From positions 3,573,784 through 3,637,783 of the forward strand of contig NZ_JAMDLG010000001.1 in assembly GCF_023721715.1 (NCBI RefSeq): a stretch of 64,000 nucleotides of DNA, given 5' to 3'. Made by a program: the position numbers and the translations under genes. Each line of letters opens with the position of its first letter. The first letter of the stretch is position 1. Below are positions 1-64,000 of this stretch, in pieces. Under the pieces are notes generated by a model. That model was not told the DNA's origin. It did not search any database and saw only the letters and a list, made by a program, of their open reading frames with translations. The DNA comes from Parasegetibacter sp. NRK P23 (GTDB taxonomy: Bacteria; Bacteroidota; Bacteroidia; Chitinophagales; Chitinophagaceae).

Positions 1-655
1 GCGCACTGTAAGTAGCTCCTGAACTTGTAATGTTCCACGATGGGTTCGAGGTAATAAAGGCGGTGGGGATAAAATAGATCACATGTCCCGCCGGGTAGCT
101 GCTGGCTGCTGGAAGTGTTACGTTGATGGTGGAGGTGCCCGCAGCGCTACCTCCGAAGTTTACCACGACGGCGCTGACATTAACATCCGTGATGGTGATG
201 TTGGTGGTGCCGCCAACCGTAGCGTTAGTAAATGAAACGCCGCCGCTCAGTCCGCCGGAAGTTTTGGCGTAGAGTGCATAGGGTACACTCAGGAGCTGGC
301 TGGTGCCGGTGATGCTGTAGCTGGTACCGCCGGCGGGGTCGGTTTCAGTTTTCACATAATAAGAGTCGTTGGCCCAGTTGATGGCGGAAAAAGTACCTGA
401 AACCACTGAGCCTCCGCCGATCTGTATGCTCACAAGTCCGTTAGCGTTGGTGGTAGGTGTTTGTGTTTCCACATATACTGCCGTGCCCGAGGAAGAGCCT
501 TTGAGGATGCTGATGCGCATCCCAACTGTTTGATTGGTCACGAGGTTGTTGCCTGCGTTTCTTACGATGGCCTGGTAGCTCATGCTGTTAGGGGCCTGTG
601 CGAATAACTGTGCGGATAGAATGAAAGCTGAAAGGAGTAATGTTATTTTTTTCAT
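1..655 (-). CDS. Secreted surface protein, 3' end beyond window (partial)
   Basis: The reading frame opens with ATG at 655-653 and is still open at base 1, so the C-terminus is missing. The visible 218 residues begin with a signal peptide (MKKITLLLSAFILSAQLFA, cleaved before Gln). The mature part begins with a MSYQAIVRNA segment and later has LLSVPYALYAK. This pair of motifs is typical of a large family of Bacteroidota secreted proteins often annotated as collagen-like or tail-fibre-like. The rest is rich in Gly, Ser and Thr, as in beta-rich surface proteins. It starts 5 nt after the stop of the upstream gene on the same strand, so the two are probably co-transcribed. The specific function is unknown; whether a sorting domain follows cannot be seen. 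Confidence 0.8.
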   Translation of the reverse strand, partial: MKKITLLLSAFILSAQLFAQAPNSMSYQAIVRNAGNNLVTNQTVGMRISILKGSSSGTAVYVETQTPTTNANGLVSIQIGGGSVVSGTFSAINWANDSYYVKTETDPAGGTSYSITGTSQLLSVPYALYAKTSGGLSGGVSFTNATVGGTTNITITDVNVSAVVVNFGGSAAGTSTINVTLPAASSYPAGHVIYFIPTAFITSNPSWNITSSGATYSA

Positions 656-660
656 GGAAC

Positions 661-1413
661 TTAGTTTTTAGTAATCTTAAAGGATTGTACCGTTTTGTTG
701 TCGTGGATGATGTTGATGATGTACATGGCGGGGGTAAGCCTGCTGATATCGATTTGCATGTTACCTGACGTAACGGGCCTGCTTTCCAGGACCCTGCCGT
801 TGAGGTCAAGGATCTGGTATACTTTTGAAAGCGGTTGCTTTGTTTGCAGGATCAGCATTCCGGCCGTGGGATTGGGAGAAAGGGTGACCGTATTTTCCAG
901 GGCAAGCACGCGGATGCTTTTTATTTCAGAATAAGCGATGGTGCCGTCGAAATCCTGTTGCCTGATCCTGTAAAAATTAAGGCCCGTTGCGGGCTGGTTG
1001 TCATGGGCGGCATAGTCCGTTACGCTGGTGGCGTAGCCCTTACCCTTTACCTGGGCGAAGGGTTTAAAGGTTCTGCTGTCGGTACTTTTTTCCAGGATGA
1101 ACCGGTCGTTGTGCTGTTCCATGGCTGTTCGCCAACTCAGCAGTACCCTGTTGTCTGTTTCCAGCCTGAGCTGGAAATCCATCAAGGTCACGGGTAGTAC
1201 CTGGTCGATCACGATGGCCTGTATGCCTTGTTGCATAGAGCCACCCGCATCATTCACCACGGTGTAAAAAGCCTGTCCGATAGAGTAATTGACCTGTCCG
1301 CCGCTTCCGGTGGCATCTGCTCCCCCGGCATTAACGACCTCCTGCGCAAATGCGGCCGAGCAGGAGGTGCCCATCAGCGTGATAAGAAAGCACGATCGTA
1401 GTTTGTTGATCAT
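661..1413 (-). CDS. Secreted protein with T9SS type A C-terminal sorting domain
   Basis: A 250-residue exported protein. I place the start at ATG 1413 because it gives a clean signal peptide (MINKLRSCFLITLMGTSCSAAFA); the frame is open further upstream but that would put the signal peptide internally. The middle has the LPVTLMDFQ and NFYRIRQQDFDG signatures seen before many T9SS sorting domains. The last 75 or so residues (TLSPNPTAG, DLNGRVL, a closing strand) fit the type A sorting domain, which directs outer-membrane translocation and cell-surface attachment. There is no catalytic domain. It lies 5 nt upstream of the partial secreted-protein gene, probably in one operon. The function beyond surface display is unknown. 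Confidence 0.8.
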   Translation of the reverse strand: MINKLRSCFLITLMGTSCSAAFAQEVVNAGGADATGSGGQVNYSIGQAFYTVVNDAGGSMQQGIQAIVIDQVLPVTLMDFQLRLETDNRVLLSWRTAMEQHNDRFILEKSTDSRTFKPFAQVKGKGYATSVTDYAAHDNQPATGLNFYRIRQQDFDGTIAYSEIKSIRVLALENTVTLSPNPTAGMLILQTKQPLSKVYQILDLNGRVLESRPVTSGNMQIDISRLTPAMYIINIIHDNKTVQSFKITKN

Positions 1414-1618
1414 AGTAGAGGTTTTTGTTAAAGCGAATTTAACAAAATTCATATGCAAACTTTTAACTGTTTTCGGCTTTCTTCTGCTGTTCGGTTCCGT
1501 TGGTAGCGATTGCTTGCGTAAGAAGGCTATTGATTCAGCGTTGATGGCCGCAAGCAAAAAAGCATTCTTTTATTAAGCAATGGAGCCGAAGAACTGCGCG
1601 GAGCGGTGTCTATAAAAC

Positions 1619-1661
1619 AGTAACGGAGTCAGCATTTAAATTAAACGCTGACTCCGTTACT
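1619..1661 (-). terminator. Intrinsic terminator after the 1110-aa surface protein gene
   Basis: A perfect 15-bp inverted repeat (arms 1619-1633 and 1647-1661) with a short AT-rich loop lies just past the stop codon at 1680 of the minus-strand gene. On the minus strand the stem is followed by a short, interrupted U tract (GTTTTA), so termination may be partial. Confidence 0.65.
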
Positions 1662-1679
1662 TATGATTTCAAACAATTA

Positions 1680-4600
1680 TTACCTGATAATGATCTTCAA
1701 CACCTGTTTATCGTAACTCAGCAGGTAAGTGCCTGAAGGCAGGTGCTGTACATCCATTTGGTTTACACCTGCGGCGGCATCCATCTCTTTGATTAGCCTT
1801 CCGTCGGTGGCCCTTAATACAACGGTGGTTTTGCTCGTTGACCTGAATTTAAGCTGGCCGTTCACTACAGGGTTACCCATAATCGTGATCGTTGGCGCGT
1901 CGTCGCTTATCCGCAGGTAGAGGGTTTTACTGAACTGTGAGCTGCCGTCATTATCTTTCTGGAGCAGCCTGTAATAGTGGGTGCCCGCGTTGGCGCCGGT
2001 GTGAAGGAACCTGTAGTTGCGCGCGGTTCCACTGTTGCCGGCGGCTTTAACATTGCCAATGGCATACCAGTTGATGGCGTTATTGCTGTGCTGCACTTCG
2101 TAGGCATCGGTATTTACTTCTGTCCCGGTTTGCCAGGTCAGTTCAACATCGTTGCCGCGTGCTTTGGCGTTGAACGATACCCATTGTACCGGAAGGGTTC
2201 CGCCAGGTGTAGCTACGGCGAAGTCGGAGAAGCTGCTCAGGCCACTCACAACGAGTTTGCCCGGAATACCGTCTGTGGTGTAGGTCAGGATATTCCCTGT
2301 GATATCGGCCCAGGCTGATCCAGAGCCGCTTCTTTTCAGTAGCCTGGCGTCCTGCCACATCACCTGTGAGAGCGCCAGTTCGGAGAAGTCCAGAACGATG
2401 GTGTAACTCCCCGGCGAGCCAACGGATGAGCTAACCGTAAAGTAAAGGGGCTGAATCGTATAGCCTGCAGGTCTTCCATTGGTGGGCGAAGGCGGCGTGG
2501 TTCCGGTATACCTTGATGCTGTAAGGCTAGTTCCCGTACCGCCTAATCCGTTCCTGAACGTCACATTGATGCCGAGGTCGGCGAAACCTGCCGAGGTACT
2601 GGAGTTGGCGGCGCTCATGGCGAAGGTAGCTCCAGGGCGGTTGTTTACCACGGCCAGTAAAGGTGCCGAGGTGAGATAGTTTGATGCTGCGCCACCACCA
2701 TTGTATGCATGAATGGCATAATGATAGTTTACATCCGCCAGCGCACTGTAGTCTGTTACGGCTGTATCTGAGCCCACATAGATGATGGTGCCGCCCGACA
2801 CGATATCGTCTACGGTATAACTGGAACCATCAACTGGTACAAAACCTGGCGTAGCGCCGGTACTCCTTACTATCAGGTATCCGGCGGCGCTGGATGAAGG
2901 AGAAAAGTTCAATACATTGTTGTATGGATGGGCAGAACCTGTATTGGTGAAATATAGGCCCGTTGCCGGCGCGGTAGGCTCCGCGGAGAGTGCGCTGTAC
3001 ACGGTAACGGTTTCTGAAAAGTCATCCGCCACCTTATTGATTTCCGTCCCCATGGAGAAGGTTTGTGTTTTTGAAACCGTCAGCGTTCCGCTGGTAGGGG
3101 TGGCGACAGTGTTTCCGACTGCGGTTATATTGAGCAGGTGTTCTTCTCCGTTTCTCATGGTCCCGATATTCCAGGTATAGGTGGCGCCGGTGTTGGACAC
3201 GGAGCCAAAAGTTGCTGATGTGCCGGTAACCGTTACATTGGATGGCACCAGTGCGGATACTACCAGATCGGTTACGTTCACGTCACTGAGGTAGCTCACA
3301 GCTATCTGGAAGGTAACAGTTTCTCCGGCCAGTATACCCGCTTTGTTGGCTGTTGTTTTTACGATGATTTCAGAGTTGCAGTCATAAATGTATTGGTTGG
3401 CGGAAGTGTAGGCGCAGCTTCCGTTCGTAACGGTAACCGTGAATTTACCCGCGGTGGTGGGCGCGTAACTGTTGCTGTTGATCCCCGGTACCACGGTGCC
3501 GTTGCGGTACCAGGTGTAGGCAGTGAAGCCCGGTGTGGCATTCAGTAAGGTGCTGGGCAGGCACCCGTCTCCGATTCGCTGCACTTCAATGGTGGGGATG
3601 GTTTCAAACCCGGAGAAGTAGCCGGAGGCGCCTGCCACTCCGGAGAACCCGAAGTAACCTACCGCCAGGGGTCCGGTAGAGGAAACCTTAACGTTGCCGG
3701 ACAGGCCGCTCAGGTAATAAGTGTTCCAGTCTGAACTACCCGCCACGTTTTTTTTCGCGGCGGTAAGGGTTGCCGTTGACACTGTATTGCTACCGTAAGT
3801 GACCGTGATGTTTTCTTCCGATACGGCTGAAGATGAAATGATGGTGATGCCACCCGATATGGTGGTGCCCGCTATATTGGATACATCGGGAATATTGTCG
3901 AGTGAATTCGCCAGCAGGCAGTTTACAGGCGCGATAAAGTTGAGGTCAGCAGTCGCCTCATTCGAAGACCCGCCCAATGATTGAACGGCATAAGCTTCTT
4001 TTGAAACGCGGACATACATGTTGCCACCCGGAGCTGATCCTGTTGGCGAATTGGTGGAATAATAAGTTGATGCGATCTTGTAAAATTCCCCCGCGTTTAT
4101 GGTGGCAAGCGGTGTGGCGGAGCCGTTCACATAGATTTTCGTGTCATTCTGAGTGCCGATGATGACTGGAAACTCAAGATTGTCTGTACCATTTCCGCGA
4201 ACAAAAATATATTCTTTTCCCAACCGGTTTTCAGGGATGATCTGGTCAATTGCACAGTCCTGGCTACCTACTGTATGTGGCTGGTAATGCATCTGGCCGA
4301 TATTAACGGCGATGGGTTTAGTGGAGGTGACGCTGGAACCGATCCAGCCACTCTGGTTGCTGGCGTTGGTGAGCGGCGCTTCCAGTACGTACGTCTGGCC
4401 TTTGTTCAGTGTAACAGAGATGGCATCGGAAGTGATGCCCGCTTCCGTGTTCCCGGACCGAAAGGTACAGTTAGGGTCGTAACCGAATATGTCTACCACG
4501 GTATTGTCCTCTGTGGCCATTATGCCGAGTGAATTGGTTAATATGGCAGTATTGGTTCCCTTATTGGGCGCGCCAACCCATTTGAAAGCCGTTCCCAGCG

Positions 4601-5012
4601 CGGCTCTTCCTTTAGAGGTAAGCGAAGACGCCTGGTTCGCGCTTTTTCCACGCCAGTTTACATAGAATTTCTGACCGCCGGGGGACTCGAAACGCAGCCC
4701 GGCTGAACTGTTGACCAATCCGGTATTGGCGGCCGTCAGCAAGGTGATGTTGTTGTCGGTGCCCCCTGGATCGTAGGAAGCGGTGGCGGCATTGGAAAGG
4801 GATATCGTGGTAGTCGGGGTACTCGCTGTACCCACATACACGTTCACCGAAAACGGCGTGGTTTCCGGTGTTGAAAGGTAAATTCGCTGGTCCACGAAAG
4901 CGCCGCTGATCTGTTTTGGGAGGTAATGCAGGTCACTCAGTTGAGAAAAAGAATGTTGGGAAAAGGCCCATAGAAATACTACGATAAGGCATGCCCTTAG
5001 ACTGGCACTCAT
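1680..5012 (-). CDS. Large T9SS surface protein with IgGFc-binding-like N-terminal domain
   Basis: A 1110-residue exported protein with a signal peptide at residues 1-23 (FLWAFSQHSFSQ). Residues about 25-460 resemble the IgGFc-binding N-terminal domain: repeated beta strands, phrases such as IPENRLGKEYIFVR and VQSLGG, and a GYFGFSG segment. A PKD/Ig-like stretch follows (GFTAYTWYRNGTVV), then a DUF11/CARDB-like domain at about 550-670 (KAGILAGETVTFQIAV). The C-terminus has the LPVQWVSFNAKA and HYYRLLQKDNDGS adaptor and a type A sorting domain (GNPVVNGQLKF to the end). Known members are adhesin-like; immunoglobulin binding is not implied here. A hairpin terminator follows. The domain calls are by eye, the T9SS call is firm, the ligand is unknown. 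Confidence 0.8.
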   Translation of the reverse strand: MSASLRACLIVVFLWAFSQHSFSQLSDLHYLPKQISGAFVDQRIYLSTPETTPFSVNVYVGTASTPTTTISLSNAATASYDPGGTDNNITLLTAANTGLVNSSAGLRFESPGGQKFYVNWRGKSANQASSLTSKGRAALGTAFKWVGAPNKGTNTAILTNSLGIMATEDNTVVDIFGYDPNCTFRSGNTEAGITSDAISVTLNKGQTYVLEAPLTNASNQSGWIGSSVTSTKPIAVNIGQMHYQPHTVGSQDCAIDQIIPENRLGKEYIFVRGNGTDNLEFPVIIGTQNDTKIYVNGSATPLATINAGEFYKIASTYYSTNSPTGSAPGGNMYVRVSKEAYAVQSLGGSSNEATADLNFIAPVNCLLANSLDNIPDVSNIAGTTISGGITIISSSAVSEENITVTYGSNTVSTATLTAAKKNVAGSSDWNTYYLSGLSGNVKVSSTGPLAVGYFGFSGVAGASGYFSGFETIPTIEVQRIGDGCLPSTLLNATPGFTAYTWYRNGTVVPGINSNSYAPTTAGKFTVTVTNGSCAYTSANQYIYDCNSEIIVKTTANKAGILAGETVTFQIAVSYLSDVNVTDLVVSALVPSNVTVTGTSATFGSVSNTGATYTWNIGTMRNGEEHLLNITAVGNTVATPTSGTLTVSKTQTFSMGTEINKVADDFSETVTVYSALSAEPTAPATGLYFTNTGSAHPYNNVLNFSPSSSAAGYLIVRSTGATPGFVPVDGSSYTVDDIVSGGTIIYVGSDTAVTDYSALADVNYHYAIHAYNGGGAASNYLTSAPLLAVVNNRPGATFAMSAANSSTSAGFADLGINVTFRNGLGGTGTSLTASRYTGTTPPSPTNGRPAGYTIQPLYFTVSSSVGSPGSYTIVLDFSELALSQVMWQDARLLKRSGSGSAWADITGNILTYTTDGIPGKLVVSGLSSFSDFAVATPGGTLPVQWVSFNAKARGNDVELTWQTGTEVNTDAYEVQHSNNAINWYAIGNVKAAGNSGTARNYRFLHTGANAGTHYYRLLQKDNDGSSQFSKTLYLRISDDAPTITIMGNPVVNGQLKFRSTSKTTVVLRATDGRLIKEMDAAAGVNQMDVQHLPSGTYLLSYDKQVLKIIIR

Positions 5013-5632
5013 AAAAAATAGGTTAGGGGTTAAGTGATTTCCTCCGCATCAATATGATTTTTACTGATACATTGGGGTTACTAGCGCTTAGGTATATCCT
5101 TTATTATCCTGTAAGGGAAAAAATAAAAATGTAATAGCGTAAACAACTGTTTGGTAGGTAAAAGTGTATGGTCATGTGCCCGAATACGAATAAAGGCGTT
5201 GTTTCCATAATGATCGGGGATGAACCGGGCGCGTCGGATATTTTTGTGTTTCCGGATGTTCATGACCGTTACCGAAGCGGACCAGCAATGGGATATCTTC
5301 TTTTTTGAGGGGTAGTTCCGGCGGAAGATGGGTTTTGCAGTGGAATGTGTCAAAACCCCGAGGTCACTCCTAGGTACTTCGGGCGGCGGGTGCTTCGCGG
5401 GCCTACTGCATACGCTTTCCAATGTGTCAATACGGGTGCGCCTATACACAACTTCCTGTCTTCTGTTTAAAAAAAGTGGTTGCATTATTTATTTTGGCTG
5501 GACAATAATTAAGCGTTTATACCTAAATGTTTTTATTTTTGGTCACTGGTGAACATACTTAGAGAAAATTGTATTTATTTGATACTGTAATGATTAGTTG
5601 AGCATTATTGGCCCCAGCCTGAACATATTTTT
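5013..5632. other. 620-nt divergent intergenic region
   Basis: It separates the large surface protein gene (minus) from the response regulator (plus). The 134-codon minus frame inside it resembles no family I know and lacks a signal peptide, so I do not call it. A TATTTTTG string at 5534-5541 could be a -7 box for the response regulator, but no -33 element is evident at the right spacing. I see no repeat or RNA gene. Confidence 0.4.
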
Positions 5633-6010
5633 ATGAAGAACCGGATATTGTTCGCGGAGGACGATCCCTTTAATCGTCTTGTCTTTAACGCGCTCCTGAA
5701 AAATGAGCCGTACGAAATTACCTGGGTAGAAAATGGCGAAGCAGCCATTGATACCTTCAGGAATTCCTCTTTTGATCTTGCCATTATAGATATCCGGATG
5801 CCGTTGAAGGACGGGTTCGAGGTAGCTTCTTTTATCCGCGCTCAGCCGGGAAGCGATTTACCTATCCTTGCCTTAACAGCTGACAATTCACCCGCTGAAA
5901 AAAGGCGGTGCCGGGAAGCAGGCATGAACGCGTTTTTATCCAAACCAGTTCCCGGTAATCAGCTATTGGAAGAGATCAACCGTCTCCTGGTTGGGTCGCC
6001 ATCAGAATAA
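5633..6010 (+). CDS. Single-domain response regulator (CheY-like receiver)
   Basis: A 125-residue stand-alone receiver domain. The acidic pair D10/D11 (FAEDD), phospho-acceptor D53 (AIIDIRMP), T82 and K104 (FLSKP) are all in place, so it should accept phosphate from a histidine kinase. There is no output domain, so it presumably acts by protein-protein contact or as a phosphorelay intermediate. No kinase is adjacent; the nearest are at 57.3 and 61.3 kb. The sequence (ALTADNSPAEKRRCREAGMN) resembles receivers detached from hybrid kinases. The start is fixed by the MKNRILFAEDD opening. Confidence 0.9.
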   Translation: MKNRILFAEDDPFNRLVFNALLKNEPYEITWVENGEAAIDTFRNSSFDLAIIDIRMPLKDGFEVASFIRAQPGSDLPILALTADNSPAEKRRCREAGMNAFLSKPVPGNQLLEEINRLLVGSPSE

Positions 6011-6101
6011 CCCCTTTAATGATATGTTTCACGGCTTCTGTTGAAAAACACAAGCATCGGAGGATTTCAGTCAAGCAATAATACACCTAAACCATAGTCG
6101 A

Positions 6102-8006
6102 ATGAAGACCATTTTTACACTTTTGGCCTTAACTATTTCAACCCTTATTTGCGCGCAGTCCAATACCGCCATCAGTCTCGATGGTACGGACGATTACCTG
6201 TCTATTCCAGCCTCCGCGTCCGTGAGTCAGCTCCCGGAGTTTACCGTTGAGGGATGGGTATACTGGAACGGAACCGGCAATGGCTGTATGTATGCTGAAA
6301 CAATTGCTGGAAGTAATGATCCTGTATTCAGCATTGTGGCGCGTTCTGCCGACGGTGGCCGGCTTGCGCTGAAATTGACAGATGGCACAGGAACCGGCCT
6401 CAATATTCAACCGGCCACGGGTACCATCGCCACCAACCGGTGGGTGCACGTAGCGGTGGTACGAACCTCTGGTACAAACCTTAAAGTGTACATCGATGGG
6501 CAACTGACGGATGACCTGAATTTCACCGCGCCAAGTTCCTGGACGCCTGATGCCGTTAGCGCCGGTGTGCGCCGTTCAGCAACAAATACTGATTTTTTCA
6601 GCGGCAGGATGGATGAGCTACGGCTGTGGAGCGTCGCCCGCACACAGCAGCAAATCAAAGCGAACATGCTGGGCAAGGGACTGAACAATGATATGCCTTC
6701 ACTCGTTGCCAGTTACCGCTTCAATGAGGGTTCGGGTACCTCAGCCTTAAATTCCGGCACGGTAAATACAGGTGTTGACGCCACGCTGATCAACGGTGGA
6801 ACCTGGGTGGCCAGCCCAATCCAGTTTACGGCGAACGCCTTGCATTTCGACCAGGCGAACGATCGTTTCGGGGCTCCGGTCGCTACCACAGCAACCACCA
6901 ATGTTACCATGGAAGCCTGGATTTACCACAACGGCGGCAGGGGCACGGACCATATGATCATGACCAATGGAGTAGCTAACTCTAACGGTTATGCGTTATT
7001 TATCAATACCCAGCTCCGGTTGCTGGTCTCGGTAGGTAACGGTCTTTATGGAACAACATTTTATGTTCCCACCGACCAGTGGTGCCACCTCGCTATGGTG
7101 TTCAGTACTACCGGGGTTACCGTTTACGCCAATGGCACACCTATCTACACCAATAATGTACTGCCTACGACACCCGTGGGTTCATTTGTGATGGGATACA
7201 GGGATGGATTCGGCCAGCCTTACGATGGGGGTATAGACGAGGTCAGAATCTGGAATGTTGCCCGCACCCAGTCTGAGATACAGGCAGCCATGTACGGAGA
7301 AATCGATCCCGCAACACCGGGCCTTGCCGCATACTATACTTTTAACCAGGGTGTGACCGATGGCGACAACAGCGGCCTTACAACCGTTGTTGATCAGGCG
7401 GGAAACTTCAATGGCACCATTACGAATTTCGCGCTGACCGGCACGACTTCAAATTACATCGGGCAGCAAAACACACTATCGGTATTGCCTGTGCGCTGGC
7501 AGTCCTTCACGGCAACTGCGGTGAACGGGAACGTGATGCTTAACTGGGGCACCGCCCAGGAGATCAATACCCGCGACTTCACGGTGGAGCACAGTACGGA
7601 CCAAACCAACTGGCGGGGTATCGCAACAATAGCCGGTGCGGGCTCCAGCAACAGTCCTAAGGATTATCATTACAGGCACGACGCTCCTGCTGCGGGCCGT
7701 AACTATTACCGCATCCGCCAAACGGACCTTGACGGGGCATATACCTATTCCGAACTACGGAGTGTACTTATCAATAAAACCGCAACAGCGTTGAGGGTAT
7801 TGGGCAATCCTGTCAGTCATGGCACGCTGAGGTTCAGCCTGTCTGTTGACCGTGCAACACAGGTTACCCTCTATCACGCGGATGGCCGTGCCGTGTGGAG
7901 CGCAAAACTTGGCGCCGGTATTCATGAGATTCCTGCCACAGGATTACCAGCCGGAACTTATGTGTTGCGTTGCGCCGAAGGCAGCCAGCAGGTGCTTGTG
8001 CACTAG
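6102..8006 (+). CDS. T9SS surface protein with two LamG-like (concanavalin A-fold) domains
   Basis: A 634-residue exported protein with signal peptide MKTIFTLLALTISTLICAQ. Two LamG/LamGL-type jelly-roll domains follow, at about 20-210 and 240-425. Each has the hallmark order EGWVYWNG or EAWIYHNGG, then WVHVAVV or WCHLAMVFS, then GRMDELRLWSVART or GGIDEVRIWNVART. The C-terminal 170 residues contain LPVRWQSFTATA, NYYRIRQTDLDGAY and a type A sorting domain ending LPAGTYVLRC. Such domains commonly bind glycans or act as structural modules on the surface; the ligand is not predictable. A strong terminator follows. Confidence 0.88.
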   Translation: MKTIFTLLALTISTLICAQSNTAISLDGTDDYLSIPASASVSQLPEFTVEGWVYWNGTGNGCMYAETIAGSNDPVFSIVARSADGGRLALKLTDGTGTGLNIQPATGTIATNRWVHVAVVRTSGTNLKVYIDGQLTDDLNFTAPSSWTPDAVSAGVRRSATNTDFFSGRMDELRLWSVARTQQQIKANMLGKGLNNDMPSLVASYRFNEGSGTSALNSGTVNTGVDATLINGGTWVASPIQFTANALHFDQANDRFGAPVATTATTNVTMEAWIYHNGGRGTDHMIMTNGVANSNGYALFINTQLRLLVSVGNGLYGTTFYVPTDQWCHLAMVFSTTGVTVYANGTPIYTNNVLPTTPVGSFVMGYRDGFGQPYDGGIDEVRIWNVARTQSEIQAAMYGEIDPATPGLAAYYTFNQGVTDGDNSGLTTVVDQAGNFNGTITNFALTGTTSNYIGQQNTLSVLPVRWQSFTATAVNGNVMLNWGTAQEINTRDFTVEHSTDQTNWRGIATIAGAGSSNSPKDYHYRHDAPAAGRNYYRIRQTDLDGAYTYSELRSVLINKTATALRVLGNPVSHGTLRFSLSVDRATQVTLYHADGRAVWSAKLGAGIHEIPATGLPAGTYVLRCAEGSQQVLVH

Positions 8007-8050
8007 GCGGGCTGAATAGCCGGTAGTTAAAGCGCTGTGGCGCATGGCAT

Positions 8051-8097
8051 ATGGAAATGAGACGGACCCCCGAGCCGTTTCATTTCCATTTTTTTAT
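8051..8097 (+). terminator. Rho-independent terminator
   Basis: A 15-bp stem with one G-T pair (arms 8051-8065 and 8075-8089), a 9-nt loop and a run of T. It ends transcription of the LamG surface protein gene. Confidence 0.9.
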
Positions 8098-8603
8098 TAT
8101 CGGGTTATCTAAAAATTATCCGCCGTTCCCCGCGGCATATGAATACATTATTGAGCTAATTTGAGCACCTCAAAGAAATTAACTTCTTCCCGCTCAACCA
8201 TTGGAAGTTGCAGCTTACAAACCATCAGGATAAAAATCTTCTTCCTGAAGCGCCGCCTTAATTATAGTGGTATAGTACTATGAGCGCACCGGCCGCTAAT
8301 CATGTAGCGCTATTCCTTTTCTTGATAGGTATATGAAGTTTCAGTTAAAATTTGAATACTAAGGATTAAAATGCGTTAACGCACCAACGCAAACGTTTGA
8401 TACTTTTATTATCATAAGAAAGGCCATCAACAACAGACTAACGATTTTTAGAAATATCGCTTTCTTATCAGCTACCAATAACGCCCCTACTCCAAGTTTA
8501 GCTTGTTAGATGCATAACATGTCCTTGAAAATATAGCCATTTTCAGGATGGCATCGCTGTGCCCGCGAGTAACATATACAATAACCATCAAAACGAACAG
8601 ATC
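8098..8603. other. Long upstream region of the susC-like gene
   Basis: About 500 nt without a coding frame between the LamG gene terminator and the SusC-like gene. The only structured elements I see are the two adjacent palindromes listed separately. No exact TAnnTTTG box is present, so the promoter is unassigned. A long 5' leader is possible. Confidence 0.4.
8372..8399. promoter_or_regulatory. Paired palindromes, candidate operator upstream of susCD
   Basis: A perfect 12-bp palindrome (TGCGTTAACGCA, 8372-8383) is followed by a perfect 10-bp palindrome (CAAACGTTTG, 8390-8399), centres 17 nt apart, about 205 nt before the SusC start. The second, with its central CG, resembles LacI/CcpA-family operators. 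No such regulator is encoded in the window, so the assignment is inferred. Confidence 0.4.
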
Positions 8604-11600
8604 ATGAACTTCTGGACCAAAACGCTACTGCATTACCGGCCATGCGCCACAGCGAAGAAGATACGGGAACCCCTGGTACCATTACTGCTCTTGCTTTTTA
8701 CGCTGCTTTCACAGATGGCCATCGGGCAAACGAAGTTTACGGTGAAAGGAAAAGTGACTGGAGAGAATGGTGCTGCGCTGGCAGGTGTGAGCGTGCTTGA
8801 AAAGAATACCAGCAATGGCGTGACCACCGGTACCGATGGGACTTTCTCTATTGACGTAAGCAAGCAGAACGCCATACTTACCGTGAGCTTTGTTGGCTAC
8901 GAAACCGCGGATGTAGCCGTAGGCAACAGGCTGAACATTAATATTACACTGAACCCCGAAGCTACCAGTCTTACTGATGTGGTGGTAATCGGTTACGGCA
9001 AGCAGAAGAAAACCGAAGTAACCAGTGCCGTGGCCAGCGTGAAGCAGGAAGATTTTACCAAAGGTTTCGCACGCGACGCGGGTCAACTGATCCAGGGTAA
9101 AGTGGCGGGCCTTGCGATCTCCACTTCAAGTGGCGATCCCAATGCCACCACCCAGATCTCTTTGCGCGGAAACAGTACCATTACTTCTTCCACGCAGCCA
9201 CTCATCCTGATTGATGGTATTCCGGGCGCGATCAACTCGGTTGCGCCGGAAGATATTGAGTCGGTGGACGTACTGAAAGATGGATCCGCCGCCGCCATCT
9301 ACGGCACGCGTGGCACCAACGGTGTAATCCTGATTACGACTAAGAAGCGCAATGGTAACCGTCCGGCAACACTCACGTATGATGGGTATGTAAGTGTTCA
9401 ATCTATCGCCCGGAAAATGGAGTTCCTCGATGCCGCCGATTACAGAAGGCTCATCGCGGATGGCTTCTTCCCCTCCAATCAGAAATATGATTATGGCACC
9501 AGCACCGATTGGCTGGGCGAAATTACCAGAACGCCCGTGAGCCAGACGCATAACCTTACTTTACAGGGCGGAAACGGCCAAACCAATTATGTGGCTTCCA
9601 TGAACTACAGGCATTGGGAAGGTCTGTTCCTCCGCTCCAACAACCAGCAGTTCACCGGTCGTTTGGAAGCCAACCATTCCATGCTGGATGGTAAACTGAA
9701 ATTCAACGTTGGCGTGATTTCCAGGAACCGGAAATATTTTTCCGGCCCCAACTACAGCTATATCTACCGCCAGGCCATCATCAGGAATCCTACCGATAGT
9801 GTGTACGATTATATGGGAAGATGGAAAGAAGATCCCAACGGCTACAACTACGATAACCCCGTTCGTCCCATAGAAGAAGTGGAAGGCGAATCGAAAATGC
9901 AGGAAACCAGGCTGAACGGAAGTGTGGTGTTCTCACCCATCCGCGACCTGAATTTTAAATTGCTGGTATCAAATGTAAAAGAGAACTGGCTTACGGGTTA
10001 TGCCGAATCCTTCGACCATCGCGCCTCCGTAATTAATGGAAGAAGAGGATATGCTTCGCGAAGCACTAGTCTGCGCGACGACCGTTTGCTCGAATTCACG
10101 ACAGATTATTCGAAGTCCTTCGGTTTGCACAAAGCCACTGTTCTCGGCGGTTACAGCTACCAGGATGTGACCAACGAAAGTTTCGAAGCATGGAACTCTC
10201 ACTTTCCCACAGAACTTTTCACTTACAACGAACTAGGCGTGGGTGATGCTTACAAGCAGGTGAACATCCCCGGTATCCCGGCCAGGCCATACGGTATGGA
10301 AAGCGGCAAGAACAACTTCCGCCTCATCGGTTTCTTCGCCAGGGTGAACTATACTTTTAACGAGAAATACATGTTGCTGGCCAGTGTGCGGAGAGAAGGT
10401 TCCACCAAGTTCGGGGAAAACTACAAGAACGCCACCTTCCCCGCGGTATCCGCGGGATGGCGCCTGAGTAAGGAAAGTTTTATGCAGAACGTTACTTTCA
10501 TTGATGACCTTAAATTCAGGGTGGGATTCGGTGTAACCGGAACCGCGCCCAACAACAACTACGATGGGCTCATCAGTTACGCATACCAAACCAGCCGCTT
10601 CCTCAGCAACGGGCAATGGGTACAGCCACTGGTACCTACCCGTAACCCCAACCCGAACCTGCGTTGGGAAAAGAAAAGCGAATACAACGCCGGACTTGAT
10701 TTCGCCATGTTCCGCAATAAGCTCAGCGGTAGCATAGACCTGTACCAGAGAACTACCAACGATCTGCTGTACGACCTGCCCGTGGCCACACCGCCCAACC
10801 TGGTGGGTACCACCAGAGCCAATGCCGGCACCATGAAGAACAAAGGGGTGGAAGTATTGCTGAACTATAATTTCATCAACACCAAAGATGTTGGCCTGGA
10901 TGCGAACATCACTTACTCTTTTAATAAGAACGAACTGGTTTCCATCAACAGCGACCTCGCTTCCTCTACCGTTACTTTCTTCAATGCGGGTTATACGGGA
11001 GAACCTATTCAGCTCGCCACCCACAGGATTGAGGTAGGACAACCGGTGGGTAATTTCTTCGGCTACAAATCCATCGACATCGACGAGAACGGTAAGTGGA
11101 TCATCGAAGGCGAAGACGGCAAGCCGAAGCCGCTGGCTTCCGCCAGTGATCAGGACAGGAAAATACTGGGCAACGGGCTACCCAAACATACCGCGGCCAT
11201 GAACGTTTCTTTCCGCTACAAAAGGTTCGATATGGCGCTCAACATGCGCGGCGCATTCGGTTACCAGATACTCAACTTCCAGCGGCTGTATTATGAAAAC
11301 CCCACCATCAAGCAATACAATATGCTGAAAACCGCGCTTGATCCGGTGTATGGCAAAACCATGCTGAACAATCCGCTCACTTATGTTTCCTATTATATCG
11401 AAAATGGTGACCACTGGAAATTCGACAACATCACGCTGGGCTACAATATTCCCGTGGCCAACAGCAAATATTTTAAAAACGCAAGAGTATATGTTTCAGG
11501 GCTGAACATGCTGGTACTTACCGGTTACAAAGGCATTGATCCTGAACTGAGCCGTGGCGGACTGGATGCCGGAAACGATTCCCGCGATAAGTACCCCACC

Positions 11601-11639
11601 ACCCGCACTTATACTTTTGGCGTAAACTTCACCTTATAA
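8604..11639 (+). CDS. SusC/RagA-family TonB-linked outer-membrane transporter
   Basis: A 1011-residue TonB-dependent transporter forming the outer-membrane channel of a SusCD nutrient importer. After a hydrophobic signal segment (residues about 22-40, ending AIGQ) comes a carboxypeptidase-regulatory-like beta-sandwich (about 43-125, GKVTGENGAALAGVSV to SFVGYE). A TonB-box-like TDVVVIGYG follows, then the plug (LQ/IQGKVAGL, LILIDGIPG, SVDVLKDGSAAAIYGTRGTNGVI) and the barrel, ending in an aromatic strand (YTFGVNFTL). I start at ATG 8604; the upstream GTG frame only adds residues before the signal. The SusD partner begins 9 nt after its stop. No glycosidase or sigma/anti-sigma pair is adjacent, so the substrate cannot be guessed. 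Confidence 0.95.
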   Translation: MNFWTKTLLHYRPCATAKKIREPLVPLLLLLFTLLSQMAIGQTKFTVKGKVTGENGAALAGVSVLEKNTSNGVTTGTDGTFSIDVSKQNAILTVSFVGYETADVAVGNRLNINITLNPEATSLTDVVVIGYGKQKKTEVTSAVASVKQEDFTKGFARDAGQLIQGKVAGLAISTSSGDPNATTQISLRGNSTITSSTQPLILIDGIPGAINSVAPEDIESVDVLKDGSAAAIYGTRGTNGVILITTKKRNGNRPATLTYDGYVSVQSIARKMEFLDAADYRRLIADGFFPSNQKYDYGTSTDWLGEITRTPVSQTHNLTLQGGNGQTNYVASMNYRHWEGLFLRSNNQQFTGRLEANHSMLDGKLKFNVGVISRNRKYFSGPNYSYIYRQAIIRNPTDSVYDYMGRWKEDPNGYNYDNPVRPIEEVEGESKMQETRLNGSVVFSPIRDLNFKLLVSNVKENWLTGYAESFDHRASVINGRRGYASRSTSLRDDRLLEFTTDYSKSFGLHKATVLGGYSYQDVTNESFEAWNSHFPTELFTYNELGVGDAYKQVNIPGIPARPYGMESGKNNFRLIGFFARVNYTFNEKYMLLASVRREGSTKFGENYKNATFPAVSAGWRLSKESFMQNVTFIDDLKFRVGFGVTGTAPNNNYDGLISYAYQTSRFLSNGQWVQPLVPTRNPNPNLRWEKKSEYNAGLDFAMFRNKLSGSIDLYQRTTNDLLYDLPVATPPNLVGTTRANAGTMKNKGVEVLLNYNFINTKDVGLDANITYSFNKNELVSINSDLASSTVTFFNAGYTGEPIQLATHRIEVGQPVGNFFGYKSIDIDENGKWIIEGEDGKPKPLASASDQDRKILGNGLPKHTAAMNVSFRYKRFDMALNMRGAFGYQILNFQRLYYENPTIKQYNMLKTALDPVYGKTMLNNPLTYVSYYIENGDHWKFDNITLGYNIPVANSKYFKNARVYVSGLNMLVLTGYKGIDPELSRGGLDAGNDSRDKYPTTRTYTFGVNFTL

Positions 11640-11648
11640 ACGATAACC

Positions 11649-13244
11649 ATGAAAAGAAGCCTATATAAAGGAGTGGCCACAGTAAGCATCGGCGCTTCCA
11701 TCTTATTTTTTTCCTGCACCAAGCTGGATACCAAAGTGTACGATGAGATTCTGGAATCTTCCTACCGTCCTACGGAAGGCGATATTCCATCTATTATTGG
11801 TCCCGTATATACGCAGATGCGCGGCATGTTCGCAGGATGGCAGGGACATTTTGATTTGCAGGAAGAACCCGGAGATATCATTGTAACGCCCACTCGTCCC
11901 AACGGATGGGACGATGCAGGCACTTATAAAAGAATGCACCGCCATGAATGGAGCACCACCGAATGGCAACCCACGAATTTGTGGAACAACTGCTACGCGG
12001 GCATCAACAGCGCCAACAGGGTGCTTTCCCAGATCGAGAATGGTTCCATTCCCGTTACCACCAATAAGGAAGGACTGATCGCGGAACTGAAAACCGCGCG
12101 CGCTTTCTATTACTCCTACCTCGTGGATACACACGGAAACGTGCCCATCGTGTCCGATTACCTGGGCGGAACCCTGCCCAAACAAAGCACCCGTGTGGAA
12201 GTGTACAACTTCGTGGAAAAGGAATTGCTGGAAAACATGGATAAGTTGTCTGAAGTTGCGGACGCAACTACTTACGGCCGGTTCACGAAATGGGGCGCGA
12301 AAGCCATCCTCGCCAGGCTGTACCTGAATGCAGAGGTATATACGGGTACTGCGCAATGGGACAAATGTATCCAGCAATGCGATGACATTATCGGCAGCAA
12401 TAAATATATTCTGGAGCCCAGCTACAAAACTAATTTCCAGACCACGAACGAAGTATCGAAGGAGAATATCTTCGCCGTGCCCTACGATGAGGTGTTCGCC
12501 ACGCAGTTCACCATCCACATGAAAACGCTGGCCACCGCGCACCGTGATGTGCTGGCCATGGCCGCGCAACCCTGGGGTGGCAACTGCGCCGTTCCACAGT
12601 TCATCAACACCTATGATCCCGATGATTCCCGCCTGAAAGATACCTGGATTATGGGACCGCAGTACAGTGTAAGAACCGGGCAGCTTATTCTTACCTACAC
12701 CAAAGATGTGCCCAGCATCAACCAAACCGGGTTCTTCGATGGCTACAGGATTGGTAAGTATGAAATTAAAGTGGGTGCCACCGGCGGACTAAGTACCGAT
12801 TACCCGATCTTCCGCCTGGCCGATGTAAAAATGATGAAGGCCGAATGCCTGCTCCGCAAAGGACAGGCCGGTGATGCAGCCACCATTGTGTCTGAAGTGA
12901 GAACGCGGGCATTCGCGGCGAACCCCTCCAAAGCGACTGTAACAGGCGCCCAGTTGCAACAGGGCAGTTCCTACAACTATGGCTTCTGGGAGAATGGCGC
13001 GGTAGTAAATCCCGAAGGGGGAGCCGATATTCCTTTTGGAAGATTCCTGGATGAACTGGGTTGGGAATTTGCGGCGGAAGGCAGAAGAAGAAGTGACCTG
13101 ATCCGGTTCGGGGTGTTCCACCGCAAAACCTGGTTCAATCACCGTCCGAGAACAGATGGGAAACCGAGGTTCCTTTTCCCCATCCCGCAGGGAGAACTGG
13201 ATAAGAACCCTAACCTGAAACAGAATCCCGATTATATACAGTAA
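11649..13244 (+). CDS. SusD/RagB-family surface nutrient-binding lipoprotein
   Basis: A 531-residue lipoprotein with a lipobox in ASILFFSC (lipidated Cys near residue 25). It shows the SusD/RagB pattern: N-terminal helical repeats (WNNCYAGINSANRVL, ELKTARAFYYSYLVDTHGNVP), then the C-terminal RagB region (FRLADVKMMKAECLLRKGQ, RTRAF) and the closing RRRSDLIRFG and FPIPQGELDKNPNLKQNPDY. It caps the SusC-like barrel and delivers ligand to it. It is 9 nt downstream of the SusC gene and ends at an intrinsic terminator, so the operon appears to contain only these two genes. Confidence 0.95.
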   Translation: MKRSLYKGVATVSIGASILFFSCTKLDTKVYDEILESSYRPTEGDIPSIIGPVYTQMRGMFAGWQGHFDLQEEPGDIIVTPTRPNGWDDAGTYKRMHRHEWSTTEWQPTNLWNNCYAGINSANRVLSQIENGSIPVTTNKEGLIAELKTARAFYYSYLVDTHGNVPIVSDYLGGTLPKQSTRVEVYNFVEKELLENMDKLSEVADATTYGRFTKWGAKAILARLYLNAEVYTGTAQWDKCIQQCDDIIGSNKYILEPSYKTNFQTTNEVSKENIFAVPYDEVFATQFTIHMKTLATAHRDVLAMAAQPWGGNCAVPQFINTYDPDDSRLKDTWIMGPQYSVRTGQLILTYTKDVPSINQTGFFDGYRIGKYEIKVGATGGLSTDYPIFRLADVKMMKAECLLRKGQAGDAATIVSEVRTRAFAANPSKATVTGAQLQQGSSYNYGFWENGAVVNPEGGADIPFGRFLDELGWEFAAEGRRRSDLIRFGVFHRKTWFNHRPRTDGKPRFLFPIPQGELDKNPNLKQNPDYIQ

Positions 13245-13275
13245 AATATTGCAGCAGTTGGTTTCGTATATGGGA

Positions 13276-13306
13276 GAGGCTGTCTCGTTGAGACGGCCTC
13301 TTTTTT
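13276..13306 (+). terminator. Rho-independent terminator of the susCD operon
   Basis: An 11-bp stem with one G-T pair (13276-13286 with 13290-13300), a 3-nt loop and six T residues, 32 nt after the SusD stop. Confidence 0.9.
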
Positions 13307-13403
13307 GTTGGGTAGTTGTTATTGCGGGAGCAAAGCGTTAAGTGGAAACCGCTCATCACGTAGGTGGTTGAACAGTGCCAATGGTGATGGCTTTGCGGTA
13401 AAT

Positions 13404-13442
13404 AAAAAAGGTATGCCGTTCAACAATCGGCATACCTTTTTT
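13404..13442. terminator. Bidirectional terminator
   Basis: A perfect 15-bp inverted repeat (13404-13418 with 13428-13442) with A and T runs in its outer parts, so it can act on both strands. It lies between the susCD operon and the convergent lipoprotein gene whose stop is at 13462. Confidence 0.85.
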
Positions 13443-13461
13443 GGGGTTTAGAACAAATAGT

Positions 13462-14391
13462 TTACAATTCAGTATAAGTAAATTTCATTTTATAACGTAA
13501 GTCTATTAACGGTCCCATAGAAGAAGAATGGTATGTTTCAGTGGCGCTCACCTCTGCAGGAAGGCCGTTGGCGTTCATGGTATAGGTATAGTTGGCGGTC
13601 CTTGTAAGGTATAATTTCTGGTACTGATTATCTGGTATCCAGGTCTCAACTTTTAAAAGAAGATTTTTAGAGAACTTTCTAAATAGAAACTGAAAGCCAT
13701 AGCCATCATAGTCTCCAAAATTTTTCAGCAGATTGAGCTTATTGTTATCATATTCGAAAAGCAATACTTTTTTAATTGTAGAGGATCCCTTGTCGTACAC
13801 TTCAGCTTTTACCAGATTTTCTCCTTCATAGGAATAAACGTAGCGGTTTTCTTCTTTACGGAGAGGAACCAAAGGATCATCTGAATGTTCAATCCAACTT
13901 GAATTTTCTGCTGTAACATAACCTTCAGTGTTCAACGTATAAGTTTCCAGAGTGGAGTACGATAACCTGGAGTCTTCCTTTTCAATTGATTCATAGGATA
14001 CGGGCCAACCGGATGCTGCCAGCTTTAAGGTGATGGAGTCCACCCATGGCTGATCCCTGGGTGTTCCTATCATGATTACTTTCTGGTTATCATAGGATAC
14101 CTTTAAGGTACCTGATTCTTCCCCATTTTCATCAAACTCCTTAAATTCTTTAAGCCCCCTAGCTGAGTTGTACAGAAGCTGGAAGGAATAAGAAAGATCC
14201 GGATAGGTTTCGTTTATCTCTTCAAATTTGGTCAGTAAAAGTTTTTTACCATCCGGCGATTCAATGATGGATTGAATCACCGCCGGGGGGATTGGTTCGG
14301 TGGTTTCAGGAATTTCGTCAATACCTTTTTGGCAGGAGGATAAGGAAAACAGCGCAGCCAGGATAATGGCGGTTAAGGCTAAATGTTTCAT
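13462..14391 (-). CDS. Hypothetical lipoprotein
   Basis: A 309-residue protein with a lipoprotein signal (LAALFSLSSC, Cys about 20), so it should be membrane-anchored in the envelope. The mature part is rich in charged residues and beta strands with repeated phrases such as YVYSYEGENLVKAEVYDK, LLFEYDNNKL and YTYTMNANGLP. These resemble the beta-hairpin (RHS/YD-like or DUF4595-like) repeats of Bacteroidota lipoproteins. I cannot assign a family with certainty. It is monocistronic, facing the susCD terminators and divergent from the metal-efflux operon. Confidence 0.7.
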   Translation of the reverse strand: MKHLALTAIILAALFSLSSCQKGIDEIPETTEPIPPAVIQSIIESPDGKKLLLTKFEEINETYPDLSYSFQLLYNSARGLKEFKEFDENGEESGTLKVSYDNQKVIMIGTPRDQPWVDSITLKLAASGWPVSYESIEKEDSRLSYSTLETYTLNTEGYVTAENSSWIEHSDDPLVPLRKEENRYVYSYEGENLVKAEVYDKGSSTIKKVLLFEYDNNKLNLLKNFGDYDGYGFQFLFRKFSKNLLLKVETWIPDNQYQKLYLTRTANYTYTMNANGLPAEVSATETYHSSSMGPLIDLRYKMKFTYTEL

Positions 14392-14507
14392 CTCAGGGAT
14401 AATATTTTGCGCAATATATTGCTATTCTTTTAAATGTAAAAGTGGCGGGGTTTGTTGTAGTGTGCAACCCCCGAAAAAATTTAACCCTTCCTTCACCCTT
14501 ATCCTTC

Positions 14508-14515
14508 TATCTTTG
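14508..14515 (+). promoter_or_regulatory. -7 box of the metal-efflux operon (near-leaderless)
   Basis: An exact TATCTTTG ends 7 nt before the ATG at 14523. With a normal spacing the transcript would start at or within a few nt of the start codon, so the small first gene is probably translated from a leaderless mRNA. I see no convincing -33 element. Confidence 0.65.
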
Positions 14516-14522
14516 CCGCTGC

Positions 14523-14897
14523 ATGAAGAAGGTGTTATTGGTTCTCTTATTGCTCAACTACATCAACACAACGATGTTCTTCCCCGTTATCGAGGAAGTG
14601 AACACCGCTGTTGATGCCCTGGGGTATTATGATGAAACCAATTCCATCGTAGAGCTCATCAAAAAAGAAATGTTCGGCAAAAAAAGCCGGCATGCAGATG
14701 ATGAAGACAATGACCAGCCGCTGGCTCCGGCATTAAGAAGCATCACGGTTTCCGCGGTGGTACTGGCAGACCCGCTCAGGCTGCTGCCCGCATTTAATCC
14801 TTCTTTACCAACACATGATCCGCTCGTGGAAGACGCGCGCGTAAGTGCAGGCTTTCTTTCCAGGTTCTCTCCGCCACCTGATGTTGTTCCCTGTTGA
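14523..14897 (+). CDS. Small exported acidic protein heading the RND efflux operon
   Basis: A 124-residue protein. I start at ATG 14523, just after the TATCTTTG box, giving an N-terminal hydrophobic segment (MKKVLLVLLLLNYIN). The mature part has the acidic, His-containing stretch SRHADDEDNDQP at about 56-67 and a Pro-rich C-terminus ending in Cys. I recognise no domain. It lies 54 nt upstream of the TolC-like gene on the same strand with no terminator between, so it is probably part of the cusCBA-like operon. A periplasmic metal-binding or accessory role would suit the acidic patch, but that is inference. Confidence 0.65.
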   Translation: MKKVLLVLLLLNYINTTMFFPVIEEVNTAVDALGYYDETNSIVELIKKEMFGKKSRHADDEDNDQPLAPALRSITVSAVVLADPLRLLPAFNPSLPTHDPLVEDARVSAGFLSRFSPPPDVVPC

Positions 14898-14951
14898 TCG
14901 TCCTCTTTTAGTAACGCCAACGGCGTAATTCCTTATTTAATTTAATGCAAC

Positions 14952-16250
14952 ATGGAACTCCGAAAGTATTCCTTTTGGTTTCCGCTGTTGTTGTGCATGG
15001 GCTGTGCCGGAACACTCCGGTCGCAGGATACTTTACGCATAACGCTGCCGGAAGCTGAACAGGTATTTATGCGCGGCAACCTGGAACTGCTGGCGGAAGC
15101 CGCACAGGTGAGCGCCGTAAAAGCACGGGAAATACAGGCCCGGCTTTACAACAACCCAACTATTACCGCGGAATGGAACCTGCGTGATCCCGAAAACAAC
15201 AAATGGCTGCATGTAGGCCGAACAGGGCAGCAGATATTTGAGATAGAGCAACTGATTATATTGGGGGGAAAGCGAAAAGCGGAACTTGCGCTGGCGAAAG
15301 CCAACACGCAGGTGGCTGCGCTCAACCTGGAGGTATTGCTCCGCAACCTTTTGCTGCAACTGCGGCAGCACGCCGCCAACCGGTATATACTGGAACTCAG
15401 TCTGAACCGGTACGCACAACAGATTACGCAGTTCAGCGACCTCGTAAAGCAGGTGGAACTACAGGTGGAAAAAAAGAACATGCCCGCCCGGGACCTGCTC
15501 CGTTTGCAATCCACCCTACTGCAACTGTTACAGGAGCGGGCCGCGGCTGAATCCGCCCTGAGTGAAACGGATGCCGCGGTAAAACTGTTACTGGGAACGC
15601 CACAGCCTGTAAAGCTAACGTTACCACCTGCTGCAGGCACAGCATCCGAACCTCCGGTGGTGGATAGTCTTATCGCCCTTGGACTCAGCAACAGGCCCGA
15701 GATCCGGTTGGCGAAAGCCGGTAGTAACCAGGCCGCCGCCGCACTGATCCACGAAAGAAAACAGGTGGTACCCGACCTGACCGCCTACGCGAATTACGAT
15801 CGCCAAAGCGGCGCTTTCCGCAACGAATTCAATATGGGCGTGGGTATACCGATTCCCGTTTTTTCAAGGAACCAAGGCAATATCCGCGCCGCTAAGTTTG
15901 AGCAGGAAGCCACACAGCATAAAATGACGCTGGAGCAGCAACGCATCGCCGGAGAGATCACGCGTGCCTGGCAGCAATACATGGTGCGGAGGAAAGTATG
16001 GGAGGAAAGTATCCGCACCACCGAATCCACGTTGTCGGAAGTAATGAGCGCGGCACTCGTCAATTACCGGAAAGGCAATATCTCCCTCATCGAATTTATG
16101 GACATGTACGAGTCGGGCATGGAGGCGATGCGAAGCAGGATCGATATGCAGTCCGCCCTCTTGGATGCCGCCATTCAACTCGATCATTCGGTGGCGGCTG
16201 AAGTATTGCCGCTCTCCGCATTCCTGAACCATTCAAACATCAAACAATGA
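14952..16250 (+). CDS. CusC/CzcC-like TolC-family outer-membrane efflux protein
   Basis: A 432-residue outer-membrane component of a tripartite heavy-metal RND efflux pump. A signal segment (FWFPLLLCMGCAGTLRSQ) is followed by the two TolC-family repeats of long alpha-hairpins: LRITLPEAEQVFMRGNLELLAEAAQV near the N-terminus, then NRPEIRLAKAGSNQAAAAL and VGIPIPVFSRNQGNIRAAK in the second repeat. The GxGIPIPVFSRNQG motif is typical of CzcC/CusC members. Its stop overlaps the ATG of the membrane-fusion gene (ATGA), indicating translational coupling. Confidence 0.92.
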   Translation: MELRKYSFWFPLLLCMGCAGTLRSQDTLRITLPEAEQVFMRGNLELLAEAAQVSAVKAREIQARLYNNPTITAEWNLRDPENNKWLHVGRTGQQIFEIEQLIILGGKRKAELALAKANTQVAALNLEVLLRNLLLQLRQHAANRYILELSLNRYAQQITQFSDLVKQVELQVEKKNMPARDLLRLQSTLLQLLQERAAAESALSETDAAVKLLLGTPQPVKLTLPPAAGTASEPPVVDSLIALGLSNRPEIRLAKAGSNQAAAALIHERKQVVPDLTAYANYDRQSGAFRNEFNMGVGIPIPVFSRNQGNIRAAKFEQEATQHKMTLEQQRIAGEITRAWQQYMVRRKVWEESIRTTESTLSEVMSAALVNYRKGNISLIEFMDMYESGMEAMRSRIDMQSALLDAAIQLDHSVAAEVLPLSAFLNHSNIKQ

Positions 16251-17341
16251 ACCCAAACAACAGCATAAAACTGTTACCTGTATGCGCACTGCTTTTATTG
16301 CTGGGCGCGGCATGTGGTACCGGAAGTAAATCAAATGAATCCACTGCGAAGATTGATACGGCAAAAACGGGTTTTCAGCCTTCCTGGATTCCGGTGGAAA
16401 GCGGTCCCGTTACCACCAACCTCAAACTTTTTGGAAAAATCGTTTCAGCCAACCATGCCAGGGCGCAGGTGTATCCCATGGTGGAAGGATCGGTGTCCCG
16501 CACCAATGTGAGCCTTGGCGATGAAGTGAAAAGAGGTCAGTTACTGGCCATCATCAAAACGGCCCGCTTCGCGGAATTGGAAAACGAACGAATGGAAGCG
16601 CTCAACCGCATTTCGGTCGCCGAAAAAGAGCTGGAGGTTGCGAAGCAACTCATGGATGGCAAACTGAATACGGAAAGAGATGTGCTAATTGCGGAATCGG
16701 AACTGAGTACCGCCCGTTCCGCTTTGAAAAAAGTGGATCAGACCTACGCTACGTTGCTGCAGAAGGCCGGTGGCGATTTTGAGGTACGTGCCCCCATGGC
16801 TGGTTTTATCGTGGAGAAAAACATCAACGAGAACATGCAGGTTTCGGTAGACAAGATCGGCAACCTGTTCTCCATCGCGAGAATTGATACTGTATGGGTG
16901 CTGGCCAACGTGAACGAAAGCGATATCGATAAGATCACCATGGGCATGGAAGCGGACGTGCAAACCCTCAGTTACCCGGGAAAGGTATTCCGTGGAAAAG
17001 TAGACAGGATCTACAATTTCCTGGATGCGGAAACCCATTCCATGCAAATTAGGATGAGCATTCCCAACCCGGGACTTTTGCTGAAACCGGAAATGAGTAC
17101 TACCGTGCTCGTGAAATACATTGAACCCCGGAGCCTTCCCTCCGTGCCTTCTTCAGCGCTTATCTTCGATGAAAGTAAGTACTGGGTACTGGTGCGCGAT
17201 GAAAAGGGCGCGCCGCACATCCGCCAGGTGGAAATCTACCGGCAAACCAACCAGCGTACCTACCTCGAGAGTGGGCTCAAGGAAGGAGAAGAAGTGGTGG
17301 GCGAGAACCAACTCCTATTGTACAACCAGCTTAAAAATTAA
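16247..17341 (+). CDS. CusB/CzcB-like periplasmic adaptor (membrane-fusion) lipoprotein
   Basis: A 364-residue RND adaptor linking the inner-membrane pump to the TolC-like channel. A lipobox (LLLLGAACG, Cys about 24) anchors it. The family order is visible: a biotinyl-lipoyl first half (AQVYPMVEGSVSRTNVSLGDEVKRGQLLAI), an alpha-helical hairpin (about 105-170), the second lipoyl half (FEVRAPMAGFIVEKNINENMQV), a beta-barrel (DTVWVLANVNESDIDKI) and a membrane-proximal domain. It overlaps the TolC gene by 4 nt and precedes the pump gene by 2 nt. No His-rich metal-binding tail is present. Confidence 0.93.
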   Translation: MNPNNSIKLLPVCALLLLLGAACGTGSKSNESTAKIDTAKTGFQPSWIPVESGPVTTNLKLFGKIVSANHARAQVYPMVEGSVSRTNVSLGDEVKRGQLLAIIKTARFAELENERMEALNRISVAEKELEVAKQLMDGKLNTERDVLIAESELSTARSALKKVDQTYATLLQKAGGDFEVRAPMAGFIVEKNINENMQVSVDKIGNLFSIARIDTVWVLANVNESDIDKITMGMEADVQTLSYPGKVFRGKVDRIYNFLDAETHSMQIRMSIPNPGLLLKPEMSTTVLVKYIEPRSLPSVPSSALIFDESKYWVLVRDEKGAPHIRQVEIYRQTNQRTYLESGLKEGEEVVGENQLLLYNQLKN

Positions 17342-17343
17342 AC

Positions 17344-20300
17344 ATGAACAAATTGATAAGGGCCATCGTCGGTTTTTCGTTGAAGAACCGGGCGACGGTG
17401 ATTGCTATGAGCCTGCTGCTGGCCGTGGCAGGTTACTGGGGCTATACAAGGATGCCGCTGGAAGCCTTTCCCGATGTTACCAATACACAAATAATTGTAG
17501 TAACGCAGTGGAACGGACGCAGTGCCGAAGAAGTGGAACGCCTGGTGACCACACCCATTGAAGTGGCGATGAATGCCACCCAACGCAAAACGGACGTGCG
17601 CTCCGTAACCATGTTCGGACTCTCGGTCATCAAAGTGATCTTTGAAGATGATGTGGAAGATTTTTTCGCCCGGCAACAGGTGAACAACCTCCTCGGTAAC
17701 GTGGAACTGCCCGATGGCGTGCAGCCTGAAGTGCAACCCCCATACGGGCCAACAGGAGAGATATTCCGCTACCTGCTGGTAAGCAACCAGCGCGATTCGA
17801 GGGAATTGCTCAGTTTACAGGACTGGGTCGTAGACAGGCAACTGCGGGCCGTTCCCGGCGTGGCCGATATCGTGGCCTTCGGCGGACAGGAAAAAGTATA
17901 TGAGATCGCCGTAAACCCCGTCAAACTGCAGAGCTATGGCATCAGCGCGGGGGATGTATATGAAGCCGTCGCGCAAAGCAACCTCAATGTTGGTGGCGAT
18001 ATCATGCAGAAGAACCAGCAGGCGTTCGTGGTAAGGGGCATCGGTTTGCTCCATTCCATCCAGGACATTGAGAATACCATCATCACCAATATGAACGGTA
18101 ACCCCGTGCTGGTAAAAATGGTTGCCGACGTACGCATATCCAGCGCGCCGCGCGTGGGACAGGTAGGTTACAACAACCAGAACGACGTGGTGGAAGGCAT
18201 CGTGGTGATGCGCAAAGGCGAGAACCCCTCCATCGTGTTGGAAAAAGTAAAGGAAAAAATTGAATACATCAACAAACAGGTGCTGCCTTCCGATGTGAAG
18301 ATGAAAACCTTCTACGACCGGCAGAACCTGATCGACTACTGTAAAGACACCGTATTGCACAACCTCGCGGAAGGGATCATACTGGTTACGGTGATTGTTT
18401 TTCTTTTCATGGCCGACTGGCGCACCACGCTTATCGTATCCCTCGTGATACCGCTTGCACTGTTGTTCGCATTCCTCTGCCTGCACCTGCGCGGTATGAG
18501 CGCCAACTTACTCTCGTTGGGGGCGGTGGACTTTGGGATCATCATCGACGGAGCCGTGGTCATGACGGAGGGCATCTTTGTGGCGCTCGACCACCTGGCG
18601 CACAAACATGGGATGGAAAGGTTCAATAAACTGGCCAAACTGGGGCTGCTCCGGAAAAAGGGAACTGAAATGGGCAAAGCGGTTTTCTTCTCCAAACTCA
18701 TCATCATCACCGCATTGCTACCCATCTTTGCTTTCGAAAAAGTGGAAGGGAAAATGTTCTCTCCACTGGCTTTCACGCTGGGGTTTGCCTTGCTGGGGGC
18801 CTTGCTTTTCTCGCTTACGCTGGTTCCTGCACTGTGTTCGCTTTTGTTAAGAAAGAACGTGAAGGAGAAACACAATCCCATTGTGAACTTTTTCAACAAC
18901 ATTGTAGCGAAAGGATTTGCAGGTGCCTTCAGAAGAAAGAAACTTACCTTAGGCATAACCGTTATCATATTGAGTATTTCACTCTATTCTTTCAGGTGGC
19001 TCGGCAGTGAGTTTCTTCCACAACTGAACGAAGGGGCTTTGTGGGTAACGGCCGAGTTGCCCATGAGTATATCCCTCGAAGAAAGCCTGAAAGTAACCGA
19101 AGAACTGCGCACGGAGATGGGCAGGTTCCCCGAAGTACGACAGGTATTGTCGCAGGCCGGCCGCTCCAATGATGGAACCGATCCCAACGGGTTTTATTTT
19201 GTGCAGTTCCAGGTAGACCTTAAACCGAAAGAGGAATGGCCGGAAGAAGGCACCGTAGATGATTTTATACGGAAGATGGATGCGAAACTCCTGCAATGGC
19301 CGGGAATTACCTACAATTATTCACAACCTATTATCGACAATGTTTCAGAAGCGGTTGCTGGTTTCAAAGCTTCCAATGGGGTGAAAATATATGGAGCGGA
19401 CCTGCCAGTACTGGAACAGTACGCCAAATCGGTGGTGGAGCAATTGTCGCAGGTAGAAGGCGTACGCGACCTGGGCATCATCCGCAACATTGGCCAGCCG
19501 GAGATCAGTGTAGTGCTCGATGAAGAGAAGATGGCCATATACGGCGTGAACAAAAGTGACGCGCTGGGCGTGATAGAAATGGCCATAGGCGGCAAAACCG
19601 TGACACAGAAATACGAAGGCGAACAGCGGTACGATATACGTGTACGCTATGATACGGCTTTTCGTAAATCGGAAGCGGACATCGAGTTGTTGCAGGTGCC
19701 TTCGGCTACGGGAAAAACAATTTCCATCGGGCAGATCGCGACTGTTTCCACGGTTACCGGTCCCGCGTTCGTGTACCGGGAAAACAACCAGCGCTTCATC
19801 GGGATCAAGTTCTCCGTCCGGGACCGTGACCTCGGTAGTACCCTGGCCGAAGCCCGGGAGAAAGTGGGTGCAACGGTGCAGCTTCCTGCGGGTTACAGCA
19901 TGAGCTGGGTAGGTGAATATGAGAACCAGGTGCGGGCCAGCGGAACACTTGCACAGGTGGCGCCCATCAGCCTCCTGCTGATACTGGGCTGGCTCTTCAT
20001 TATGTTCGGCAACATGCGCGACGCGGCCCTGGTGCTCACCAACGTGCCCTTCGCCCTGATAGGCGGCATACTCGCCCTGCATCTTACTGGCACCAATTTC
20101 GGAATATCAGCGGGCGTGGGCTTTATCGCGCTGTTTGGCATCTGCGTACAAAACGGCGTATTGCTGATATCCGCCATCAGCAACAACCTCAAGGCTAAAT
20201 TGGATATGAACGATGCCATACGGCAGGCCGTGCACGAAAGAACAAGACCGATTGTGATGACTGCGTTGATGGCTTCGTTAGGACTTTTGCCTGCTGCTTT

Positions 20301-20454
20301 GTCTTCTGGCATCGGGTCCGAATCGCAGAAGCCGCTGGCCATCGTTATTATTGGCGGGCTCATTACCGCAACGGTATTGACGTTGCTGGTGTTTCCCGTG
20401 GTGTACTGGTGGGTGAACGGCAGGAAATATTACCGTACACTGAAATCGGAATAG
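17344..20454 (+). CDS. CusA/CzcA-family heavy-metal RND efflux pump
   Basis: A 1036-residue inner-membrane proton/metal antiporter of the HME-RND family. It has TM1 (VIAMSLLLAVAGYWGY), the periplasmic porter domain starting MPLEAFPDVTNTQI, and the TM4 signature DFGIIIDGAVVMTE with D396 and D401, which in this family carries protons and separates heavy-metal pumps from drug pumps. Then come a second porter domain and the C-terminal TM bundle (FALIGGILALHLTG, VGFIALFGICVQNGVLL, RPIVMTALMASLGLLPAAL). The DFG...DG form suits either divalent (Zn, Co, Ni, Cd) or Cu/Ag members, so the metal stays open. It is the last gene of the operon and is followed by a hairpin terminator. Confidence 0.95.
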   Translation: MNKLIRAIVGFSLKNRATVIAMSLLLAVAGYWGYTRMPLEAFPDVTNTQIIVVTQWNGRSAEEVERLVTTPIEVAMNATQRKTDVRSVTMFGLSVIKVIFEDDVEDFFARQQVNNLLGNVELPDGVQPEVQPPYGPTGEIFRYLLVSNQRDSRELLSLQDWVVDRQLRAVPGVADIVAFGGQEKVYEIAVNPVKLQSYGISAGDVYEAVAQSNLNVGGDIMQKNQQAFVVRGIGLLHSIQDIENTIITNMNGNPVLVKMVADVRISSAPRVGQVGYNNQNDVVEGIVVMRKGENPSIVLEKVKEKIEYINKQVLPSDVKMKTFYDRQNLIDYCKDTVLHNLAEGIILVTVIVFLFMADWRTTLIVSLVIPLALLFAFLCLHLRGMSANLLSLGAVDFGIIIDGAVVMTEGIFVALDHLAHKHGMERFNKLAKLGLLRKKGTEMGKAVFFSKLIIITALLPIFAFEKVEGKMFSPLAFTLGFALLGALLFSLTLVPALCSLLLRKNVKEKHNPIVNFFNNIVAKGFAGAFRRKKLTLGITVIILSISLYSFRWLGSEFLPQLNEGALWVTAELPMSISLEESLKVTEELRTEMGRFPEVRQVLSQAGRSNDGTDPNGFYFVQFQVDLKPKEEWPEEGTVDDFIRKMDAKLLQWPGITYNYSQPIIDNVSEAVAGFKASNGVKIYGADLPVLEQYAKSVVEQLSQVEGVRDLGIIRNIGQPEISVVLDEEKMAIYGVNKSDALGVIEMAIGGKTVTQKYEGEQRYDIRVRYDTAFRKSEADIELLQVPSATGKTISIGQIATVSTVTGPAFVYRENNQRFIGIKFSVRDRDLGSTLAEAREKVGATVQLPAGYSMSWVGEYENQVRASGTLAQVAPISLLLILGWLFIMFGNMRDAALVLTNVPFALIGGILALHLTGTNFGISAGVGFIALFGICVQNGVLLISAISNNLKAKLDMNDAIRQAVHERTRPIVMTALMASLGLLPAALSSGIGSESQKPLAIVIIGGLITATVLTLLVFPVVYWWVNGRKYYRTLKSE

Positions 20455-20485
20455 CATCAGGTATAAATTAGTGAAAAACGAATCC

Positions 20486-20518
20486 GGGCGAGACCGGCAG
20501 CAACCGGTCTCGCCCTTT
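20486..20518 (+). terminator. Terminator of the metal-efflux operon
   Basis: A perfect GC-rich 12-bp stem (20486-20497 with 20504-20515) and a 6-nt loop, followed by only a short T run, 31 nt after the pump gene stop. Confidence 0.75.
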
Positions 20519-20603
20519 ACATACCGCGTTCACTATCCGGGCAATACTGACCAGCATCATCTTTCTTCCTGATACAAATCCTGCCGGTCCTGTATCTTCA
20601 TGC

Positions 20604-20611
20604 TATCTTTG
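20604..20611 (+). promoter_or_regulatory. -7 box of the acetyl-CoA hydrolase/transferase gene
   Basis: An exact TATCTTTG ends 21 nt before the ATG at 20633. It also argues against the further-upstream in-frame ATG at 20600, which would lie before the transcription start. Confidence 0.6.
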
Positions 20612-20632
20612 CGCCACAAAATCCTCCTTACC

Positions 20633-21907
20633 ATGCCCGGTTATACTTCCGCATCAGCAGCCGTAAAAAAAATCAAATCCGGAGATCGTGTATTCCTTCA
20701 CGGTAGTGCCGCAACCCCTGTTGTTCTCATTAAAGCCCTGCAGGAAAGACATGCTGAATTGAAAGAAGTGGAACTGGTGAGCATTACCAACCTCGGCGAT
20801 ATCAATTTTGATGATCCGGTAAGCCGTGAAAGTTTCTTTTTCAACTCACTTTTCGTGAGCGCCAATACCCGTGCTGTAGCCAACAGTGCTTACGGCGATT
20901 ATGTGCCGGTATTCCTCAGTCAGATTCCAAGCCTGTTCCGGAAGGAAATACTCCCGGTAGATGTGGCCCTGATCCAGGTTTCTCCACCCGATGCACATGG
21001 TTATTGTTCGTTGGGCACTTCTGTGGACATCGCGATAGCCGCGGTGGAAACGGCCCGCTATGTGATCGCGCAGGTGAACGCGAAAATGCCCCGAACCTCG
21101 GGAGACGGGTTCGTACACATCAGCCGGATCAACGAAATGGTGCAGCACGATGCGGAACTGCCCGAAGTGGATTACTCCGCCAAAGCTTCCGCTGCCAGTG
21201 AACAGATCGGCAGACACGTGGCTTCCCTTATAGAGGATGGTGCCACACTTCAACTGGGTATCGGCAGTATCCCCGACCAGGTATTGAAGAACCTTCACGG
21301 CCACAAAGACCTGGGCCTGCACACGGAAATGATGAGCGACGGCGTGATTGACCTGATTCAGAAAGACATCATCAACAACAAAAGAAAGAAGAACAACCCC
21401 GGGCAATCGGTTACCAGCTTTATGCTCGGCACCAGGAGGTTATACGATTTCGCGCACGATAATCCTGCCATCAAAGTGAGGGACATCAGTTATGTGAACG
21501 ATACCAGCGTGATCCGTCAGAACCCCAAAGTAGTGGCCATCAACAGCGCCATTGAAGTGGACCTCACGGGGCAGGTATGCGCTGATTCCATTGGTACTTT
21601 CCAGTATTCCGGTATTGGTGGCCAGATGGATTTTATGCACGGCGCGGCTTTGTCGGAAGGCGGAAAACCTATTATCGCCATGCCTTCCACCACCTCAAAA
21701 GGCATTTCCAGGATCGTCCCATTTCTGAAGGAAGGGGCGGGCGTAGTTACTTCCAGGGGACATGTACACTGGGTGGTGACCGAATACGGGATCGTGAATT
21801 TGTTCGGGAAGAATCTCAGGCAACGCGCGACGGCGCTGGCCAGCATCGCGCACCCGGACCACCGGGAATATTTGGAACGGATGATCGCGGAGCGGTTTAA
21901 GTTATAG
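20633..21907 (+). CDS. Acetyl-CoA hydrolase/transferase family protein (4-hydroxybutyrate CoA-transferase-like)
   Basis: A 424-residue cytoplasmic CoA-transferase family I enzyme. Start chosen at ATG 20633 because it follows the promoter box and gives the family's N-terminus. Motifs: SGDRVFLHGSAATP, LGTSVDIAIAAVETAR, LQLGIGSIPDQVL, EMMSDGVIDL, and NSAIEVDLTGQVCADSIG, in which E308 is the expected catalytic glutamate forming the acyl-CoA anhydride. C-terminal motifs are GGQMDFMHGA and THVVTEYGIV-like HWVVTEYGIVNL. It should move CoA between acetyl-CoA and a short carboxylate such as succinate, propionate or 4-hydroxybutyrate, or hydrolyse it; sequence alone does not say which. Monocistronic. 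Confidence 0.9.
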   Translation: MPGYTSASAAVKKIKSGDRVFLHGSAATPVVLIKALQERHAELKEVELVSITNLGDINFDDPVSRESFFFNSLFVSANTRAVANSAYGDYVPVFLSQIPSLFRKEILPVDVALIQVSPPDAHGYCSLGTSVDIAIAAVETARYVIAQVNAKMPRTSGDGFVHISRINEMVQHDAELPEVDYSAKASAASEQIGRHVASLIEDGATLQLGIGSIPDQVLKNLHGHKDLGLHTEMMSDGVIDLIQKDIINNKRKKNNPGQSVTSFMLGTRRLYDFAHDNPAIKVRDISYVNDTSVIRQNPKVVAINSAIEVDLTGQVCADSIGTFQYSGIGGQMDFMHGAALSEGGKPIIAMPSTTSKGISRIVPFLKEGAGVVTSRGHVHWVVTEYGIVNLFGKNLRQRATALASIAHPDHREYLERMIAERFKL

Positions 21908-22048
21908 GATAGTGGATTTAATCTTCAGGATTATGCTGGTGAAGATGTTTTGTAAAGGAGGTTAAATTGATCACTAGGGGTGCTTCTTTTAATGACTCAA
22001 TATGCCATCAATCTGGAAATGCTGAATTAAAGTTTTGCATGGATATTC

Positions 22049-22079
22049 TTGGACATTTGAGGAGGTAGTTATAGATTTG
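22049..22079 (+). promoter_or_regulatory. Bacteroidota-type promoter of the AT-rich T9SS gene
   Basis: TTG at 22049-22051, a 20-nt spacer and an exact TAGATTTG at 22072-22079, with a leader of roughly 60 nt before the ATG at 22148. Confidence 0.6.
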
Positions 22080-22147
22080 TGTTCCCTATCCTATGGAGGT
22101 CCAATATTAAAGCAGATATCCTTTTTCTAAGTTTTTAATCTATAACT

Positions 22148-25100
22148 ATGTGGATTGGATTATCTGTTCCTTCGTTGAGATTTTTTTGTCTTTTCATTTT
22201 CACATCGCTTAGTAGTCTAAACTCATTTTCTCAGCCTTCCATCTTCTCTTTTTATCCTGCAAGCGGTAATGCCGGCGCACTCATTACTCTATATGGAAAA
22301 AATTTCAGTACTGTTCCGGAACAAAACATTGTAAAATTTGGGGGAACAAACGCTGTTGTTCATGCTGCTACGGGCAGCAGCCTAAAGGTATCCGTTCCCT
22401 CTGGTGCAGCGTATCAACAGATATCTGTGACCACGAACGGGCTAACATGTTATTCGAACATACCTTTTACTTATACCTTTCAGGGAGGGGATGAAATAGG
22501 AAAATCTTCCTTTCAAGTCAGGAAAGAAGCTGTTATAGCGGCCCCCCCGCATGGTCTTGCATCTGGTGATCTTGACGGGGATGGATACCCTGATGTAGTT
22601 GCAGTAAAGGGAGAGTACCCATACGGAGTGTCTGTGTTAAGAAATTTGTCTGCTAACGAACCTTTTGCTTACTCGGAAGTGGTTAATCTTCCAACGGAAT
22701 TAGCTCCTTTGTTCTTGTCGCTTGGTGATGTTGACGGCGATGGAAGATTGGACATTGCGGCTACGAATAGTGAATCACACACAGTATCTGTTTTTATCAA
22801 TACATCACTGGCTGGACAGATTTCTTTTTCAGAAGCCGGAAGCTTTACAACTGGTTCAGGGCCCGGATATCTTTCAGTGGGTGAATTAAATGGCGATGGG
22901 AAACCAGATATTGTGGTCGCAAACTTTGTCGCACATACAATATCCATCCTGTATAATTTGTCTGAGGCAGGTATTGTTTCTTTTGGAAATCGTGTTGACT
23001 ATCCAACAATGCCTTATCCTGATCGTATTATACTTGCAGATTTAGATGGAGACTACGATGAGGAAATAATTGTAGGCAATAGCAATGGCGTTGAAGTATT
23101 TAGAAATGGGTATGCTGAAGGAACAGGAAGCTTTGAAAAAAGTTTGACACTTCCGGGCAGGGGTGTGTTAGCGGCGGAATTGAACGGAGATAATAGCCTG
23201 GATCTTATTTCAATAAATGCTGACGGGAAGTTGAATGTATTTATGAATATTGGAGTTCCTCAGGTTTTGTATTTTCAGGAATATTCATATGATCTTCCCC
23301 CTTCTCCGGCAATGCTTATTGCCAATGATTTTAATGGCGATGGTAAAGTGGACATTGCGGTAAATAATCAAACTGACTCGATTGCGTTTCTGAAAAACTA
23401 CTCTGGGTTTGGCGAAGTCATGTTTTTGAAAGGTGAAAATGTTATAGGTTCTTTTAATTTGGACCGTTCTTTTCTAAGTACAGATGTAAACAAAGATGGC
23501 CGTCCGGATATAATTGGAGGAAATCAAAATGTATCAAAAATCGTAGTGCTAAAAAACACTATTGATGCGCCAATTATTAGGAGTTATTCCCCATCAAGCG
23601 GTCTTGCCGGAACAGAGGTGTCATTAAAAGGACGAAATTTTACTGGGGTAAGAAGTATAACTTTTGGAGGGGTTGCAGCAAGTGAATTTACTATTGATTC
23701 AGATAGTGCAGCCACTGCTATTGTTGGAGTTGGGGGGACTGGTTATGTAATGGTTGAATCAGATGCCGGGGTTGATAGTCTGCAGGGATTCACTTTTTTA
23801 TATCCGCCGGCTATTGAAAAATTCTCGCCACAAACAGCTAGAAGGGGAACAGTTGTTACTATTGAAGGAACCTCATTTCACGAGGTGGCAGATGTGTTTT
23901 TCGGAGGGGTCAGCGCAAAATCCTTCGAAGTGTTATCATCAACACGTATTAAAGCTACTGTAGATGATGGCGCTTCAGGTGATGTGAGTTTGTACACTCC
24001 CTTCGGCAATGCAAAGAAGGCAGGATTCTATTTCCTTTCACCGGCAGATGTTCCTTTAATTTCAAGTGTTACTCCATTGTCTGCGGGATATGGAAGTGTA
24101 GTTGTTATAAATGGAGAAAATTTTAATGCTGTTGCTGCTGAAAACATTGTTTATTTCGGCACCGTAAAAGCTGATGTTATTGCTGCTGATACAAATGCAT
24201 TAAGCGTAATTGTTCCTTTGGGTGCAGCCAATGATTTTGTAACTGTTACCACTAATCGGCAGACTGCATATAGTCCATTGGAATTTTGTGCAACGTTTCC
24301 TGGTTTAGGTGTTTTGGATGTGAATTTGATAGAGCCTTATAAAGCCTTTTTAGGTGGAATAAATTCCGGAAATAATTGTAATGCTGATATAGATGGGGAT
24401 GGAAAGCCTGAGATACTTTCACTTGGTGCAAATGGTGTTCTATCGGTTTTAAGGAATACAAGTACTCCCGGTGTTGTTTCATTTGCCGCTAAGGTTGATT
24501 TTTCAACCGGCGCTTCTCCATTCGATATTGCAACCGCAGATATTGATGGGGATGGAAAGCTTGATGTAATCGTTGCCAATGATGGCGGGTCTTCCGTATC
24601 TGTTTTAAGGAATTCTAGCACTGTAGGAATTATTTCTTTAGCACCTAAAATTGACCTGCCCGCTATCAGTCATTGCAGGAGCGTAGCGACAGCTGATTTT
24701 GACCGGGATGGCCGGCCTGATATTGTAGTTTGTAATGCGGCAGTGGGAAAGTTGTCCGTTTTCAGAAATATTTCAGAGGAAGGTGAAATTTTGTTTGGCG
24801 AAAGAGTAGATTATGAAGCTGGTAAAGATCCATATTCAGTAGCAGTTGGTGATTTGGACGGAGATGGGAAGCATGATATAGCAGCTGTAAACTACAGCAA
24901 CGGAACTATTTCTGTTTTTAGGAATACATCTGAAGAACAGAATATAAGTTTTGTAAAAGAATCCGATATCAAGATAAACGCTTCACCAAATTCTTTGCAA
25001 ATAAAAGACATGGATGCGGATGGGAAACCAGACTTATTAGCCAGCCATAGCCTTTTTGACCCAGGATTGATCTCTCTTTGTAAAAATGTTAGCACACCTC

Positions 25101-26413
25101 GAAATATAGTCTTTAATGAAACGGTGAATTTGGTTGCAGGAGTGGTGCCCTCTGATTTAGCCATAGAAGATATGGATGGTGATGGAAAACCTGATATTCT
25201 TGCGAGCTTGGCTGGAGGCCAGAATGGTGTCGCTATCCTTAAAAACAAAAGCACTTTAAGTGGCTTTTCATTTGAATCAGCTCAGGATGTAACATTAGGA
25301 TCTGAAATTTTTTCTACAGCCTTATCAACTGGCGATATGGATGGGGATGGGAAATCTGATATAATAATTACTGACTATGACTACCGTTCTAATTATGCGT
25401 TTGTGGCTATATTGAGAAACGCAATGTCTGAACCTCGGATAATAGCAAATGGGAGTAATCCTGTCAGCGGATTTATAGCAAAATCGATGAAATACGATTC
25501 AGAAGTAAAGGTATATAATGGAAGTCCTTTTGTTCAACGCCATTATGATATAGAGCCAGAAAACAATGCCGCTTCAGCTACCGGGCGCGTGACGCTTTAT
25601 TTCACTCAGCGTGATTTTGATAATTTCAATTCTCATCCACTTAGGGTTGGATTTTTACCAAGAAATCCCGGCGACATAAGTGCAGAATCCAATTTGCGTA
25701 TTTTTCAGTTCCATGGAACCAGCCTAACCGGTGAACCTGGAACATACTCTGGCCATGTAGTGGAAATCGATCCTCCAATTAACCAGATTATTTGGAATGA
25801 AACAAGCGGTTTGTGGGAAATAAGCTTTGATGTTAATGGGTTCAGCGGATTTTTTGTTGGCACCAAAGATGCCTCTATTTTGTCTTTATCTTTAAGGGTG
25901 TTTTCGGCGCAAGTGAAAAGTAAACTAGTGGAGTTTTCGTGGGAAACAGTGAATGAAGCAAACGTCCTCTTTTTTGAATTACAAAAAAGTGCTGATGGGT
26001 ATAACTTTGGTAAAGTGGCTCATGTAGAAGCTATGAATATACAGCATGCATTTTATCAATATTTAGATAAGCCGGGAGATTTAAAGCTTTATTTTTACCG
26101 GCTTAAAATTGTTGAAGCCGATGGTGCGTATAGTTTCAGTAAAACCTTGGCGGTAAGGGCGACCGAACTAAATGACATAAAGGTATTTCCCAATCCTGCA
26201 AGCAGCTTCTTTTATGTAGAGCATGCCCCTGTTGAGCCGGGAACATTTATTCTGATTATGGATGGAACCGGCAGAGTTGTACAACGTGTCCAGACTTCTA
26301 ATAACTCAATTAGGACTAAGGTTGACATTCAGTCTTTCCCTCGTGGTGCTTATCAGGTTGTTTTAAAAAATAGATCAGAGCTGATTCCCTTAGGAAGAAT
26401 TTTAAAGCAGTAG
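22148..26413 (+). CDS. Giant T9SS protein with four IPT/TIG domains and two sets of seven FG-GAP repeats
   Basis: A 1421-residue exported protein. After a signal peptide (to about 29) comes one IPT/TIG domain (about 30-115). Seven FG-GAP/VCBS repeats follow at about 140-445 (GDLDGDGYPD, GDVDGDGRLD, GELNGDGKPD and so on). Three more IPT/TIG domains lie at about 475-725 (IRSYSPSSGLAGTEV, IEKFSPQTARRGTVV, ISSVTPLSAGYGSVV), then a second run of seven repeats at about 745-1065. The tail has the YFYRLKIVEADGAYSFSK adaptor and a type A sorting domain (VFPNPASSFFYVEHAP). The DxDGDGxxD loops fit Ca-binding seven-bladed propellers. The gene is visibly more AT-rich than its neighbours, suggesting transfer. 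Likely a surface adhesin; ligand unknown. Confidence 0.9.
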   Translation: MWIGLSVPSLRFFCLFIFTSLSSLNSFSQPSIFSFYPASGNAGALITLYGKNFSTVPEQNIVKFGGTNAVVHAATGSSLKVSVPSGAAYQQISVTTNGLTCYSNIPFTYTFQGGDEIGKSSFQVRKEAVIAAPPHGLASGDLDGDGYPDVVAVKGEYPYGVSVLRNLSANEPFAYSEVVNLPTELAPLFLSLGDVDGDGRLDIAATNSESHTVSVFINTSLAGQISFSEAGSFTTGSGPGYLSVGELNGDGKPDIVVANFVAHTISILYNLSEAGIVSFGNRVDYPTMPYPDRIILADLDGDYDEEIIVGNSNGVEVFRNGYAEGTGSFEKSLTLPGRGVLAAELNGDNSLDLISINADGKLNVFMNIGVPQVLYFQEYSYDLPPSPAMLIANDFNGDGKVDIAVNNQTDSIAFLKNYSGFGEVMFLKGENVIGSFNLDRSFLSTDVNKDGRPDIIGGNQNVSKIVVLKNTIDAPIIRSYSPSSGLAGTEVSLKGRNFTGVRSITFGGVAASEFTIDSDSAATAIVGVGGTGYVMVESDAGVDSLQGFTFLYPPAIEKFSPQTARRGTVVTIEGTSFHEVADVFFGGVSAKSFEVLSSTRIKATVDDGASGDVSLYTPFGNAKKAGFYFLSPADVPLISSVTPLSAGYGSVVVINGENFNAVAAENIVYFGTVKADVIAADTNALSVIVPLGAANDFVTVTTNRQTAYSPLEFCATFPGLGVLDVNLIEPYKAFLGGINSGNNCNADIDGDGKPEILSLGANGVLSVLRNTSTPGVVSFAAKVDFSTGASPFDIATADIDGDGKLDVIVANDGGSSVSVLRNSSTVGIISLAPKIDLPAISHCRSVATADFDRDGRPDIVVCNAAVGKLSVFRNISEEGEILFGERVDYEAGKDPYSVAVGDLDGDGKHDIAAVNYSNGTISVFRNTSEEQNISFVKESDIKINASPNSLQIKDMDADGKPDLLASHSLFDPGLISLCKNVSTPRNIVFNETVNLVAGVVPSDLAIEDMDGDGKPDILASLAGGQNGVAILKNKSTLSGFSFESAQDVTLGSEIFSTALSTGDMDGDGKSDIIITDYDYRSNYAFVAILRNAMSEPRIIANGSNPVSGFIAKSMKYDSEVKVYNGSPFVQRHYDIEPENNAASATGRVTLYFTQRDFDNFNSHPLRVGFLPRNPGDISAESNLRIFQFHGTSLTGEPGTYSGHVVEIDPPINQIIWNETSGLWEISFDVNGFSGFFVGTKDASILSLSLRVFSAQVKSKLVEFSWETVNEANVLFFELQKSADGYNFGKVAHVEAMNIQHAFYQYLDKPGDLKLYFYRLKIVEADGAYSFSKTLAVRATELNDIKVFPNPASSFFYVEHAPVEPGTFILIMDGTGRVVQRVQTSNNSIRTKVDIQSFPRGAYQVVLKNRSELIPLGRILKQ

Positions 26414-26488
26414 GTATTTAGTTTGCTGCAGCACAGGTTAGATCACCATAAAAGTGGATAAACGCGTCGCGTTAAAATTAAAGAGTGA

Positions 26489-26839
26489 CGTGGTTATCTG
26501 TCTTGTCAAACGGATTCGTTGAATGCATCAGGCAATACTTACCGTTTCCTTTGGGCACCCGCGAATGGATTTACCCCCAACACAGACGGGCACAATGATG
26601 TCTTTTTCATCAAAGGATTTGGTATCCGGTTGGTAAAAAAGTTGCAGGTATTTGACCGCTGGGGGCAGCTCGTGTATTCCGTTGCGAATATTGCCCCGAA
26701 CGATGCCTCCAAAGGATGGAACGGTGCCGTAAAAGGCAGGATGCCACAATCCAATGCTACTTTCGTATATGTGGTGGAAGCCGAGTGCCATGAGGGGGGA
26801 ACGATATTGCTGAAGGGAACGGTTACGGTGGTGCGCTAG
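26489..26839 (+). pseudogene. Orphan T9SS type B sorting-domain (CHU_C-like) fragment
   Basis: The frame opens after a stop at 26486-26488 and encodes little more than one gliding-motility-associated C-terminal domain: GFTPNTDGHNDVFFIKG, LQVFDRWGQLVY, WNGAVKG and a final FVYVVEAE/GTVTVVR strand. These are the type B T9SS sorting-signal landmarks. There is no ATG, signal peptide or cargo domain; the first possible start is TTG at 26519. The simplest reading is the 3' remnant of a larger surface-protein gene whose 5' part was lost, perhaps when the AT-rich neighbour arrived. A functional small protein is less likely because the sorting domain needs prior Sec export. Confidence 0.75.
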
Positions 26840-26853
26840 CGTGGTTGTCGGCA

Positions 26854-26884
26854 TTGCAAATTTCCTGTTCTTGCCTTACTTTTG
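26854..26884 (+). promoter_or_regulatory. Promoter of the M48 protease gene
   Basis: TTG at 26854-26856, a 20-nt spacer and an exact TACTTTTG at 26877-26884. The gene's ATG follows 30 nt later. The box covers the alternative in-frame TTG start at 26882, which argues against that start. Confidence 0.65.
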
Positions 26885-26914
26885 CCGCAAACGACCATTA
26901 AACCCCGGCCGCAG

Positions 26915-28330
26915 ATGCGCTTATTCATACCCTGTCCCATTGCTGTCCTGCTGTTCGTTGCAGTTTTTTTACCCTTGTGTACAAGAGCGCAGGAAGCGTT
27001 TCAGTATAATTCTTCTTTGGCCGATACGGCCGCGAAGGCGCAGCTTTTCCTGCTCACCGCCCGCAAGTTCGAAGCGGATAAAAATAACCTGACGGGGACC
27101 TATAAAAAAGAACTGGAGAAAGAATACGCGGAGCGTTTCAACTATATCCGTAAACTTTACGACCAGCAGGAACTGATGCTTGACGGCGAAGCCAAAACTT
27201 ACCTCGATCAGCTTTCCGCCAGCATTCTTCAACACAACCCGGAGGTGGCCCTCCTTCAGCCCAGGATACTTTTTTCCCGGAACCATGTGCCCAACGCGGC
27301 AAGTTATGGAGAGGGCACTATTCTTTTCCATGCGGGACTCTTCAGCAGGCTGAAGAATGAAAGTCAGGCGGCATTTGTGCTTTGTCATGAACTTGCGCAT
27401 TATTACCTGGATCATTCCAACAAAAGGATTGCACAGTATGTGAATACCGTGAACTCCAAGGCGTTCCAGCAGCAGTTAAAGGAGATCCAGAAATCGGAGT
27501 ATATGAAGAATCGCGCGGTGAATGAACTGGCGCAGTCCGTTTCTTATAAGAACCGCAGGCATGGGCGGTACAATGAATCTGAAGCCGATTCGCTGGCGCT
27601 GGAATTTCTCCGGAGGACGAATTTTGATATACGGGAATCCCTGACTGCCCTTGCATTGCTGGACAGCATTGACGGGCATAAACATCCCGGACTTTCGGTG
27701 AAGGAAGTATTTAATTTTCCGGAGTACCCCTTTAAGGAACGTTGGATCAGGCAGCCCTCCAGGTCGTTGGGGGAAGCGATGCTGCAGGCGGGTGCAGGTT
27801 CCGCTAAGGACTCCGCTGCCGCGGATTCACTAAAGACGCACCCCGATTGCAGTAAGCGTATTGCCGATCTCACTGCTAAAGTGAATGCTTATCATACACA
27901 GGAAAAACAACGCTTCGTGGTAAACAGCGCCACATTTGAAAAACTTCGCCGCCGCTTCGATTACGACATCATTGATTATTGCTTTTTCAGCAAAGAAACC
28001 GGTCGTGCGCTTTTTTACGCGCTGCAATTGTACAGGAAAGAAAACAATAGTCCATACCTGGCCACCATGATTGGAAAATGCCTCAATCAGTTGTATGATG
28101 CGCGCGTAGAGCATGTGATGAGTAAGCATGCTGATGCGCCACATCCTGAAATGGAGCAGGAATACGCTGAATTTCTCCGCTTCCTGCAAAACCTTAGCCT
28201 GACAGATATCGCCTCCCTGAATCATTATTTTATGCAGCGGGAAAGTTCAAAGTTCCGGCATTATAAAGATTTCCAGGAAGTGATGGCAAGGGCTGCGGCC
28301 AATTTTAAGACCCAGTCTTCCACCAATTAA
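26915..28330 (+). CDS. Exported M48-family zinc metalloprotease
   Basis: A 471-residue peptidase of the M48 (BepA/LoiP-like) group. The start at ATG 26915 gives a signal peptide (FIPCPIAVLLFVAVFLPLCTRAQ). The zinc site is complete: H158-E-L-A-H162 in FVLCHELAHYYLDH, and a downstream ExxxD motif beginning E221 in NESEADSLAL. Family members degrade misfolded envelope proteins in the periplasm or outer membrane. The C-terminal 200 residues are alpha-helical and not assigned. The next gene begins 35 nt later on the same strand, so the two may share a transcript and an envelope quality-control role. Confidence 0.9.
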   Translation: MRLFIPCPIAVLLFVAVFLPLCTRAQEAFQYNSSLADTAAKAQLFLLTARKFEADKNNLTGTYKKELEKEYAERFNYIRKLYDQQELMLDGEAKTYLDQLSASILQHNPEVALLQPRILFSRNHVPNAASYGEGTILFHAGLFSRLKNESQAAFVLCHELAHYYLDHSNKRIAQYVNTVNSKAFQQQLKEIQKSEYMKNRAVNELAQSVSYKNRRHGRYNESEADSLALEFLRRTNFDIRESLTALALLDSIDGHKHPGLSVKEVFNFPEYPFKERWIRQPSRSLGEAMLQAGAGSAKDSAAADSLKTHPDCSKRIADLTAKVNAYHTQEKQRFVVNSATFEKLRRRFDYDIIDYCFFSKETGRALFYALQLYRKENNSPYLATMIGKCLNQLYDARVEHVMSKHADAPHPEMEQEYAEFLRFLQNLSLTDIASLNHYFMQRESSKFRHYKDFQEVMARAAANFKTQSSTN

Positions 28331-28365
28331 TTATATTCATCTAAACCCTTAATCCCAAAGTAAAC

Positions 28366-29934
28366 ATGATCAGGAAAATTTTATCAGGATTGCTGCTCTG
28401 CGCATTGCCCTTCGCGCACCAGGCCCAGCAAAAGTTATCGATTGACAATATCCGTTCGGTTTCGCTCCGGAATTTCGGAACCATTGTGGAGTCGGAAGAA
28501 GTGAAAGGCTACTTTGTATACTATATCTCTGATAAGGTAGACAAGAACACCAATGAATATACCATTCAGATCATCGATGAAAATCTTGCACCCATCAAGA
28601 ACATCGTTTTTCAGTCGGATAAGGATGACCAGTTGATGGAAACTTCTTTCAACCAGAATTCACTGATGTTTATGTTCTTCAACAAAAAAATGAAAACATT
28701 CACGTCTAAAGTGTATGGGTTGGATGGTAAACTGAAATACACCTATCTGAAGGAGATCGATAAAAGGTCGCTGGCCTATCTTTCCGCGCTTCCGGCTATG
28801 AAAATGAATGAAGAGGAAGGGCAGAACAAGTTCCTGTATGACGTGGCCGATAAAGGCTATGTGTCGGTGATCCCTTTGAGGAGCGGAAGGGATTATTCTT
28901 TTGAAGTGAACATCTTCCGCAGTGATACCAAAAAGCAGATCACCTATGTGCAGGAAGATGAAGGCTATAAATTTTACCAGGCTTCGTACCTTGGCGCCAC
29001 ATCGAATATTGCGCTGTTTGAAGTGATGAAGAAAGAAAAAATGATGTCCAACAAAATGGAAAGCTCCCTGTTGGGCATCGACCTGTCCAATGGCCGTAAG
29101 GTGTTTGACATCCGGGATGATCTTACAAAATATAAGTTTCTGCCCATCAACATTTCCACACTTACAGGGACGAACAATATCCTGATACTGGGTACTTACT
29201 ACGATAAAGACGCAAAACTGGCCAAAGACGCCACATTGGGCATAGCGGCCGTTACCATTGATCCGAAGGGGAAAATCGTTTCCCAAAAATACAACAGCTG
29301 GAGCTCCGATTTCGCGAAGCATCTCCCGGTAAGTTCCAAAGGAAAAATTGATGATATCGGATACCTCTATTTTCATAAAATCATTCAGACGGAATCAGGC
29401 GAAATATTCGCGGTGGGGGAAGGCTATAAACGTGTGGCCAGCGCCGGTGGTATTGCCGGAACCGTGGCCCTGGCGGCAATGGGAGGATACAGCAGCTCGG
29501 TGAGCACAACCCGCCTGGATATTACCGATATGGTACTGGTGAAGTTCAATAAAGAATTTGATATCCTGGAAGCAAAAGTGTACGATAAGAACAAGAACCG
29601 GTTTTCACTGCCCGGTGGCGATTTTGTATCGCCGCACCTGCTGGCACTGGGCGCGAAAACAATGGGCGCTTACGATTATGAATTCACCCGTACAGATAAG
29701 GATCATACCCATTTTGTAGTGGGTTACAACGATTATGAGAAAGGGAAGGACTACAAGGGAACTGTTTTTCATAGTATTTCCTACAACGGAGGAAAACTTA
29801 CCACTGATAAAATCAACCTTAAATCTTCTGCCAGTTCACTTCGGGTGATGCCTGGAAAACCTGGTTTCATATTCATCTCGGAGTATTTTAAGAAAGATAA
29901 AAAAGTGGACATGCGTTTGGAAAAGATCAACTAA
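28366..29934 (+). CDS. Exported beta-rich protein of unknown function (DUF6770-like)
   Basis: A 522-residue protein with a signal peptide (ILSGLLLCALPFAHQAQQ). It then shows regular beta-strand segments of about 50-60 residues that suggest a propeller (VKGYFVYYISDK, NILILGTYYDKDAK, GEIFAVGEGYKR, THFVVGYNDYEKGK). A Gly/Ala-rich hydrophobic stretch (AGGIAGTVALAAMGGYSS, about 365-385) might insert in or contact membrane. I believe it belongs with Bacteroidota proteins annotated DUF6770, but could not check this. It follows the M48 protease gene by 35 nt and is closed by an intrinsic terminator. Confidence 0.65.
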   Translation: MIRKILSGLLLCALPFAHQAQQKLSIDNIRSVSLRNFGTIVESEEVKGYFVYYISDKVDKNTNEYTIQIIDENLAPIKNIVFQSDKDDQLMETSFNQNSLMFMFFNKKMKTFTSKVYGLDGKLKYTYLKEIDKRSLAYLSALPAMKMNEEEGQNKFLYDVADKGYVSVIPLRSGRDYSFEVNIFRSDTKKQITYVQEDEGYKFYQASYLGATSNIALFEVMKKEKMMSNKMESSLLGIDLSNGRKVFDIRDDLTKYKFLPINISTLTGTNNILILGTYYDKDAKLAKDATLGIAAVTIDPKGKIVSQKYNSWSSDFAKHLPVSSKGKIDDIGYLYFHKIIQTESGEIFAVGEGYKRVASAGGIAGTVALAAMGGYSSSVSTTRLDITDMVLVKFNKEFDILEAKVYDKNKNRFSLPGGDFVSPHLLALGAKTMGAYDYEFTRTDKDHTHFVVGYNDYEKGKDYKGTVFHSISYNGGKLTTDKINLKSSASSLRVMPGKPGFIFISEYFKKDKKVDMRLEKIN

Positions 29935-29957
29935 GAAAACACATTGCGCTAATGAAG

Positions 29958-29994
29958 AGCATATCGGCTGAATAAAAGCTGGTATGCTTTTTTT
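29958..29994 (+). terminator. Rho-independent terminator of the M48 operon
   Basis: A 12-bp stem with G-T pairing (29958-29969 with 29977-29988) and seven T residues, 23 nt past the stop at 29934. Confidence 0.9.
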
Positions 29995-30182
29995 GTGCTC
30001 TTTTTTCAGATTTCCCGGTGATTGTATGCCTGTTGTTGCGTTAAAAACACCGAAGGGTATCCGTGTAAACACCTTTGTTCTGATCGGATGCGTTGGATAA
30101 CTTTGCTGTGGATGAGGTAGAAGTATTACGTAGCGTTTAATTGTATAAATCCTATCTAACTTAGATTTTAAAATACACCACT

Positions 30183-31040
30183 ATGATCAGTTTTTTGGGA
30201 ACAGGACTATTGGGCAGCGCTTTTGTAAGCGCGTTGTTGAAGAAGGGCGAACAGGTGAAAGTATGGAACCGCTCGAAAGAAAAGGCCGAGGTATTGGTTA
30301 AAGAAGGTGCGTTACTGTCGGAAACGCCTGCCGATGCGGTACAGGGGGTATCGAGGGTGCACCTGGTATTGTCTGATGATGCTTCCGTGGATAGCGTACT
30401 CGCAGCAGCGGCGCCAGCTTTACAACAGGGAACTTATGTAATAGACCATACAACCACATCTGTGGAAGGCGCCCGTAAGCGTACGGTGGAATGGAACGCG
30501 AAGGGAATACATTATGTGCATGTGCCGGTGTTTATGGGGCCCGCGAACGCTTTGGAAGGCTCCGGGGTGATGTTGCTGGCAGGCGCGCCTTCCTTACTGG
30601 AGCCTTTGCGTCCATGGCTTGCGCCTATGACGGGTAAGTTGGTGGAACTGGGTGCCGAACCGGGCCAGGCGGCGGCGGTGAAGTTACTCGGTAATATGTT
30701 CCTGATTACGCTGACAGGAGGATTCTCCGATATGCTGGCCACTGCGCAGGCGATGCATGTACAGCCATCAGCGATCAGTGAACTTTTCGCTTCCTGGAAC
30801 CCGGGCGCTTTGGCGCCAGGCAGGTACGAACGGATTGTTTCGGCTCCTTTCGATGAACCGTCCTGGGAGTTGCAGATGGCCCGTAAAGATGCCCGGTTGA
30901 TGATGGAAGAAGCGGCAAAGGGCGGAAAGGAACTTACGGTGATTCCTGCCGTGGCAAAAGTGATGGATGAATGGATCGGAAAAGGTTTTGGCAAGAAAGA
31001 CTGGACCGTTATCGTCAAGGATCATTTGCCGAAGCAATAG
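30183..31040 (+). CDS. NAD(P)-dependent oxidoreductase, 3-hydroxyisobutyrate dehydrogenase-like family
   Basis: A 285-residue cytoplasmic beta-hydroxyacid dehydrogenase family member. The Rossmann dinucleotide motif is at the very start (FLGTGLLGSAF), followed by VWNRSKEKAE, whose Arg suggests NADPH use. VIDHTTTSVEGARK and the VPVFMGPANALEGSGVMLLAG segment match the family's substrate loop. The conserved catalytic Lys lies in AAVKLLGNMF near residue 162. It could reduce or oxidise small hydroxyacids, semialdehydes or imines; the substrate is unclear. Monocistronic, ended by a bidirectional terminator. Confidence 0.88.
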   Translation: MISFLGTGLLGSAFVSALLKKGEQVKVWNRSKEKAEVLVKEGALLSETPADAVQGVSRVHLVLSDDASVDSVLAAAAPALQQGTYVIDHTTTSVEGARKRTVEWNAKGIHYVHVPVFMGPANALEGSGVMLLAGAPSLLEPLRPWLAPMTGKLVELGAEPGQAAAVKLLGNMFLITLTGGFSDMLATAQAMHVQPSAISELFASWNPGALAPGRYERIVSAPFDEPSWELQMARKDARLMMEEAAKGGKELTVIPAVAKVMDEWIGKGFGKKDWTVIVKDHLPKQ

Positions 31041-31077
31041 CCTTATTGTTACAGTTGATACGCAGGTGGATAAAAGA

Positions 31078-31126
31078 ACAGGCTATCTTTTAAACGGAAG
31101 ATTGATCCGGTAAAAAGATAGCCTGT
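31078..31126. terminator. Bidirectional terminator between convergent genes
   Basis: A perfect 14-bp inverted repeat (31078-31091 with 31113-31126) with T and A runs on the loop side, 38 nt after the dehydrogenase stop and 12 nt before the end of the convergent small secreted-protein gene. Confidence 0.75.
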
Positions 31127-31137
31127 ATACAAAGCCG

Positions 31138-31581
31138 TTAGTAAGTAATTACCATCTGATCGTTTGATGCGTTCAGCAGTACATTATTTATCCCGCCCAA
31201 ACCGGATTGTCCCGATGCGTATACGGTAAAGAAACTGGGGTAGGGGGAGGATGTCACGCTAATATTGTAGTATCCTGGCTCCAGGTCGCCAAGAAAAGTG
31301 CGGTAATAGCTAAGCGCAGGCAATACGTAGAACTGGCTGGCATACGTGCTGGTATTGGTAACAAGGATGTTCATGTCCAGTCCCATTCCATTGATACCAT
31401 AAAATGCAAATGTAGTAGCTGGCGCCACGGAGATTTCCGCGGATGCCGAAGGAGCAGGAGAAAGAAAGAGTAGGTCACCAGTAGGCGTTTTACCCGCGGG
31501 GAGTGGACCCGGACCTGAAGCGAAGGCTCCGCTAAAACCAAGAAGAAGGCAAAGGCTGAAAAACAATTGTTTGCGTTGCAT
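31138..31581 (-). CDS. Small secreted protein, hypothetical
   Basis: A 147-residue protein. The start at ATG 31581 gives a standard signal peptide (MQRKQLFFSLCLLLGFSGAFA); the longer frame upstream only adds residues before it. The mature chain is Pro/Gly/Ser-rich at first, then beta-rich with Tyr and Phe (YGINGMGLDMNILVTNTST, LEPGYYNISVTSS). This looks like a small Ig-like or beta-sandwich domain. No sorting domain and no family that I recognise. Confidence 0.65.
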   Translation of the reverse strand: MQRKQLFFSLCLLLGFSGAFASGPGPLPAGKTPTGDLLFLSPAPSASAEISVAPATTFAFYGINGMGLDMNILVTNTSTYASQFYVLPALSYYRTFLGDLEPGYYNISVTSSPYPSFFTVYASGQSGLGGINNVLLNASNDQMVITY

Positions 31582-31892
31582 AAGATTTGTGTTTTTTATG
31601 AAAAATGAAGGTTTACAGCAGAGCAGCCATAAGCCGGTAAACAATAAGCCCTTGCTTTTGGAATGATGATAGCGCGAAGCTTTCTGGAATGTAAAAGAGG
31701 GAAAATGAAGAGAGGGTCAATATTACTTTGTATCCGCGTGCATTGCGGAGTAAAAGGAATAGCCGTAAGGCACAGGAAAGGTTGAATAGCTGGCATAGCA
31801 AGGTCGTTAGGTCAAATGGCACTTCAATTTATGAAATCGATTGCACTTTTGCAAGTGCAAAAGCGTGTATTTTACACTTATTTTTCTCGACT
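31582..31892. other. 311-nt intergenic region with overlapping palindromes
   Basis: No coding frame I believe. At 31841-31863 two overlapping inverted repeats occur: TTGCACTT/AAGTGCAA around a 4-nt loop, and CTTTTGCA/TGCAAAAG around 2 nt. They lie 30 nt past the end of the XRE regulator gene and could be an operator or a weak terminator; there is no clear U tract. Confidence 0.35.
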
Positions 31893-32570
31893 TTACAGAA
31901 CGTGTTGATATACAGCAAATAACTTCCAGAAAAGTTTGGGCTGGCTGAAATCGAAGGCCTGCTTTCTGAACTCGTTTAATACGAGGTGGATTTCGGGAGG
32001 ATTCATTTCGTAGCGTCCGAGCATAATCTCTTTTTCGGAAGTATACAGCCCGGTTTTATGCTGACACAGGTGAATGTTTTGTTGGGTTACTTCTTCAAAG
32101 ATCAGCACATCGTGCACCTGGTATTGCGGAAGCGCAGCGTGATGGGGAATATTATGGTTGAAGGTAAGGGCGATCAGGTGATTGCGGGTGGTTTCCGGAA
32201 GTACCAGTTTGGGAAAGGCCGTCCAGTCGTTGAAGGCAAGTTCCTGGTAGCTGCACCTGATGTAGATATTGTCGTTGATGAAAGGGATTTCGCGTAAATG
32301 AAGTTGAGTCAGTTGGGTTTCTTCCACCAATAGTTTATCGCCATTGAACTGGAGTATCTCGTTGATGGTAAGTTGCTCGTTGATGAACTTCTCCAAGGGG
32401 ATGCAAAAATAATTGGCAATTCGGACCGCCGTTTCTATTCTCGGTTCGGCCCTGTTTTCTTCGTAAGAGGAAATATTACCTCTCGTGAGGTCAAACAGAT
32501 CGGCAAAGGACTGCTGGCTCAGGCCTTTGGTGGTGCGTATCTTTTTGATGTTTGCTCCGATTTTTGTCAT
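31893..32570 (-). CDS. XRE-family (Cro/C1-type HTH) transcriptional regulator
   Basis: A 225-residue DNA-binding protein. Residues about 4-62 form the helix-turn-helix domain (IGANIKKIRTTKGLSQQSFADLF, RGNISSYEENRAEPRIETAVRIA). The C-terminal 150 residues are a beta-rich region (VLPETTRNHLIALTF, YQVHDVLIFEEVTQQ) resembling the S24/LexA-like fold sometimes fused to such domains. I see no clear Ser-Lys protease dyad, so it may be a ligand- or signal-sensing domain. It is transcribed away from the PspA/flotillin/AAA operon across a 103-nt gap and is the obvious candidate regulator of it. Confidence 0.85.
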   Translation of the reverse strand: MTKIGANIKKIRTTKGLSQQSFADLFDLTRGNISSYEENRAEPRIETAVRIANYFCIPLEKFINEQLTINEILQFNGDKLLVEETQLTQLHLREIPFINDNIYIRCSYQELAFNDWTAFPKLVLPETTRNHLIALTFNHNIPHHAALPQYQVHDVLIFEEVTQQNIHLCQHKTGLYTSEKEIMLGRYEMNPPEIHLVLNEFRKQAFDFSQPKLFWKLFAVYQHVL

Positions 32571-32575
32571 CAGGG

Positions 32576-32583
32576 CAAATATA
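32576..32583 (-). promoter_or_regulatory. -7 box of the XRE regulator (leaderless)
   Basis: TATATTTG on the minus strand ends 5 nt before the ATG at 32570, so transcription should start at or next to the start codon. It is 34 nt from the divergent operon's -33 element. Confidence 0.55.
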
Positions 32584-32616
32584 GGGGTAATTTTTTTATC
32601 TTTTATGCTAATTTAA

Positions 32617-32648
32617 TTTGCAATTTTAAATTGCTGTTTGTAGATTTG
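32617..32648 (+). promoter_or_regulatory. Promoter of the PspA-flotillin-AAA operon
   Basis: TTTG at 32617-32620, a 20-nt spacer and TAGATTTG at 32641-32648 match the Bacteroidota primary-sigma consensus exactly. The first gene starts at 32674. Confidence 0.75.
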
Positions 32649-32673
32649 TTTTCGAAAGTTGAAATTAAAGCCG

Positions 32674-33066
32674 ATGAATCATTTTGAGTTGATTGAAGGG
32701 TTCGCTGAAAGGCTTCATTGCCGGATCATTTACAAGGACGCGCAAAGCGGCATACTGAAACTCGACAACGAAGCCGACGGGATCAATAACCTGATCATCG
32801 GGATCGCTCCGCCGATCCTGATCATGGAGCAGTTTCTTTTTTCCTTCCGGGACGACCATCCCGACATGTTCAAGAAACTGCTTCAGAAGAACAGGGATAC
32901 CATCCATGGCGCTTTTGTGATCAATGAAGAAGGAAACAAAGTGCTTTTCAGGTATACCATGCAATTGGAGAACATCAATTTCAATGAGTTCGAAGGCGCG
33001 ATTAACTCACTGGGGCTGCTGTTGAGTGAGTATGCGCAGCAGATCATCGACTTTTCAAAATTGTAA
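32674..33066 (+). CDS. YbjN/Tir-chaperone-like small protein, first gene of the PspA operon
   Basis: A 130-residue cytoplasmic protein. The start at ATG 32674 is preferred over an upstream TTG because it follows the promoter and begins MNHFELIEGFAERL. The alpha/beta pattern fits the type III secretion-chaperone/YbjN fold: an N-terminal helix, then strands (CRIIYKDAQ, LIIGIAPPILIMEQFLFSF), helices, VLFRYTMQLENINFNEFEGAINSLGLLL and a C-terminal helix. Proteins of this shape often sit beside pspA genes outside enterobacteria. It likely binds a partner in the cassette as a chaperone or adaptor. PspA begins 19 nt downstream. The family assignment is by fold pattern only. Confidence 0.65.
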   Translation: MNHFELIEGFAERLHCRIIYKDAQSGILKLDNEADGINNLIIGIAPPILIMEQFLFSFRDDHPDMFKKLLQKNRDTIHGAFVINEEGNKVLFRYTMQLENINFNEFEGAINSLGLLLSEYAQQIIDFSKL

Positions 33067-33085
33067 ACAAGTAAAAGCGTCAGCC

Positions 33086-33787
33086 ATGAACATCTTCAAA
33101 AGATTATTGCGGATCGGGCAGGCAGAAATACATGCCGCGGTTGAAAAAATGGAAGATCCCGTTAAAATGACGGAGCAAGGGTTGAGGGAACTGAGAGAAG
33201 ACCTTACCGAGGCAACTGAAGCATATGCAAAAGTGAAGGCCCTGGCCATACGGACCGAAAATGACCAGGCGCACTGCCAGAAAGAGTCCATGAATTATGC
33301 GGAAAAAGCTATCTTGATTATGCAGAAGGCGCAGGCCGGACAAGTAGAGATCGGGAAAGCGGAAGAACTGGCCAGGGAGGCCCTTTCTTTGCGCCGGAAG
33401 TTTTATGCCGAATCGGAAGAACTTGGCCAGCAGGTAACGGCCCTGCAGCAGTCGTCCAGGGAAATGCTCAGGAATACCGAAATATTAAGAGAGAACCTGG
33501 AAAAGTGGGAGAAGGAATTGCGGACGCTGAAAGCAAGGGTGAAAGTGAGTAAGGCAACGGAACAGGTGAACAAACAACTGGCGCAACTGGACAATAACGG
33601 GACCATCGCCATGCTCGAAAGGATGAAGGCCAAGGTTGAGGACCAGGAAGCTTTATCGCAGGCTTATGGTGAGATTGCCCGGAGTAAACACAGCATGAAA
33701 GATGAGTTGGATAAATTCCTGAAAGATGATACACTGTCCATTGAAAAAGACCTTCAGGCCATCAAAGAAAAACTAGGTATCCAGTAA
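33086..33787 (+). CDS. pspA: PspA/IM30 (Vipp1) family membrane-stress protein
   Basis: A 233-residue, almost wholly alpha-helical coiled-coil protein of the ESCRT-III-related PspA/IM30 family. The N-terminal amphipathic membrane helix (MNIFKRLLRIGQAEIHAAVEK) is followed by MEDPVKMTEQGLRELREDL, the usual hairpin region, and later helices to about 225. The start at ATG 33086 restores this N-terminus. Family members polymerise on damaged membranes and preserve proton-motive force; in enterobacteria PspA also restrains the PspF activator, but no PspF-like gene is present. The partners here are a YqiJ-like protein, a flotillin and a giant AAA+ protein, so ATP-driven remodelling is plausible. Confidence 0.92.
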   Translation: MNIFKRLLRIGQAEIHAAVEKMEDPVKMTEQGLRELREDLTEATEAYAKVKALAIRTENDQAHCQKESMNYAEKAILIMQKAQAGQVEIGKAEELAREALSLRRKFYAESEELGQQVTALQQSSREMLRNTEILRENLEKWEKELRTLKARVKVSKATEQVNKQLAQLDNNGTIAMLERMKAKVEDQEALSQAYGEIARSKHSMKDELDKFLKDDTLSIEKDLQAIKEKLGIQ

Positions 33788-33801
33788 ATTCTCTTTAATA
33801 T

Positions 33802-34482
33802 ATGTCCGGAATATTTGACCTGCTCTTCCATCCGCTCAGTAACGCAATAATGACCGTGCTTACCGGCATTACCGCCGTGTATTGGTTGTTCACTTTCATT
33901 GCCGGCGATCTGTTCGGGGAAGCGGGCGCTGATGCCGGAATAGAAGTCGACGGCGCTGATGTTGACACGGATACTGATACGGACCTCGGGGATTCGGTAG
34001 GCGATAAGTCAATGCTACAAAAAGCGATGGATTACGTGAACATCGGAAAAGTGCCGTTTATGGTAGTGTATTCGATGTTTAAGTTCCTCGCGTGGATCAT
34101 CACACTGGTTTCTTCTATAGCCCTGGGACTGGCGGGTTGGGGGTGGAAATCGGTGTTCATCCTGCTGCCGGTTTTTCTCGTGGCTTTTTTTGTCACACGT
34201 TATGCCACCAAACCGCTCGTTAAAGTGTACAATGCCATGGGATATAACGGAGAAGAAGCCCAGGAGATAATGGGACGGGTAGCCCGTATGCGGTCCACTA
34301 TTGCGGGAGATACGATCGGAGCCGCTGAACTGGTGATCCAGGGCGATGTGCTCCGGGTAAACGTAAAAAGTAAAACCGGTGAAACACTTGCTTATGATGC
34401 GGAAGTAATGATCTCAGATGAGTCGCCCGATAAAAAATATTACCTCGTGGTGCCGGAAATTAATTTAAACAATGTAGTATAG
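33802..34482 (+). CDS. YqiJ/NfeD-like membrane protein with C-terminal OB-fold
   Basis: A 226-residue inner-membrane protein. The first TM lies at about 14-34 (AIMTVLTGITAVYWLFTFIAG). A strongly acidic loop follows (about 40-65, DVDTDTDTDLGD), then two further TM segments (about 84-135, including LAWIITLVSSIALGLAG and VFILLPVFLVAFFV). The C-terminal 85 residues (GRVARMRSTIAGDTIGAAELVIQGDVLRV) form a beta-rich OB-fold-like domain. This is the plan of E. coli YqiJ (DUF1449) and related NfeD proteins, which pair with flotillins; here too the flotillin gene follows, 57 nt downstream. The acidic loop may bind cations, which is speculation. Confidence 0.82.
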   Translation: MSGIFDLLFHPLSNAIMTVLTGITAVYWLFTFIAGDLFGEAGADAGIEVDGADVDTDTDTDLGDSVGDKSMLQKAMDYVNIGKVPFMVVYSMFKFLAWIITLVSSIALGLAGWGWKSVFILLPVFLVAFFVTRYATKPLVKVYNAMGYNGEEAQEIMGRVARMRSTIAGDTIGAAELVIQGDVLRVNVKSKTGETLAYDAEVMISDESPDKKYYLVVPEINLNNVV

Positions 34483-34539
34483 TAGAATAAAACCCCTTTC
34501 TAAACAGAACACATCATTAACCTTAAATCAATTTAATCT

Positions 34540-36567
34540 ATGGGAATGCTCGGTGGTGTCAGCCTGCTCTTCATTGGCGGCATTGTATTTTTCGTCTTTA
34601 TTATTCTCTTCGCTTTCGCTACATTCTACAAGAAAATTCCGCAGGGGAAAGCCATTGTGCGTACCGGTGTGGGTGGCGGTAAGGTAGCCTTCAACAAAGG
34701 AATGTATGTGATCCCCATCCTGCATAAAATGGAGATCATGGATATTTCTGTAAAGAAATTGCAGATAGACCGGATGGAACACGACGGCCTGATCTGTAAG
34801 GATAACATCCGTGCCGACATCAAAGTGGCCTTCTTTGTGCGGGTAAACAAAAATGTGGATGATGTGCTGAATGTGGCGCAGATCATTGGTACCGACAGAG
34901 CCAGTGATGTGGATACTTTACGCAACCTTTTCGAAGCGAAATTTTCTGAAGCGCTGAAAACAGTGGGCAAGAAATTCGACTTCATAGAATTGTACGAAGC
35001 CCGCAGGGAATTCAGAACGGAAATACTGAACATCATCGGTACCGATCTGAACGGGTATATCCTGGACGATTGCGCTATCGACTACCTGGAGCAAACGGAA
35101 ATCACTTTTTTAAGTCCGCAGAATATCCTCGATTCACAAGGCATCAAAAAGATCACTGAACTCACCGCCGAACAGAACATCAAGGCGAACCTGATCAAGC
35201 GGGAGGAAGAGAAAGTGATCAAGAAGCAGAACGTGGAGGCGAGAGAAGCCATCCTGGAGCTGGAGCGCCAGATGGCCGAAAAAGAAGAGAAGCAGCGCAG
35301 AGAGATCGATAACATCCGGGCGCGTGAGAATGCCGAGATCGTGAAAGTGCGGGAAGAAGAGCGGCTGAAAGCGGAAACCGTGCGCATCAGAACCGATGAA
35401 TCCCTGGCCATCCAGGAGGAGAACAAACTGCGCCAGATCATCATCGCTGAAAAGAACAAACAACGTACCGATGCGGTGGAAACAGAAAGGGTGGAAAAGG
35501 ACCGCGCACTGGAAGCGACCGAAAGGGAAAAAATCGTAACCCTCGCTCAGATCGAAAAAGAGAAGACCCTTGAAGTGGAGAAGAAAAATATCCAGGATGT
35601 GATCAGGGATCGTGTGCGTTTGGAAAAAGGCGTGGTGGAAGAGCAGCAGGGGTTAAAAGACATCGAAGCTTTTCGTGCCGTGGAGCGCGAAAAAAGCGTA
35701 GGTATCACACAGGCCAGTCAGCAGGCGGAGGAAAAACTCATCTATACCGTGAAGCAGGCGGAAGCTGAGAAAAAAGCCGCGGAAGAAAGGGCCAAACAAA
35801 TGATCATCGACGCTGAAGCGAAGAAAGAGGCGGCTGTAAAAGAAGCGGAGGCCCGCAAAATACTGGCCGAAGCGCAGGCGCGTGAAGAAGCTACACTTGG
35901 CTTGTCTGAAGCCGAAGTGATGATGGCCAAAGCCGAAGCTGCGGAAAGGCAGGGTACCGTGGATGCTTCCGTGATCGAGAAGATCGCTGAGGCGAGACGC
36001 AAGGAAGGCTTAACGCAGGCCGAGGTTACCAAAGAGAAAGCGCTTGCCGAAGCCGCGGGCATAGAAGAAAAAGCCGAAGCCATGAAGAAGCTGGATGCTG
36101 TTGGGAAGGACCATGAAGAATTCAAACTCCTGCTCACCAAAGAGAAAGACATCGCCCTGGCGCAAATCAATATTCAAAAAGATATCGCCGACGCGCAGGC
36201 TGGTGTGCTGGCCGAAGCGCTCAGGTCAGCGAATATCGATATCGTGGGTGGAGAAACCATGTTCTTCCAGAACATCGTCAACCAGATTTCCAACGCCAAA
36301 GGATTTGACCGCCTCATCAATGAGAGTGAGAACGCTACTCAATTGAAAACCGCGCTCATAGGCGATGGTTCCAACAGCGGCGACCTGTTGGAACGTATCC
36401 GCGGTTTCGCGGAGAAATACAATATCAGTACCAATGATATCAAGAACCTGACCATTTCCAGTTTAATTTTGAAGATGCAGCAACAGAGTTCAGAAGGAGA
36501 CAGGCCAATGCTGCTGAACCTCGCGAACCTCGCCAGCAGCCTGGGCATTTCTAATAAGAAATTGTAA
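34540..36567 (+). CDS. Flotillin-family (SPFH/band 7) membrane scaffold, YqiK-like
   Basis: A 675-residue protein with one N-terminal TM helix (about 7-29, LLFIGGIVFFVFIILFAF). An SPFH/band 7 domain follows (about 30-210, GKAIVRTGVGGGKVAFNKGMYVIPILHKMEIMDI to ILDDCAIDYLEQTEI), then a very long charged coiled coil rich in Glu, Lys, Arg and Ala (about 225-560). The C-terminal domain includes VGGETMFFQNIVNQ. Flotillins assemble large cages or scaffolds in membrane microdomains. The YqiJ-like gene just upstream is its usual partner. A hairpin and degenerate repeats, not a clear terminator, separate it from the AAA+ gene. Confidence 0.92.
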   Translation: MGMLGGVSLLFIGGIVFFVFIILFAFATFYKKIPQGKAIVRTGVGGGKVAFNKGMYVIPILHKMEIMDISVKKLQIDRMEHDGLICKDNIRADIKVAFFVRVNKNVDDVLNVAQIIGTDRASDVDTLRNLFEAKFSEALKTVGKKFDFIELYEARREFRTEILNIIGTDLNGYILDDCAIDYLEQTEITFLSPQNILDSQGIKKITELTAEQNIKANLIKREEEKVIKKQNVEAREAILELERQMAEKEEKQRREIDNIRARENAEIVKVREEERLKAETVRIRTDESLAIQEENKLRQIIIAEKNKQRTDAVETERVEKDRALEATEREKIVTLAQIEKEKTLEVEKKNIQDVIRDRVRLEKGVVEEQQGLKDIEAFRAVEREKSVGITQASQQAEEKLIYTVKQAEAEKKAAEERAKQMIIDAEAKKEAAVKEAEARKILAEAQAREEATLGLSEAEVMMAKAEAAERQGTVDASVIEKIAEARRKEGLTQAEVTKEKALAEAAGIEEKAEAMKKLDAVGKDHEEFKLLLTKEKDIALAQINIQKDIADAQAGVLAEALRSANIDIVGGETMFFQNIVNQISNAKGFDRLINESENATQLKTALIGDGSNSGDLLERIRGFAEKYNISTNDIKNLTISSLILKMQQQSSEGDRPMLLNLANLASSLGISNKKL

Positions 36568-36574
36568 AGTTTTA

Positions 36575-36621
36575 CAAAGACGCAAAGTGCCGGTGCAATT
36601 GAACCGCTCCTTGCGTCTTTG
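36575..36621. repeat. CGCAAAG-type intergenic hairpin
   Basis: A perfect 11-bp inverted repeat (CAAAGACGCAA at 36575-36585, TTGCGTCTTTG at 36611-36621), 7 nt after the flotillin stop. The sequence resembles a dispersed intergenic repeat I know from Bacteroidota. It has no T run, so it is more likely a repeat or an RNA-stability hairpin than a terminator. Confidence 0.55.
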
Positions 36622-36624
36622 CTC

Positions 36625-36695
36625 CTGCGAGGCCGCAAGGCTGCGAGGCACGAAGCAGGAAGCAGCGCGTCTTTGCGAGATACAAAGCAATCGCG
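36625..36695. repeat. Degenerate TGCGAGGnACGAAGCA repeats
   Basis: One good copy (TGCGAGGCACGAAGCAGGA, 36642-36660), one partial copy before it (from 36626) and one diverged copy after it (TTGCGAGATACAAAGCAA, from 36674). The same unit forms the array at 44945-45240. They lie in the leader of the AAA+ gene. Confidence 0.65.
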
Positions 36696-36747
36696 TGAAA
36701 AAATCCTTCCACCTTATCACTTAGTTCGCTTCAGAAAGTATTCAAGC

Positions 36748-39700
36748 ATGGCAAGTACTGAAAACACAACAACGATATTAGATTCCGGTACTTACGAAAT
36801 CATCCGGAGCCGGCTGGAGCAGCAACGGATCGAACTCGCGCAGCGGCTCGCGCAACTGAACGCCGCACGGAAGGAAATATTCAGTTCCTCCGGCTTCCGC
36901 CTTGTGGCCAACCAGCGCATTACCACCGGTAACAATGGCGTGGCAAGGGGTATTATGGCGTTCGGGGAACTCACCCTATTCGCTTATAATGTACATTTCG
37001 GTTTGCGCGAAGACATCCGCCTCAGCGATGTGTTCAGCATCTACAAATTTACCGGCGATCACTTTGAACCGCAACCACTCACGCTGATCGAAGATGAAAA
37101 TTTCATCACCGATTTTACCAACCTGTATAAATATTACAGAGACTCCATTTTCGCCAGATTCACCAAAACGGAGCACTATCTCTACATGATCTTCCAGACA
37201 GGCAAAAGCGCCGACGACAGGAAGGCGTTCAAATGGCTGATAAAAAACGACCAGCTTTTTTATGTGGACGACAGGAGCGTACACGAGGTGAAAAAAGCGC
37301 CGCAGTACGATTTTAACTGGATCAAAACCGACCTCAGCAACCGGAGGCTCGGCGTTCATCCCCACATCTCGGTGATGGATAAGGTGTTCATAGAAGCACT
37401 AAACGGAGATGTTACTTTTAAGATCGAAAACAACACGGATACAGGAAAGGGTATCTTCTCCGATCCTGTCCTTAACAAAGACCAGCAACTCGATGATGCG
37501 GAATACTATTACGGAGACCTGGGCAACCTGGTTCCTATCAAGATAAAACCCTACCAGGAAGATTTTCGCGCCTACATCTTTAATGTACGGACCAAACAGG
37601 TGATGCCCATCCCTTCTTTGCTGGATGCGGGTGTGTTGTTGCCCGACAACCAGGGCATTATCTTCCCCAACGGTTATTACCTCCAGAACGGAGAATACAA
37701 GCTTTTTGAATCGGACCTTACTGAACTTGAATTCGTACGCAGCATCGCCTCCCCAAATGGTGAGGATTTCCTGTACGTTTTTTACCAGCGTGTGCTGAAC
37801 ACCTATGTGCTGATGTCGTACAATATGATACAGCAACAGGTGGAAACGCCCATCGTTTGCAACGGGTTCACGGTATTTGATGATGGTATGCTGGTGTATT
37901 TCCGTTCGGAGCCGGAAGCGGTAAGGCACCACCAGGTGCAGATCTGGCAAACGCCCTATACATTGGCTTTGGAGGAGAACACCGCGATGAGTGGAAACGT
38001 GTTGTTTAAGATCGGCAACAAGGACATCGTGAGCGCGATGAGCGAGAGCCAGGAAGTAATTCAGTTGTTGCAGAAAGAAGACAGTTACGAGGCGCTCTAT
38101 GAAGACGTTTACAAGCGGGCCAATGATATCCTCGACGCTTACTTCTGGATCAGGGACGATGCCACGTTCAACCTGGCCGCTCCTTTAACGCAGATCAGGG
38201 ATATCGCGGACACCGCGATCGATGAATTCGCGAAAGTGCAGGCCCAGCGCAAACACGCGAAAGATACGCTGGATGCCGTGCGCAAAAGAGTGGATCAACT
38301 GGTGGTGGATGTAAAGAACGCGTCCATCAGTTCGCTTGATCAACTGGTGGACCTGCTGGCCGCCACCAGGAACATGCAGGGCGCGGTGATTGACCTGCTC
38401 AACGTCAGGTATATGGACGTGCCGGCGGTGGAAGAACTGAAAACCTTACTGCAACAATACAACGCCCGGCTGTCTGAGGATACGATTCATTTTTTGCTGA
38501 AGGAAGAGGCGCTTGCGCCTTATGAAAAACGAGTGGCCGAACAGAAAAAAGCGGCTTCAGCCGTTGCCAAAGTAATTGACGCGGTGCCTGTGGAAGAGGC
38601 TGTGAAAGGGATCGCAACAGGATTGGAAATGCTGATCGATATCCTGAACAGCTTAAAAATAGAAGATACCACACAGGCGACGAAGATCATCGAAAAGATA
38701 TCGCTCATCTTCGCTTCCCTGAATGAAGTAAAGGCCGAACTGGTGCGTACCACCACCGCGTTGCGCACGAAAGAATCCACGAGCGAATTTTATGCACAGC
38801 TGACTTTACTCGACCAGAGCATTGTCAATTTCCTGGACCTCTCCACTTCTCCCGAAAAATGTGAGGAATATTTTACGAAGATCAGTATACAGGTGGAGGA
38901 GCTGGAAAGTAAGTTCGCGGATTTCGAGGAGTTTGTCGGGAAGATCGCCGATAAACGGGATGAGGTCATTAAAGCGTTTAATGGTAAGAAAGACCTTCTG
39001 GTGGCCCAGCTCAATAAACGCAGCGCCGCACTTGAACAGATTGGTGTCAGGGTACTGAAAAACATTGAGAACAAAGCACAGTCGTTCACCGATAAAGAAA
39101 GTATTTACGCGTTCTTTTCCACCGATCTGATGATCGATAAAATACGTGGATTGTCAGAAGAATTGCGGACGCTTGGCGATGTAGCCAAAGCGGAAAACCT
39201 GGATAACCTTCTGAAAGTGGCGCAGGAAACTGCGCTCCGCAACCTGAAAGACAAAACGGACCTGTTCGCCAACGGGCAGAATGTGATCGCGCTGGGTCCG
39301 TACAAGTTCGTCGTCAACAAGCAGGTGCTCGACCTCACTATTGTCCGGAGGAATGAACGGCTTTTCTTTCACCTCACGGGTACCGGTTTTTACAAGGAAG
39401 TGACCGCGGAAACTTTGTACACGTACCGTTCGATATGGGAGCAGGAACTGGTTTCGGAAAACATTGAAGTGTACCGTTCCGAATACCTGGCGCACCAAAC
39501 CTTGGTTGAAAATAATAAACATCCTGCACCATGGGATGCGGAAGCTTTTATTAACGAACGCACGGAGCGTGATTACGCGGCCGCGTACATGAAAGGGGTG
39601 CACAATACGGATGCCCTGCTTATTTTTAACGGGCTGAAAAAACTGCGGGATGAACTGGGCATTCTTGAATTCGCGCCGGCAGTCCGCGTGGCAGCGCAGT

Positions 39701-41592
39701 TGTTTTGGTTCTCCTTAGATGAAAATACACAAAACAGGCTGCTGCAACTGATCGCCGCGGCATATGCTATTGAACAAAGTTTCCCTGGCGGACAACGTGC
39801 GGCATTCGTGGAAAAGGAGATCGTTGAACAGTATCACAAACAGATGGGTTCCGGTGCTGCCATAAACCCTTCTTCCGTTGCACATTATTTGTACAGAGAG
39901 TTCTCCGGTTCCGGGAATTTTACCTGCAGCGAACAGGCTGTTCACCTTAAGAAGGCTTTCAGGGATCATCTTTTCTCCGTGAAGCGGACTGAAATTTTTG
40001 AACAGGAAGCCGCTAATACCATGTTCTCTGTTGAAGAGCGGTTCCACATCATCTACAGTTGGCTCCGGGCTTTTCTTTCAGCACAAACAACGGAGACAGA
40101 TGAATTTTATGTAGAGGAAACCGTTTGCCTCTTGCTTTTCAGGGACCATCCTTACCGTGAACGGCCGGCATCGGACCATCTATGGCTGGAAGGCATGAAG
40201 GGTACGCACGCCGTTATTATGGAAGGAGGAAAATACCTGTTGCATTACCACAGGTTCCTTCAGAAAATGCAAACATATTCAGAAACGATCGTGCCTGCTT
40301 TTACGGCGTTCAACCAGGAAAAGGAGCGATTGGTGAAGGCGTACAAACAGCAGTTGAAGATTGCCGAGTTCGAACCGAAAGTGCTGAGTTCATTCGTAAG
40401 GAACCGACTAATCAACGAAGTGTATTTCCCACTGATCGGCGCCAATCTTGCGAAGCAGATCGGGGCTGCGGGAGATGATAAACGTACGGCCAGGATGGGC
40501 ATGCTGCTGCTGGTATCGCCACCGGGTTACGGTAAAACAACCCTGATGGAGTACCTGGCCAAAACGATGGGATTACATTTTGTAAAGATCAACGGCCCTA
40601 CGATCGGACATCAGATTACTTCAATCGATCCGCTGGAAGCCACCACATCAGGCGCAAGGGAAGAATTGAAGAAGATCAACCTTTCGTTTGAAATGGCGGA
40701 TAACGTGATGTTGTACATTGATGATATCCAGCATTGCAGCGCCGAATTCCTGCAAAAATTCATCTCCCTCGCGGATGGACAACGCAAGATGGATGGCATC
40801 TTTGAAGGCGACAGCAAAACTTATGACCTGCGGGGAAAACGCTTTTGTGTGGTAATGGCCGGAAACCCTTACACAGAAAGCGGAGAGCAATTCAAAATAC
40901 CAGATATGCTCGCCAACCGGGCCGATGTGTATAACCTCGGTGATGTGATCGGCGGATCTGATCAGCTCTTTAAACTTAGTCTGGTCGAAAACGCCATAGC
41001 CGAGAATATTTACCTCCAGCGCATTGCCGGCCGAAGTTTCGATGATTTGTATAAACTGATCAATTACGTTGAAACCAACAGCGAATTGCTACCCGAACTG
41101 GAAGGTAACTACAACCGGCAGGAAACTGAAGACGCCATTGCTGTGTTGAAAAGTGTATTGCGCATAAGGGACATTGTTGTTAAAGTGAATGCCCACTATA
41201 TCGCCAGTGCAGCCATGAAAGACGCATACAGAACCGAACCGCCATTTAAGTTGCAGGGTTCATACCGCAACATGAATAGAATGGTGGGCAAAGTGGTGCC
41301 GTTAATGAACGAGGAGGAAGTACGCATGCTTATCCGTTCTCATTACGACGGTGAATCTCAAACGCTTACTTCCGATGCGGAAGCCAACCTCCTCAAATTG
41401 AAAGAGATCGCGGGATTCCTTGCTCCTGAGGAGGCCACACGCTGGCAACAGATTGTGGAAGTTTTTAGAAAGAACAACAGGTTCAGCGGACTGGAAGCAA
41501 ACGATACGTCCGGGCAGATGCTCACACAGTTAAGTGCTTTCAACGAACACCTGGAGGCGATCGCGAAGGCACTTGGAAGGAATTCATCCTAA
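36748..41592 (+). CDS. Giant AAA+ ATPase of the PspA-flotillin cassette ('DNA repair ATPase'-type)
   Basis: A 1614-residue protein. The start at ATG 36748 is chosen because the longer frame upstream reads through interspersed repeats. Residues about 1-430 form a beta-rich region (FGELTLFAYNVHFGLREDIRL, FYVDDRSVHEVKK, DFLYVFYQRVLNTYVLMSYN) that may be a propeller. About 440-860 is alpha-helical coiled coil; 860-1200 is mixed. The AAA+ module is C-terminal: Walker A SPPGYGKTTLMEY with K1263, Walker B MLYIDDIQH with D1325/D1326, then VVMAGNPYTESG and ANRADVYNLGD. Database relatives are often labelled DNA repair ATPase, but nothing here shows DNA action. The context points to membrane remodelling with PspA and flotillin. 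Confidence 0.85.
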   Translation: MASTENTTTILDSGTYEIIRSRLEQQRIELAQRLAQLNAARKEIFSSSGFRLVANQRITTGNNGVARGIMAFGELTLFAYNVHFGLREDIRLSDVFSIYKFTGDHFEPQPLTLIEDENFITDFTNLYKYYRDSIFARFTKTEHYLYMIFQTGKSADDRKAFKWLIKNDQLFYVDDRSVHEVKKAPQYDFNWIKTDLSNRRLGVHPHISVMDKVFIEALNGDVTFKIENNTDTGKGIFSDPVLNKDQQLDDAEYYYGDLGNLVPIKIKPYQEDFRAYIFNVRTKQVMPIPSLLDAGVLLPDNQGIIFPNGYYLQNGEYKLFESDLTELEFVRSIASPNGEDFLYVFYQRVLNTYVLMSYNMIQQQVETPIVCNGFTVFDDGMLVYFRSEPEAVRHHQVQIWQTPYTLALEENTAMSGNVLFKIGNKDIVSAMSESQEVIQLLQKEDSYEALYEDVYKRANDILDAYFWIRDDATFNLAAPLTQIRDIADTAIDEFAKVQAQRKHAKDTLDAVRKRVDQLVVDVKNASISSLDQLVDLLAATRNMQGAVIDLLNVRYMDVPAVEELKTLLQQYNARLSEDTIHFLLKEEALAPYEKRVAEQKKAASAVAKVIDAVPVEEAVKGIATGLEMLIDILNSLKIEDTTQATKIIEKISLIFASLNEVKAELVRTTTALRTKESTSEFYAQLTLLDQSIVNFLDLSTSPEKCEEYFTKISIQVEELESKFADFEEFVGKIADKRDEVIKAFNGKKDLLVAQLNKRSAALEQIGVRVLKNIENKAQSFTDKESIYAFFSTDLMIDKIRGLSEELRTLGDVAKAENLDNLLKVAQETALRNLKDKTDLFANGQNVIALGPYKFVVNKQVLDLTIVRRNERLFFHLTGTGFYKEVTAETLYTYRSIWEQELVSENIEVYRSEYLAHQTLVENNKHPAPWDAEAFINERTERDYAAAYMKGVHNTDALLIFNGLKKLRDELGILEFAPAVRVAAQLFWFSLDENTQNRLLQLIAAAYAIEQSFPGGQRAAFVEKEIVEQYHKQMGSGAAINPSSVAHYLYREFSGSGNFTCSEQAVHLKKAFRDHLFSVKRTEIFEQEAANTMFSVEERFHIIYSWLRAFLSAQTTETDEFYVEETVCLLLFRDHPYRERPASDHLWLEGMKGTHAVIMEGGKYLLHYHRFLQKMQTYSETIVPAFTAFNQEKERLVKAYKQQLKIAEFEPKVLSSFVRNRLINEVYFPLIGANLAKQIGAAGDDKRTARMGMLLLVSPPGYGKTTLMEYLAKTMGLHFVKINGPTIGHQITSIDPLEATTSGAREELKKINLSFEMADNVMLYIDDIQHCSAEFLQKFISLADGQRKMDGIFEGDSKTYDLRGKRFCVVMAGNPYTESGEQFKIPDMLANRADVYNLGDVIGGSDQLFKLSLVENAIAENIYLQRIAGRSFDDLYKLINYVETNSELLPELEGNYNRQETEDAIAVLKSVLRIRDIVVKVNAHYIASAAMKDAYRTEPPFKLQGSYRNMNRMVGKVVPLMNEEEVRMLIRSHYDGESQTLTSDAEANLLKLKEIAGFLAPEEATRWQQIVEVFRKNNRFSGLEANDTSGQMLTQLSAFNEHLEAIAKALGRNSS

Positions 41593-41604
41593 AAAAGCAA
41601 TCGG

Positions 41605-41634
41605 TTGCAAACAAAAACTAAACCATTACATTTG
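41605..41634 (+). promoter_or_regulatory. Promoter of the GH97 gene
   Basis: TTG at 41605-41607 and an exact TACATTTG at 41627-41634, spacer 19 nt, with the ATG 25 nt downstream. The GH97 gene thus has its own promoter just after the AAA+ stop. Confidence 0.7.
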
Positions 41635-41658
41635 CAACTGAAACTCTAAAAAAGCTAT

Positions 41659-43593
41659 ATGAAATTTCCCTTGCTCGCCTGCTGCACCCTGCTCTTCCTG
41701 CAGGGCATGACCCAGGATGCTGTTGTATTCAGTCCGGATAAAAAATTAAAAGTAGCCATCTCCGTTCAGGATGGAAAACCCATGTACTCCGTGAACCTCG
41801 CGGGAAAAGATATGCTGGAGGCTTCTCCGCTGGGGTTAACCACCAATGAAGGGGATTTCAGCGCCGGTATGAAATTCATCAGCAGCACCGAAGGAAAGGT
41901 GGAGAAAGACTATAGTGTAAAAACGATCAAGAAATCGCAGGTACATTACCTGGCCAATAAGCTCACCTGCACCTTCGAGAATTCACAACAGAAGAAGATC
42001 AATGTGGTGTTCCAGGTAAGCGACAACAATATTGCTTTCCGGTACGAACTTCCTGCCTGGGGAGACCGAAGAAGTTGTGTGGTGGAGCAAGAAGCCACAG
42101 GTTACCAGTTCCCCGCTGTTACCACAACCTTTCTGTCCGGGATGATGTCGCCCATGACCGGTTTCGCGCGTACCGCACCCAGTTATGAAAGCGGCTACCA
42201 GGCCGATGCCCCGATGCCCGCTCCTGGTGGAAGAAAAAGGAATTATGTATTTCCCGGGCTTTTCCATGTTGGTGATAACGGATGGGTATTGCTTTCAGAA
42301 ACCGGCGTGCGCAGTCTGTATTGTGCCTCAAGCCTTGGGGATGGCGGCGCTAACGGACTCTATACACTTCAATATCCCGATCAGCGCCAGAACAACGGTT
42401 TCGGCAGTACGGGCGCGGCCATCGCGCTTCCGGGAGAAACACCCTGGCGTACCATCACCGTCGGACAGAACCTGAAACCCATCGTGGAAACTACTATTCC
42501 GTATGATGTGGTGGAGCCGTTGTACGAACCTTCACAAGAGTATAAATTCGGAAAATCGACCTGGAGCTGGATCGTATGGCAGGACCAGAGCATGAACTAC
42601 GACGACCAGGTGAAGTACATCGATCTCGCCGCGGCCATGGGGTATGAATACATCCTGATGGATGCGTTGTGGGATACCAATATCGGCAAAGACCGGATGA
42701 AAGAACTGATCCGTTATGCCGCCTCCAAAAAAGTGGAAGTGTTCTTATGGTACAATTCCAACGGGCCATTCAACGATGCGCCACAAGGACCACGCAACAA
42801 AATGAGTGCGTCCATCGAACGGAAGAAAGAGATGAAATGGTTGCAGGAAGCGGGCGTGAAGGGACTGAAAGTGGATTTCTTCGGTGGCGATAAACAAGAA
42901 ACCATGCGCCTCTATGAAGATATTCTTTCCGATGCGAACGATCATGGGCTGATGATTATTTTTCATGGCACCACACTCCCGCGAGGATGGGAGATCATGT
43001 ACCCCAACTTTGTGGGCGGGGAAGCGGTGGTGGCATCGGAAATGCTGATCTTTTCACAACAGGTACGCGAGCAGGAAGCCTTCAATGCCACGCTGCATCC
43101 CTTTATCCGCAACGCGGTGGCCAGCATGGAATTTGGTGGCGTATTCCTGAATAAATTCCTGGTAAGAAGCAACAGGGACCGGAACAAACGCCTTACCACA
43201 GACGCTTTCCAACTGGCAACGGCTGTGCTGTTCCAGAACCCGGTGCAAATGTTCGCCCTCACGCCAAACAACCTTACGGACGCCCCGGATTTCGCGATTG
43301 ATTTTATGAAGAAGGTGCCCACTACCTGGGATGAGACTCTGTTCATAGATGGCTATCCCGGGAAATACAGCGTGATCGCACGCCGCAAAGGCGCAGAATG
43401 GTATGTGGCGGGTGTGAATGCTGAAAAAGAAGCAAGGAAACTGAAACTGAACCTGCCCATGTTCGCGGGAAAGAAAGTTCGTTTGTACAACGACGGTAGT
43501 AATAAAGAAAGTTTCTCTAAAGAAGTGGAGGTGAAGAAGAATGGCCTCCTGGAAATTGAGGTACAGTCCGGCGGTGGATTCGTAGTAAAATAA
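41659..43593 (+). CDS. Glycoside hydrolase family 97, retaining (alpha-galactosidase-type)
   Basis: A 644-residue exported enzyme with a signal peptide (LLACCTLLFLQGMTQ). The N-terminal beta-sandwich (about 20-280) carries FSPDKKLKVAISVQDGKPMYSV and NNIAFRYELP. The (beta/alpha)8 barrel starts near TWSWIVWQDQSMNYDDQVKYIDLAAAMG, and a small C-terminal sandwich follows. GVKGLKVDFFGGDKQ holds D406, and E461 (VVASE) lies 55 residues on. The same spacing separates nucleophile D415 and acid/base E470 in the retaining Bacteroides GH97b alpha-galactosidase as I recall it; inverting SusB-type members have Glu machinery instead. It should release alpha-galactosyl or similar sugars in the periplasm. It has its own promoter and terminator. 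Confidence 0.92.
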   Translation: MKFPLLACCTLLFLQGMTQDAVVFSPDKKLKVAISVQDGKPMYSVNLAGKDMLEASPLGLTTNEGDFSAGMKFISSTEGKVEKDYSVKTIKKSQVHYLANKLTCTFENSQQKKINVVFQVSDNNIAFRYELPAWGDRRSCVVEQEATGYQFPAVTTTFLSGMMSPMTGFARTAPSYESGYQADAPMPAPGGRKRNYVFPGLFHVGDNGWVLLSETGVRSLYCASSLGDGGANGLYTLQYPDQRQNNGFGSTGAAIALPGETPWRTITVGQNLKPIVETTIPYDVVEPLYEPSQEYKFGKSTWSWIVWQDQSMNYDDQVKYIDLAAAMGYEYILMDALWDTNIGKDRMKELIRYAASKKVEVFLWYNSNGPFNDAPQGPRNKMSASIERKKEMKWLQEAGVKGLKVDFFGGDKQETMRLYEDILSDANDHGLMIIFHGTTLPRGWEIMYPNFVGGEAVVASEMLIFSQQVREQEAFNATLHPFIRNAVASMEFGGVFLNKFLVRSNRDRNKRLTTDAFQLATAVLFQNPVQMFALTPNNLTDAPDFAIDFMKKVPTTWDETLFIDGYPGKYSVIARRKGAEWYVAGVNAEKEARKLKLNLPMFAGKKVRLYNDGSNKESFSKEVEVKKNGLLEIEVQSGGGFVVK

Positions 43594-43598
43594 GTAGA

Positions 43599-43645
43599 AG
43601 GTGGAGCGGCCGGAAATCAGTGTTGGTGTTCCGGCCGTTCCACCT
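43599..43645 (+). terminator. Terminator hairpin overlapping the end of the cupin gene
   Basis: A 16-bp stem with one G-T pair (43599-43614 with 43630-43645), 5 nt after the GH97 stop. Its second arm lies in the last codons of the convergent cupin gene, so one DNA segment serves both. There is no T run, so efficiency is uncertain. Confidence 0.65.
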
Positions 43646-43946
43646 GCTTCGAAACGGAAAGCCGTATTACACTATCCTGGTTCGCTTTCAGCGAATGCAG
43701 CACATTTGCTTCAAGGCTCACCAGCATTCCTTTCTGCATGGTAAGTACTTCGTTTTCCGTTTCAAAAATGATTTCTCCTTCAACCACTTCAACAACAATA
43801 GCGGCCGCGGCTTTGTGGCTTTTGAGTGCAGTATTTTCCTTCATGCATATCCTGATCTCTTTTGAAAAAGGGGTCTCCATGATGGAAGTGAGCAGTGCTC
43901 TTTCGGGATGGAACTGAAGGTTCTGAAGAATGGCTGCTTGCTGCAT
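43617..43946 (-). CDS. Small cupin-domain protein
   Basis: A 109-residue single-domain cupin. Strands carry the reduced cupin motifs (LKSHKAAAAIVVEVVEGEIIFETENEVLTMQKGMLVSLEANVLHSL in order, quoted here only as landmarks at about 41-87): a His near 44, a Glu in VVEGEI and a His in VLHSL. A single metal site is therefore possible but incomplete against the canonical two-motif set. It is the last gene of an operon whose first genes encode an Rrf2 regulator and a truncated haemoglobin, starting 9 nt after the latter. A role in nitrosative or oxidative stress fits the context. The activity is unknown. Confidence 0.75.
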   Translation of the reverse strand: MQQAAILQNLQFHPERALLTSIMETPFSKEIRICMKENTALKSHKAAAAIVVEVVEGEIIFETENEVLTMQKGMLVSLEANVLHSLKANQDSVIRLSVSKQVERPEHQH

Positions 43947-43955
43947 AGACTTTAT

Positions 43956-44342
43956 TTAAAGCAGTGGTATAGCGGTATTATTTCTATAGTATTCAATTTT
44001 GGAAAGAAACATTTCCGCCATTTTATGGCCCCGCCACTTGGCTTCTTCGGCCTTTGGACCTTCGAAATAAGTATCGATGGTTTCGTTCCAGAGCTGGAGC
44101 CAGTGTTCAAAATGTTTCGCGTCTACCGGTAACTGTGCATGTGGTCTGAAAGGACTGCCGTTGTAAGTATGTTCTTCCAGCAATACTGTTTGCCAGAACC
44201 GGTACATCTTTTCGAGATGGGGTTGCCACCTGTTGTGGAGTATTCCGTTGAAAATAGGTCCCAGCAGGGGATCGAGCTGCACTTTTCCATAGAACGTATC
44301 CACCATTAACCGGATATCGTTCATGTCACTGATTTGTTTCAT
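43956..44342 (-). CDS. Group III truncated haemoglobin
   Basis: A 128-residue globin of the 2/2 (truncated) group III. VDTFYGKVQLDPLLGPIF and MYRFWQTVLL are the B-E helix signatures. FRPHAQLPV is the typical EF loop, and KHFEHWLQLW contains proximal His H77. Members bind O2 and NO and are linked to NO detoxification or sensing. The gene lies 6 nt after an Rrf2-family regulator with three conserved cysteines, which supports NO-responsive control. Confidence 0.92.
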   Translation of the reverse strand: MKQISDMNDIRLMVDTFYGKVQLDPLLGPIFNGILHNRWQPHLEKMYRFWQTVLLEEHTYNGSPFRPHAQLPVDAKHFEHWLQLWNETIDTYFEGPKAEEAKWRGHKMAEMFLSKIEYYRNNTAIPLL

Positions 44343-44348
44343 CGGCTT

Positions 44349-44798
44349 TTATTTTATCGCCGGTTCCTCCCTTTTCAGGAAAACCAGGCGTTCTTCCAGT
44401 TGTTCGGTAAATGCGCCAAGCGTGGCGTTTTCCAGCATGTCCTTCAAATTGTTGCGTAATGCCTTAAAGCTATGGTGTAATGGACAGGGCTTGCTTTCGG
44501 AGCACTGTTTTAATCCCAATGCACAGCCGGAAAAAATAGTATCGCCATCTATGGCACGTACCACATCGGCCAGGGAGCGTTTCATCGTGGTGGGGTCGAG
44601 GTAGAAGCCGCCGTTGGGCCCCTTAACGGATTGCACCAATCCCTGTTTGCCCAGCTCCTGTAATATCTTGGCGATAAAATGTACCGGAGAATCTATCTCC
44701 TCCGCAATTTCTTTTACACCCACCTTAGCGCCATTCCTGGAACGGTGCCCAATGAAGATTACAGCTCTTATCGCGTATTCACAACTTTTTGAAAACAT
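44349..44798 (-). CDS. Rrf2-family regulator, NsrR/IscR-like with three cysteines
   Basis: A 149-residue winged-helix regulator. The start at ATG 44798 gives the family N-terminus MFSKSCEYAIRAVIF; the longer frame upstream translates interspersed repeats. VGVKEIAEEIDSPVHFIAKILQELGKQGLV is the recognition region (about 27-55), followed by SVKGPNGGFYL. C92, C99 and C105 (FSGCALGLKQCSESKPC) are placed as in Fe-S-binding NsrR and IscR. It heads the operon with a truncated haemoglobin and a cupin, so it most likely senses NO and controls its own operon. A -7 box lies 33 nt upstream. Confidence 0.9.
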   Translation of the reverse strand: MFSKSCEYAIRAVIFIGHRSRNGAKVGVKEIAEEIDSPVHFIAKILQELGKQGLVQSVKGPNGGFYLDPTTMKRSLADVVRAIDGDTIFSGCALGLKQCSESKPCPLHHSFKALRNNLKDMLENATLGAFTEQLEERLVFLKREEPAIK

Positions 44799-44830
44799 GC
44801 ACGTACAATTGTTTGATCCGTTTTCCACAG

Positions 44831-44838
44831 CAAAGATA
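44831..44838 (-). promoter_or_regulatory. -7 box of the Rrf2-trHb-cupin operon
   Basis: TATCTTTG on the minus strand, 32 nt before the ATG at 44798. The surrounding AT-rich DNA would be the place for the regulator's own operator. Confidence 0.6.
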
Positions 44839-44944
44839 AAGCTTAAATTTAATAAAGGATAAAAATGTCTTTTATAGATTAAAGTAAGCCTTGCCCAAAA
44901 ATCAGCATCTCCAAAATGTTTGGTCCAACGTTGCGCCTGCGAAC

Positions 44945-45240
44945 TGCGAGGCACGAAGCAGGAAACAGCCCGTTGCGAGGTACGAAGCAATTGCCGGAAC
45001 AATAAATTAGTAAAAAGCCAACCGAATTCCTCAGAAACAATTTCAAACACGAATAAGGCAGTGTATCTGCAAGGCTACAAAACAGTGAGGTATAAAGCAA
45101 TTGTTAAAAAAGCTAACCGGATTCATCAGCATCAAACACAAACAACGCTGCGAGGCACGAAGCAGTGCGTCCTCACTCCCTTGCGTTGCGAGGTACGAAG
45201 CAATTGCGTGGCTGCGAGGTAAGAAGCAGGAAGCAATGCG
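44945..45240. repeat. Array of six TGCGAGGnACGAAGCA repeat units
   Basis: Units start near 44945, 44973, 45085, 45148, 45186 and 45212. The best preserved read TGCGAGGTACGAAGCAATTG or TGCGAGGCACGAAGCAGGAA; the 45085 copy is diverged (GTGAGGTATAAAGCAATTG). Units alternate between endings GCAATTGC and GCAGGAA. They fill most of the 465-nt gap between ruvB and the Rrf2 gene and create false coding frames in both directions. The unit resembles a dispersed repeat seen in many genomes (TTGCGAGGAACGAAGCAAT). Confidence 0.8.
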
Positions 45241-45263
45241 TGAAAAAAAACTGTATAAACTTC

Positions 45264-46292
45264 TCAGAACAGCACCCCTGCCGCCGACCCCGGCGTTCTT
45301 CCCAAATGCTCATAAGCCTTCGGTGTAGCTTCCCTTCCCCTGGGCGTTCTTTTCAGGAAACCTTCCTGTATCAGGAAAGGCTCATATACTTCTTCCAATG
45401 TTCCAGGTTCTTCTCCCACAGCGGTGGCGATGGTGGTGATGCCCACGGGGCCGCCCTTGAATTTATCGATGATGGCGGAAAGAATGCGGTTGTCCATTTC
45501 ATCCAGCCCGTGTTCATCCACGTTCAAGGCTTTCAGCGCGTGTTGTGCGATGGCGAGGTCGATCACTCCGTTGCCCAGAACCTGAGCGAAATCGCGTACC
45601 CTGCGCAGTAAACCGTTGGCGATACGTGGTGTGCCGCGGCTTCGGCGGGAAATTTCGTTGGCCGCTTCCGAAGTGATCTTTGATTGAAGAATACCGGCAG
45701 AGCGCGTTACAATACGTTGTAATACCTCAGCATTATAGTATTCGAGCCTGGATTTAATCCCGAACCTTGAAAGCAATGGCGCGGTAAGCAAACCGCTGCG
45801 CGTGGTGGCGCCTACCAGCGTAAAAGGACTGAGGGTGAGTTGAATGCTGCGCGCGCTGGGACCGGAATCGATCATGATATCAATGCGGTAATCTTCCATT
45901 GCGGCGTATAGATATTCTTCCACCACGGTACTCAGCCGGTGGATCTCGTCTATGAAAAGTACATCGTTGGGTTGCAGGCTGGTGAGCAGTCCGGCGAGAT
46001 CGCCTGGTTTTTCGATCACCGGGCCCGATGTTTCCTTGATGGCCACACCCAGTTCGTTGGCCACGATGCGGCTGAGGGTGGTTTTACCCAATCCCGGAGG
46101 ACCGTGAAACAGGATATGGTCCAGCGCTTCCCCCCTCATTTTCGCGGCCCGGATGAAAATGCGGATGTTCTCGATCAGTTGGGGCTGACCGGAGAACTGG
46201 TCCAGTTCCGTGGGCCGGATCGTGTTCTCAAATTCCCGTTCCGCTGCCGACTGTCCGCCGCTTCCATTGTTGAGATTCGGATTGAATGTCAT
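45264..46292 (-). CDS. ruvB: Holliday junction branch-migration helicase RuvB
   Basis: A 342-residue AAA+ motor that, with RuvA, drives branch migration of Holliday junctions. Start at ATG 46292 restores the usual length; the longer frame runs into the divergent gene. Motifs: [12 protein letters not shown] near the N-terminus, Walker [15 protein letters not shown], Walker [11 protein letters not shown], sensor 1 VGATTRSG, arginine finger region LLSRFGI, sensor 2 [15 protein letters not shown], and the winged-helix C-terminus with [29 protein letters not shown]. Neither ruvA nor ruvC is adjacent, as is common in Bacteroidota. Confidence 0.98.
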
Positions 46293-46296
46293 GCCC

Positions 46297-46328
46297 CAAA
46301 GGTACTGTTTGCATGTACAAATGGCAAA
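46297..46328 (-). promoter_or_regulatory. Leaderless promoter of ruvB
   Basis: On the minus strand TTTG (46328-46325), a 20-nt spacer and TACCTTTG (46304-46297), which ends 4 nt before the ruvB ATG at 46292. The mRNA would begin at or next to the start codon. It overlaps the divergent marR promoter. Confidence 0.65.
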
Positions 46329-46340
46329 AACGTATCTTTG
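46308..46340 (+). promoter_or_regulatory. Leaderless promoter of the MarR-family gene
   Basis: TTTG (46308-46311), a 21-nt spacer and TATCTTTG (46333-46340), ending 7 nt before the ATG at 46348. Its elements interleave with those of the divergent ruvB promoter. Confidence 0.65.
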
Positions 46341-46347
46341 CACCTGG

Positions 46348-46776
46348 ATGAAAGTTTCTGAAACAAAATATTGCGAGTGCATGTACTTCGCTTCCGGTGC
46401 CCTGGCGCGGAAAGTGGAGAAGCTGGCGATGGAATGCTGGAAGCCTGTGGGCCTCTCTCCCAGCCACGCATACCTCTTGTTGCTGGTGCTGGATAAGCCC
46501 GGCGTGCAGCCCAACCACCTCAGCGTACAATTACAATTAACGCCCAGTACCATTACCAGGCTCATCGAGAAACTGGAGGAAAAAAAACTGGTGACCCGAA
46601 CCAATGAGGGCAAGAATACCAGTGTTTTTCCCACGGAAGAAGCGGTGGAAATGCTGCCGCTGATGAAAGCATGCAGGCAACAATTCCACGATAAGCAGGC
46701 TATCGCTATGAACAATGCCGCCTGCGGCGAACTTCCCGGCACCATGAACCGGCTTTCCGAAGAACTCGGTAAATAG
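46348..46776 (+). CDS. MarR-family transcriptional regulator
   Basis: A 142-residue winged-helix regulator. The start at ATG 46348 lies directly after the promoter; upstream in-frame starts would lie inside ruvB. A helical N-terminus ([19 protein letters not shown]) is followed by the DNA-binding core ([32 protein letters not shown]) and the wing ([18 protein letters not shown]). The Cys pair in KYCECMYF near residues 8-10 could be redox-sensitive, by inference. It may control the aldo/keto reductase gene that begins 62 nt downstream, and its own promoter region shared with ruvB. Confidence 0.88.
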
Positions 46777-46838
46777 TTTTCCATTTTGGGGAGAACAACC
46801 CCTCCGTTCCACTGTTATTCCATTATAATCGTAACAAT

Positions 46839-47855
46839 ATGCAATACAAATTATTGGGAAGATCGGGATTGAAAGTTTCTGAACTGTGCCTGGGCACAAT
46901 GGGCTTCGGTCCTGGACAGGCATGGAGTATTGATAAAGCGGCATCGTTCGCCATCCTGGAAAAATTCGCGGAGGCCGGCGGCAATTTCCTGGATACGGCC
47001 AACCGCTATACCAATGGGGAAAGCGAAAAAATCATCGGTGAATTCATTGCCCGCGACCGCGACCAGTTCGTGGTGGCCACCAAATATTCTCTTTACGATA
47101 ATACTACCAACGTAAATGCTTCCGGCAACAACAGGAAGAACATGATGCGTAGTGTGGATGCCAGTTTGAAAAGATTGAATACAGATTTTATCGACCTGCT
47201 CTACCTCCACATCTGGGATAGCCTTACGCCGGTAGATGAAGTGATGCGCGGTCTTGACGATCTCGTTCGGATGGGTAAAGTGAATTATATCGGCATCAGT
47301 GATACGCCGGCCTGGGTAATCGCGCAGGCCAACACCATGGCCGAACTGATGGGCTGGAGTAAGTTCGTGGGTTTACAGGTGGAGTACAGCTTACTGCAAC
47401 GCGCACCCGAAAGAGAGTTGTTGCCGATGGCTAAAAATTTCGGTCTCACACTATTGCCCTGGGCGCCATTGGCAGGAGGCGCGCTCACCGGAAAATACCT
47501 CAAAGGCGACCCGGGCCGCATCAAAGAAGGAAGCAAGCGCCTGAATGAAAGAAGTGTCGCCATCACACAGGAGGTAATGGCCATTGCTGAAGAAATAGGC
47601 GTGGAACCCGCACATGTCGCGCTCCGCTGGACGATGCAGCAGGGTATTTCGTGCATTCCCATCGCCGGGGCCACAAAACTGCATCAGTTGGAGCAGAACC
47701 TGGGTGTACTGAACGTACAACTTTCTCCTGAACAGCTTGGGCGACTCGATAAGGTTAGTGCGATAGATATGGGTTTCCCGGGAGAGTTTTTTAAGGAAGA
47801 TGGGGTGCGGCTGGCGAACTTCGGGGGGTTCTATGATAGGGTGGAAAAGAGGTGA
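46839..47855 (+). CDS. Aldo/keto reductase
   Basis: A 338-residue NADPH-dependent TIM-barrel oxidoreductase. The start is the family's MQYKLLGRSGLKVSELCLGTM. The catalytic tetrad is complete: D52 and Y57 (LDTANRY), K82 (VVATKYS) and H124 (LYLHIWD). YSLLQRAPERELLPMAK and LPWAPLAGGALTGKYL are typical of the AKR11/YajO-like group, and SCIPIAGATKLHQLEQNLG ends the cofactor site. It reduces aldehydes or ketones; the true substrate is unknown. It follows the MarR regulator and may be induced through it. Confidence 0.92.
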   Translation: MQYKLLGRSGLKVSELCLGTMGFGPGQAWSIDKAASFAILEKFAEAGGNFLDTANRYTNGESEKIIGEFIARDRDQFVVATKYSLYDNTTNVNASGNNRKNMMRSVDASLKRLNTDFIDLLYLHIWDSLTPVDEVMRGLDDLVRMGKVNYIGISDTPAWVIAQANTMAELMGWSKFVGLQVEYSLLQRAPERELLPMAKNFGLTLLPWAPLAGGALTGKYLKGDPGRIKEGSKRLNERSVAITQEVMAIAEEIGVEPAHVALRWTMQQGISCIPIAGATKLHQLEQNLGVLNVQLSPEQLGRLDKVSAIDMGFPGEFFKEDGVRLANFGGFYDRVEKR

Positions 47856-48154
47856 GTATTGTTTTTCACGCAAAGATTCTGTGTTATTGCGGAACTTTTA
47901 TTTTCTTAATTTTAGATTTCTAAAGCGGCTTTATGTGAAGCGCGGACGGTAGTGGATAAAGCGGTCGAAAATCAAATCAATCCTCTAATTTTGAACTGAC
48001 CGAAATTTGGGGGCCGCTGACAGTTACCCGGTGGTACCTACATGTTGCGTATTGGCTTTAAAAACCAGTACCAAACACTTAAGGTTGTCAATTAAAAGAA
48101 CGGTACCCTTACAATTTCCAACTTCAAGAGAACAAGTTTCTTTTTACTCCGGTG
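47856..48154. other. 299-nt intergenic region, nothing recognised
   Basis: It marks the boundary between the aldo/keto reductase gene and the accessory region. A short CGCAAAGATTCTG string near 47868 faintly resembles the CGCAAAG intergenic repeat at 36575. There is no terminator or credible coding frame. Confidence 0.35.
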
Positions 48155-48950
48155 TTATTCATAGAAAAACTCCCGGAGCGCCTCTGTGAGTTTGCGGACT
48201 TTGGGATGGTTCGGCCTGATTTGTCCGTTTAGTTGCCCGATGGTTTTCTGAATGGTCGGGATTTTTTTGTCCCGGAAATGCTCGACATGGAGGTGGAGGA
48301 TGGTCGCTATATCAATATCGGATATGCGCTTGAAGAGGTGTTCGGACTTCGCGACATGGGCGGGTGCGGTCACTTCCTTGAGCAGGATCAGGCACTGGAT
48401 GAGCTTGTCCTCATGGCTGCGGTTGTTGAGTTCGATGCTGCCGGTGGGCAGGCGACCGGCGGCGAGGTGGAGCTTTTCCTCCGCCTGTTGGAAGAGGGCT
48501 TCCATGCGCTCGTGCAGGGTGTGGGAAGGCGTGGCTGCAATGGGCTGCGCCTGGTTAGCGCCCTCGGCTTCGGTGACCCAATGCCGGTCGGTGAGCAGTT
48601 TATCCCGGTAAACTCTCGGGAGTTTTTGCCGGAGCCGGTCGGTGAGCTCATAGCGGAGGAAACGTGTAAAATCAGTTTTATCGGGGTAGCGCTCGTAATG
48701 AAACCCAATGAAGCGGTAGATATCGGAGCCGCTGAGCGCAGCGATGCGGTTAAAACATTCGTTGTAATACCTGCCGCGCGAAAGGCTCCCTGCGGAAATA
48801 CAAATGCCAGTCGTTTTGGCTTTTGCTGATGTGGTACTGGAAATAAGGCGTGAAGTTTCCGGGGGTGCGGGTGCCAGTACCCGTTTGGAAAATGCTTTCA
48901 ATAAACTCCCTGATCCGGGTCAGTCCGGGCTGAATGGCTTTGCGGTTCAT
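48155..48950 (-). pseudogene. Frameshifted gene of unknown function
   Basis: Two frames read as one protein of about 264 residues. The first runs from ATG 48950 (MNRKAIQPGLTRIREFIESI, FQYHISKSQNDWHLYFRREPFA). The reading then shifts by one base near 48770 into the frame ending at 48155 (RYYNECFNRIAALSGSDIYRFIGFHYERYPDKTD and on). One extra base in the GCGCGG stretch would explain it. The protein is helical and charged, without signal peptide or TM segment. I considered RteC-like proteins but the motifs do not match. Its start overlaps that of the divergent membrane-protein gene. Confidence 0.6.
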
Positions 48951-49338
48951 GCGTGAAAATTTTGCCGTTAAGGATGGCGGGAATGTCGGGAAAAGGGGCG
49001 GAAAGGGATATGCGAAAACCTATAAAGAATATGCGGAAAGCAAATTTTATCTTGTGGGGTATATGGTCATCTACGCGCCTACGATATGGTTTTACTTCCT
49101 GTTACTCCTGGTACTGGTGTACCTGGTGGTTACGGTCAGGTATTCGGTCACGCTTTTGAAAAGTCCGGTATTGCCCAAGCGATTGCGGTATCTGCACCTG
49201 GTTTTGATCTGGGCGATTCCGTTTGTGTGGATTATGCTGCTACGGATTCTCACCGGTCCTACGCCAGGATCATACGGCATAGACAGGAACAAGGATGAAA
49301 AGCCTTTCTTTGATGTGTTTAGGAATTTGGGGGAGTGA
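48934..49338 (+). CDS. Small two-TM membrane protein; parent copy of a nearby pseudogene
   Basis: A 134-residue protein with a basic Gly/Lys-rich N-terminus (GGNVGKRGGKGYAKTYKEYAESKFYL). Two TM helices follow (about 42-67, VGYMVIYAPTIWFYFLLLLVLVYL, and about 86-105, LHLVLIWAIPFVWIMLL), then a conserved tail (GSYGIDRNKDEKPFFDVFRN). The ATG at 48934 or 48949 is possible; both overlap the start of the minus-strand frameshifted gene. A second copy with an internal deletion lies at 52521-52699, so this is a small duplicated family. I do not recognise it. A role as a membrane immunity protein would suit the neighbourhood but is only inferred. Confidence 0.65.
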   Translation: MALRFMRENFAVKDGGNVGKRGGKGYAKTYKEYAESKFYLVGYMVIYAPTIWFYFLLLLVLVYLVVTVRYSVTLLKSPVLPKRLRYLHLVLIWAIPFVWIMLLRILTGPTPGSYGIDRNKDEKPFFDVFRNLGE

Positions 49339-49392
49339 GGAAGAGCATGCGGAGTTTTTTAACGGAGCGGGTTAGATTAAATATGGACTGAT

Positions 49393-49890
49393 ATGGAGAT
49401 TAATACAAAAATGCTTAAGAGGGTTATTTCATGGTATTTCCTTTTGGGTGGTGTAGGCTTTCTTGGCTATTCCTTTATTGAATTTGGTTTCGCAGGATAC
49501 CTGGAATATCTGGTGCCTGCAATTATCACCCTCAGTGTGTTGATGCTTTTTATAATAAGTGGCATCGCATGTCTGAAGAATCCCGCAGAAATGATTAGTG
49601 GACTATTGCTGAAGATATGCCTGATGATTCACTCTTTTCAATTCATTTTGATCGGGTTTCTGTTCAAGAACTATTATGGTCCTTACTTAGGCGTTGGTTT
49701 TACGGACGAGCCCTATTTCAGAATCAAGCTGGAGTTCCAGCTTTTTGCGTTTCGATTCTCCAATGGATATAATCATAATAGTGATGAAATCTCCGTAGTT
49801 GTTAATCTGATTCCAATTGCCATTTTAATGCTATTGACTTATCTTGAAAAGAAGGAACAGGAAAGGATAAAGTTTGATTTTGATAATTAA
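49393..49890 (+). CDS. Hypothetical four-TM membrane protein
   Basis: A 165-residue integral membrane protein. Hydrophobic segments lie at about 12-35, 38-60, 68-90 and 135-152 (VISWYFLLGGVGFLGYSFIE, LVPAIITLSVLMLFIISGIA, ICLMIHSFQFILIGFL, VVVNLIPIAILMLLTYL). A hydrophilic loop near 95-130 contains Asn, His and aromatic residues, and the tail is charged. The gene is AT-rich compared with the flanking core genes. I recognise no family. Confidence 0.65.
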   Translation: MEINTKMLKRVISWYFLLGGVGFLGYSFIEFGFAGYLEYLVPAIITLSVLMLFIISGIACLKNPAEMISGLLLKICLMIHSFQFILIGFLFKNYYGPYLGVGFTDEPYFRIKLEFQLFAFRFSNGYNHNSDEISVVVNLIPIAILMLLTYLEKKEQERIKFDFDN

Positions 49891-49982
49891 TTGAGCATTC
49901 CAGTAATGACCGCAGCGGGACTTAACAGTTCTTCTCATGATTAACAGAAGTCAGGTAGAATTTACAAACCTTCAATGAACGA

Positions 49983-50371
49983 ATGGAACTAAAAATTGCC
50001 TTAGAATGGGATGAAACGATAGGCGTATTGGCAAGTGACATGTATCCGATACGGGAGGGGCTTGAACTTTTATTGCAATCGAAGCCGTACGGAGAAGGTG
50101 TATCCGTTATCTGATTGTTCTGATCGCGCGAGAAAGGAAGCTAAAATTGCGAAAACGTTTTGTTAAGAAGGCAAGCCGTCTCGAGTTTGATGTAATTCTT
50201 GACTTTCAGGGTATTTATAATTTAGGTAGCAAAGAGGCAAAAATCCTTGCCATAAAGCAGGGGCTTGCTCAGGGGATAGAAAGTGTAGTATCAAGGTATA
50301 AGAAATTGGACTTTAAAGGCAATGATCTGATTAAGGATACCACTGCCTTCCTACTTGCCTTGGAAGGGTAA
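49983..50371 (+). pseudogene. Frameshifted immunity-like gene (Imm44-type, tentative)
   Basis: ATG 49983 opens a frame reading MELKIALEWDETIGVLASD and EGLELLLQSKPYGEGVSVI, then stops at 50112-50114. The continuation is in another frame directly across the stop (LIVLIARERKLKLRKRFVKK, LEFDVILDFQGIYNLGSKE, then SVVSRYKKLDFKGNDL) and ends at 50371. A single missing base near 50110 reunites them into about 130 residues. The joined protein resembles small Bacteroidota immunity proteins of the Imm44 type as I remember them, but I could not verify this. A sequencing error is the alternative to true decay. Confidence 0.55.
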
Positions 50372-50439
50372 ATACGGGAAAGAGCATGCGAGTGTAGATT
50401 TTTTCTAAATTTAACTACTTAACCTTAATCCGGCTTCCA

Positions 50440-51588
50440 GTGCAAATATGCTTACTTATTTTGTTCATATTTTGTCTTAATGCAAGAGCAGATGGCCAAA
50501 ACCTGTTGGCGAACCCAGGTTTTGAGGACATCAATATTTGCACGGAGTTTAACGCACCATGCTCAAGAGCGGGCTGGTTTATGGTTTTAAAAGGTTTCCG
50601 TGGGAAACTGCCTGTTAAATCCGGCGAACGTGCATTGCCTTTTACCTTTGAAAACTATTATGCCCCCTTCAAAAGGGCATTCCCATACTCTAAGATTTTA
50701 TGCCCGTTATTGCCGGGCAAGGATTATAAATTGCAGGTCTGGTTGTACACCGGCAAAAAAGCGTTTTCACACCTGGATGTGTTGTTCACCCTTAGCGACC
50801 CCTCAAGGTTGAACGTCCGGTTTGGTAAATTTGAATATACTTTACGGTTTAGTTTGGGTGACATCGTGGAACGGAGGAAGGACGGATGGATTTTGCTGAG
50901 TAAAAATTATATCCCTAAGGAGAAGTATAGGTATATAGTGATTGGAAACTTATCCAACGATGCGGAAGCGCCAAGAAACAGGAAGGAGAAAAATTTGAAT
51001 GGCGGTGAATTGGACTTTTGGATTGACGATATCAGCCTTACTGCAACAGACAGCACCTGGTCTCCATGCCTGGAATACAAACAAACCCTCTCCCAGCTAT
51101 ATGATGAAAAGAGACGGCACACTAGCTTTGCGTCTCTTGATGAAGAAAGAAATAAGACACCCACCCCTCTTTGGTCTGAAAAAAACAGCTTAAGGCCGGT
51201 TGATCCTGTAAAGCAAGATACCCTTATCATACCAGGCGTGGTCTTCGGCGTGAACGATAGTAAAATTGATGCTGCCGGAAAAGCTGTCCTGGCTGAATTT
51301 GCGGAAAGAATCAGGCTCCTGAATGTAAAAAGTATTCGTATTAGCGGACACACTGATGATACCGGCACCGATACTTTAAACAAGGTGCTTTCTTTGAAGC
51401 GGGCCGAATCGGTTGCCGCTTATCTCATTTCCAAACTGCCACAGTTAACGGAGCATGTTGTTACCAATGGCTATGGCAATAAATTACCGGCAGCATTGAA
51501 TGACACTCCGGAAAACAGAGCAAAAAACAGAAGGGTTGAAATAGTGGTCAGTTATGTGGAGTTGAGAGGGCTTCGGAGGAATGAATAA
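50440..51588 (+). CDS. OmpA-family C-terminal domain protein, exported
   Basis: A 382-residue protein starting at GTG 50440, the only start giving a signal peptide (ICLLILFIFCLNARADGQ). An N-terminal beta-sandwich begins LLANPGFEDINICTEFNAPC and runs to about 205 (LDFWIDDISLTATDS). This carbohydrate-binding-like module is common in T9SS-lineage proteins. A linker is followed by a C-terminal OmpA/MotB peptidoglycan-binding domain (about 265-375; GVVFGVNDSKIDAAGKAVL, RISGHTDDTGT, LSLKRAESVAAYL, NRAKNRRVEIVV). It probably tethers something to peptidoglycan from the periplasm or outer membrane. Its stop overlaps the next gene by 8 nt. Confidence 0.85.
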   Translation: MQICLLILFIFCLNARADGQNLLANPGFEDINICTEFNAPCSRAGWFMVLKGFRGKLPVKSGERALPFTFENYYAPFKRAFPYSKILCPLLPGKDYKLQVWLYTGKKAFSHLDVLFTLSDPSRLNVRFGKFEYTLRFSLGDIVERRKDGWILLSKNYIPKEKYRYIVIGNLSNDAEAPRNRKEKNLNGGELDFWIDDISLTATDSTWSPCLEYKQTLSQLYDEKRRHTSFASLDEERNKTPTPLWSEKNSLRPVDPVKQDTLIIPGVVFGVNDSKIDAAGKAVLAEFAERIRLLNVKSIRISGHTDDTGTDTLNKVLSLKRAESVAAYLISKLPQLTEHVVTNGYGNKLPAALNDTPENRAKNRRVEIVVSYVELRGLRRNE

Positions 51589-51805
51589 AAAAACGGTAAT
51601 CAGGAACGCAAGCAAAGGCATCACGGTATGGACGGGTGTCGTCGTGGGGGTAAATATCATTTATGTACCCTACCTGATTTTTACGACTTCTGGAGGGGAG
51701 CAGCGGCCGCTGAATTTTATCGTATGGTCAATGATATGGTGCGTTGCCGGGGCAGTGGTTATTGCGGGGGGATGTTTTCTTTGGGAACTGGTCAAAAGAA
51801 AATAA
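51581..51805 (+). CDS. Small two-TM membrane protein
   Basis: A 74-residue protein with two hydrophobic segments (about 14-34, ITVWTGVVVGVNIIYVPYLI, and 46-68, FIVWSMIWCVAGAVVIAGGCFL), ending in a basic WELVKRK tail. Its ATG overlaps the end of the OmpA-like gene by 8 nt, indicating coupled translation. No family recognised. It might be a membrane partner of the OmpA-like protein. Confidence 0.6.
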   Translation: MNKKTVIRNASKGITVWTGVVVGVNIIYVPYLIFTTSGGEQRPLNFIVWSMIWCVAGAVVIAGGCFLWELVKRK

Positions 51806-51882
51806 GAGAGATTAGTCTGAATGATGGGCGTTTAGCAGTGGAGCGGCTTCCTACTGTTAACAACATAGAATATATTCAATCA

Positions 51883-52500
51883 ATGGAAATAAATTTTAAA
51901 GAACCTGGCCTTTTCCTCTTCCTTATCGTGCTCAGTTGCTGTTGTTATGCCCAACCCGTTCGTGTGGTTTCGGCGAAGAAAGACACGGCTGAAAAGAAGC
52001 AAGAGGCGTTCCAGTTGTTGCAGGACGTATGGCGATTCAGGGAGAAAATGAAAATAAAGGAACTGGAGCTGAGAACGGTGAGAGGCCTTGACACCATTGA
52101 CAGCCTTCAATATGGAAAGGACTCTCTGATCGTTAATTTTTACAACCCTGAAAGGGTGTTATTGAAGAAGATTGTTCAGAAGTTTTATGTGCCGAAAAGA
52201 ATACACGACGATTCCACTGTATATTTTTATAATGAAAGAGGGCTATTGGAGTACAGTGAGATGTGGGAAATCTACCCAAAGCCTACAACCGCAGGTCAGC
52301 GAGAATTTCCATATGAACGAATAAAATCAACATGCAGAAGATACGAGTATGACGCTCAAGGGAGAGTAGTGCGCTACCTCGGAAGTTTTCCCACGCCAAA
52401 AATGATGGAGTTCGTCTATACATACGATTCATCCGGAAAGCGCTTCACTACGGCGAGAAATATTCACCCGATAGAATATTGGGAAGAAAGAAAACATTAG
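51883..52500 (+). CDS. Hypothetical exported protein
   Basis: A 205-residue protein. The start at ATG 51883 gives a signal peptide (PGLFLFLIVLSCCCYAQ), where the upstream frame would overlap the 2-TM gene. The N-terminal third is charged and helical (KKDTAEKKQEAFQLLQDVWRFREKM). The rest is beta-rich with the repeated theme of YFYNERGLLEYSE and RRYEYDAQGRVVRYLG, then YTYDSSGKRF. These are YD/RHS-like strand-turn-strand units with Gly at the turn. It may be a periplasmic accessory protein; the function is unknown. Confidence 0.65.
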   Translation: MEINFKEPGLFLFLIVLSCCCYAQPVRVVSAKKDTAEKKQEAFQLLQDVWRFREKMKIKELELRTVRGLDTIDSLQYGKDSLIVNFYNPERVLLKKIVQKFYVPKRIHDDSTVYFYNERGLLEYSEMWEIYPKPTTAGQREFPYERIKSTCRRYEYDAQGRVVRYLGSFPTPKMMEFVYTYDSSGKRFTTARNIHPIEYWEERKH

Positions 52501-52520
52501 GCCCGGTTATCAGATATGTG

Positions 52521-52699
52521 ATGGATGGCGGGAATGTCGGGAAAAGGGGCGGAAAGCGATATGCGAAGACCTATAAAGAATATGCGGAAAGCAAATTTTA
52601 TCTTGTGGGCACTCTCGTCCCACGCCGGGATCGTACGGTATAGACAGGAACAAGGATGATAAGCCTTTTTTTGACGTGTTCAGGAATATGGGGGAGTGA
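52521..52699 (+). pseudogene. Internally deleted copy of the 48934-49338 membrane-protein gene
   Basis: The first 90 or so bases (52524-52607) match 48971-49055 almost exactly (GGNVGKRGGKRYAKTYKEYAES). The last 80 or so (from about 52620) match 49258-49338 (tail GSYGIDRNKDDKPFFDVFRN). The intervening DNA, coding both TM helices, is missing, and the join shifts the frame to a stop at TAG 52640-52642. Both the duplication and the deletion are visible directly. Confidence 0.85.
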
Positions 52700-52808
52700 G
52701 GAAGAAAGGTCGGTGACGTTCAACGTGAGGTGACCAGGGGTGCATTATGCGCATTATACACTATGGGAACACAAGAAAACAATTCAGATATTTAAGCCAT
52801 CAACCCAA

Positions 52809-53738
52809 ATGAATAGCGACAAAAAGAACAAATTAGAGCAGGCCCAAGACAGGTTAGGTCTGCAATTTCCGGCGGAACTTTTTGAGTTCATTGCTAAACT
52901 GGATAATGAGAAGGTGTTGTTCGGCAAAGAGGAATGGTTGTTTTGGTCTGTTAAGGACAAGCAAAGTGATGAAGATGATAATTATATTGTCAGAGCCTCG
53001 TTGCATTTCAAAAGCGAATGGGGGTTGGATGGACTTGTATTCGCCACGAACGGCATCGGTGACTACCTGCTTGTTATGCCGGAGGAGTTGAATGATGTAA
53101 TCCTGGTAATGCTTCATGAAACGGCTGAACTGAAACTGTTTAGCAAGAACATTCACGATGCTGTTCAAAATGGACCGGCAGGATATTCTTTAACTGATAA
53201 TTATTTTTTTAAAATTGACGAGCATGATGTCGTGGTCCGATCTGATAATTTCGATGAAGTAATTGCTGGTGAGGACGCAGATAATTTTTGGGAGCATTAT
53301 GAATTGCGATCTAAACTGGATGATTTAATAGACGACGAAAAAACGGAGCAAACATCCGACATCCTTTCCGGGCTGGAACAGCTTATTGAGCACGCCGATG
53401 AAAGGAACAAGGAGTGGGCCTTAAATAAATTAAGTGACATTTATTTTAAAGGTTTTGGCCCGATACCCCCAAATATTGAACGTGCGCTGGAGTACAATCA
53501 ACAGGCAATTGATATCGGTAGTTTCAAAGCACTTTCGAATCGGGCGGCCTGCTATTTCTTTGGAATAGGTATAGACAAAGATATTCATAAAGCCTTTGCG
53601 CTTGCGACTGAAGCAAATGAATTGTCGAAGGCAAATAACTTCGCTGATATTTTAGCAAGTAAGCCGGGCGGGGGCATGTACGATGATCTGGTGGAAATGA
53701 TCGAAAAAGAAATCAGAAGGTTGAAGAATGGGGGGTAA
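52809..53738 (+). CDS. SUKH (SMI1/KNR4)-domain protein with Sel1-like repeats
   Basis: A 309-residue cytoplasmic, acidic protein. The start at ATG 52809 is chosen over an upstream GTG as the first ATG in frame. Residues about 5-165 match the SMI1/KNR4 (SUKH) fold: LEQAQDRLGLQFPAELFEFIAKLDN, WLFWSVKD, LVFATNGIGDYLLVM, ILVMLHETAELKLFSKNI. The C-terminal part (about 195-290) has Sel1/TPR-like repeats (WALNKLSDIYFKGFGPIPPNIERALEYNQQA, then AACYFFGIGIDKDIHKAFALA). SUKH proteins are mostly immunity proteins against contact-dependent and polymorphic toxins. No toxin gene is adjacent, so it is orphaned or part of a relict locus. Confidence 0.8.
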   Translation: MNSDKKNKLEQAQDRLGLQFPAELFEFIAKLDNEKVLFGKEEWLFWSVKDKQSDEDDNYIVRASLHFKSEWGLDGLVFATNGIGDYLLVMPEELNDVILVMLHETAELKLFSKNIHDAVQNGPAGYSLTDNYFFKIDEHDVVVRSDNFDEVIAGEDADNFWEHYELRSKLDDLIDDEKTEQTSDILSGLEQLIEHADERNKEWALNKLSDIYFKGFGPIPPNIERALEYNQQAIDIGSFKALSNRAACYFFGIGIDKDIHKAFALATEANELSKANNFADILASKPGGGMYDDLVEMIEKEIRRLKNGG

Positions 53739-53761
53739 AGCCTCTTCGACGATAGTATCAT

Positions 53762-54433
53762 ATGAGATTATTAACTGTGAGCTTACTGGTTGTATTGCTG
53801 TGTTCTGGTTGCCAGGATCAGAATGGAATACCTGGGCACAATGCTGAAAAAGCTGCCGCTGAAAAAAAGAAGCTGCCTGCGAAATACAGCGGGAAGACTC
53901 CTGCGAACCCTTCGGGCGTGATATTGGGATCGCCCCCCTTAAACGAATTCATTCCCGAAGGTTACGTGTTGCTGGATACTGCGACCGGCGACCTGAATAG
54001 AGACCCCTATGGCGATATGGTCATGATTGTAAAAAAGAGCAATGAAAAAGAGACTTCTGACGTTGTGGATCATCCGGAAAAGAGGCCACTCTTGCTTTAT
54101 TTAGGGCAACAGGATGGAACCTATAAACTGGCAGCGAGAAACGACAACGTTGTTCTGTGCATTGATTGCGGTGGAATGATGGGAGACCCATATACCGGTA
54201 TCGCTATCACGAAAGGATATTTTTCAATTGAACACTACGGGGGCAGTGCCTGGCGATGGACAAGAATCGTGACATTTAAATATTCTACCGCTGACCTCGA
54301 TTGGTTGCTGCATAAAGACGGCGGGGAAAGTTTTCATGCGGTCGAACCTGAGAAAATCTATCCGGATATAAAGACGGAGAAAGATTTTGGGAAGGTCGTT
54401 TTTGGGCGTTTTGATATATATGCCGATGAGTAA
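53762..54433 (+). CDS. Hypothetical lipoprotein
   Basis: A 223-residue protein with a lipobox (SLLVVLLCSGC, Cys about 17). A Lys/Ala-rich linker is followed by a globular part with GYVLLDTATGDLNRDPYGDMVMIVKK, which resembles one FG-GAP-like blade. RPLLLYLGQQDGTYKLAARNDNVVLCIDCGGMMGDPYTG follows in order, then YFSIEHYGGSAWRWTRIVTFKYS. This resembles a family of enterobacterial and Bacteroidota small lipoproteins or periplasmic proteins of unknown role. It starts 23 nt after the SUKH gene and may share its transcript. Confidence 0.7.
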   Translation: MRLLTVSLLVVLLCSGCQDQNGIPGHNAEKAAAEKKKLPAKYSGKTPANPSGVILGSPPLNEFIPEGYVLLDTATGDLNRDPYGDMVMIVKKSNEKETSDVVDHPEKRPLLLYLGQQDGTYKLAARNDNVVLCIDCGGMMGDPYTGIAITKGYFSIEHYGGSAWRWTRIVTFKYSTADLDWLLHKDGGESFHAVEPEKIYPDIKTEKDFGKVVFGRFDIYADE

Positions 54434-54598
54434 GTCCACATTAAGCCGAAGTACCTTTCTGTCCTGGGAAACTGAAAATGGGCAGAAAATTCGGTAATTT
54501 TATCTCAGTAAAATGCCTCCCGCACAGGACATTTTACCAGCTCTTTTCCATTTCGCAACCTAAATAAGCAGACAGGTAAATAAAGCCGCTTTTTGAAA

Positions 54599-54623
54599 TG
54601 TTAGGCAAATTGTTAGGCAAATT
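54599..54623. repeat. Tandem TGTTAGGCAAATT pair
   Basis: Two copies of TGTTAGGCAAATT in direct tandem (54599-54611 and 54611-54623), sharing one base, 55 nt from the 3' end of tRNA-Asn. Such short direct repeats occur at recombination sites, but no integrase is present. Confidence 0.5.
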
Positions 54624-54635
54624 TGCAAAAAGGCA

Positions 54636-54668
54636 CAAAAAAAGGGATTATACCATGTATAACCCCTT
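54636..54668 (-). terminator. Terminator of tRNA-Asn
   Basis: An 11-bp stem with one G-T pair (54642-54652 with 54658-54668), a 5-nt loop and a run of U on the minus strand, 10 nt past the tRNA 3' end. Confidence 0.85.
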
Positions 54669-54677
54669 GATTTTCAG

Positions 54678-54751
54678 CTCCCCCTGCTGGACTTGAACCA
54701 GCGACCCTCTGATTAACAGTCAGATGCTCTAACCAACTGAGCTAAGGAGGA
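54678..54751 (-). tRNA. tRNA-Asn (anticodon GTT)
   Basis: A 74-nt cloverleaf on the minus strand. The acceptor stem pairs TCCTCCT (54751-54745) with AGGGGGA (54685-54679), with a G discriminator at 54678. The D loop has AGCTCAGTTGGTTAGAGC, the anticodon arm reads CTGACTGTTAATCAG with GTT in the loop, and the T arm has GGTTCAAGTCC. No CCA is encoded. It borders the accessory region on its downstream side. Confidence 0.97.
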
Positions 54752-54834
54752 ATTTGTTTTCCCGGTTCATTACTGATTCGGGAGTGCAAAAATAGGGATT
54801 TTCACATACCAACAAAAACAAAGCGCCATTTTCT

Positions 54835-56493
54835 TTATTTTTTTTCTAAATTATTCAAATCCACTGCATTAACCTGTAATAACCATACGCTATCCAACCG
54901 GGAGGCCCGCGAAGCGGGATTTAAAAACCGGCCATTCAATCTTGTGACCGGGAAACTGGAAAATACCGCGTCAACCGTATAGGGAAGCGCCATGCTGTCC
55001 AGTTTCGCGAGACCAGCCCTGCTGGTGTACAATAGCGGTAGTTCTATTTCAGCAGAACGCAACACCGGCGCATCGCTATAAAATTCAAACCCATAGGAAT
55101 TGATTTCCCAAAACTGCACCTGGCGGCCAGGGTGTTTTTTATTTTTCCATTCCGCAGCCACCGAACCACCCTGGTATTCCAGCAAAGCAGGGTAAAAAAA
55201 CAGGTTCAGGAACAACGCTACCGCCACACTTCCCGCCAAACCCGTACGAAGGGCCGAAGACAAATCCCGTGTTTTTATCACCCACCACACCCATAGAAAA
55301 CCACCGGTTAACAGCAGATAAATCCACCAATATGGCGGACGGAACAAAACGATGACCACAGCAGGTAATATCATCATCAGCAAAGACACCACCCGCTGTG
55401 TGAAGAATACGTTCTTTACTGCTGAAGCGGACTTCAGTTGAAGCAACCAGGCTGCCAGTAACACGCTGAAGTAAGGGAACAGTATGTTGAGGTAATGCGG
55501 AAGCTGGAACCTGGAAAGCGAAAACACCAGCAAAGTAAGAAGCCCAGCACCAAAACTGATCCATTCCGCAGCCGCCTTTCTTTCGCCACTGAACAGCATC
55601 CTGAACTTTGCTACAATGCCCGCATACAACAAAATACTCCACGACAGAAACGCCCAAAGCAGTGTGTGCAGGAAAAAGAAAGGATCGCCCTTGCCTTTTA
55701 TCGGACCCGTATTGAAAAATCTTCCGAACTGGCTATCCCACAGAAAAAAACGGATACCCGACACGTTTTTCTGACCGAACACCTGCAACTCAGGACGCGC
55801 ATCAAACTGCAGGTACAAACACCAGAGCTCCGGTATTGTAAACACGGCTGTGAGCAACAGGTAAACATACCATTTCCAATTCAGGAATTGCTTCCATTCG
55901 CCTTTTACCATCCAATGGATTAACATGCCTCCACCGATGGGAATCAATACGAACGGGCCTTTCGTCATAACAGCGGCCGCGGTGAACAAAGCAGCCGGGA
56001 ATAGTTGCGCCGCCGCCCGCTCCGCCTTCACCAGGTGGAAGGAAGAAGCGATCAGGAAAAAAGTCAGGTAAGGCTCCGCACGCACATCGTTGATGCTGAT
56101 AATGCCATGCAATGCTGAAAGAAAAATAAGCACGGCAACCCGGCCCGTGTTAACACCGTAAAAATGTCGTGTAAGCGCTCCGGTATACCAGGCGGCGCCC
56201 AGCCAGCACAGGAAGGCGGGAAGTTTATAGGAAAATGTGCCAATGCCCAGCAGTTTAAAACTTGCCGCCGTGATCCAGAAAGGAAGATGCGGTTTATCGA
56301 GCCAGTCGGCACCGTTCGCGTAGAGGTTCACCCAATCGTTCCGCCACACGATCTGTTTCGCGATGCCCGCATACAGCGCCGCATCCTGCTCCATCAACGT
56401 GGTAAACAACCCCGGGACAAGCGACAAAACTAAAATGGATAACCAGTAATAATACCATTTCCTGGTAATTACCGGAAGTACAGTTGTTTGCAT
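54835..56493 (-). CDS. ArnT/PMT-family (GT-C) membrane glycosyltransferase
   Basis: A 552-residue multi-TM enzyme of the GT-C fold that uses a polyprenyl-phosphate sugar donor. TM1 (YYYWLSILVLSLVPGLF) is followed by the first external loop with the catalytic-type acidic residue (LMEQDAALYAGIAKQIV) and DWLDKPHLPFWI. VRAEPYLTFFLIASS and VMTKGPFVLIPIGGGM match the PMT_2/ArnT pattern, and about ten more hydrophobic segments follow. The soluble C-terminal domain (about 440-552) lies in the periplasm. It may glycosylate lipid A or another envelope acceptor. It lies 12 nt after a PAP2 phosphatase gene, so the two may act together on lipid-linked sugars. Confidence 0.88.
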   Translation of the reverse strand: MQTTVLPVITRKWYYYWLSILVLSLVPGLFTTLMEQDAALYAGIAKQIVWRNDWVNLYANGADWLDKPHLPFWITAASFKLLGIGTFSYKLPAFLCWLGAAWYTGALTRHFYGVNTGRVAVLIFLSALHGIISINDVRAEPYLTFFLIASSFHLVKAERAAAQLFPAALFTAAAVMTKGPFVLIPIGGGMLIHWMVKGEWKQFLNWKWYVYLLLTAVFTIPELWCLYLQFDARPELQVFGQKNVSGIRFFLWDSQFGRFFNTGPIKGKGDPFFFLHTLLWAFLSWSILLYAGIVAKFRMLFSGERKAAAEWISFGAGLLTLLVFSLSRFQLPHYLNILFPYFSVLLAAWLLQLKSASAVKNVFFTQRVVSLLMMILPAVVIVLFRPPYWWIYLLLTGGFLWVWWVIKTRDLSSALRTGLAGSVAVALFLNLFFYPALLEYQGGSVAAEWKNKKHPGRQVQFWEINSYGFEFYSDAPVLRSAEIELPLLYTSRAGLAKLDSMALPYTVDAVFSSFPVTRLNGRFLNPASRASRLDSVWLLQVNAVDLNNLEKK

Positions 56494-56505
56494 AAGAAGG
56501 TCAAT

Positions 56506-57114
56506 TTAGGGCAGCGGGTCAAATGTAGTGCGTTTCCCCGGTAGAATTTTCTTTCCCATCATGCGGGCGAACAGCAAGGATACAAGGTAACCGGTTATGG
56601 TCCCGAACACCGCCCCGCCCAAAATATCCAACGGATAATGTTTCCCCACATAAATCTGCGCGTATCCGATCAGCAGCGCCCAAACCCAGACCCAGTACCA
56701 GCGGCGCGCGCCCATGGCACGCACGCTGAAGAACCAGAAAGCCGCCATACCGAAATGGTTGGAGGCATGCGAGGATGGAAAAGAATACCGCCCGCCACAG
56801 CCAATGATGTTCCGCAAATAGTCGGCAAACGCCTCGTTGTAACAGGGCCTTTCCCTACCAATCAAGGGTTTCAGCACGCTGGCGCTCACGAAATCCGTGA
56901 TGGCGAAGGTGATCAAAGTGCCCAGCAGGAACAACACAGCATTGCTGCGCCGGTACCGGATGATCCAGTACAAAACAAAAGTGTAAAGCGGCACCCAGGT
57001 AATGGCGTTCCGGCTCGCAAGCATCAGCGGATCGAGCCAGGATGCGGCTCCGTTGGCATGGATAGCAATGAATAATTTTTCATCCAGCGCTATGAGTTGT
57101 TCGAACAAATTCAT
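56506..57114 (-). CDS. PAP2-family membrane phosphatase
   Basis: A 202-residue integral membrane phosphatase. All three phosphatase signature motifs are present: KPLIGRERP (about 82-90), PSSHASNHFGMA (about 112-123, with the PSxH core) and YVGKHYPLDILGG (about 156-168) with the nucleophilic His. Substrates in this family are undecaprenyl diphosphate, lipid A phosphates or phosphatidate. It is the first gene of an operon with the ArnT/PMT-like transferase, so recycling of a polyprenyl phosphate or editing of lipid A phosphates is plausible. Confidence 0.9.
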   Translation of the reverse strand: MNLFEQLIALDEKLFIAIHANGAASWLDPLMLASRNAITWVPLYTFVLYWIIRYRRSNAVLFLLGTLITFAITDFVSASVLKPLIGRERPCYNEAFADYLRNIIGCGGRYSFPSSHASNHFGMAAFWFFSVRAMGARRWYWVWVWALLIGYAQIYVGKHYPLDILGGAVFGTITGYLVSLLFARMMGKKILPGKRTTFDPLP

Positions 57115-57317
57115 CCGGTGAATTTCTAAAGTGTTTGTTCTCTTTCAGTTAAGAGTCATAAAGGTATCGCTTACTTCCGGTTGAGCATTTTTTTTGAAAT
57201 GAAATATTGATGGGCCGGGTGTTAAACACAAAAATCCCTTACTTTAGCCGGGACCGGGAAACAGGATGCATATTGTTCCTTGCGCTTGTTGGCCCGCCAC
57301 AAAATCCGGATTCCGAC

Positions 57318-58922
57318 ATGAAGAAATTGTACCTGCTGACGGCGTTCATCGTAGGAGCCACCATCGCTTCCATCCTTTTCAATCAACTGCTCATCGCGGG
57401 CGTACTTACTGTATCGCTGGCCGTGTTCACATTTTTACAGGTATTCAAAAGAGCCCGTTCCGAAGCGGATACCCGGTATTTTAAAAGCAAATACGACCAA
57501 CTGGCCACCAATGCCACCATCGGTATTTGCATCGCCGCTCCAGATGGGAAAATGAGTTTCGTGAGCAACCAGGTCCTCGCCATTACAGGGAATATGGACC
57601 TGGAAAACAAGTCCGTTTCGTTTGAATCCCTTTTCCCGGCATACTTTCAACCTGTGATCAGACACCATTTCGCGGAACAGTTGGAGCACGATGTTCATGA
57701 AATACGTTTCAGGATTGCACTCCACGAAGAGAAACATGTGGAAATCACCAGTTACCTGCTTTACAACAAGCATACGGTTTCCGGATTGCATATTATCGTG
57801 AAGAATATTACGGACAGGGTAAAACTAGAGCAGGAACTGGAACTGCTGAAAGCAGCCGGAGAACAAACACAATTCCAGGTGCAGCACCTGATAGATGCCA
57901 TTCCGCTGATGATTTATATCAAAGACCTGAATGGTAAGTATGTGACCGTGAACCGGACTTTTCTTCACTACATCAACCGTCGTCCGGAAGAAGTGATCGG
58001 GAAAACGATTTTTGAAGTGTATGGCCACGACGAGTCCTTCCTCAAAACCTACGCAGAGGCCGACGCTAAAGTGATTCAATCGCTGGAGCCGCTGGAGATG
58101 GAAAATGTATTTAATGGTCCATGGGGAAAAACTCATGTGTTCACCGTGAAGTTTCCTTTTTTCGATCAGCAGGGGCGTCTCACAGGGGTGGCCGCTATCA
58201 CTAAAGACAATACGGATGCCGTGAATTACAGGGAAATGCTGGAAACAAGTTCGGCAAGGGCCAGGGCAAGGGAACTCCAGTTGCAAACGCTTGCCCACCA
58301 CATTAAACACGATGTAAGAACGCCTTTGCAGGGTGCGGCCAGTATTACGGCGCAACTGCTGCAAACACCGCTTTCTGCGGAACAACAGACTTTCCTGCAA
58401 CAACTCGATCAAACAATCCGCCATGCTTCAGGAACGGCGGATGAAATGATCCAGTTCTCCAATGAGCTGCCGGAAAATACCCTGGAAGAAAAACACCCGC
58501 TTTGCATCCGGAAAATCACCGAGGAACTGGCCGGGCGTTTCAACATACTTACATTGGGAAGACCACTGAACATGCACAACGTGATTCACCCATCGGTGCC
58601 CAAAAGCGTTGCGGGCCACCAACAGCAAACCACCCAGGCGCTACAGATCCTGCTGGCGCAGGCTTTCAGGCTTACAAAAGAGGGCTATATCCAGTTGGAA
58701 ACGCAATTGGATGAACTGGGGCGTAACAATAAAGTAAGACTGCGTTTCACGATTTCGTACACAGGAACGCATGAATCCGGCACGGTGGTGGAAGCCTCCT
58801 TAGGATGGGCGCTGGCGCAGAAGATTGCAACATCCGTGGAAGGAACGCTTCGTTTGGGAAACGCTGAACATCCTGTACCTTATTTCGAATTGTTGCTGCC
58901 ATTCGAACTACTGGAACAATGA
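57318..58922 (+). CDS. PAS-domain sensor with degenerate histidine-kinase module
   Basis: A 534-residue protein. The start at ATG 57318 gives an N-terminal membrane hairpin (MKKLYLLTAFIVGATIASILF, then IAGVLTVSLAVFTFLQVF). Two PAS domains follow (about 60-175, LATNATIGICIAAPDGKMSFVSN, and 190-305, LIDAIPLMIYIKDLNGKYVTVNR). The DHp helix has phospho-acceptor H331 in HHIKHDVRTPLQG. The ATPase-like region lacks the usual signatures: the N-box Asn residues are replaced (LQILLAQAFRLTKEG), the DxGxG box reads YTGTHESG, and the G-rich lid is reduced to ASLGWALAQKIA. It may be a pseudokinase or rely on another kinase. It overlaps the convergent Rieske gene by 15 nt. Confidence 0.8.
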   Translation: MKKLYLLTAFIVGATIASILFNQLLIAGVLTVSLAVFTFLQVFKRARSEADTRYFKSKYDQLATNATIGICIAAPDGKMSFVSNQVLAITGNMDLENKSVSFESLFPAYFQPVIRHHFAEQLEHDVHEIRFRIALHEEKHVEITSYLLYNKHTVSGLHIIVKNITDRVKLEQELELLKAAGEQTQFQVQHLIDAIPLMIYIKDLNGKYVTVNRTFLHYINRRPEEVIGKTIFEVYGHDESFLKTYAEADAKVIQSLEPLEMENVFNGPWGKTHVFTVKFPFFDQQGRLTGVAAITKDNTDAVNYREMLETSSARARARELQLQTLAHHIKHDVRTPLQGAASITAQLLQTPLSAEQQTFLQQLDQTIRHASGTADEMIQFSNELPENTLEEKHPLCIRKITEELAGRFNILTLGRPLNMHNVIHPSVPKSVAGHQQQTTQALQILLAQAFRLTKEGYIQLETQLDELGRNNKVRLRFTISYTGTHESGTVVEASLGWALAQKIATSVEGTLRLGNAEHPVPYFELLLPFELLEQ

Positions 58923-59261
58923 ACTGAAGAAGCCCGGTTTCATCCCGATGAACACCCCGGTGTCACGTATTTCCACCGGCCAGGTCCGGAGATAATAACC
59001 CTCTCCGCTCGTATTTCTCCCGTTCTCCGGGTTGAACTTATAACGGTGCAGCGGGCATACCACATTTCCGAGGGCATCAAAAAAGCCATCGGCCATTATA
59101 CCACCCGCATGGGGGCACTTCAACGCGAAGGCCACCCATTTTTCTCCGTGTCGACCGATGCACATTCTTTTTCCGTCCGCCTCAATGATGCCGATGTTGT
59201 TAGGCCCCAAAACAAATTCATGCACACCGTCGGCCACTTTTATCCAGTTCAGCCCGCTCAT
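58908..59261 (-). CDS. Rieske-type [2Fe-2S] ferredoxin-like protein
   Basis: A 117-residue soluble protein with both Rieske cluster motifs: C49-P-H51 (LKCPHAGG) and C69-P-L-H72 (VVCPLHRYKF). It has the expected 17-residue spacing and the surrounding beta sandwich (HEFVLGPNNIGIIEADGKR, YYLRTWPVEIRDTGVFI). Stand-alone Rieske proteins like this donate electrons to oxygenases or act as small redox carriers. Its ATG shares one base with the hflX stop (TAATG), so it is translationally coupled to hflX. Its end overlaps the PAS sensor gene on the opposite strand. Confidence 0.92.
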   Translation of the reverse strand: MSGLNWIKVADGVHEFVLGPNNIGIIEADGKRMCIGRHGEKWVAFALKCPHAGGIMADGFFDALGNVVCPLHRYKFNPENGRNTSGEGYYLRTWPVEIRDTGVFIGMKPGFFSSLFQ

Positions 59262-60451
59262 TAATAGAAGTATTCGGATTTATAGGGGAACCGCTCCTGG
59301 TAAAGATCACGCACCTTATAGAGAATGCGGGTCCGCAACTGTTCGATGTTTCTTTTTTCAATAGCGGAAACGAATACGCAATTTCCGTTGGTATCACGTT
59401 GCCACTTCTCTTTTAACTCCTCCAGTATCTGTTGTTTCACGTCTTCTTCCAGCCATTCGTCGAACGTGCGTTCTTCGTAAAGATCCAGTTTGTTGAAAAC
59501 GGTGATCATCGGTTTATCGAATGCTTTCAGTTCCTGAAGCGTTTTGTTTACCACGCCATACTGATCCTCGTAAGCCGGATGCGATACATCCACCACATGC
59601 AGCAATATATCGGCTTCCCGCACTTCATCGAGGGTGCTTTTGAAACTCTCCACCAGGTGGTGCGGTAGTTTCCGGATAAAGCCCACGGTATCGCTCAGCA
59701 GGAAAGGCGTACTTTCAAAAACGACTTTCCGGGTGGTGGTTTCCAGGGTGGCGAAAAGTTTATTCTCCGCGAACACTTCACTTTTACTGAGGATGTTCAT
59801 GATGGTGGACTTGCCCACATTGGTGTACCCGACCAGTGCCACGCGGATGAATTCGCCGCGGTCCTTGCGTTGGGTGAACGCCTGTTTATCGATTTCCGCG
59901 AGTTTCTTGCGGAGCAGTACGATCTTATCCTTTACGATCCGGCGGTCGGTTTCGATCTCGGTTTCCCCGGGACCTCTTGTGCCGATACCGCCTCCCTGCC
60001 TTTCCAGGTGTTTCCACATCCCCTTCAGCCGTGGCAGCAGGTATTGGTACTGGGCCAGTTCCACCTGCGTTTTCGCCTGCGCCGTTTTTGCCCTGCGGGC
60101 GAAGATGTCCAGGATAAGGTCCGAGCGGTCAATCGTTTTTATCCCGGTATCTTTTTCGATATTGATGATCTGCGAACCGGTAAGTTCGTCGTCGAATATC
60201 AGGAGTTCCGCGCCCTTGCTGAGGGCATACTGTTTAATTTCTTCCAGTTTTCCTTTTCCCACGAAAGTCCGGCTGTCGGGATGCGCCAGTTTCTGATAGA
60301 ATTTCTTCACGGTAACGGCACCTGCGGTTTCCGCCAGGAACTGCAACTCATCCAGGTATTCCAGTACCTGCTGTTCCGTTTGTTCTTTGGTAACCAGTCC
60401 CACCAGGAGCGCTTTCTCCTGTTTCTGAATGATAGATTTGTTTTCGAGCAA
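59261..60451 (-). CDS. hflX: Ribosome-associated GTPase HflX
   Basis: A 396-residue GTPase that binds the 50S subunit and splits stalled or heat-stressed ribosomes. The HflX N-domain (SRTFVGKGKLEEIKQYA, FDDELTGSQIINIEKDTG) is followed by the LERQGGGIGTRGPGETEIETDRR linker, which is unique to HflX. The G domain has G1 GYTNVGKST, G3 DTVGF and G4 NKLD. I start at TTG 60451, which gives MLENKSIIQKQEKALLVGL as in relatives. The longer TTG at 60469 lies inside an exact TATCTTTG promoter box and cannot be translated from it. Operon with the Rieske gene. Confidence 0.93.
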   Translation of the reverse strand: MLENKSIIQKQEKALLVGLVTKEQTEQQVLEYLDELQFLAETAGAVTVKKFYQKLAHPDSRTFVGKGKLEEIKQYALSKGAELLIFDDELTGSQIINIEKDTGIKTIDRSDLILDIFARRAKTAQAKTQVELAQYQYLLPRLKGMWKHLERQGGGIGTRGPGETEIETDRRIVKDKIVLLRKKLAEIDKQAFTQRKDRGEFIRVALVGYTNVGKSTIMNILSKSEVFAENKLFATLETTTRKVVFESTPFLLSDTVGFIRKLPHHLVESFKSTLDEVREADILLHVVDVSHPAYEDQYGVVNKTLQELKAFDKPMITVFNKLDLYEERTFDEWLEEDVKQQILEELKEKWQRDTNGNCVFVSAIEKRNIEQLRTRILYKVRDLYQERFPYKSEYFY

Positions 60452-60466
60452 TGAATCAAGTTTCGG

Positions 60467-60474
60467 CAAAGATA
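60467..60474 (-). promoter_or_regulatory. -7 box of hflX
   Basis: TATCTTTG on the minus strand, ending 15 nt before the chosen TTG start. The last three bases of the box form the alternative upstream TTG, which decides the start in favour of 60451. Confidence 0.6.
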
Positions 60475-60650
60475 GGAAGGGCGGGGGGAAAATGGGGTTT
60501 CAGGGCGAAAGGCATGGATTTTTTAAGTAGATTAAGGAATGAATGTTGCCAGTACTTCTTTTATAGGGACTGGTTGTACGGAATGAATTGTTTCCGGGAA
60601 AGCATGAGCGCTTCGCGCTGGACTATCATTCATCCTTAAAAAAGTTTCAG

Positions 60651-61274
60651 ATGGATGCTTCGGATTTCAACATAGAAAAATACCTTTCGGGCGCTATGAA
60701 CAAAGAGGAGCGCGCTGCTTTCAGGCAAAAACTGGAAGCTGATCCTGCTTTTTCCCGGCGGGTACGCTGGGCCTCGGTCAGGCGCCGGCGCTATATTTTT
60801 GCGGGCATCGCTTCTGTGGCCATCGTAGCCATTATTTTCTTATGGCCATCACCGGGATATATTGACCGTTGGGGACAAATGAAAATGGAGAACCCCATTG
60901 AAAGAGGCGGCGGAACCGATTCCCTGTTGCTGGCCGCCTCCGTGCTTTTCAATAAAACGGAATACGAAAAAGCGCTCCCGTTATTGGACAAAGCCCTGAT
61001 GATCGACAGTTCCAGCCAGGTGGCGCTTTTTTACCGGGGGGTATGCCTGTTTTTTACCGGAGCAACCAATGAGGCAAGAACGGATTTGCGAAAGGTATAT
61101 AACGGAAGTTCCGTGTTCCGCTATGAAGCGGCTTTCTTTATGGCCCTTGGCTATGCCGATGAAAAGAACGGTGAAAAAACAAGGGAATGGCTGAAAAAAA
61201 TCCCACCCGGTACCCCCGTGAGTGAGAAGGCCGGCCAGTTGAAAGAAGCGTTAGAGGAGGGCACGCAGCAGTAA
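60651..61274 (+). CDS. Anti-sigma-factor-like membrane protein with TPR-type C-terminus
   Basis: A 207-residue single-pass protein. The start at ATG 60651 gives MDASDFNIEKYLSGAMNKEERAAFRQKLEADPAF, the N-terminal helical module common in Bacteroidota FecR/anti-sigma-like proteins; it lacks a zinc-binding His/Cys set. One TM helix (about 44-66, YIFAGIASVAIVAIIFLW) follows a basic VRRRRY stop. The periplasmic part has TPR-like helices (LFNKTEYEKALPLLDKALMIDSSSQVALFYRGVC, AAFFMALGYADEKNG). No sigma factor gene is adjacent. It is followed by the CHASE3 kinase gene 45 nt away, so it may share its transcript. Confidence 0.75.
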   Translation: MDASDFNIEKYLSGAMNKEERAAFRQKLEADPAFSRRVRWASVRRRRYIFAGIASVAIVAIIFLWPSPGYIDRWGQMKMENPIERGGGTDSLLLAASVLFNKTEYEKALPLLDKALMIDSSSQVALFYRGVCLFFTGATNEARTDLRKVYNGSSVFRYEAAFFMALGYADEKNGEKTREWLKKIPPGTPVSEKAGQLKEALEEGTQQ

Positions 61275-61319
61275 GCGCTTATTTTCTTATCTTCGGAACA
61301 GCCATTAACCGCCTTAACG

Positions 61320-62657
61320 TTGAACTTTACCAAACGAACTTATCTAAACCTGTGCATCTCGCTGCTGATTGTGCTGGCGGGTTTTGCCATCCTTATCACC
61401 AACGGATTCAGACTTACCGAAACAAGGTATGCCATCCAGGAAAACGATAACCTCCTGAATAAGGTAAAGGCATTGAATGTTGACCTCTTGCAGGCGGAAT
61501 CTGCTATGCGCGGCTATTACCTGGTAAACAACGAATGGTACCTCAACAATTACAACAGTTCTGTATCAGGGTTTGAAAATACCATGCAGTCCCTGGAGCG
61601 CGATACCGCTGTGGCGAAACGTTTCGGCAATGACCTCAATAATATGCGGGAAGCGGCCAGGAACAGGATCGAACGCCTCAACAAGGGAATGGCCATTTTC
61701 AGTGCGCAGGGACTAGCCGGCGGTCTGGAGTTCGTACACGACGGACAGGGGAAATTGCTGATGGAAAAATTCCGGGAACGAAGCCAGGTGCTGGAGCAAA
61801 AACTGCTTGGCAACAATACGGCCATGAAAGACAAGGCTGAAAAAATGGTGCTGCACAACCGGGTATGGACCATTGTAATCGGCGCCATCTCCGCTGGCTT
61901 GCTGGTCTTTCTCTCCCTGTATTTCATTCGTTCCGAAAGAAAGATCGCAGGTATTAATGAACAATTACGCGCTTCAAACCGTGAACTGGATGAATACGCA
62001 CGCATTACCTCGCATGACCTCCAGGAACCTTTGCGGATGACGCGCTCCTTCCTCATGCTCCTTGAAAGAAAATACAAACACCAACTGGATGAAACCGCAC
62101 ACGAATATATCTTCCGGGCCAGCGATGGTGCAGACAGGATGCAGCAACTCATCATCAACCTGCTGAACTACGCCCGTGCGGGTAAATTGTCCGGCGATGC
62201 TGAACCAACCGACCTCAACGTGCTCATGAAAGAAGTGGCCGGTGACCTTCAACCGCTCATGATGGAAAACGGAGCACAGTTGTCGTGGAACGAACTGCCT
62301 GTTGTATGGGGCGATAAAACACAATTGTTCCGGCTTTTCCTGAACCTCACCGGCAATGCCATCAAGTTTAGAAAAAAGGATGTGCCACCAGTGGTAACCA
62401 TTCACGCCGCCCACACCGAGAAAGGAACCACGATAACGATTGCCGATAATGGGATCGGCATCCCGCAGGCCTACCTGCACAAGTTGTTCAACCCTTTCGT
62501 GCGACTGCATTCCACCAGCGATTACCAGGGAACGGGGCTTGGCCTCGCCACCTGCAGGAAAATCGTTGAAATGCACGAAGGAACGATCAGTGTAAGTTCC
62601 GTTGAGCAGCAGGGATCAGTATTTACCATCTTCCTGCCCGCCACCAAAATACGGTAA
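61320..62657 (+). CDS. CHASE3-type sensor histidine kinase
   Basis: A 445-residue membrane kinase starting at TTG 61320; no ATG is available before the first TM helix (about 8-27, YLNLCISLLIVLAGFAILI). A CHASE3 sensor domain (about 38-185, ESAMRGYYLVNNEWYLNNYN) is followed by TM2 (about 190-212, WTIVIGAISAGLLVFLSLYFI). The HisKA domain has phospho-acceptor H232 (ITSHDLQEPLRM), and the ATPase domain is complete: N-box LFLNLTGNAIKF, G1 ADNGIGI, G2 GTGLGLATC. It resembles kinases of the DHDLQEPLR group that pair with detached receivers. No response regulator is adjacent; the receiver at 5.6 kb is one candidate partner. Confidence 0.9.
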   Translation: MNFTKRTYLNLCISLLIVLAGFAILITNGFRLTETRYAIQENDNLLNKVKALNVDLLQAESAMRGYYLVNNEWYLNNYNSSVSGFENTMQSLERDTAVAKRFGNDLNNMREAARNRIERLNKGMAIFSAQGLAGGLEFVHDGQGKLLMEKFRERSQVLEQKLLGNNTAMKDKAEKMVLHNRVWTIVIGAISAGLLVFLSLYFIRSERKIAGINEQLRASNRELDEYARITSHDLQEPLRMTRSFLMLLERKYKHQLDETAHEYIFRASDGADRMQQLIINLLNYARAGKLSGDAEPTDLNVLMKEVAGDLQPLMMENGAQLSWNELPVVWGDKTQLFRLFLNLTGNAIKFRKKDVPPVVTIHAAHTEKGTTITIADNGIGIPQAYLHKLFNPFVRLHSTSDYQGTGLGLATCRKIVEMHEGTISVSSVEQQGSVFTIFLPATKIR

Positions 62658-62724
62658 GATTCGGTCAATTCACGGGTAAGCATCCCGGGAAAAACCGTGT
62701 AGCTTTAGCGTTTAAACACGTTGA

Positions 62725-64000
62725 ATGATGCGGTACATATCCTTGCTGGCGTTTCTTTCCCTGCTCTTCTTTTCTGCACTGGCCCAGGAAAAATCTTATT
62801 CAAAGGCCGACACCCTCCGGGGAAGCATCACCCCATACCGCAACTGGTGGAATGTATTGCGCTACGATCTTACTGTTGAACCGGATTATACTACAAAATC
62901 GCTGACCGGGAAAAACAGTATCCGGTTTGCGGTCACCTCCAAAAGTAACCCCATCTTACAACTCGACCTGATGGAACCACTGGGTATCGACAGTATCCTG
63001 CTTGATAAAAAAACACCGCTCAACTATTCCCGCGAGGGCGCTGCCTGGCTGGTGAAAACACCGGCATTACCCGTTTCTTCCACCCATACCATTGATGTAT
63101 TTTACAGCGGCAAGGTGCATGAAGCGATCCGTGCCCCCTGGGACGGGGGCTGGACCTTCACCAAAGATTCCCTCGGCCGCCCCTGGATGACCGTTACCTG
63201 CCAGGGACTCGGCGCTTCCGTCTGGTATCCCTGCAAGGACCACCAGAGCGATGAACCGGACGCCGGGGCCTCCCTTACGCTGATTGTGCCAGATACACTG
63301 GTGGCAGTAGCCAACGGAAGGCTGCAGCAAAAAACGGATGTAACAGGCGGAAAAACAGCCTACACCTGGGCCGTTAAAAACCCTATCAACAACTACAACA
63401 TCATCCCCTATATCGGGAAGTACACCCGTTTTTCAGAAGTATATAAAGGAGAAAAAGGAAACCTGGACATCACCTACTGGGTGCTCGATTACAACAAAAC
63501 CCGCGCGCAACAATACCTGCCCAACGAAGCCCGCAACACCCTCAAGGCTTTTGAACACTGGTTTGGCCCCTATCCTTTTTATGAAGATGGTTACCAGCTG
63601 ATAGACGTGCCACACACCGGAATGGAGCACCAGAGCGCCGTTGCCTACGGCAACCATTACGCGCCGGGATACAGGGGCCGGGACGGTTCGGGTACCGGCT
63701 GGGGACTGAAATGGGACTTTATCGTGGTTCACGAAAGCGGCCATGAATGGTTCGGCAACAACATCACCACCAACGACCTGGCCGATATGTGGGTGCACGA
63801 AGGGTTCACCAATTACAGTGAAACTCTTTTCACCGAATACCATTTTGGTGTGCGGGCCGGGAACGAATACAACGCCGGCACCAGGAAAGGCATCCGCAAC
63901 GACAGGCCCATTATTCCTCCCTATGGCGTAAATGCCCAGGGAAGCGGAGACATGTACCCGAAAGGCGGCAACATGCTGCACACCATCCGGCACAGCATGG
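62725..64000 (+). CDS. M1-family zinc aminopeptidase, exported (partial, cut by right edge)
   Basis: The frame opens at ATG 62725 (or 62728) and is still open at 64000; 425 residues are visible. A signal peptide (YISLLAFLSLLFFSALAQ) is followed by the N-terminal saddle domain (YDLTVEPDYTTKSLTGKNSIRF). The catalytic domain shows the HExxH motif H336-E-S-G-H340 and the third ligand E359 exactly 18 residues on (WVHEGFTNY). The usual GAMEN exopeptidase loop appears as GMEHQSAV in HTGMEHQSAVAYG. It should trim N-terminal amino acids from peptides in the periplasm or at the cell surface. The C-terminus is outside the window. Confidence 0.93.
   Translation, partial: MMRYISLLAFLSLLFFSALAQEKSYSKADTLRGSITPYRNWWNVLRYDLTVEPDYTTKSLTGKNSIRFAVTSKSNPILQLDLMEPLGIDSILLDKKTPLNYSREGAAWLVKTPALPVSSTHTIDVFYSGKVHEAIRAPWDGGWTFTKDSLGRPWMTVTCQGLGASVWYPCKDHQSDEPDAGASLTLIVPDTLVAVANGRLQQKTDVTGGKTAYTWAVKNPINNYNIIPYIGKYTRFSEVYKGEKGNLDITYWVLDYNKTRAQQYLPNEARNTLKAFEHWFGPYPFYEDGYQLIDVPHTGMEHQSAVAYGNHYAPGYRGRDGSGTGWGLKWDFIVVHESGHEWFGNNITTNDLADMWVHEGFTNYSETLFTEYHFGVRAGNEYNAGTRKGIRNDRPIIPPYGVNAQGSGDMYPKGGNMLHTIRHSM

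What the first reader, a model, noticed from the sequence alone, without database searches (positions are those of the whole stretch)
31893..41592. Candidate membrane-remodelling system: PspA + flotillin + YqiJ-like + chaperone-like + giant AAA+ ATPase
Five co-directional genes behind one strong promoter (TTTG-N20-TAGATTTG) encode a YbjN/Tir-like adaptor, PspA/IM30, a YqiJ/NfeD-like OB-fold membrane protein, a flotillin and a 1614-residue protein with a C-terminal AAA+ module. A divergent XRE regulator shares the promoter region. PspA is ESCRT-III-related, and ESCRT-III is recycled by a AAA+ ATPase (Vps4), so a dedicated ATPase in the same run suggests an analogous PspA-disassembly or membrane-repair machine. 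Related gene neighbourhoods have been noted in comparative genomics, but I know of no functional study of this set.
Basis: partly seen in the sequence, partly recalled or inferred. Interest (0 to 1): 0.78.

Follow-up and report, generated by a model that had tools for sequence, protein, structure and literature searches.

The report
Flotillin–AAA+ ATPase operon with detachable PspA
A real and widely conserved bacterial gene set that makes a membrane scaffold protein (a flotillin) together with a giant ATP-driven machine; the stress protein PspA that first drew attention looks like an optional attachment, so the machine probably serves the scaffold rather than taking PspA apart.

Summary
In detail: a divergent XRE regulator, then CesT/Tir-like chaperone, PspA, YqiJ-like protein, flotillin and a 1614-aa propeller/coiled-coil/AAA+ ATPase (DUF3686). 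The same order, regulator included, occurs in 75 of 87 phylum loci. It is already in print (Ravi et al. 2024, PMC11237479), and an apparently corresponding P. aeruginosa operon (bac) has experimental data. The Vps4-like 'PspA-disassembly' reading is not supported. Flotillin precedes the ATPase in 96 of 98 loci, though other genes intervene in 18 of 85 phylum loci. Among 296 phylum genomes the close flotillin homologue occurs in exactly the 8 with DUF3686; 109 of 117 PspA genomes lack DUF3686. Eight loci lack XRE, CesT and PspA together; no PspA was found in those genomes, yet the ATPase stays under strong purifying selection. XRE, CesT, PspA and an operator (TGCWAA-N5-TTWGCA over the -33 box) behave as one module. 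Best reading: a flotillin scaffold with its own AAA+ remodeller, resembling SPFH-AAA+ pairs such as HflKC-FtsH but protease-free, plus an optional stress-regulated PspA module. New data on a known arrangement; mechanism inferred.

The parts
31893..32570 (-). XRE-family HTH regulator, 225 aa, divergent; C-terminal half without a conserved Ser
   Evidence: HTH_3 E 1.7e-10; homologue divergent in the same place in 75 of 87 loci; alignment of 76 sequences
32606..32622 (.). putative operator TGCTAATTTAATTTGCA (TGCWAA-N5-TTWGCA); right arm overlaps the -33 box
   Evidence: at most 1 mismatch in 68 of 76 XRE/CesT upstream regions vs 40 of 9070 control tiles; exact form at two places in the own genome; not found within 400 bp upstream of YqiJ in the 8 loci without XRE
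32618..32648 (+). Bacteroidota-type promoter TTG-N20-TAGATTTG
   Evidence: a TTG-N17-23-TAnnTTTG match somewhere in 29 of 76 upstream regions (my count of the output, not all at the same position)
32674..33066 (+). CesT/Tir-like (YbjN superfamily) chaperone or adaptor, 130 aa
   Evidence: CesT_Tir_1 E 5.3e-45
33086..33787 (+). PspA/IM30 (ESCRT-III superfamily), 233 aa
   Evidence: PspA_IM30 E 9.2e-38; matches solved PspA/Vipp1, best E 1.3e-14; only PspA match in this genome
33802..34482 (+). YqiJ-like membrane protein, 226 aa
   Evidence: YqiJ_N E 0.0056, below cut-off; homologue upstream of the flotillin in 83 of 87 loci
34540..36567 (+). flotillin (SPFH protein), 675 aa, with long Glu/Lys/Ala-rich stretch and conserved C-terminal part
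   Evidence: profile built here hits the annotated SPFH protein of pQBR103 at E 8e-148, itself Band_7 E 9e-11; alignment
36575..36621 (+). RNA hairpin directly after the flotillin stop codon
   Evidence: 70-nt window MFE -26.3 kcal/mol, z -2.8; at this place z < -2 in 50 of 86 loci vs 5 of 76, 3 of 76 and 2 of 84 after CesT, PspA and YqiJ
36748..41592 (+). 1614-aa ATPase: N-terminal helix, beta-propeller (about aa 47-403), helical coiled coils (about 424-838), C-terminal AAA+ (about 1200-1520)
   Evidence: DUF3686 E 1e-160, DUF7902, AAA/AAA_5; models; propeller matches; invariant Walker A/B, sensor and Arg positions in 43 sequences

Best explanation
A two-layer membrane-maintenance system. Core: an SPFH scaffold (flotillin) with its YqiJ/NfeD-type partner and a dedicated giant AAA+ ATPase. 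The ATPase is inferred to dock on the scaffold through its propeller and coiled coils and to use ATP to remodel, disassemble or extract proteins of the flotillin-marked domain. It would work like other SPFH-AAA+ pairs (HflKC-FtsH, prohibitin-m-AAA; recalled) but without a protease. Optional layer: PspA, coating damaged membrane (established for the family), with its CesT/Tir-like partner. The XRE protein is inferred to repress the promoter by binding TGCWAA-N5-TTWGCA over the -33 box until envelope stress. Shown here: gene content, order, co-inheritance, purifying selection, operator conservation, domain architecture. Inferred: binding, docking, substrates, the inducing signal.
For: Flotillin upstream of the ATPase in 85 of 87 phylum loci and directly upstream in 11 of 11 plasmid-collection loci from Bacteroidota, Pseudomonadota, Actinomycetota and Deinococcota. 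Close flotillin homologue (best E 1e-160 or lower) in exactly the 8 of 296 genomes with DUF3686. XRE, CesT and PspA are present together (75 loci) or absent together (8 loci). No PspA found in those 8 genomes. dN/dS of the ATPase 0.021-0.033 in four pairs without PspA vs 0.031-0.040 in four pairs with it. PspA-less ATPases fall in two separate places on the tree among PspA-bearing relatives. Operator present with XRE, not found upstream of YqiJ without it. P. aeruginosa bac operon: adjacent genes linked by RT-PCR, and partners rise 6.1- to 13.5-fold without BacA (PMC10948618 passages).
Against: No physical interaction is shown. Gaps over 300 bp separate flotillin and ATPase in 21 of 85 loci, with one to three co-directional ORFs of 100 aa or more between them in 18, so the pair is not always tightly linked. 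Flotillin itself has higher dN/dS in the PspA-less pairs (0.028-0.040) than in the PspA-bearing pairs (0.006-0.014): genus differences may explain this, but so would a flotillin-PspA contact. In full cassettes PspA and flotillin are both kept, so the ATPase may act on both. The 80 named loci are the best of 122 and biased to close relatives. Draft assemblies could hide a PspA. One MAG (L086) has the ATPase and no detectable flotillin. Deleting SPFH genes, paFlo3 of the bac cluster among the set studied, gave no pronounced phenotype in P. aeruginosa PA14 (PMC13086221 passages).
Confidence: 0.57

Rival explanations
1. One reading: the ATPase is a bacterial Vps4 analogue that disassembles PspA polymers.
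For: PspA is ESCRT-III-related; the full cassette is the commonest form here (75 of 87 loci) and all 8 DUF3686 genomes of the 296 sampled have PspA. Ravi et al. compare other PspA/Snf7-AAA+ associations with Snf7-VPS4 (passage about a different, two-AAA+ protein). A solved Vps4 is among the Foldseek matches (rank 33).
Against: ATPase kept under strong selection in 8 genomes with no PspA found; 109 of 117 PspA genomes in the sample lack DUF3686; no MIT domain hit; PspA seen in the fetched flanks of 2 of 11 plasmid-collection loci.
Confidence: 0.12
2. The ATPase serves both: in full cassettes the CesT-like protein adapts PspA to a flotillin-docked ATPase, so PspA is a conditional substrate.
For: CesT and PspA always come together and join the same core; flotillin dN/dS is higher where PspA is missing; PMC10948618 mentions an unpublished strong BacA-BacB interaction.
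Against: No direct evidence; PspA occurs without DUF3686 in most genomes sampled.
Confidence: 0.2
3. An anti-phage or conflict system.
For: Patchy distribution: 8 of 296 phylum genomes and 3 of 59 relatives, own genome counted; five flanking genes of the window have no match at E 1e-10 in the 87 loci; PA3728-PA3732 are upregulated in phage-infected P. aeruginosa (one passage of PMC12041424).
Against: PADLOC gives no convincing match for the five operon genes (best for the ATPase mad8, E 5e-4); upregulation on infection also fits ordinary envelope stress (Psp induction by phage is classical, recalled).
Confidence: 0.08
4. DNA-repair ATPase, as databases name it.
For: Pfam and record labels.
Against: No support for the label was seen here; the constant partners are membrane-scaffold genes.
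Confidence: 0.02

Closest known systems
CesT/Tir-PspA + band-7/flotillin + AAA+ (beta-propeller, coiled coil) + YqiJ operon of Ravi et al. 2024 (PMC11237479; section 19 and passages read)
   Same: Same five proteins and domain architectures; they also report shorter flotillin-YqiJ operons, some with the AAA+, without PspA.
   Different: Section 19 does not mention the XRE regulator or operator, coupled absence of XRE-CesT-PspA, genome-wide PspA absence, selection on the ATPase, or the hairpin (supplements not read). They suggest the short operons may work with PspA encoded elsewhere; in the 8 genomes tested here none was found.
P. aeruginosa bac operon (PA3732-PA3729 plus PA14_16190 and PA14_16200; PMC10948618 and PMC2587700, passages)
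   Same: CesT-fold BacA, PspA BacB, a short NfeD and the SPFH protein PaFlo3 (PMC13086221 passages), then PA14_16190, by position PA3728 (my inference), which PMC8190622 lists as an ATPase.
   Different: BacA is of the DUF2170 type; a sigma-54 site is proposed instead of an XRE operator; a sixth gene is present. Sequence orthology of PA3728 was not tested here.
HflK/HflC-FtsH and prohibitin-m-AAA (recalled; HflKC-FtsH also in PMC13086221 passages)
   Same: SPFH protein paired with an AAA+ machine at the membrane.
   Different: No protease domain among the Pfam hits of the ATPase; different domain architecture (propeller, coiled coil). Membrane anchoring of the ATPase was not tested.
ESCRT-III/Vps4
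   Same: PspA is an ESCRT-III superfamily member; an AAA+ ATPase is encoded nearby.
   Different: No MIT domain hit; ATPase retained without PspA; constant partner is the flotillin.
B. subtilis PspA with the SPFH protein YdjI (PMC8581546, search listing only; PMC9239133 passage)
   Same: PspA associated with an SPFH protein.
   Different: No AAA+ ATPase of this type mentioned in what I saw.

Membership tests
CesT/Tir-PspA-flotillin-AAA+ operon class (Ravi et al. 2024) | CesT/Tir-PspA dyad with TM/band-7/flotillin protein, YqiJ-type protein and AAA+ with N-terminal propeller and coiled coil | tested here: met
   the YqiJ assignment is weak by Pfam (E 0.0056)
PspA/IM30 | PspA_IM30 domain over the whole length | tested here: met
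   E 9.2e-38, residues 2-228 of 233; matches solved PspA/Vipp1
CesT/Tir chaperone | CesT/Tir-type domain over the curated cut-off | tested here: met
   CesT_Tir_1 153 bits vs cut-off 27
Flotillin/SPFH | SPFH (Band 7) domain | tested here: met
   Indirect only: no Pfam hit for the window protein; profile-linked homologue L101 has Band_7 E 9.3e-11, while the homologues in L100 and L105 have no hit either
YqiJ/NfeD | YqiJ_N or NfeD domain over the curated cut-off | tested here: inconclusive
   YqiJ_N 17.3 bits vs cut-off 23; homologue L103 NfeD 18.5 bits vs 29.1
Vps4 | N-terminal MIT domain (recalled as defining) | tested here: not met
   No MIT among Pfam hits up to E 0.1; N-terminal part models as helix, beta-propeller and coiled coils
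Vps4 | Classic-clade AAA domain | tested here: inconclusive
   AAA 36.3 and AAA_5 33.9 bits both pass; model has a beta-hairpin (aa 1347-1360) before the sensor-1 strand at pLDDT about 70-74; best VIA matches NorQ Z 13.8, CbbQ2 13.3, ClpA 13.2; Foldseek first Rix7
Vps4-like PspA recycler | Occurs only where an ESCRT-III/PspA substrate occurs | tested here: not met
   No PF04012 match in 8 of 8 genomes with the PspA-less cassette; other ESCRT-III families not searched, completeness not stated
Active AAA+ ATPase | Walker A, Walker B, sensor 1 and Arg residues conserved | tested here: met
   SPPGYGKTT, YxDDIQH, GNPYTE, NR and SYR columns invariant in 43 sequences; the second Walker B acid is Asp; activity not tested
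P. aeruginosa bac operon | Orthologous ATPase by sequence | not testable with these tools
   Only the label 'ATPase' for PA3728 was seen
Known anti-phage defence system | PADLOC model match | tested here: not met
   Only weak partial hits, and generic HTH matches for the XRE protein
HflKC-FtsH-like complex | Physical complex of SPFH protein and AAA+ | not testable with these tools
   No complex prediction available

The most novel reading that the evidence does not exclude
A flotillin scaffold with its own dedicated, protease-free AAA+ remodelling machine: an energy-driven membrane microdomain, with PspA and its XRE/CesT control as a detachable stress module. It would be a new functional class of SPFH-AAA+ machine and would give flotillins an ATP-driven partner.
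Probability: 0.5. Interest if true: 0.75.

Novelty: new member of a known kind. Interest (0 to 1): 0.5.

Why it matters
How bacterial flotillins work, and whether an ATP-driven machine remodels the domains they mark, is open. A flotillin-ATPase partnership that matched one to one in the sampled genomes and survives the loss of PspA moves the target of experiments from PspA to flotillin. The PspA-less Myroides and Dysgonomonas lineages are natural deletion experiments, and the conserved operator gives a handle for switching the system on.

Tried and rejected
No relative of the ATPase was found in viral contigs (peptide patterns only) or in 50,697 phage records. PADLOC gave no defence system. 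phmmer of the flotillin against PDB sequences gave one weak tropomyosin hit; the CesT-like protein gave nothing credible. DUF3686 is named in no held paper. For functional work on such a set I searched; of the papers opened, those that bear on it are Ravi et al. and the bac/PaFlo papers. Supplements were not available. A separate promoter for the ATPase was sought only as TAnnTTTG: none in the window gap, 2 of the 50 gaps of 30-400 bp examined.

Limits of the counts. The operator motif was noticed by eye in these same data, so its counts are descriptive; control tiles come from the same loci. Two of the eight XRE-less loci have an exact-type match farther away (L073 about 650 bp upstream of YqiJ, L040 about 5 kb upstream). 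Fewer hairpins after the flotillin gene have a T-rich tail (16 of 86) than after the ATPase gene (28 of 82), so I do not call them terminators; in 18 loci another gene follows the flotillin. Vps4 is not among the 50 VIA rows shown; that excludes nothing. Foldseek TM-scores are low throughout. In one search only 4 first-look candidates per genome were scored. PspA and CesT in the plasmid-collection loci were sought with profiles built from Bacteroidota, which could miss distant ones; 11 of the 12 records with a match were fetched (the second Proteus record was not).

Rows left out: the hairpin count after the ATPase omits L039, L077 and L082 (split frames) and loci without 70 nt downstream. The tree omits split ATPases, L039 among them, and treats L028, L068, L086 and L093 as unknown. 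The structure alignments hold the window plus 42 and 41 of 77 usable sequences, thinned by identity and then by hand. The whole-genome PspA check covered the 8 PspA-less genomes plus L028, L086 (none found) and L093 (PspA found, on a contig that also holds a flotillin piece). dN/dS used 4 hand-picked pairs per state, sharing genomes, some with saturated dS.
Full report
What is there. The window carries a divergent XRE regulator (31893-32570, minus strand) and five co-directional genes: CesT/Tir-like (32674-33066), PspA (33086-33787), YqiJ-like (33802-34482), flotillin (34540-36567) and a 1614-aa ATPase (36748-41592). Pfam confirms CesT_Tir_1 (E 5e-45), PspA_IM30 (E 9e-38) and, in the ATPase, DUF3686 (E 1e-160), DUF7902 and AAA/AAA_5. 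The YqiJ match is below cut-off and the flotillin has none. The flotillin is assigned through a homologue in plasmid pQBR103 found by the profile built here (E 8e-148) that does carry Band_7. PspA is the only one found in this genome.

Conservation. 75 have the order XRE(divergent)-CesT-PspA-YqiJ-flotillin-ATPase. Eight have YqiJ-flotillin-ATPase only, two show a partial flotillin plus ATPase (L028, L093), and two the ATPase alone (L068, L086). L068 and L093 lie near contig ends and have flotillin sequence on another contig. L028's flotillin is truncated. L086, a MAG, has no detectable flotillin. The flotillin-ATPase link is not always tight: 21 of 85 gaps exceed 300 bp, and in 18 one to three co-directional ORFs of at least 100 aa lie between, for example a 477-484-aa gene in eight Sphingobacterium loci. 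In 11 of the 12 matching plasmid-collection records (Bacteroidota, Pseudomonadota, Actinomycetota, Deinococcota), flotillin is directly upstream of the ATPase in all 11. A YqiJ-like gene is clear in 9 and marginal in 1. PspA is seen in the roughly 9-kb flank in 2, Hymenobacter and pQBR103.

PspA is optional, flotillin hardly. In an even draw of 296 genomes of the window's phylum, DUF3686 occurs in 8 and the close flotillin homologue (best E 1e-160 or lower) in the same 8. Of the 13 other genomes with a hit, 11 have best E 1e-39 to 7e-63 and 2 are marginal (4 candidates scored per genome). PspA over the cut-off occurs in 117, including those 8, so 109 PspA genomes lack DUF3686. The converse is sharper. 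For the eight loci without XRE-CesT-PspA (five Myroides, two Dysgonomonas, one Flavobacteriaceae MAG), a whole-genome search found no PspA, while DUF3686 was found in all eight; completeness of these assemblies is not stated. On an ATPase tree these fall in two places among PspA-bearing relatives: the Myroides group beside Apibacter, and Dysgonomonas macrotermitis beside two Dysgonomonas with PspA (FastTree, with long-branch warnings near the phylum root). Two losses are the simplest reading. In four pairs of the Myroides group the ATPase has dN/dS 0.021-0.033, against 0.031-0.040 in four pairs with PspA, so selection on the ATPase did not relax. Flotillin, however, has 0.028-0.040 without PspA against 0.006-0.014 with it. 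That may be a genus effect or a sign that flotillin loses a partner with PspA. One PspA-less ATPase, L039, is split into two frames in the assembly.

Regulation. XRE, CesT and PspA are present or absent as one module (75 versus 8). Between XRE and CesT lies TGCWAA-N5-TTWGCA, with at most one mismatch in 68 of 76 regions (window included) against 40 of 9070 control tiles from the same loci. The exact form with 4-6 bp spacing occurs in 61 of 76 against 9 of 9070. In the window it is 32606-32622 and overlaps the TTG of the promoter at 32618-32648. It occurs exactly at one other place in this genome. It was not found in the 400 bp upstream of YqiJ in the eight XRE-less loci, although L073 has a match about 650 bp upstream and L040 one about 5 kb away. 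Repression by XRE is inferred from this geometry. The regulator's C-terminal half has no conserved Ser, so LexA-type self-cleavage is unlikely.

A hairpin after flotillin. The 70 nt after the flotillin stop codon fold better than dinucleotide shuffles (z < -2) in 50 of 86 loci, against 5 of 76, 3 of 76 and 2 of 84 after CesT, PspA and YqiJ, and 41 of 82 after the ATPase, the last gene of the set. Stem sequences differ even between sister Sphingobacterium loci (L056 and L092), so position rather than sequence is kept. A T-rich tail follows in 16 of 86. It may lower the dose of ATPase relative to scaffold or stabilise the upstream message; neither is shown, and where another gene follows the flotillin it may simply end the upstream transcript.

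The ATPase. Models give an N-terminal helix, a beta-propeller (best VIA match DCAF1 WD40, Z 10.1, rmsd 4.5, 198 aligned), long coiled coils (mean pLDDT 83) and a C-terminal AAA+ (mean pLDDT 71, pTM 0.49). Walker A, Walker B (DDIQH), sensor and arginine positions are invariant across 43 sequences, so it is predicted to be active. The AAA+ model matches NorQ (Z 13.8, rmsd 4.2, 240 aligned), CbbQ2 (13.3) and ClpA (13.2) best by VIA, ties within 1, whereas Foldseek ranks Rix7 first and a Vps4 at 33. A beta-hairpin precedes the sensor-1 strand, which by recall is not a classic-clade trait. I leave the clade open. No MIT domain is hit.

Prior work. Ravi et al. 2024 (PMC11237479; section 19 and passages read) describe this operon and shorter versions without PspA. 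The P. aeruginosa bac operon (PMC10948618 and PMC2587700, passages) has a CesT-fold first gene and PspA second, then, by PMC13086221 (passages), an NfeD and an SPFH gene. PA14_16190 follows, by position PA3728 (my inference), labelled ATPase in a table of PMC8190622. RT-PCR links the six genes, five Bac proteins rise 6.1- to 13.5-fold in the bacA mutant, and a mutant of the PspA-type gene is biofilm-defective. Against a strong role, deletion of SPFH genes in PA14 gave no pronounced phenotype (PMC13086221). [quoted passage not shown] I did not compare PA3728 by sequence.

Conclusion. The Vps4-like reading is not supported as the ATPase's main task. The data favour a flotillin-dedicated AAA+ machine with an optional, XRE-controlled PspA module; docking, substrates and signal remain inference.

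Noticed in passing
L054, L055, L059, L063, L074, L079, L091, L092, between flotillin and ATPase: A 477-484-aa secreted-looking gene (shared motif RLDSLF near the N-terminus) sits between flotillin and ATPase in eight Sphingobacterium loci; other insertions include one to three ORFs in L010, L027, L029, L030, L033, L034, L039, L076, L080 and L096.
   Followed up: partly
L027:8673-9302 and L039:9260-9886: In two Dysgonomonas loci a lipoprotein-like gene between flotillin and ATPase; in L027 it has a zincin-like motif HELAHTEGLGHC.
   Followed up: no
   Followed up: no
L101 (plasmid pQBR103): YjfI-PspA-rhomboid-DUF2491-DUF350-DUF1190-glutathionylspermidine synthase run directly into YqiJ-SPFH-ATPase, merging two operon classes that Ravi et al. 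list separately.
   Followed up: no
L100 and L106 (Streptomyces plasmids): Flotillin-ATPase pairs near cation/proton or sodium/proton antiporter genes.
   Followed up: no
window 36639-36666, 44944-44969, 45147-45165, 45210-45235: Short dispersed repeat (19-26 bp, 92-100% identical to the first copy) in the flotillin-ATPase gap and at three places near 45 kb.
   Followed up: partly
G000:C1:2281734-2281750 (L108): Only other exact TGCWAA-N5-TTWGCA site in this genome; neighbours not examined.
   Followed up: no
L039, L077, L082: ATPase frame split in two in these assemblies; sequencing error or real decay not tested.
   Followed up: no
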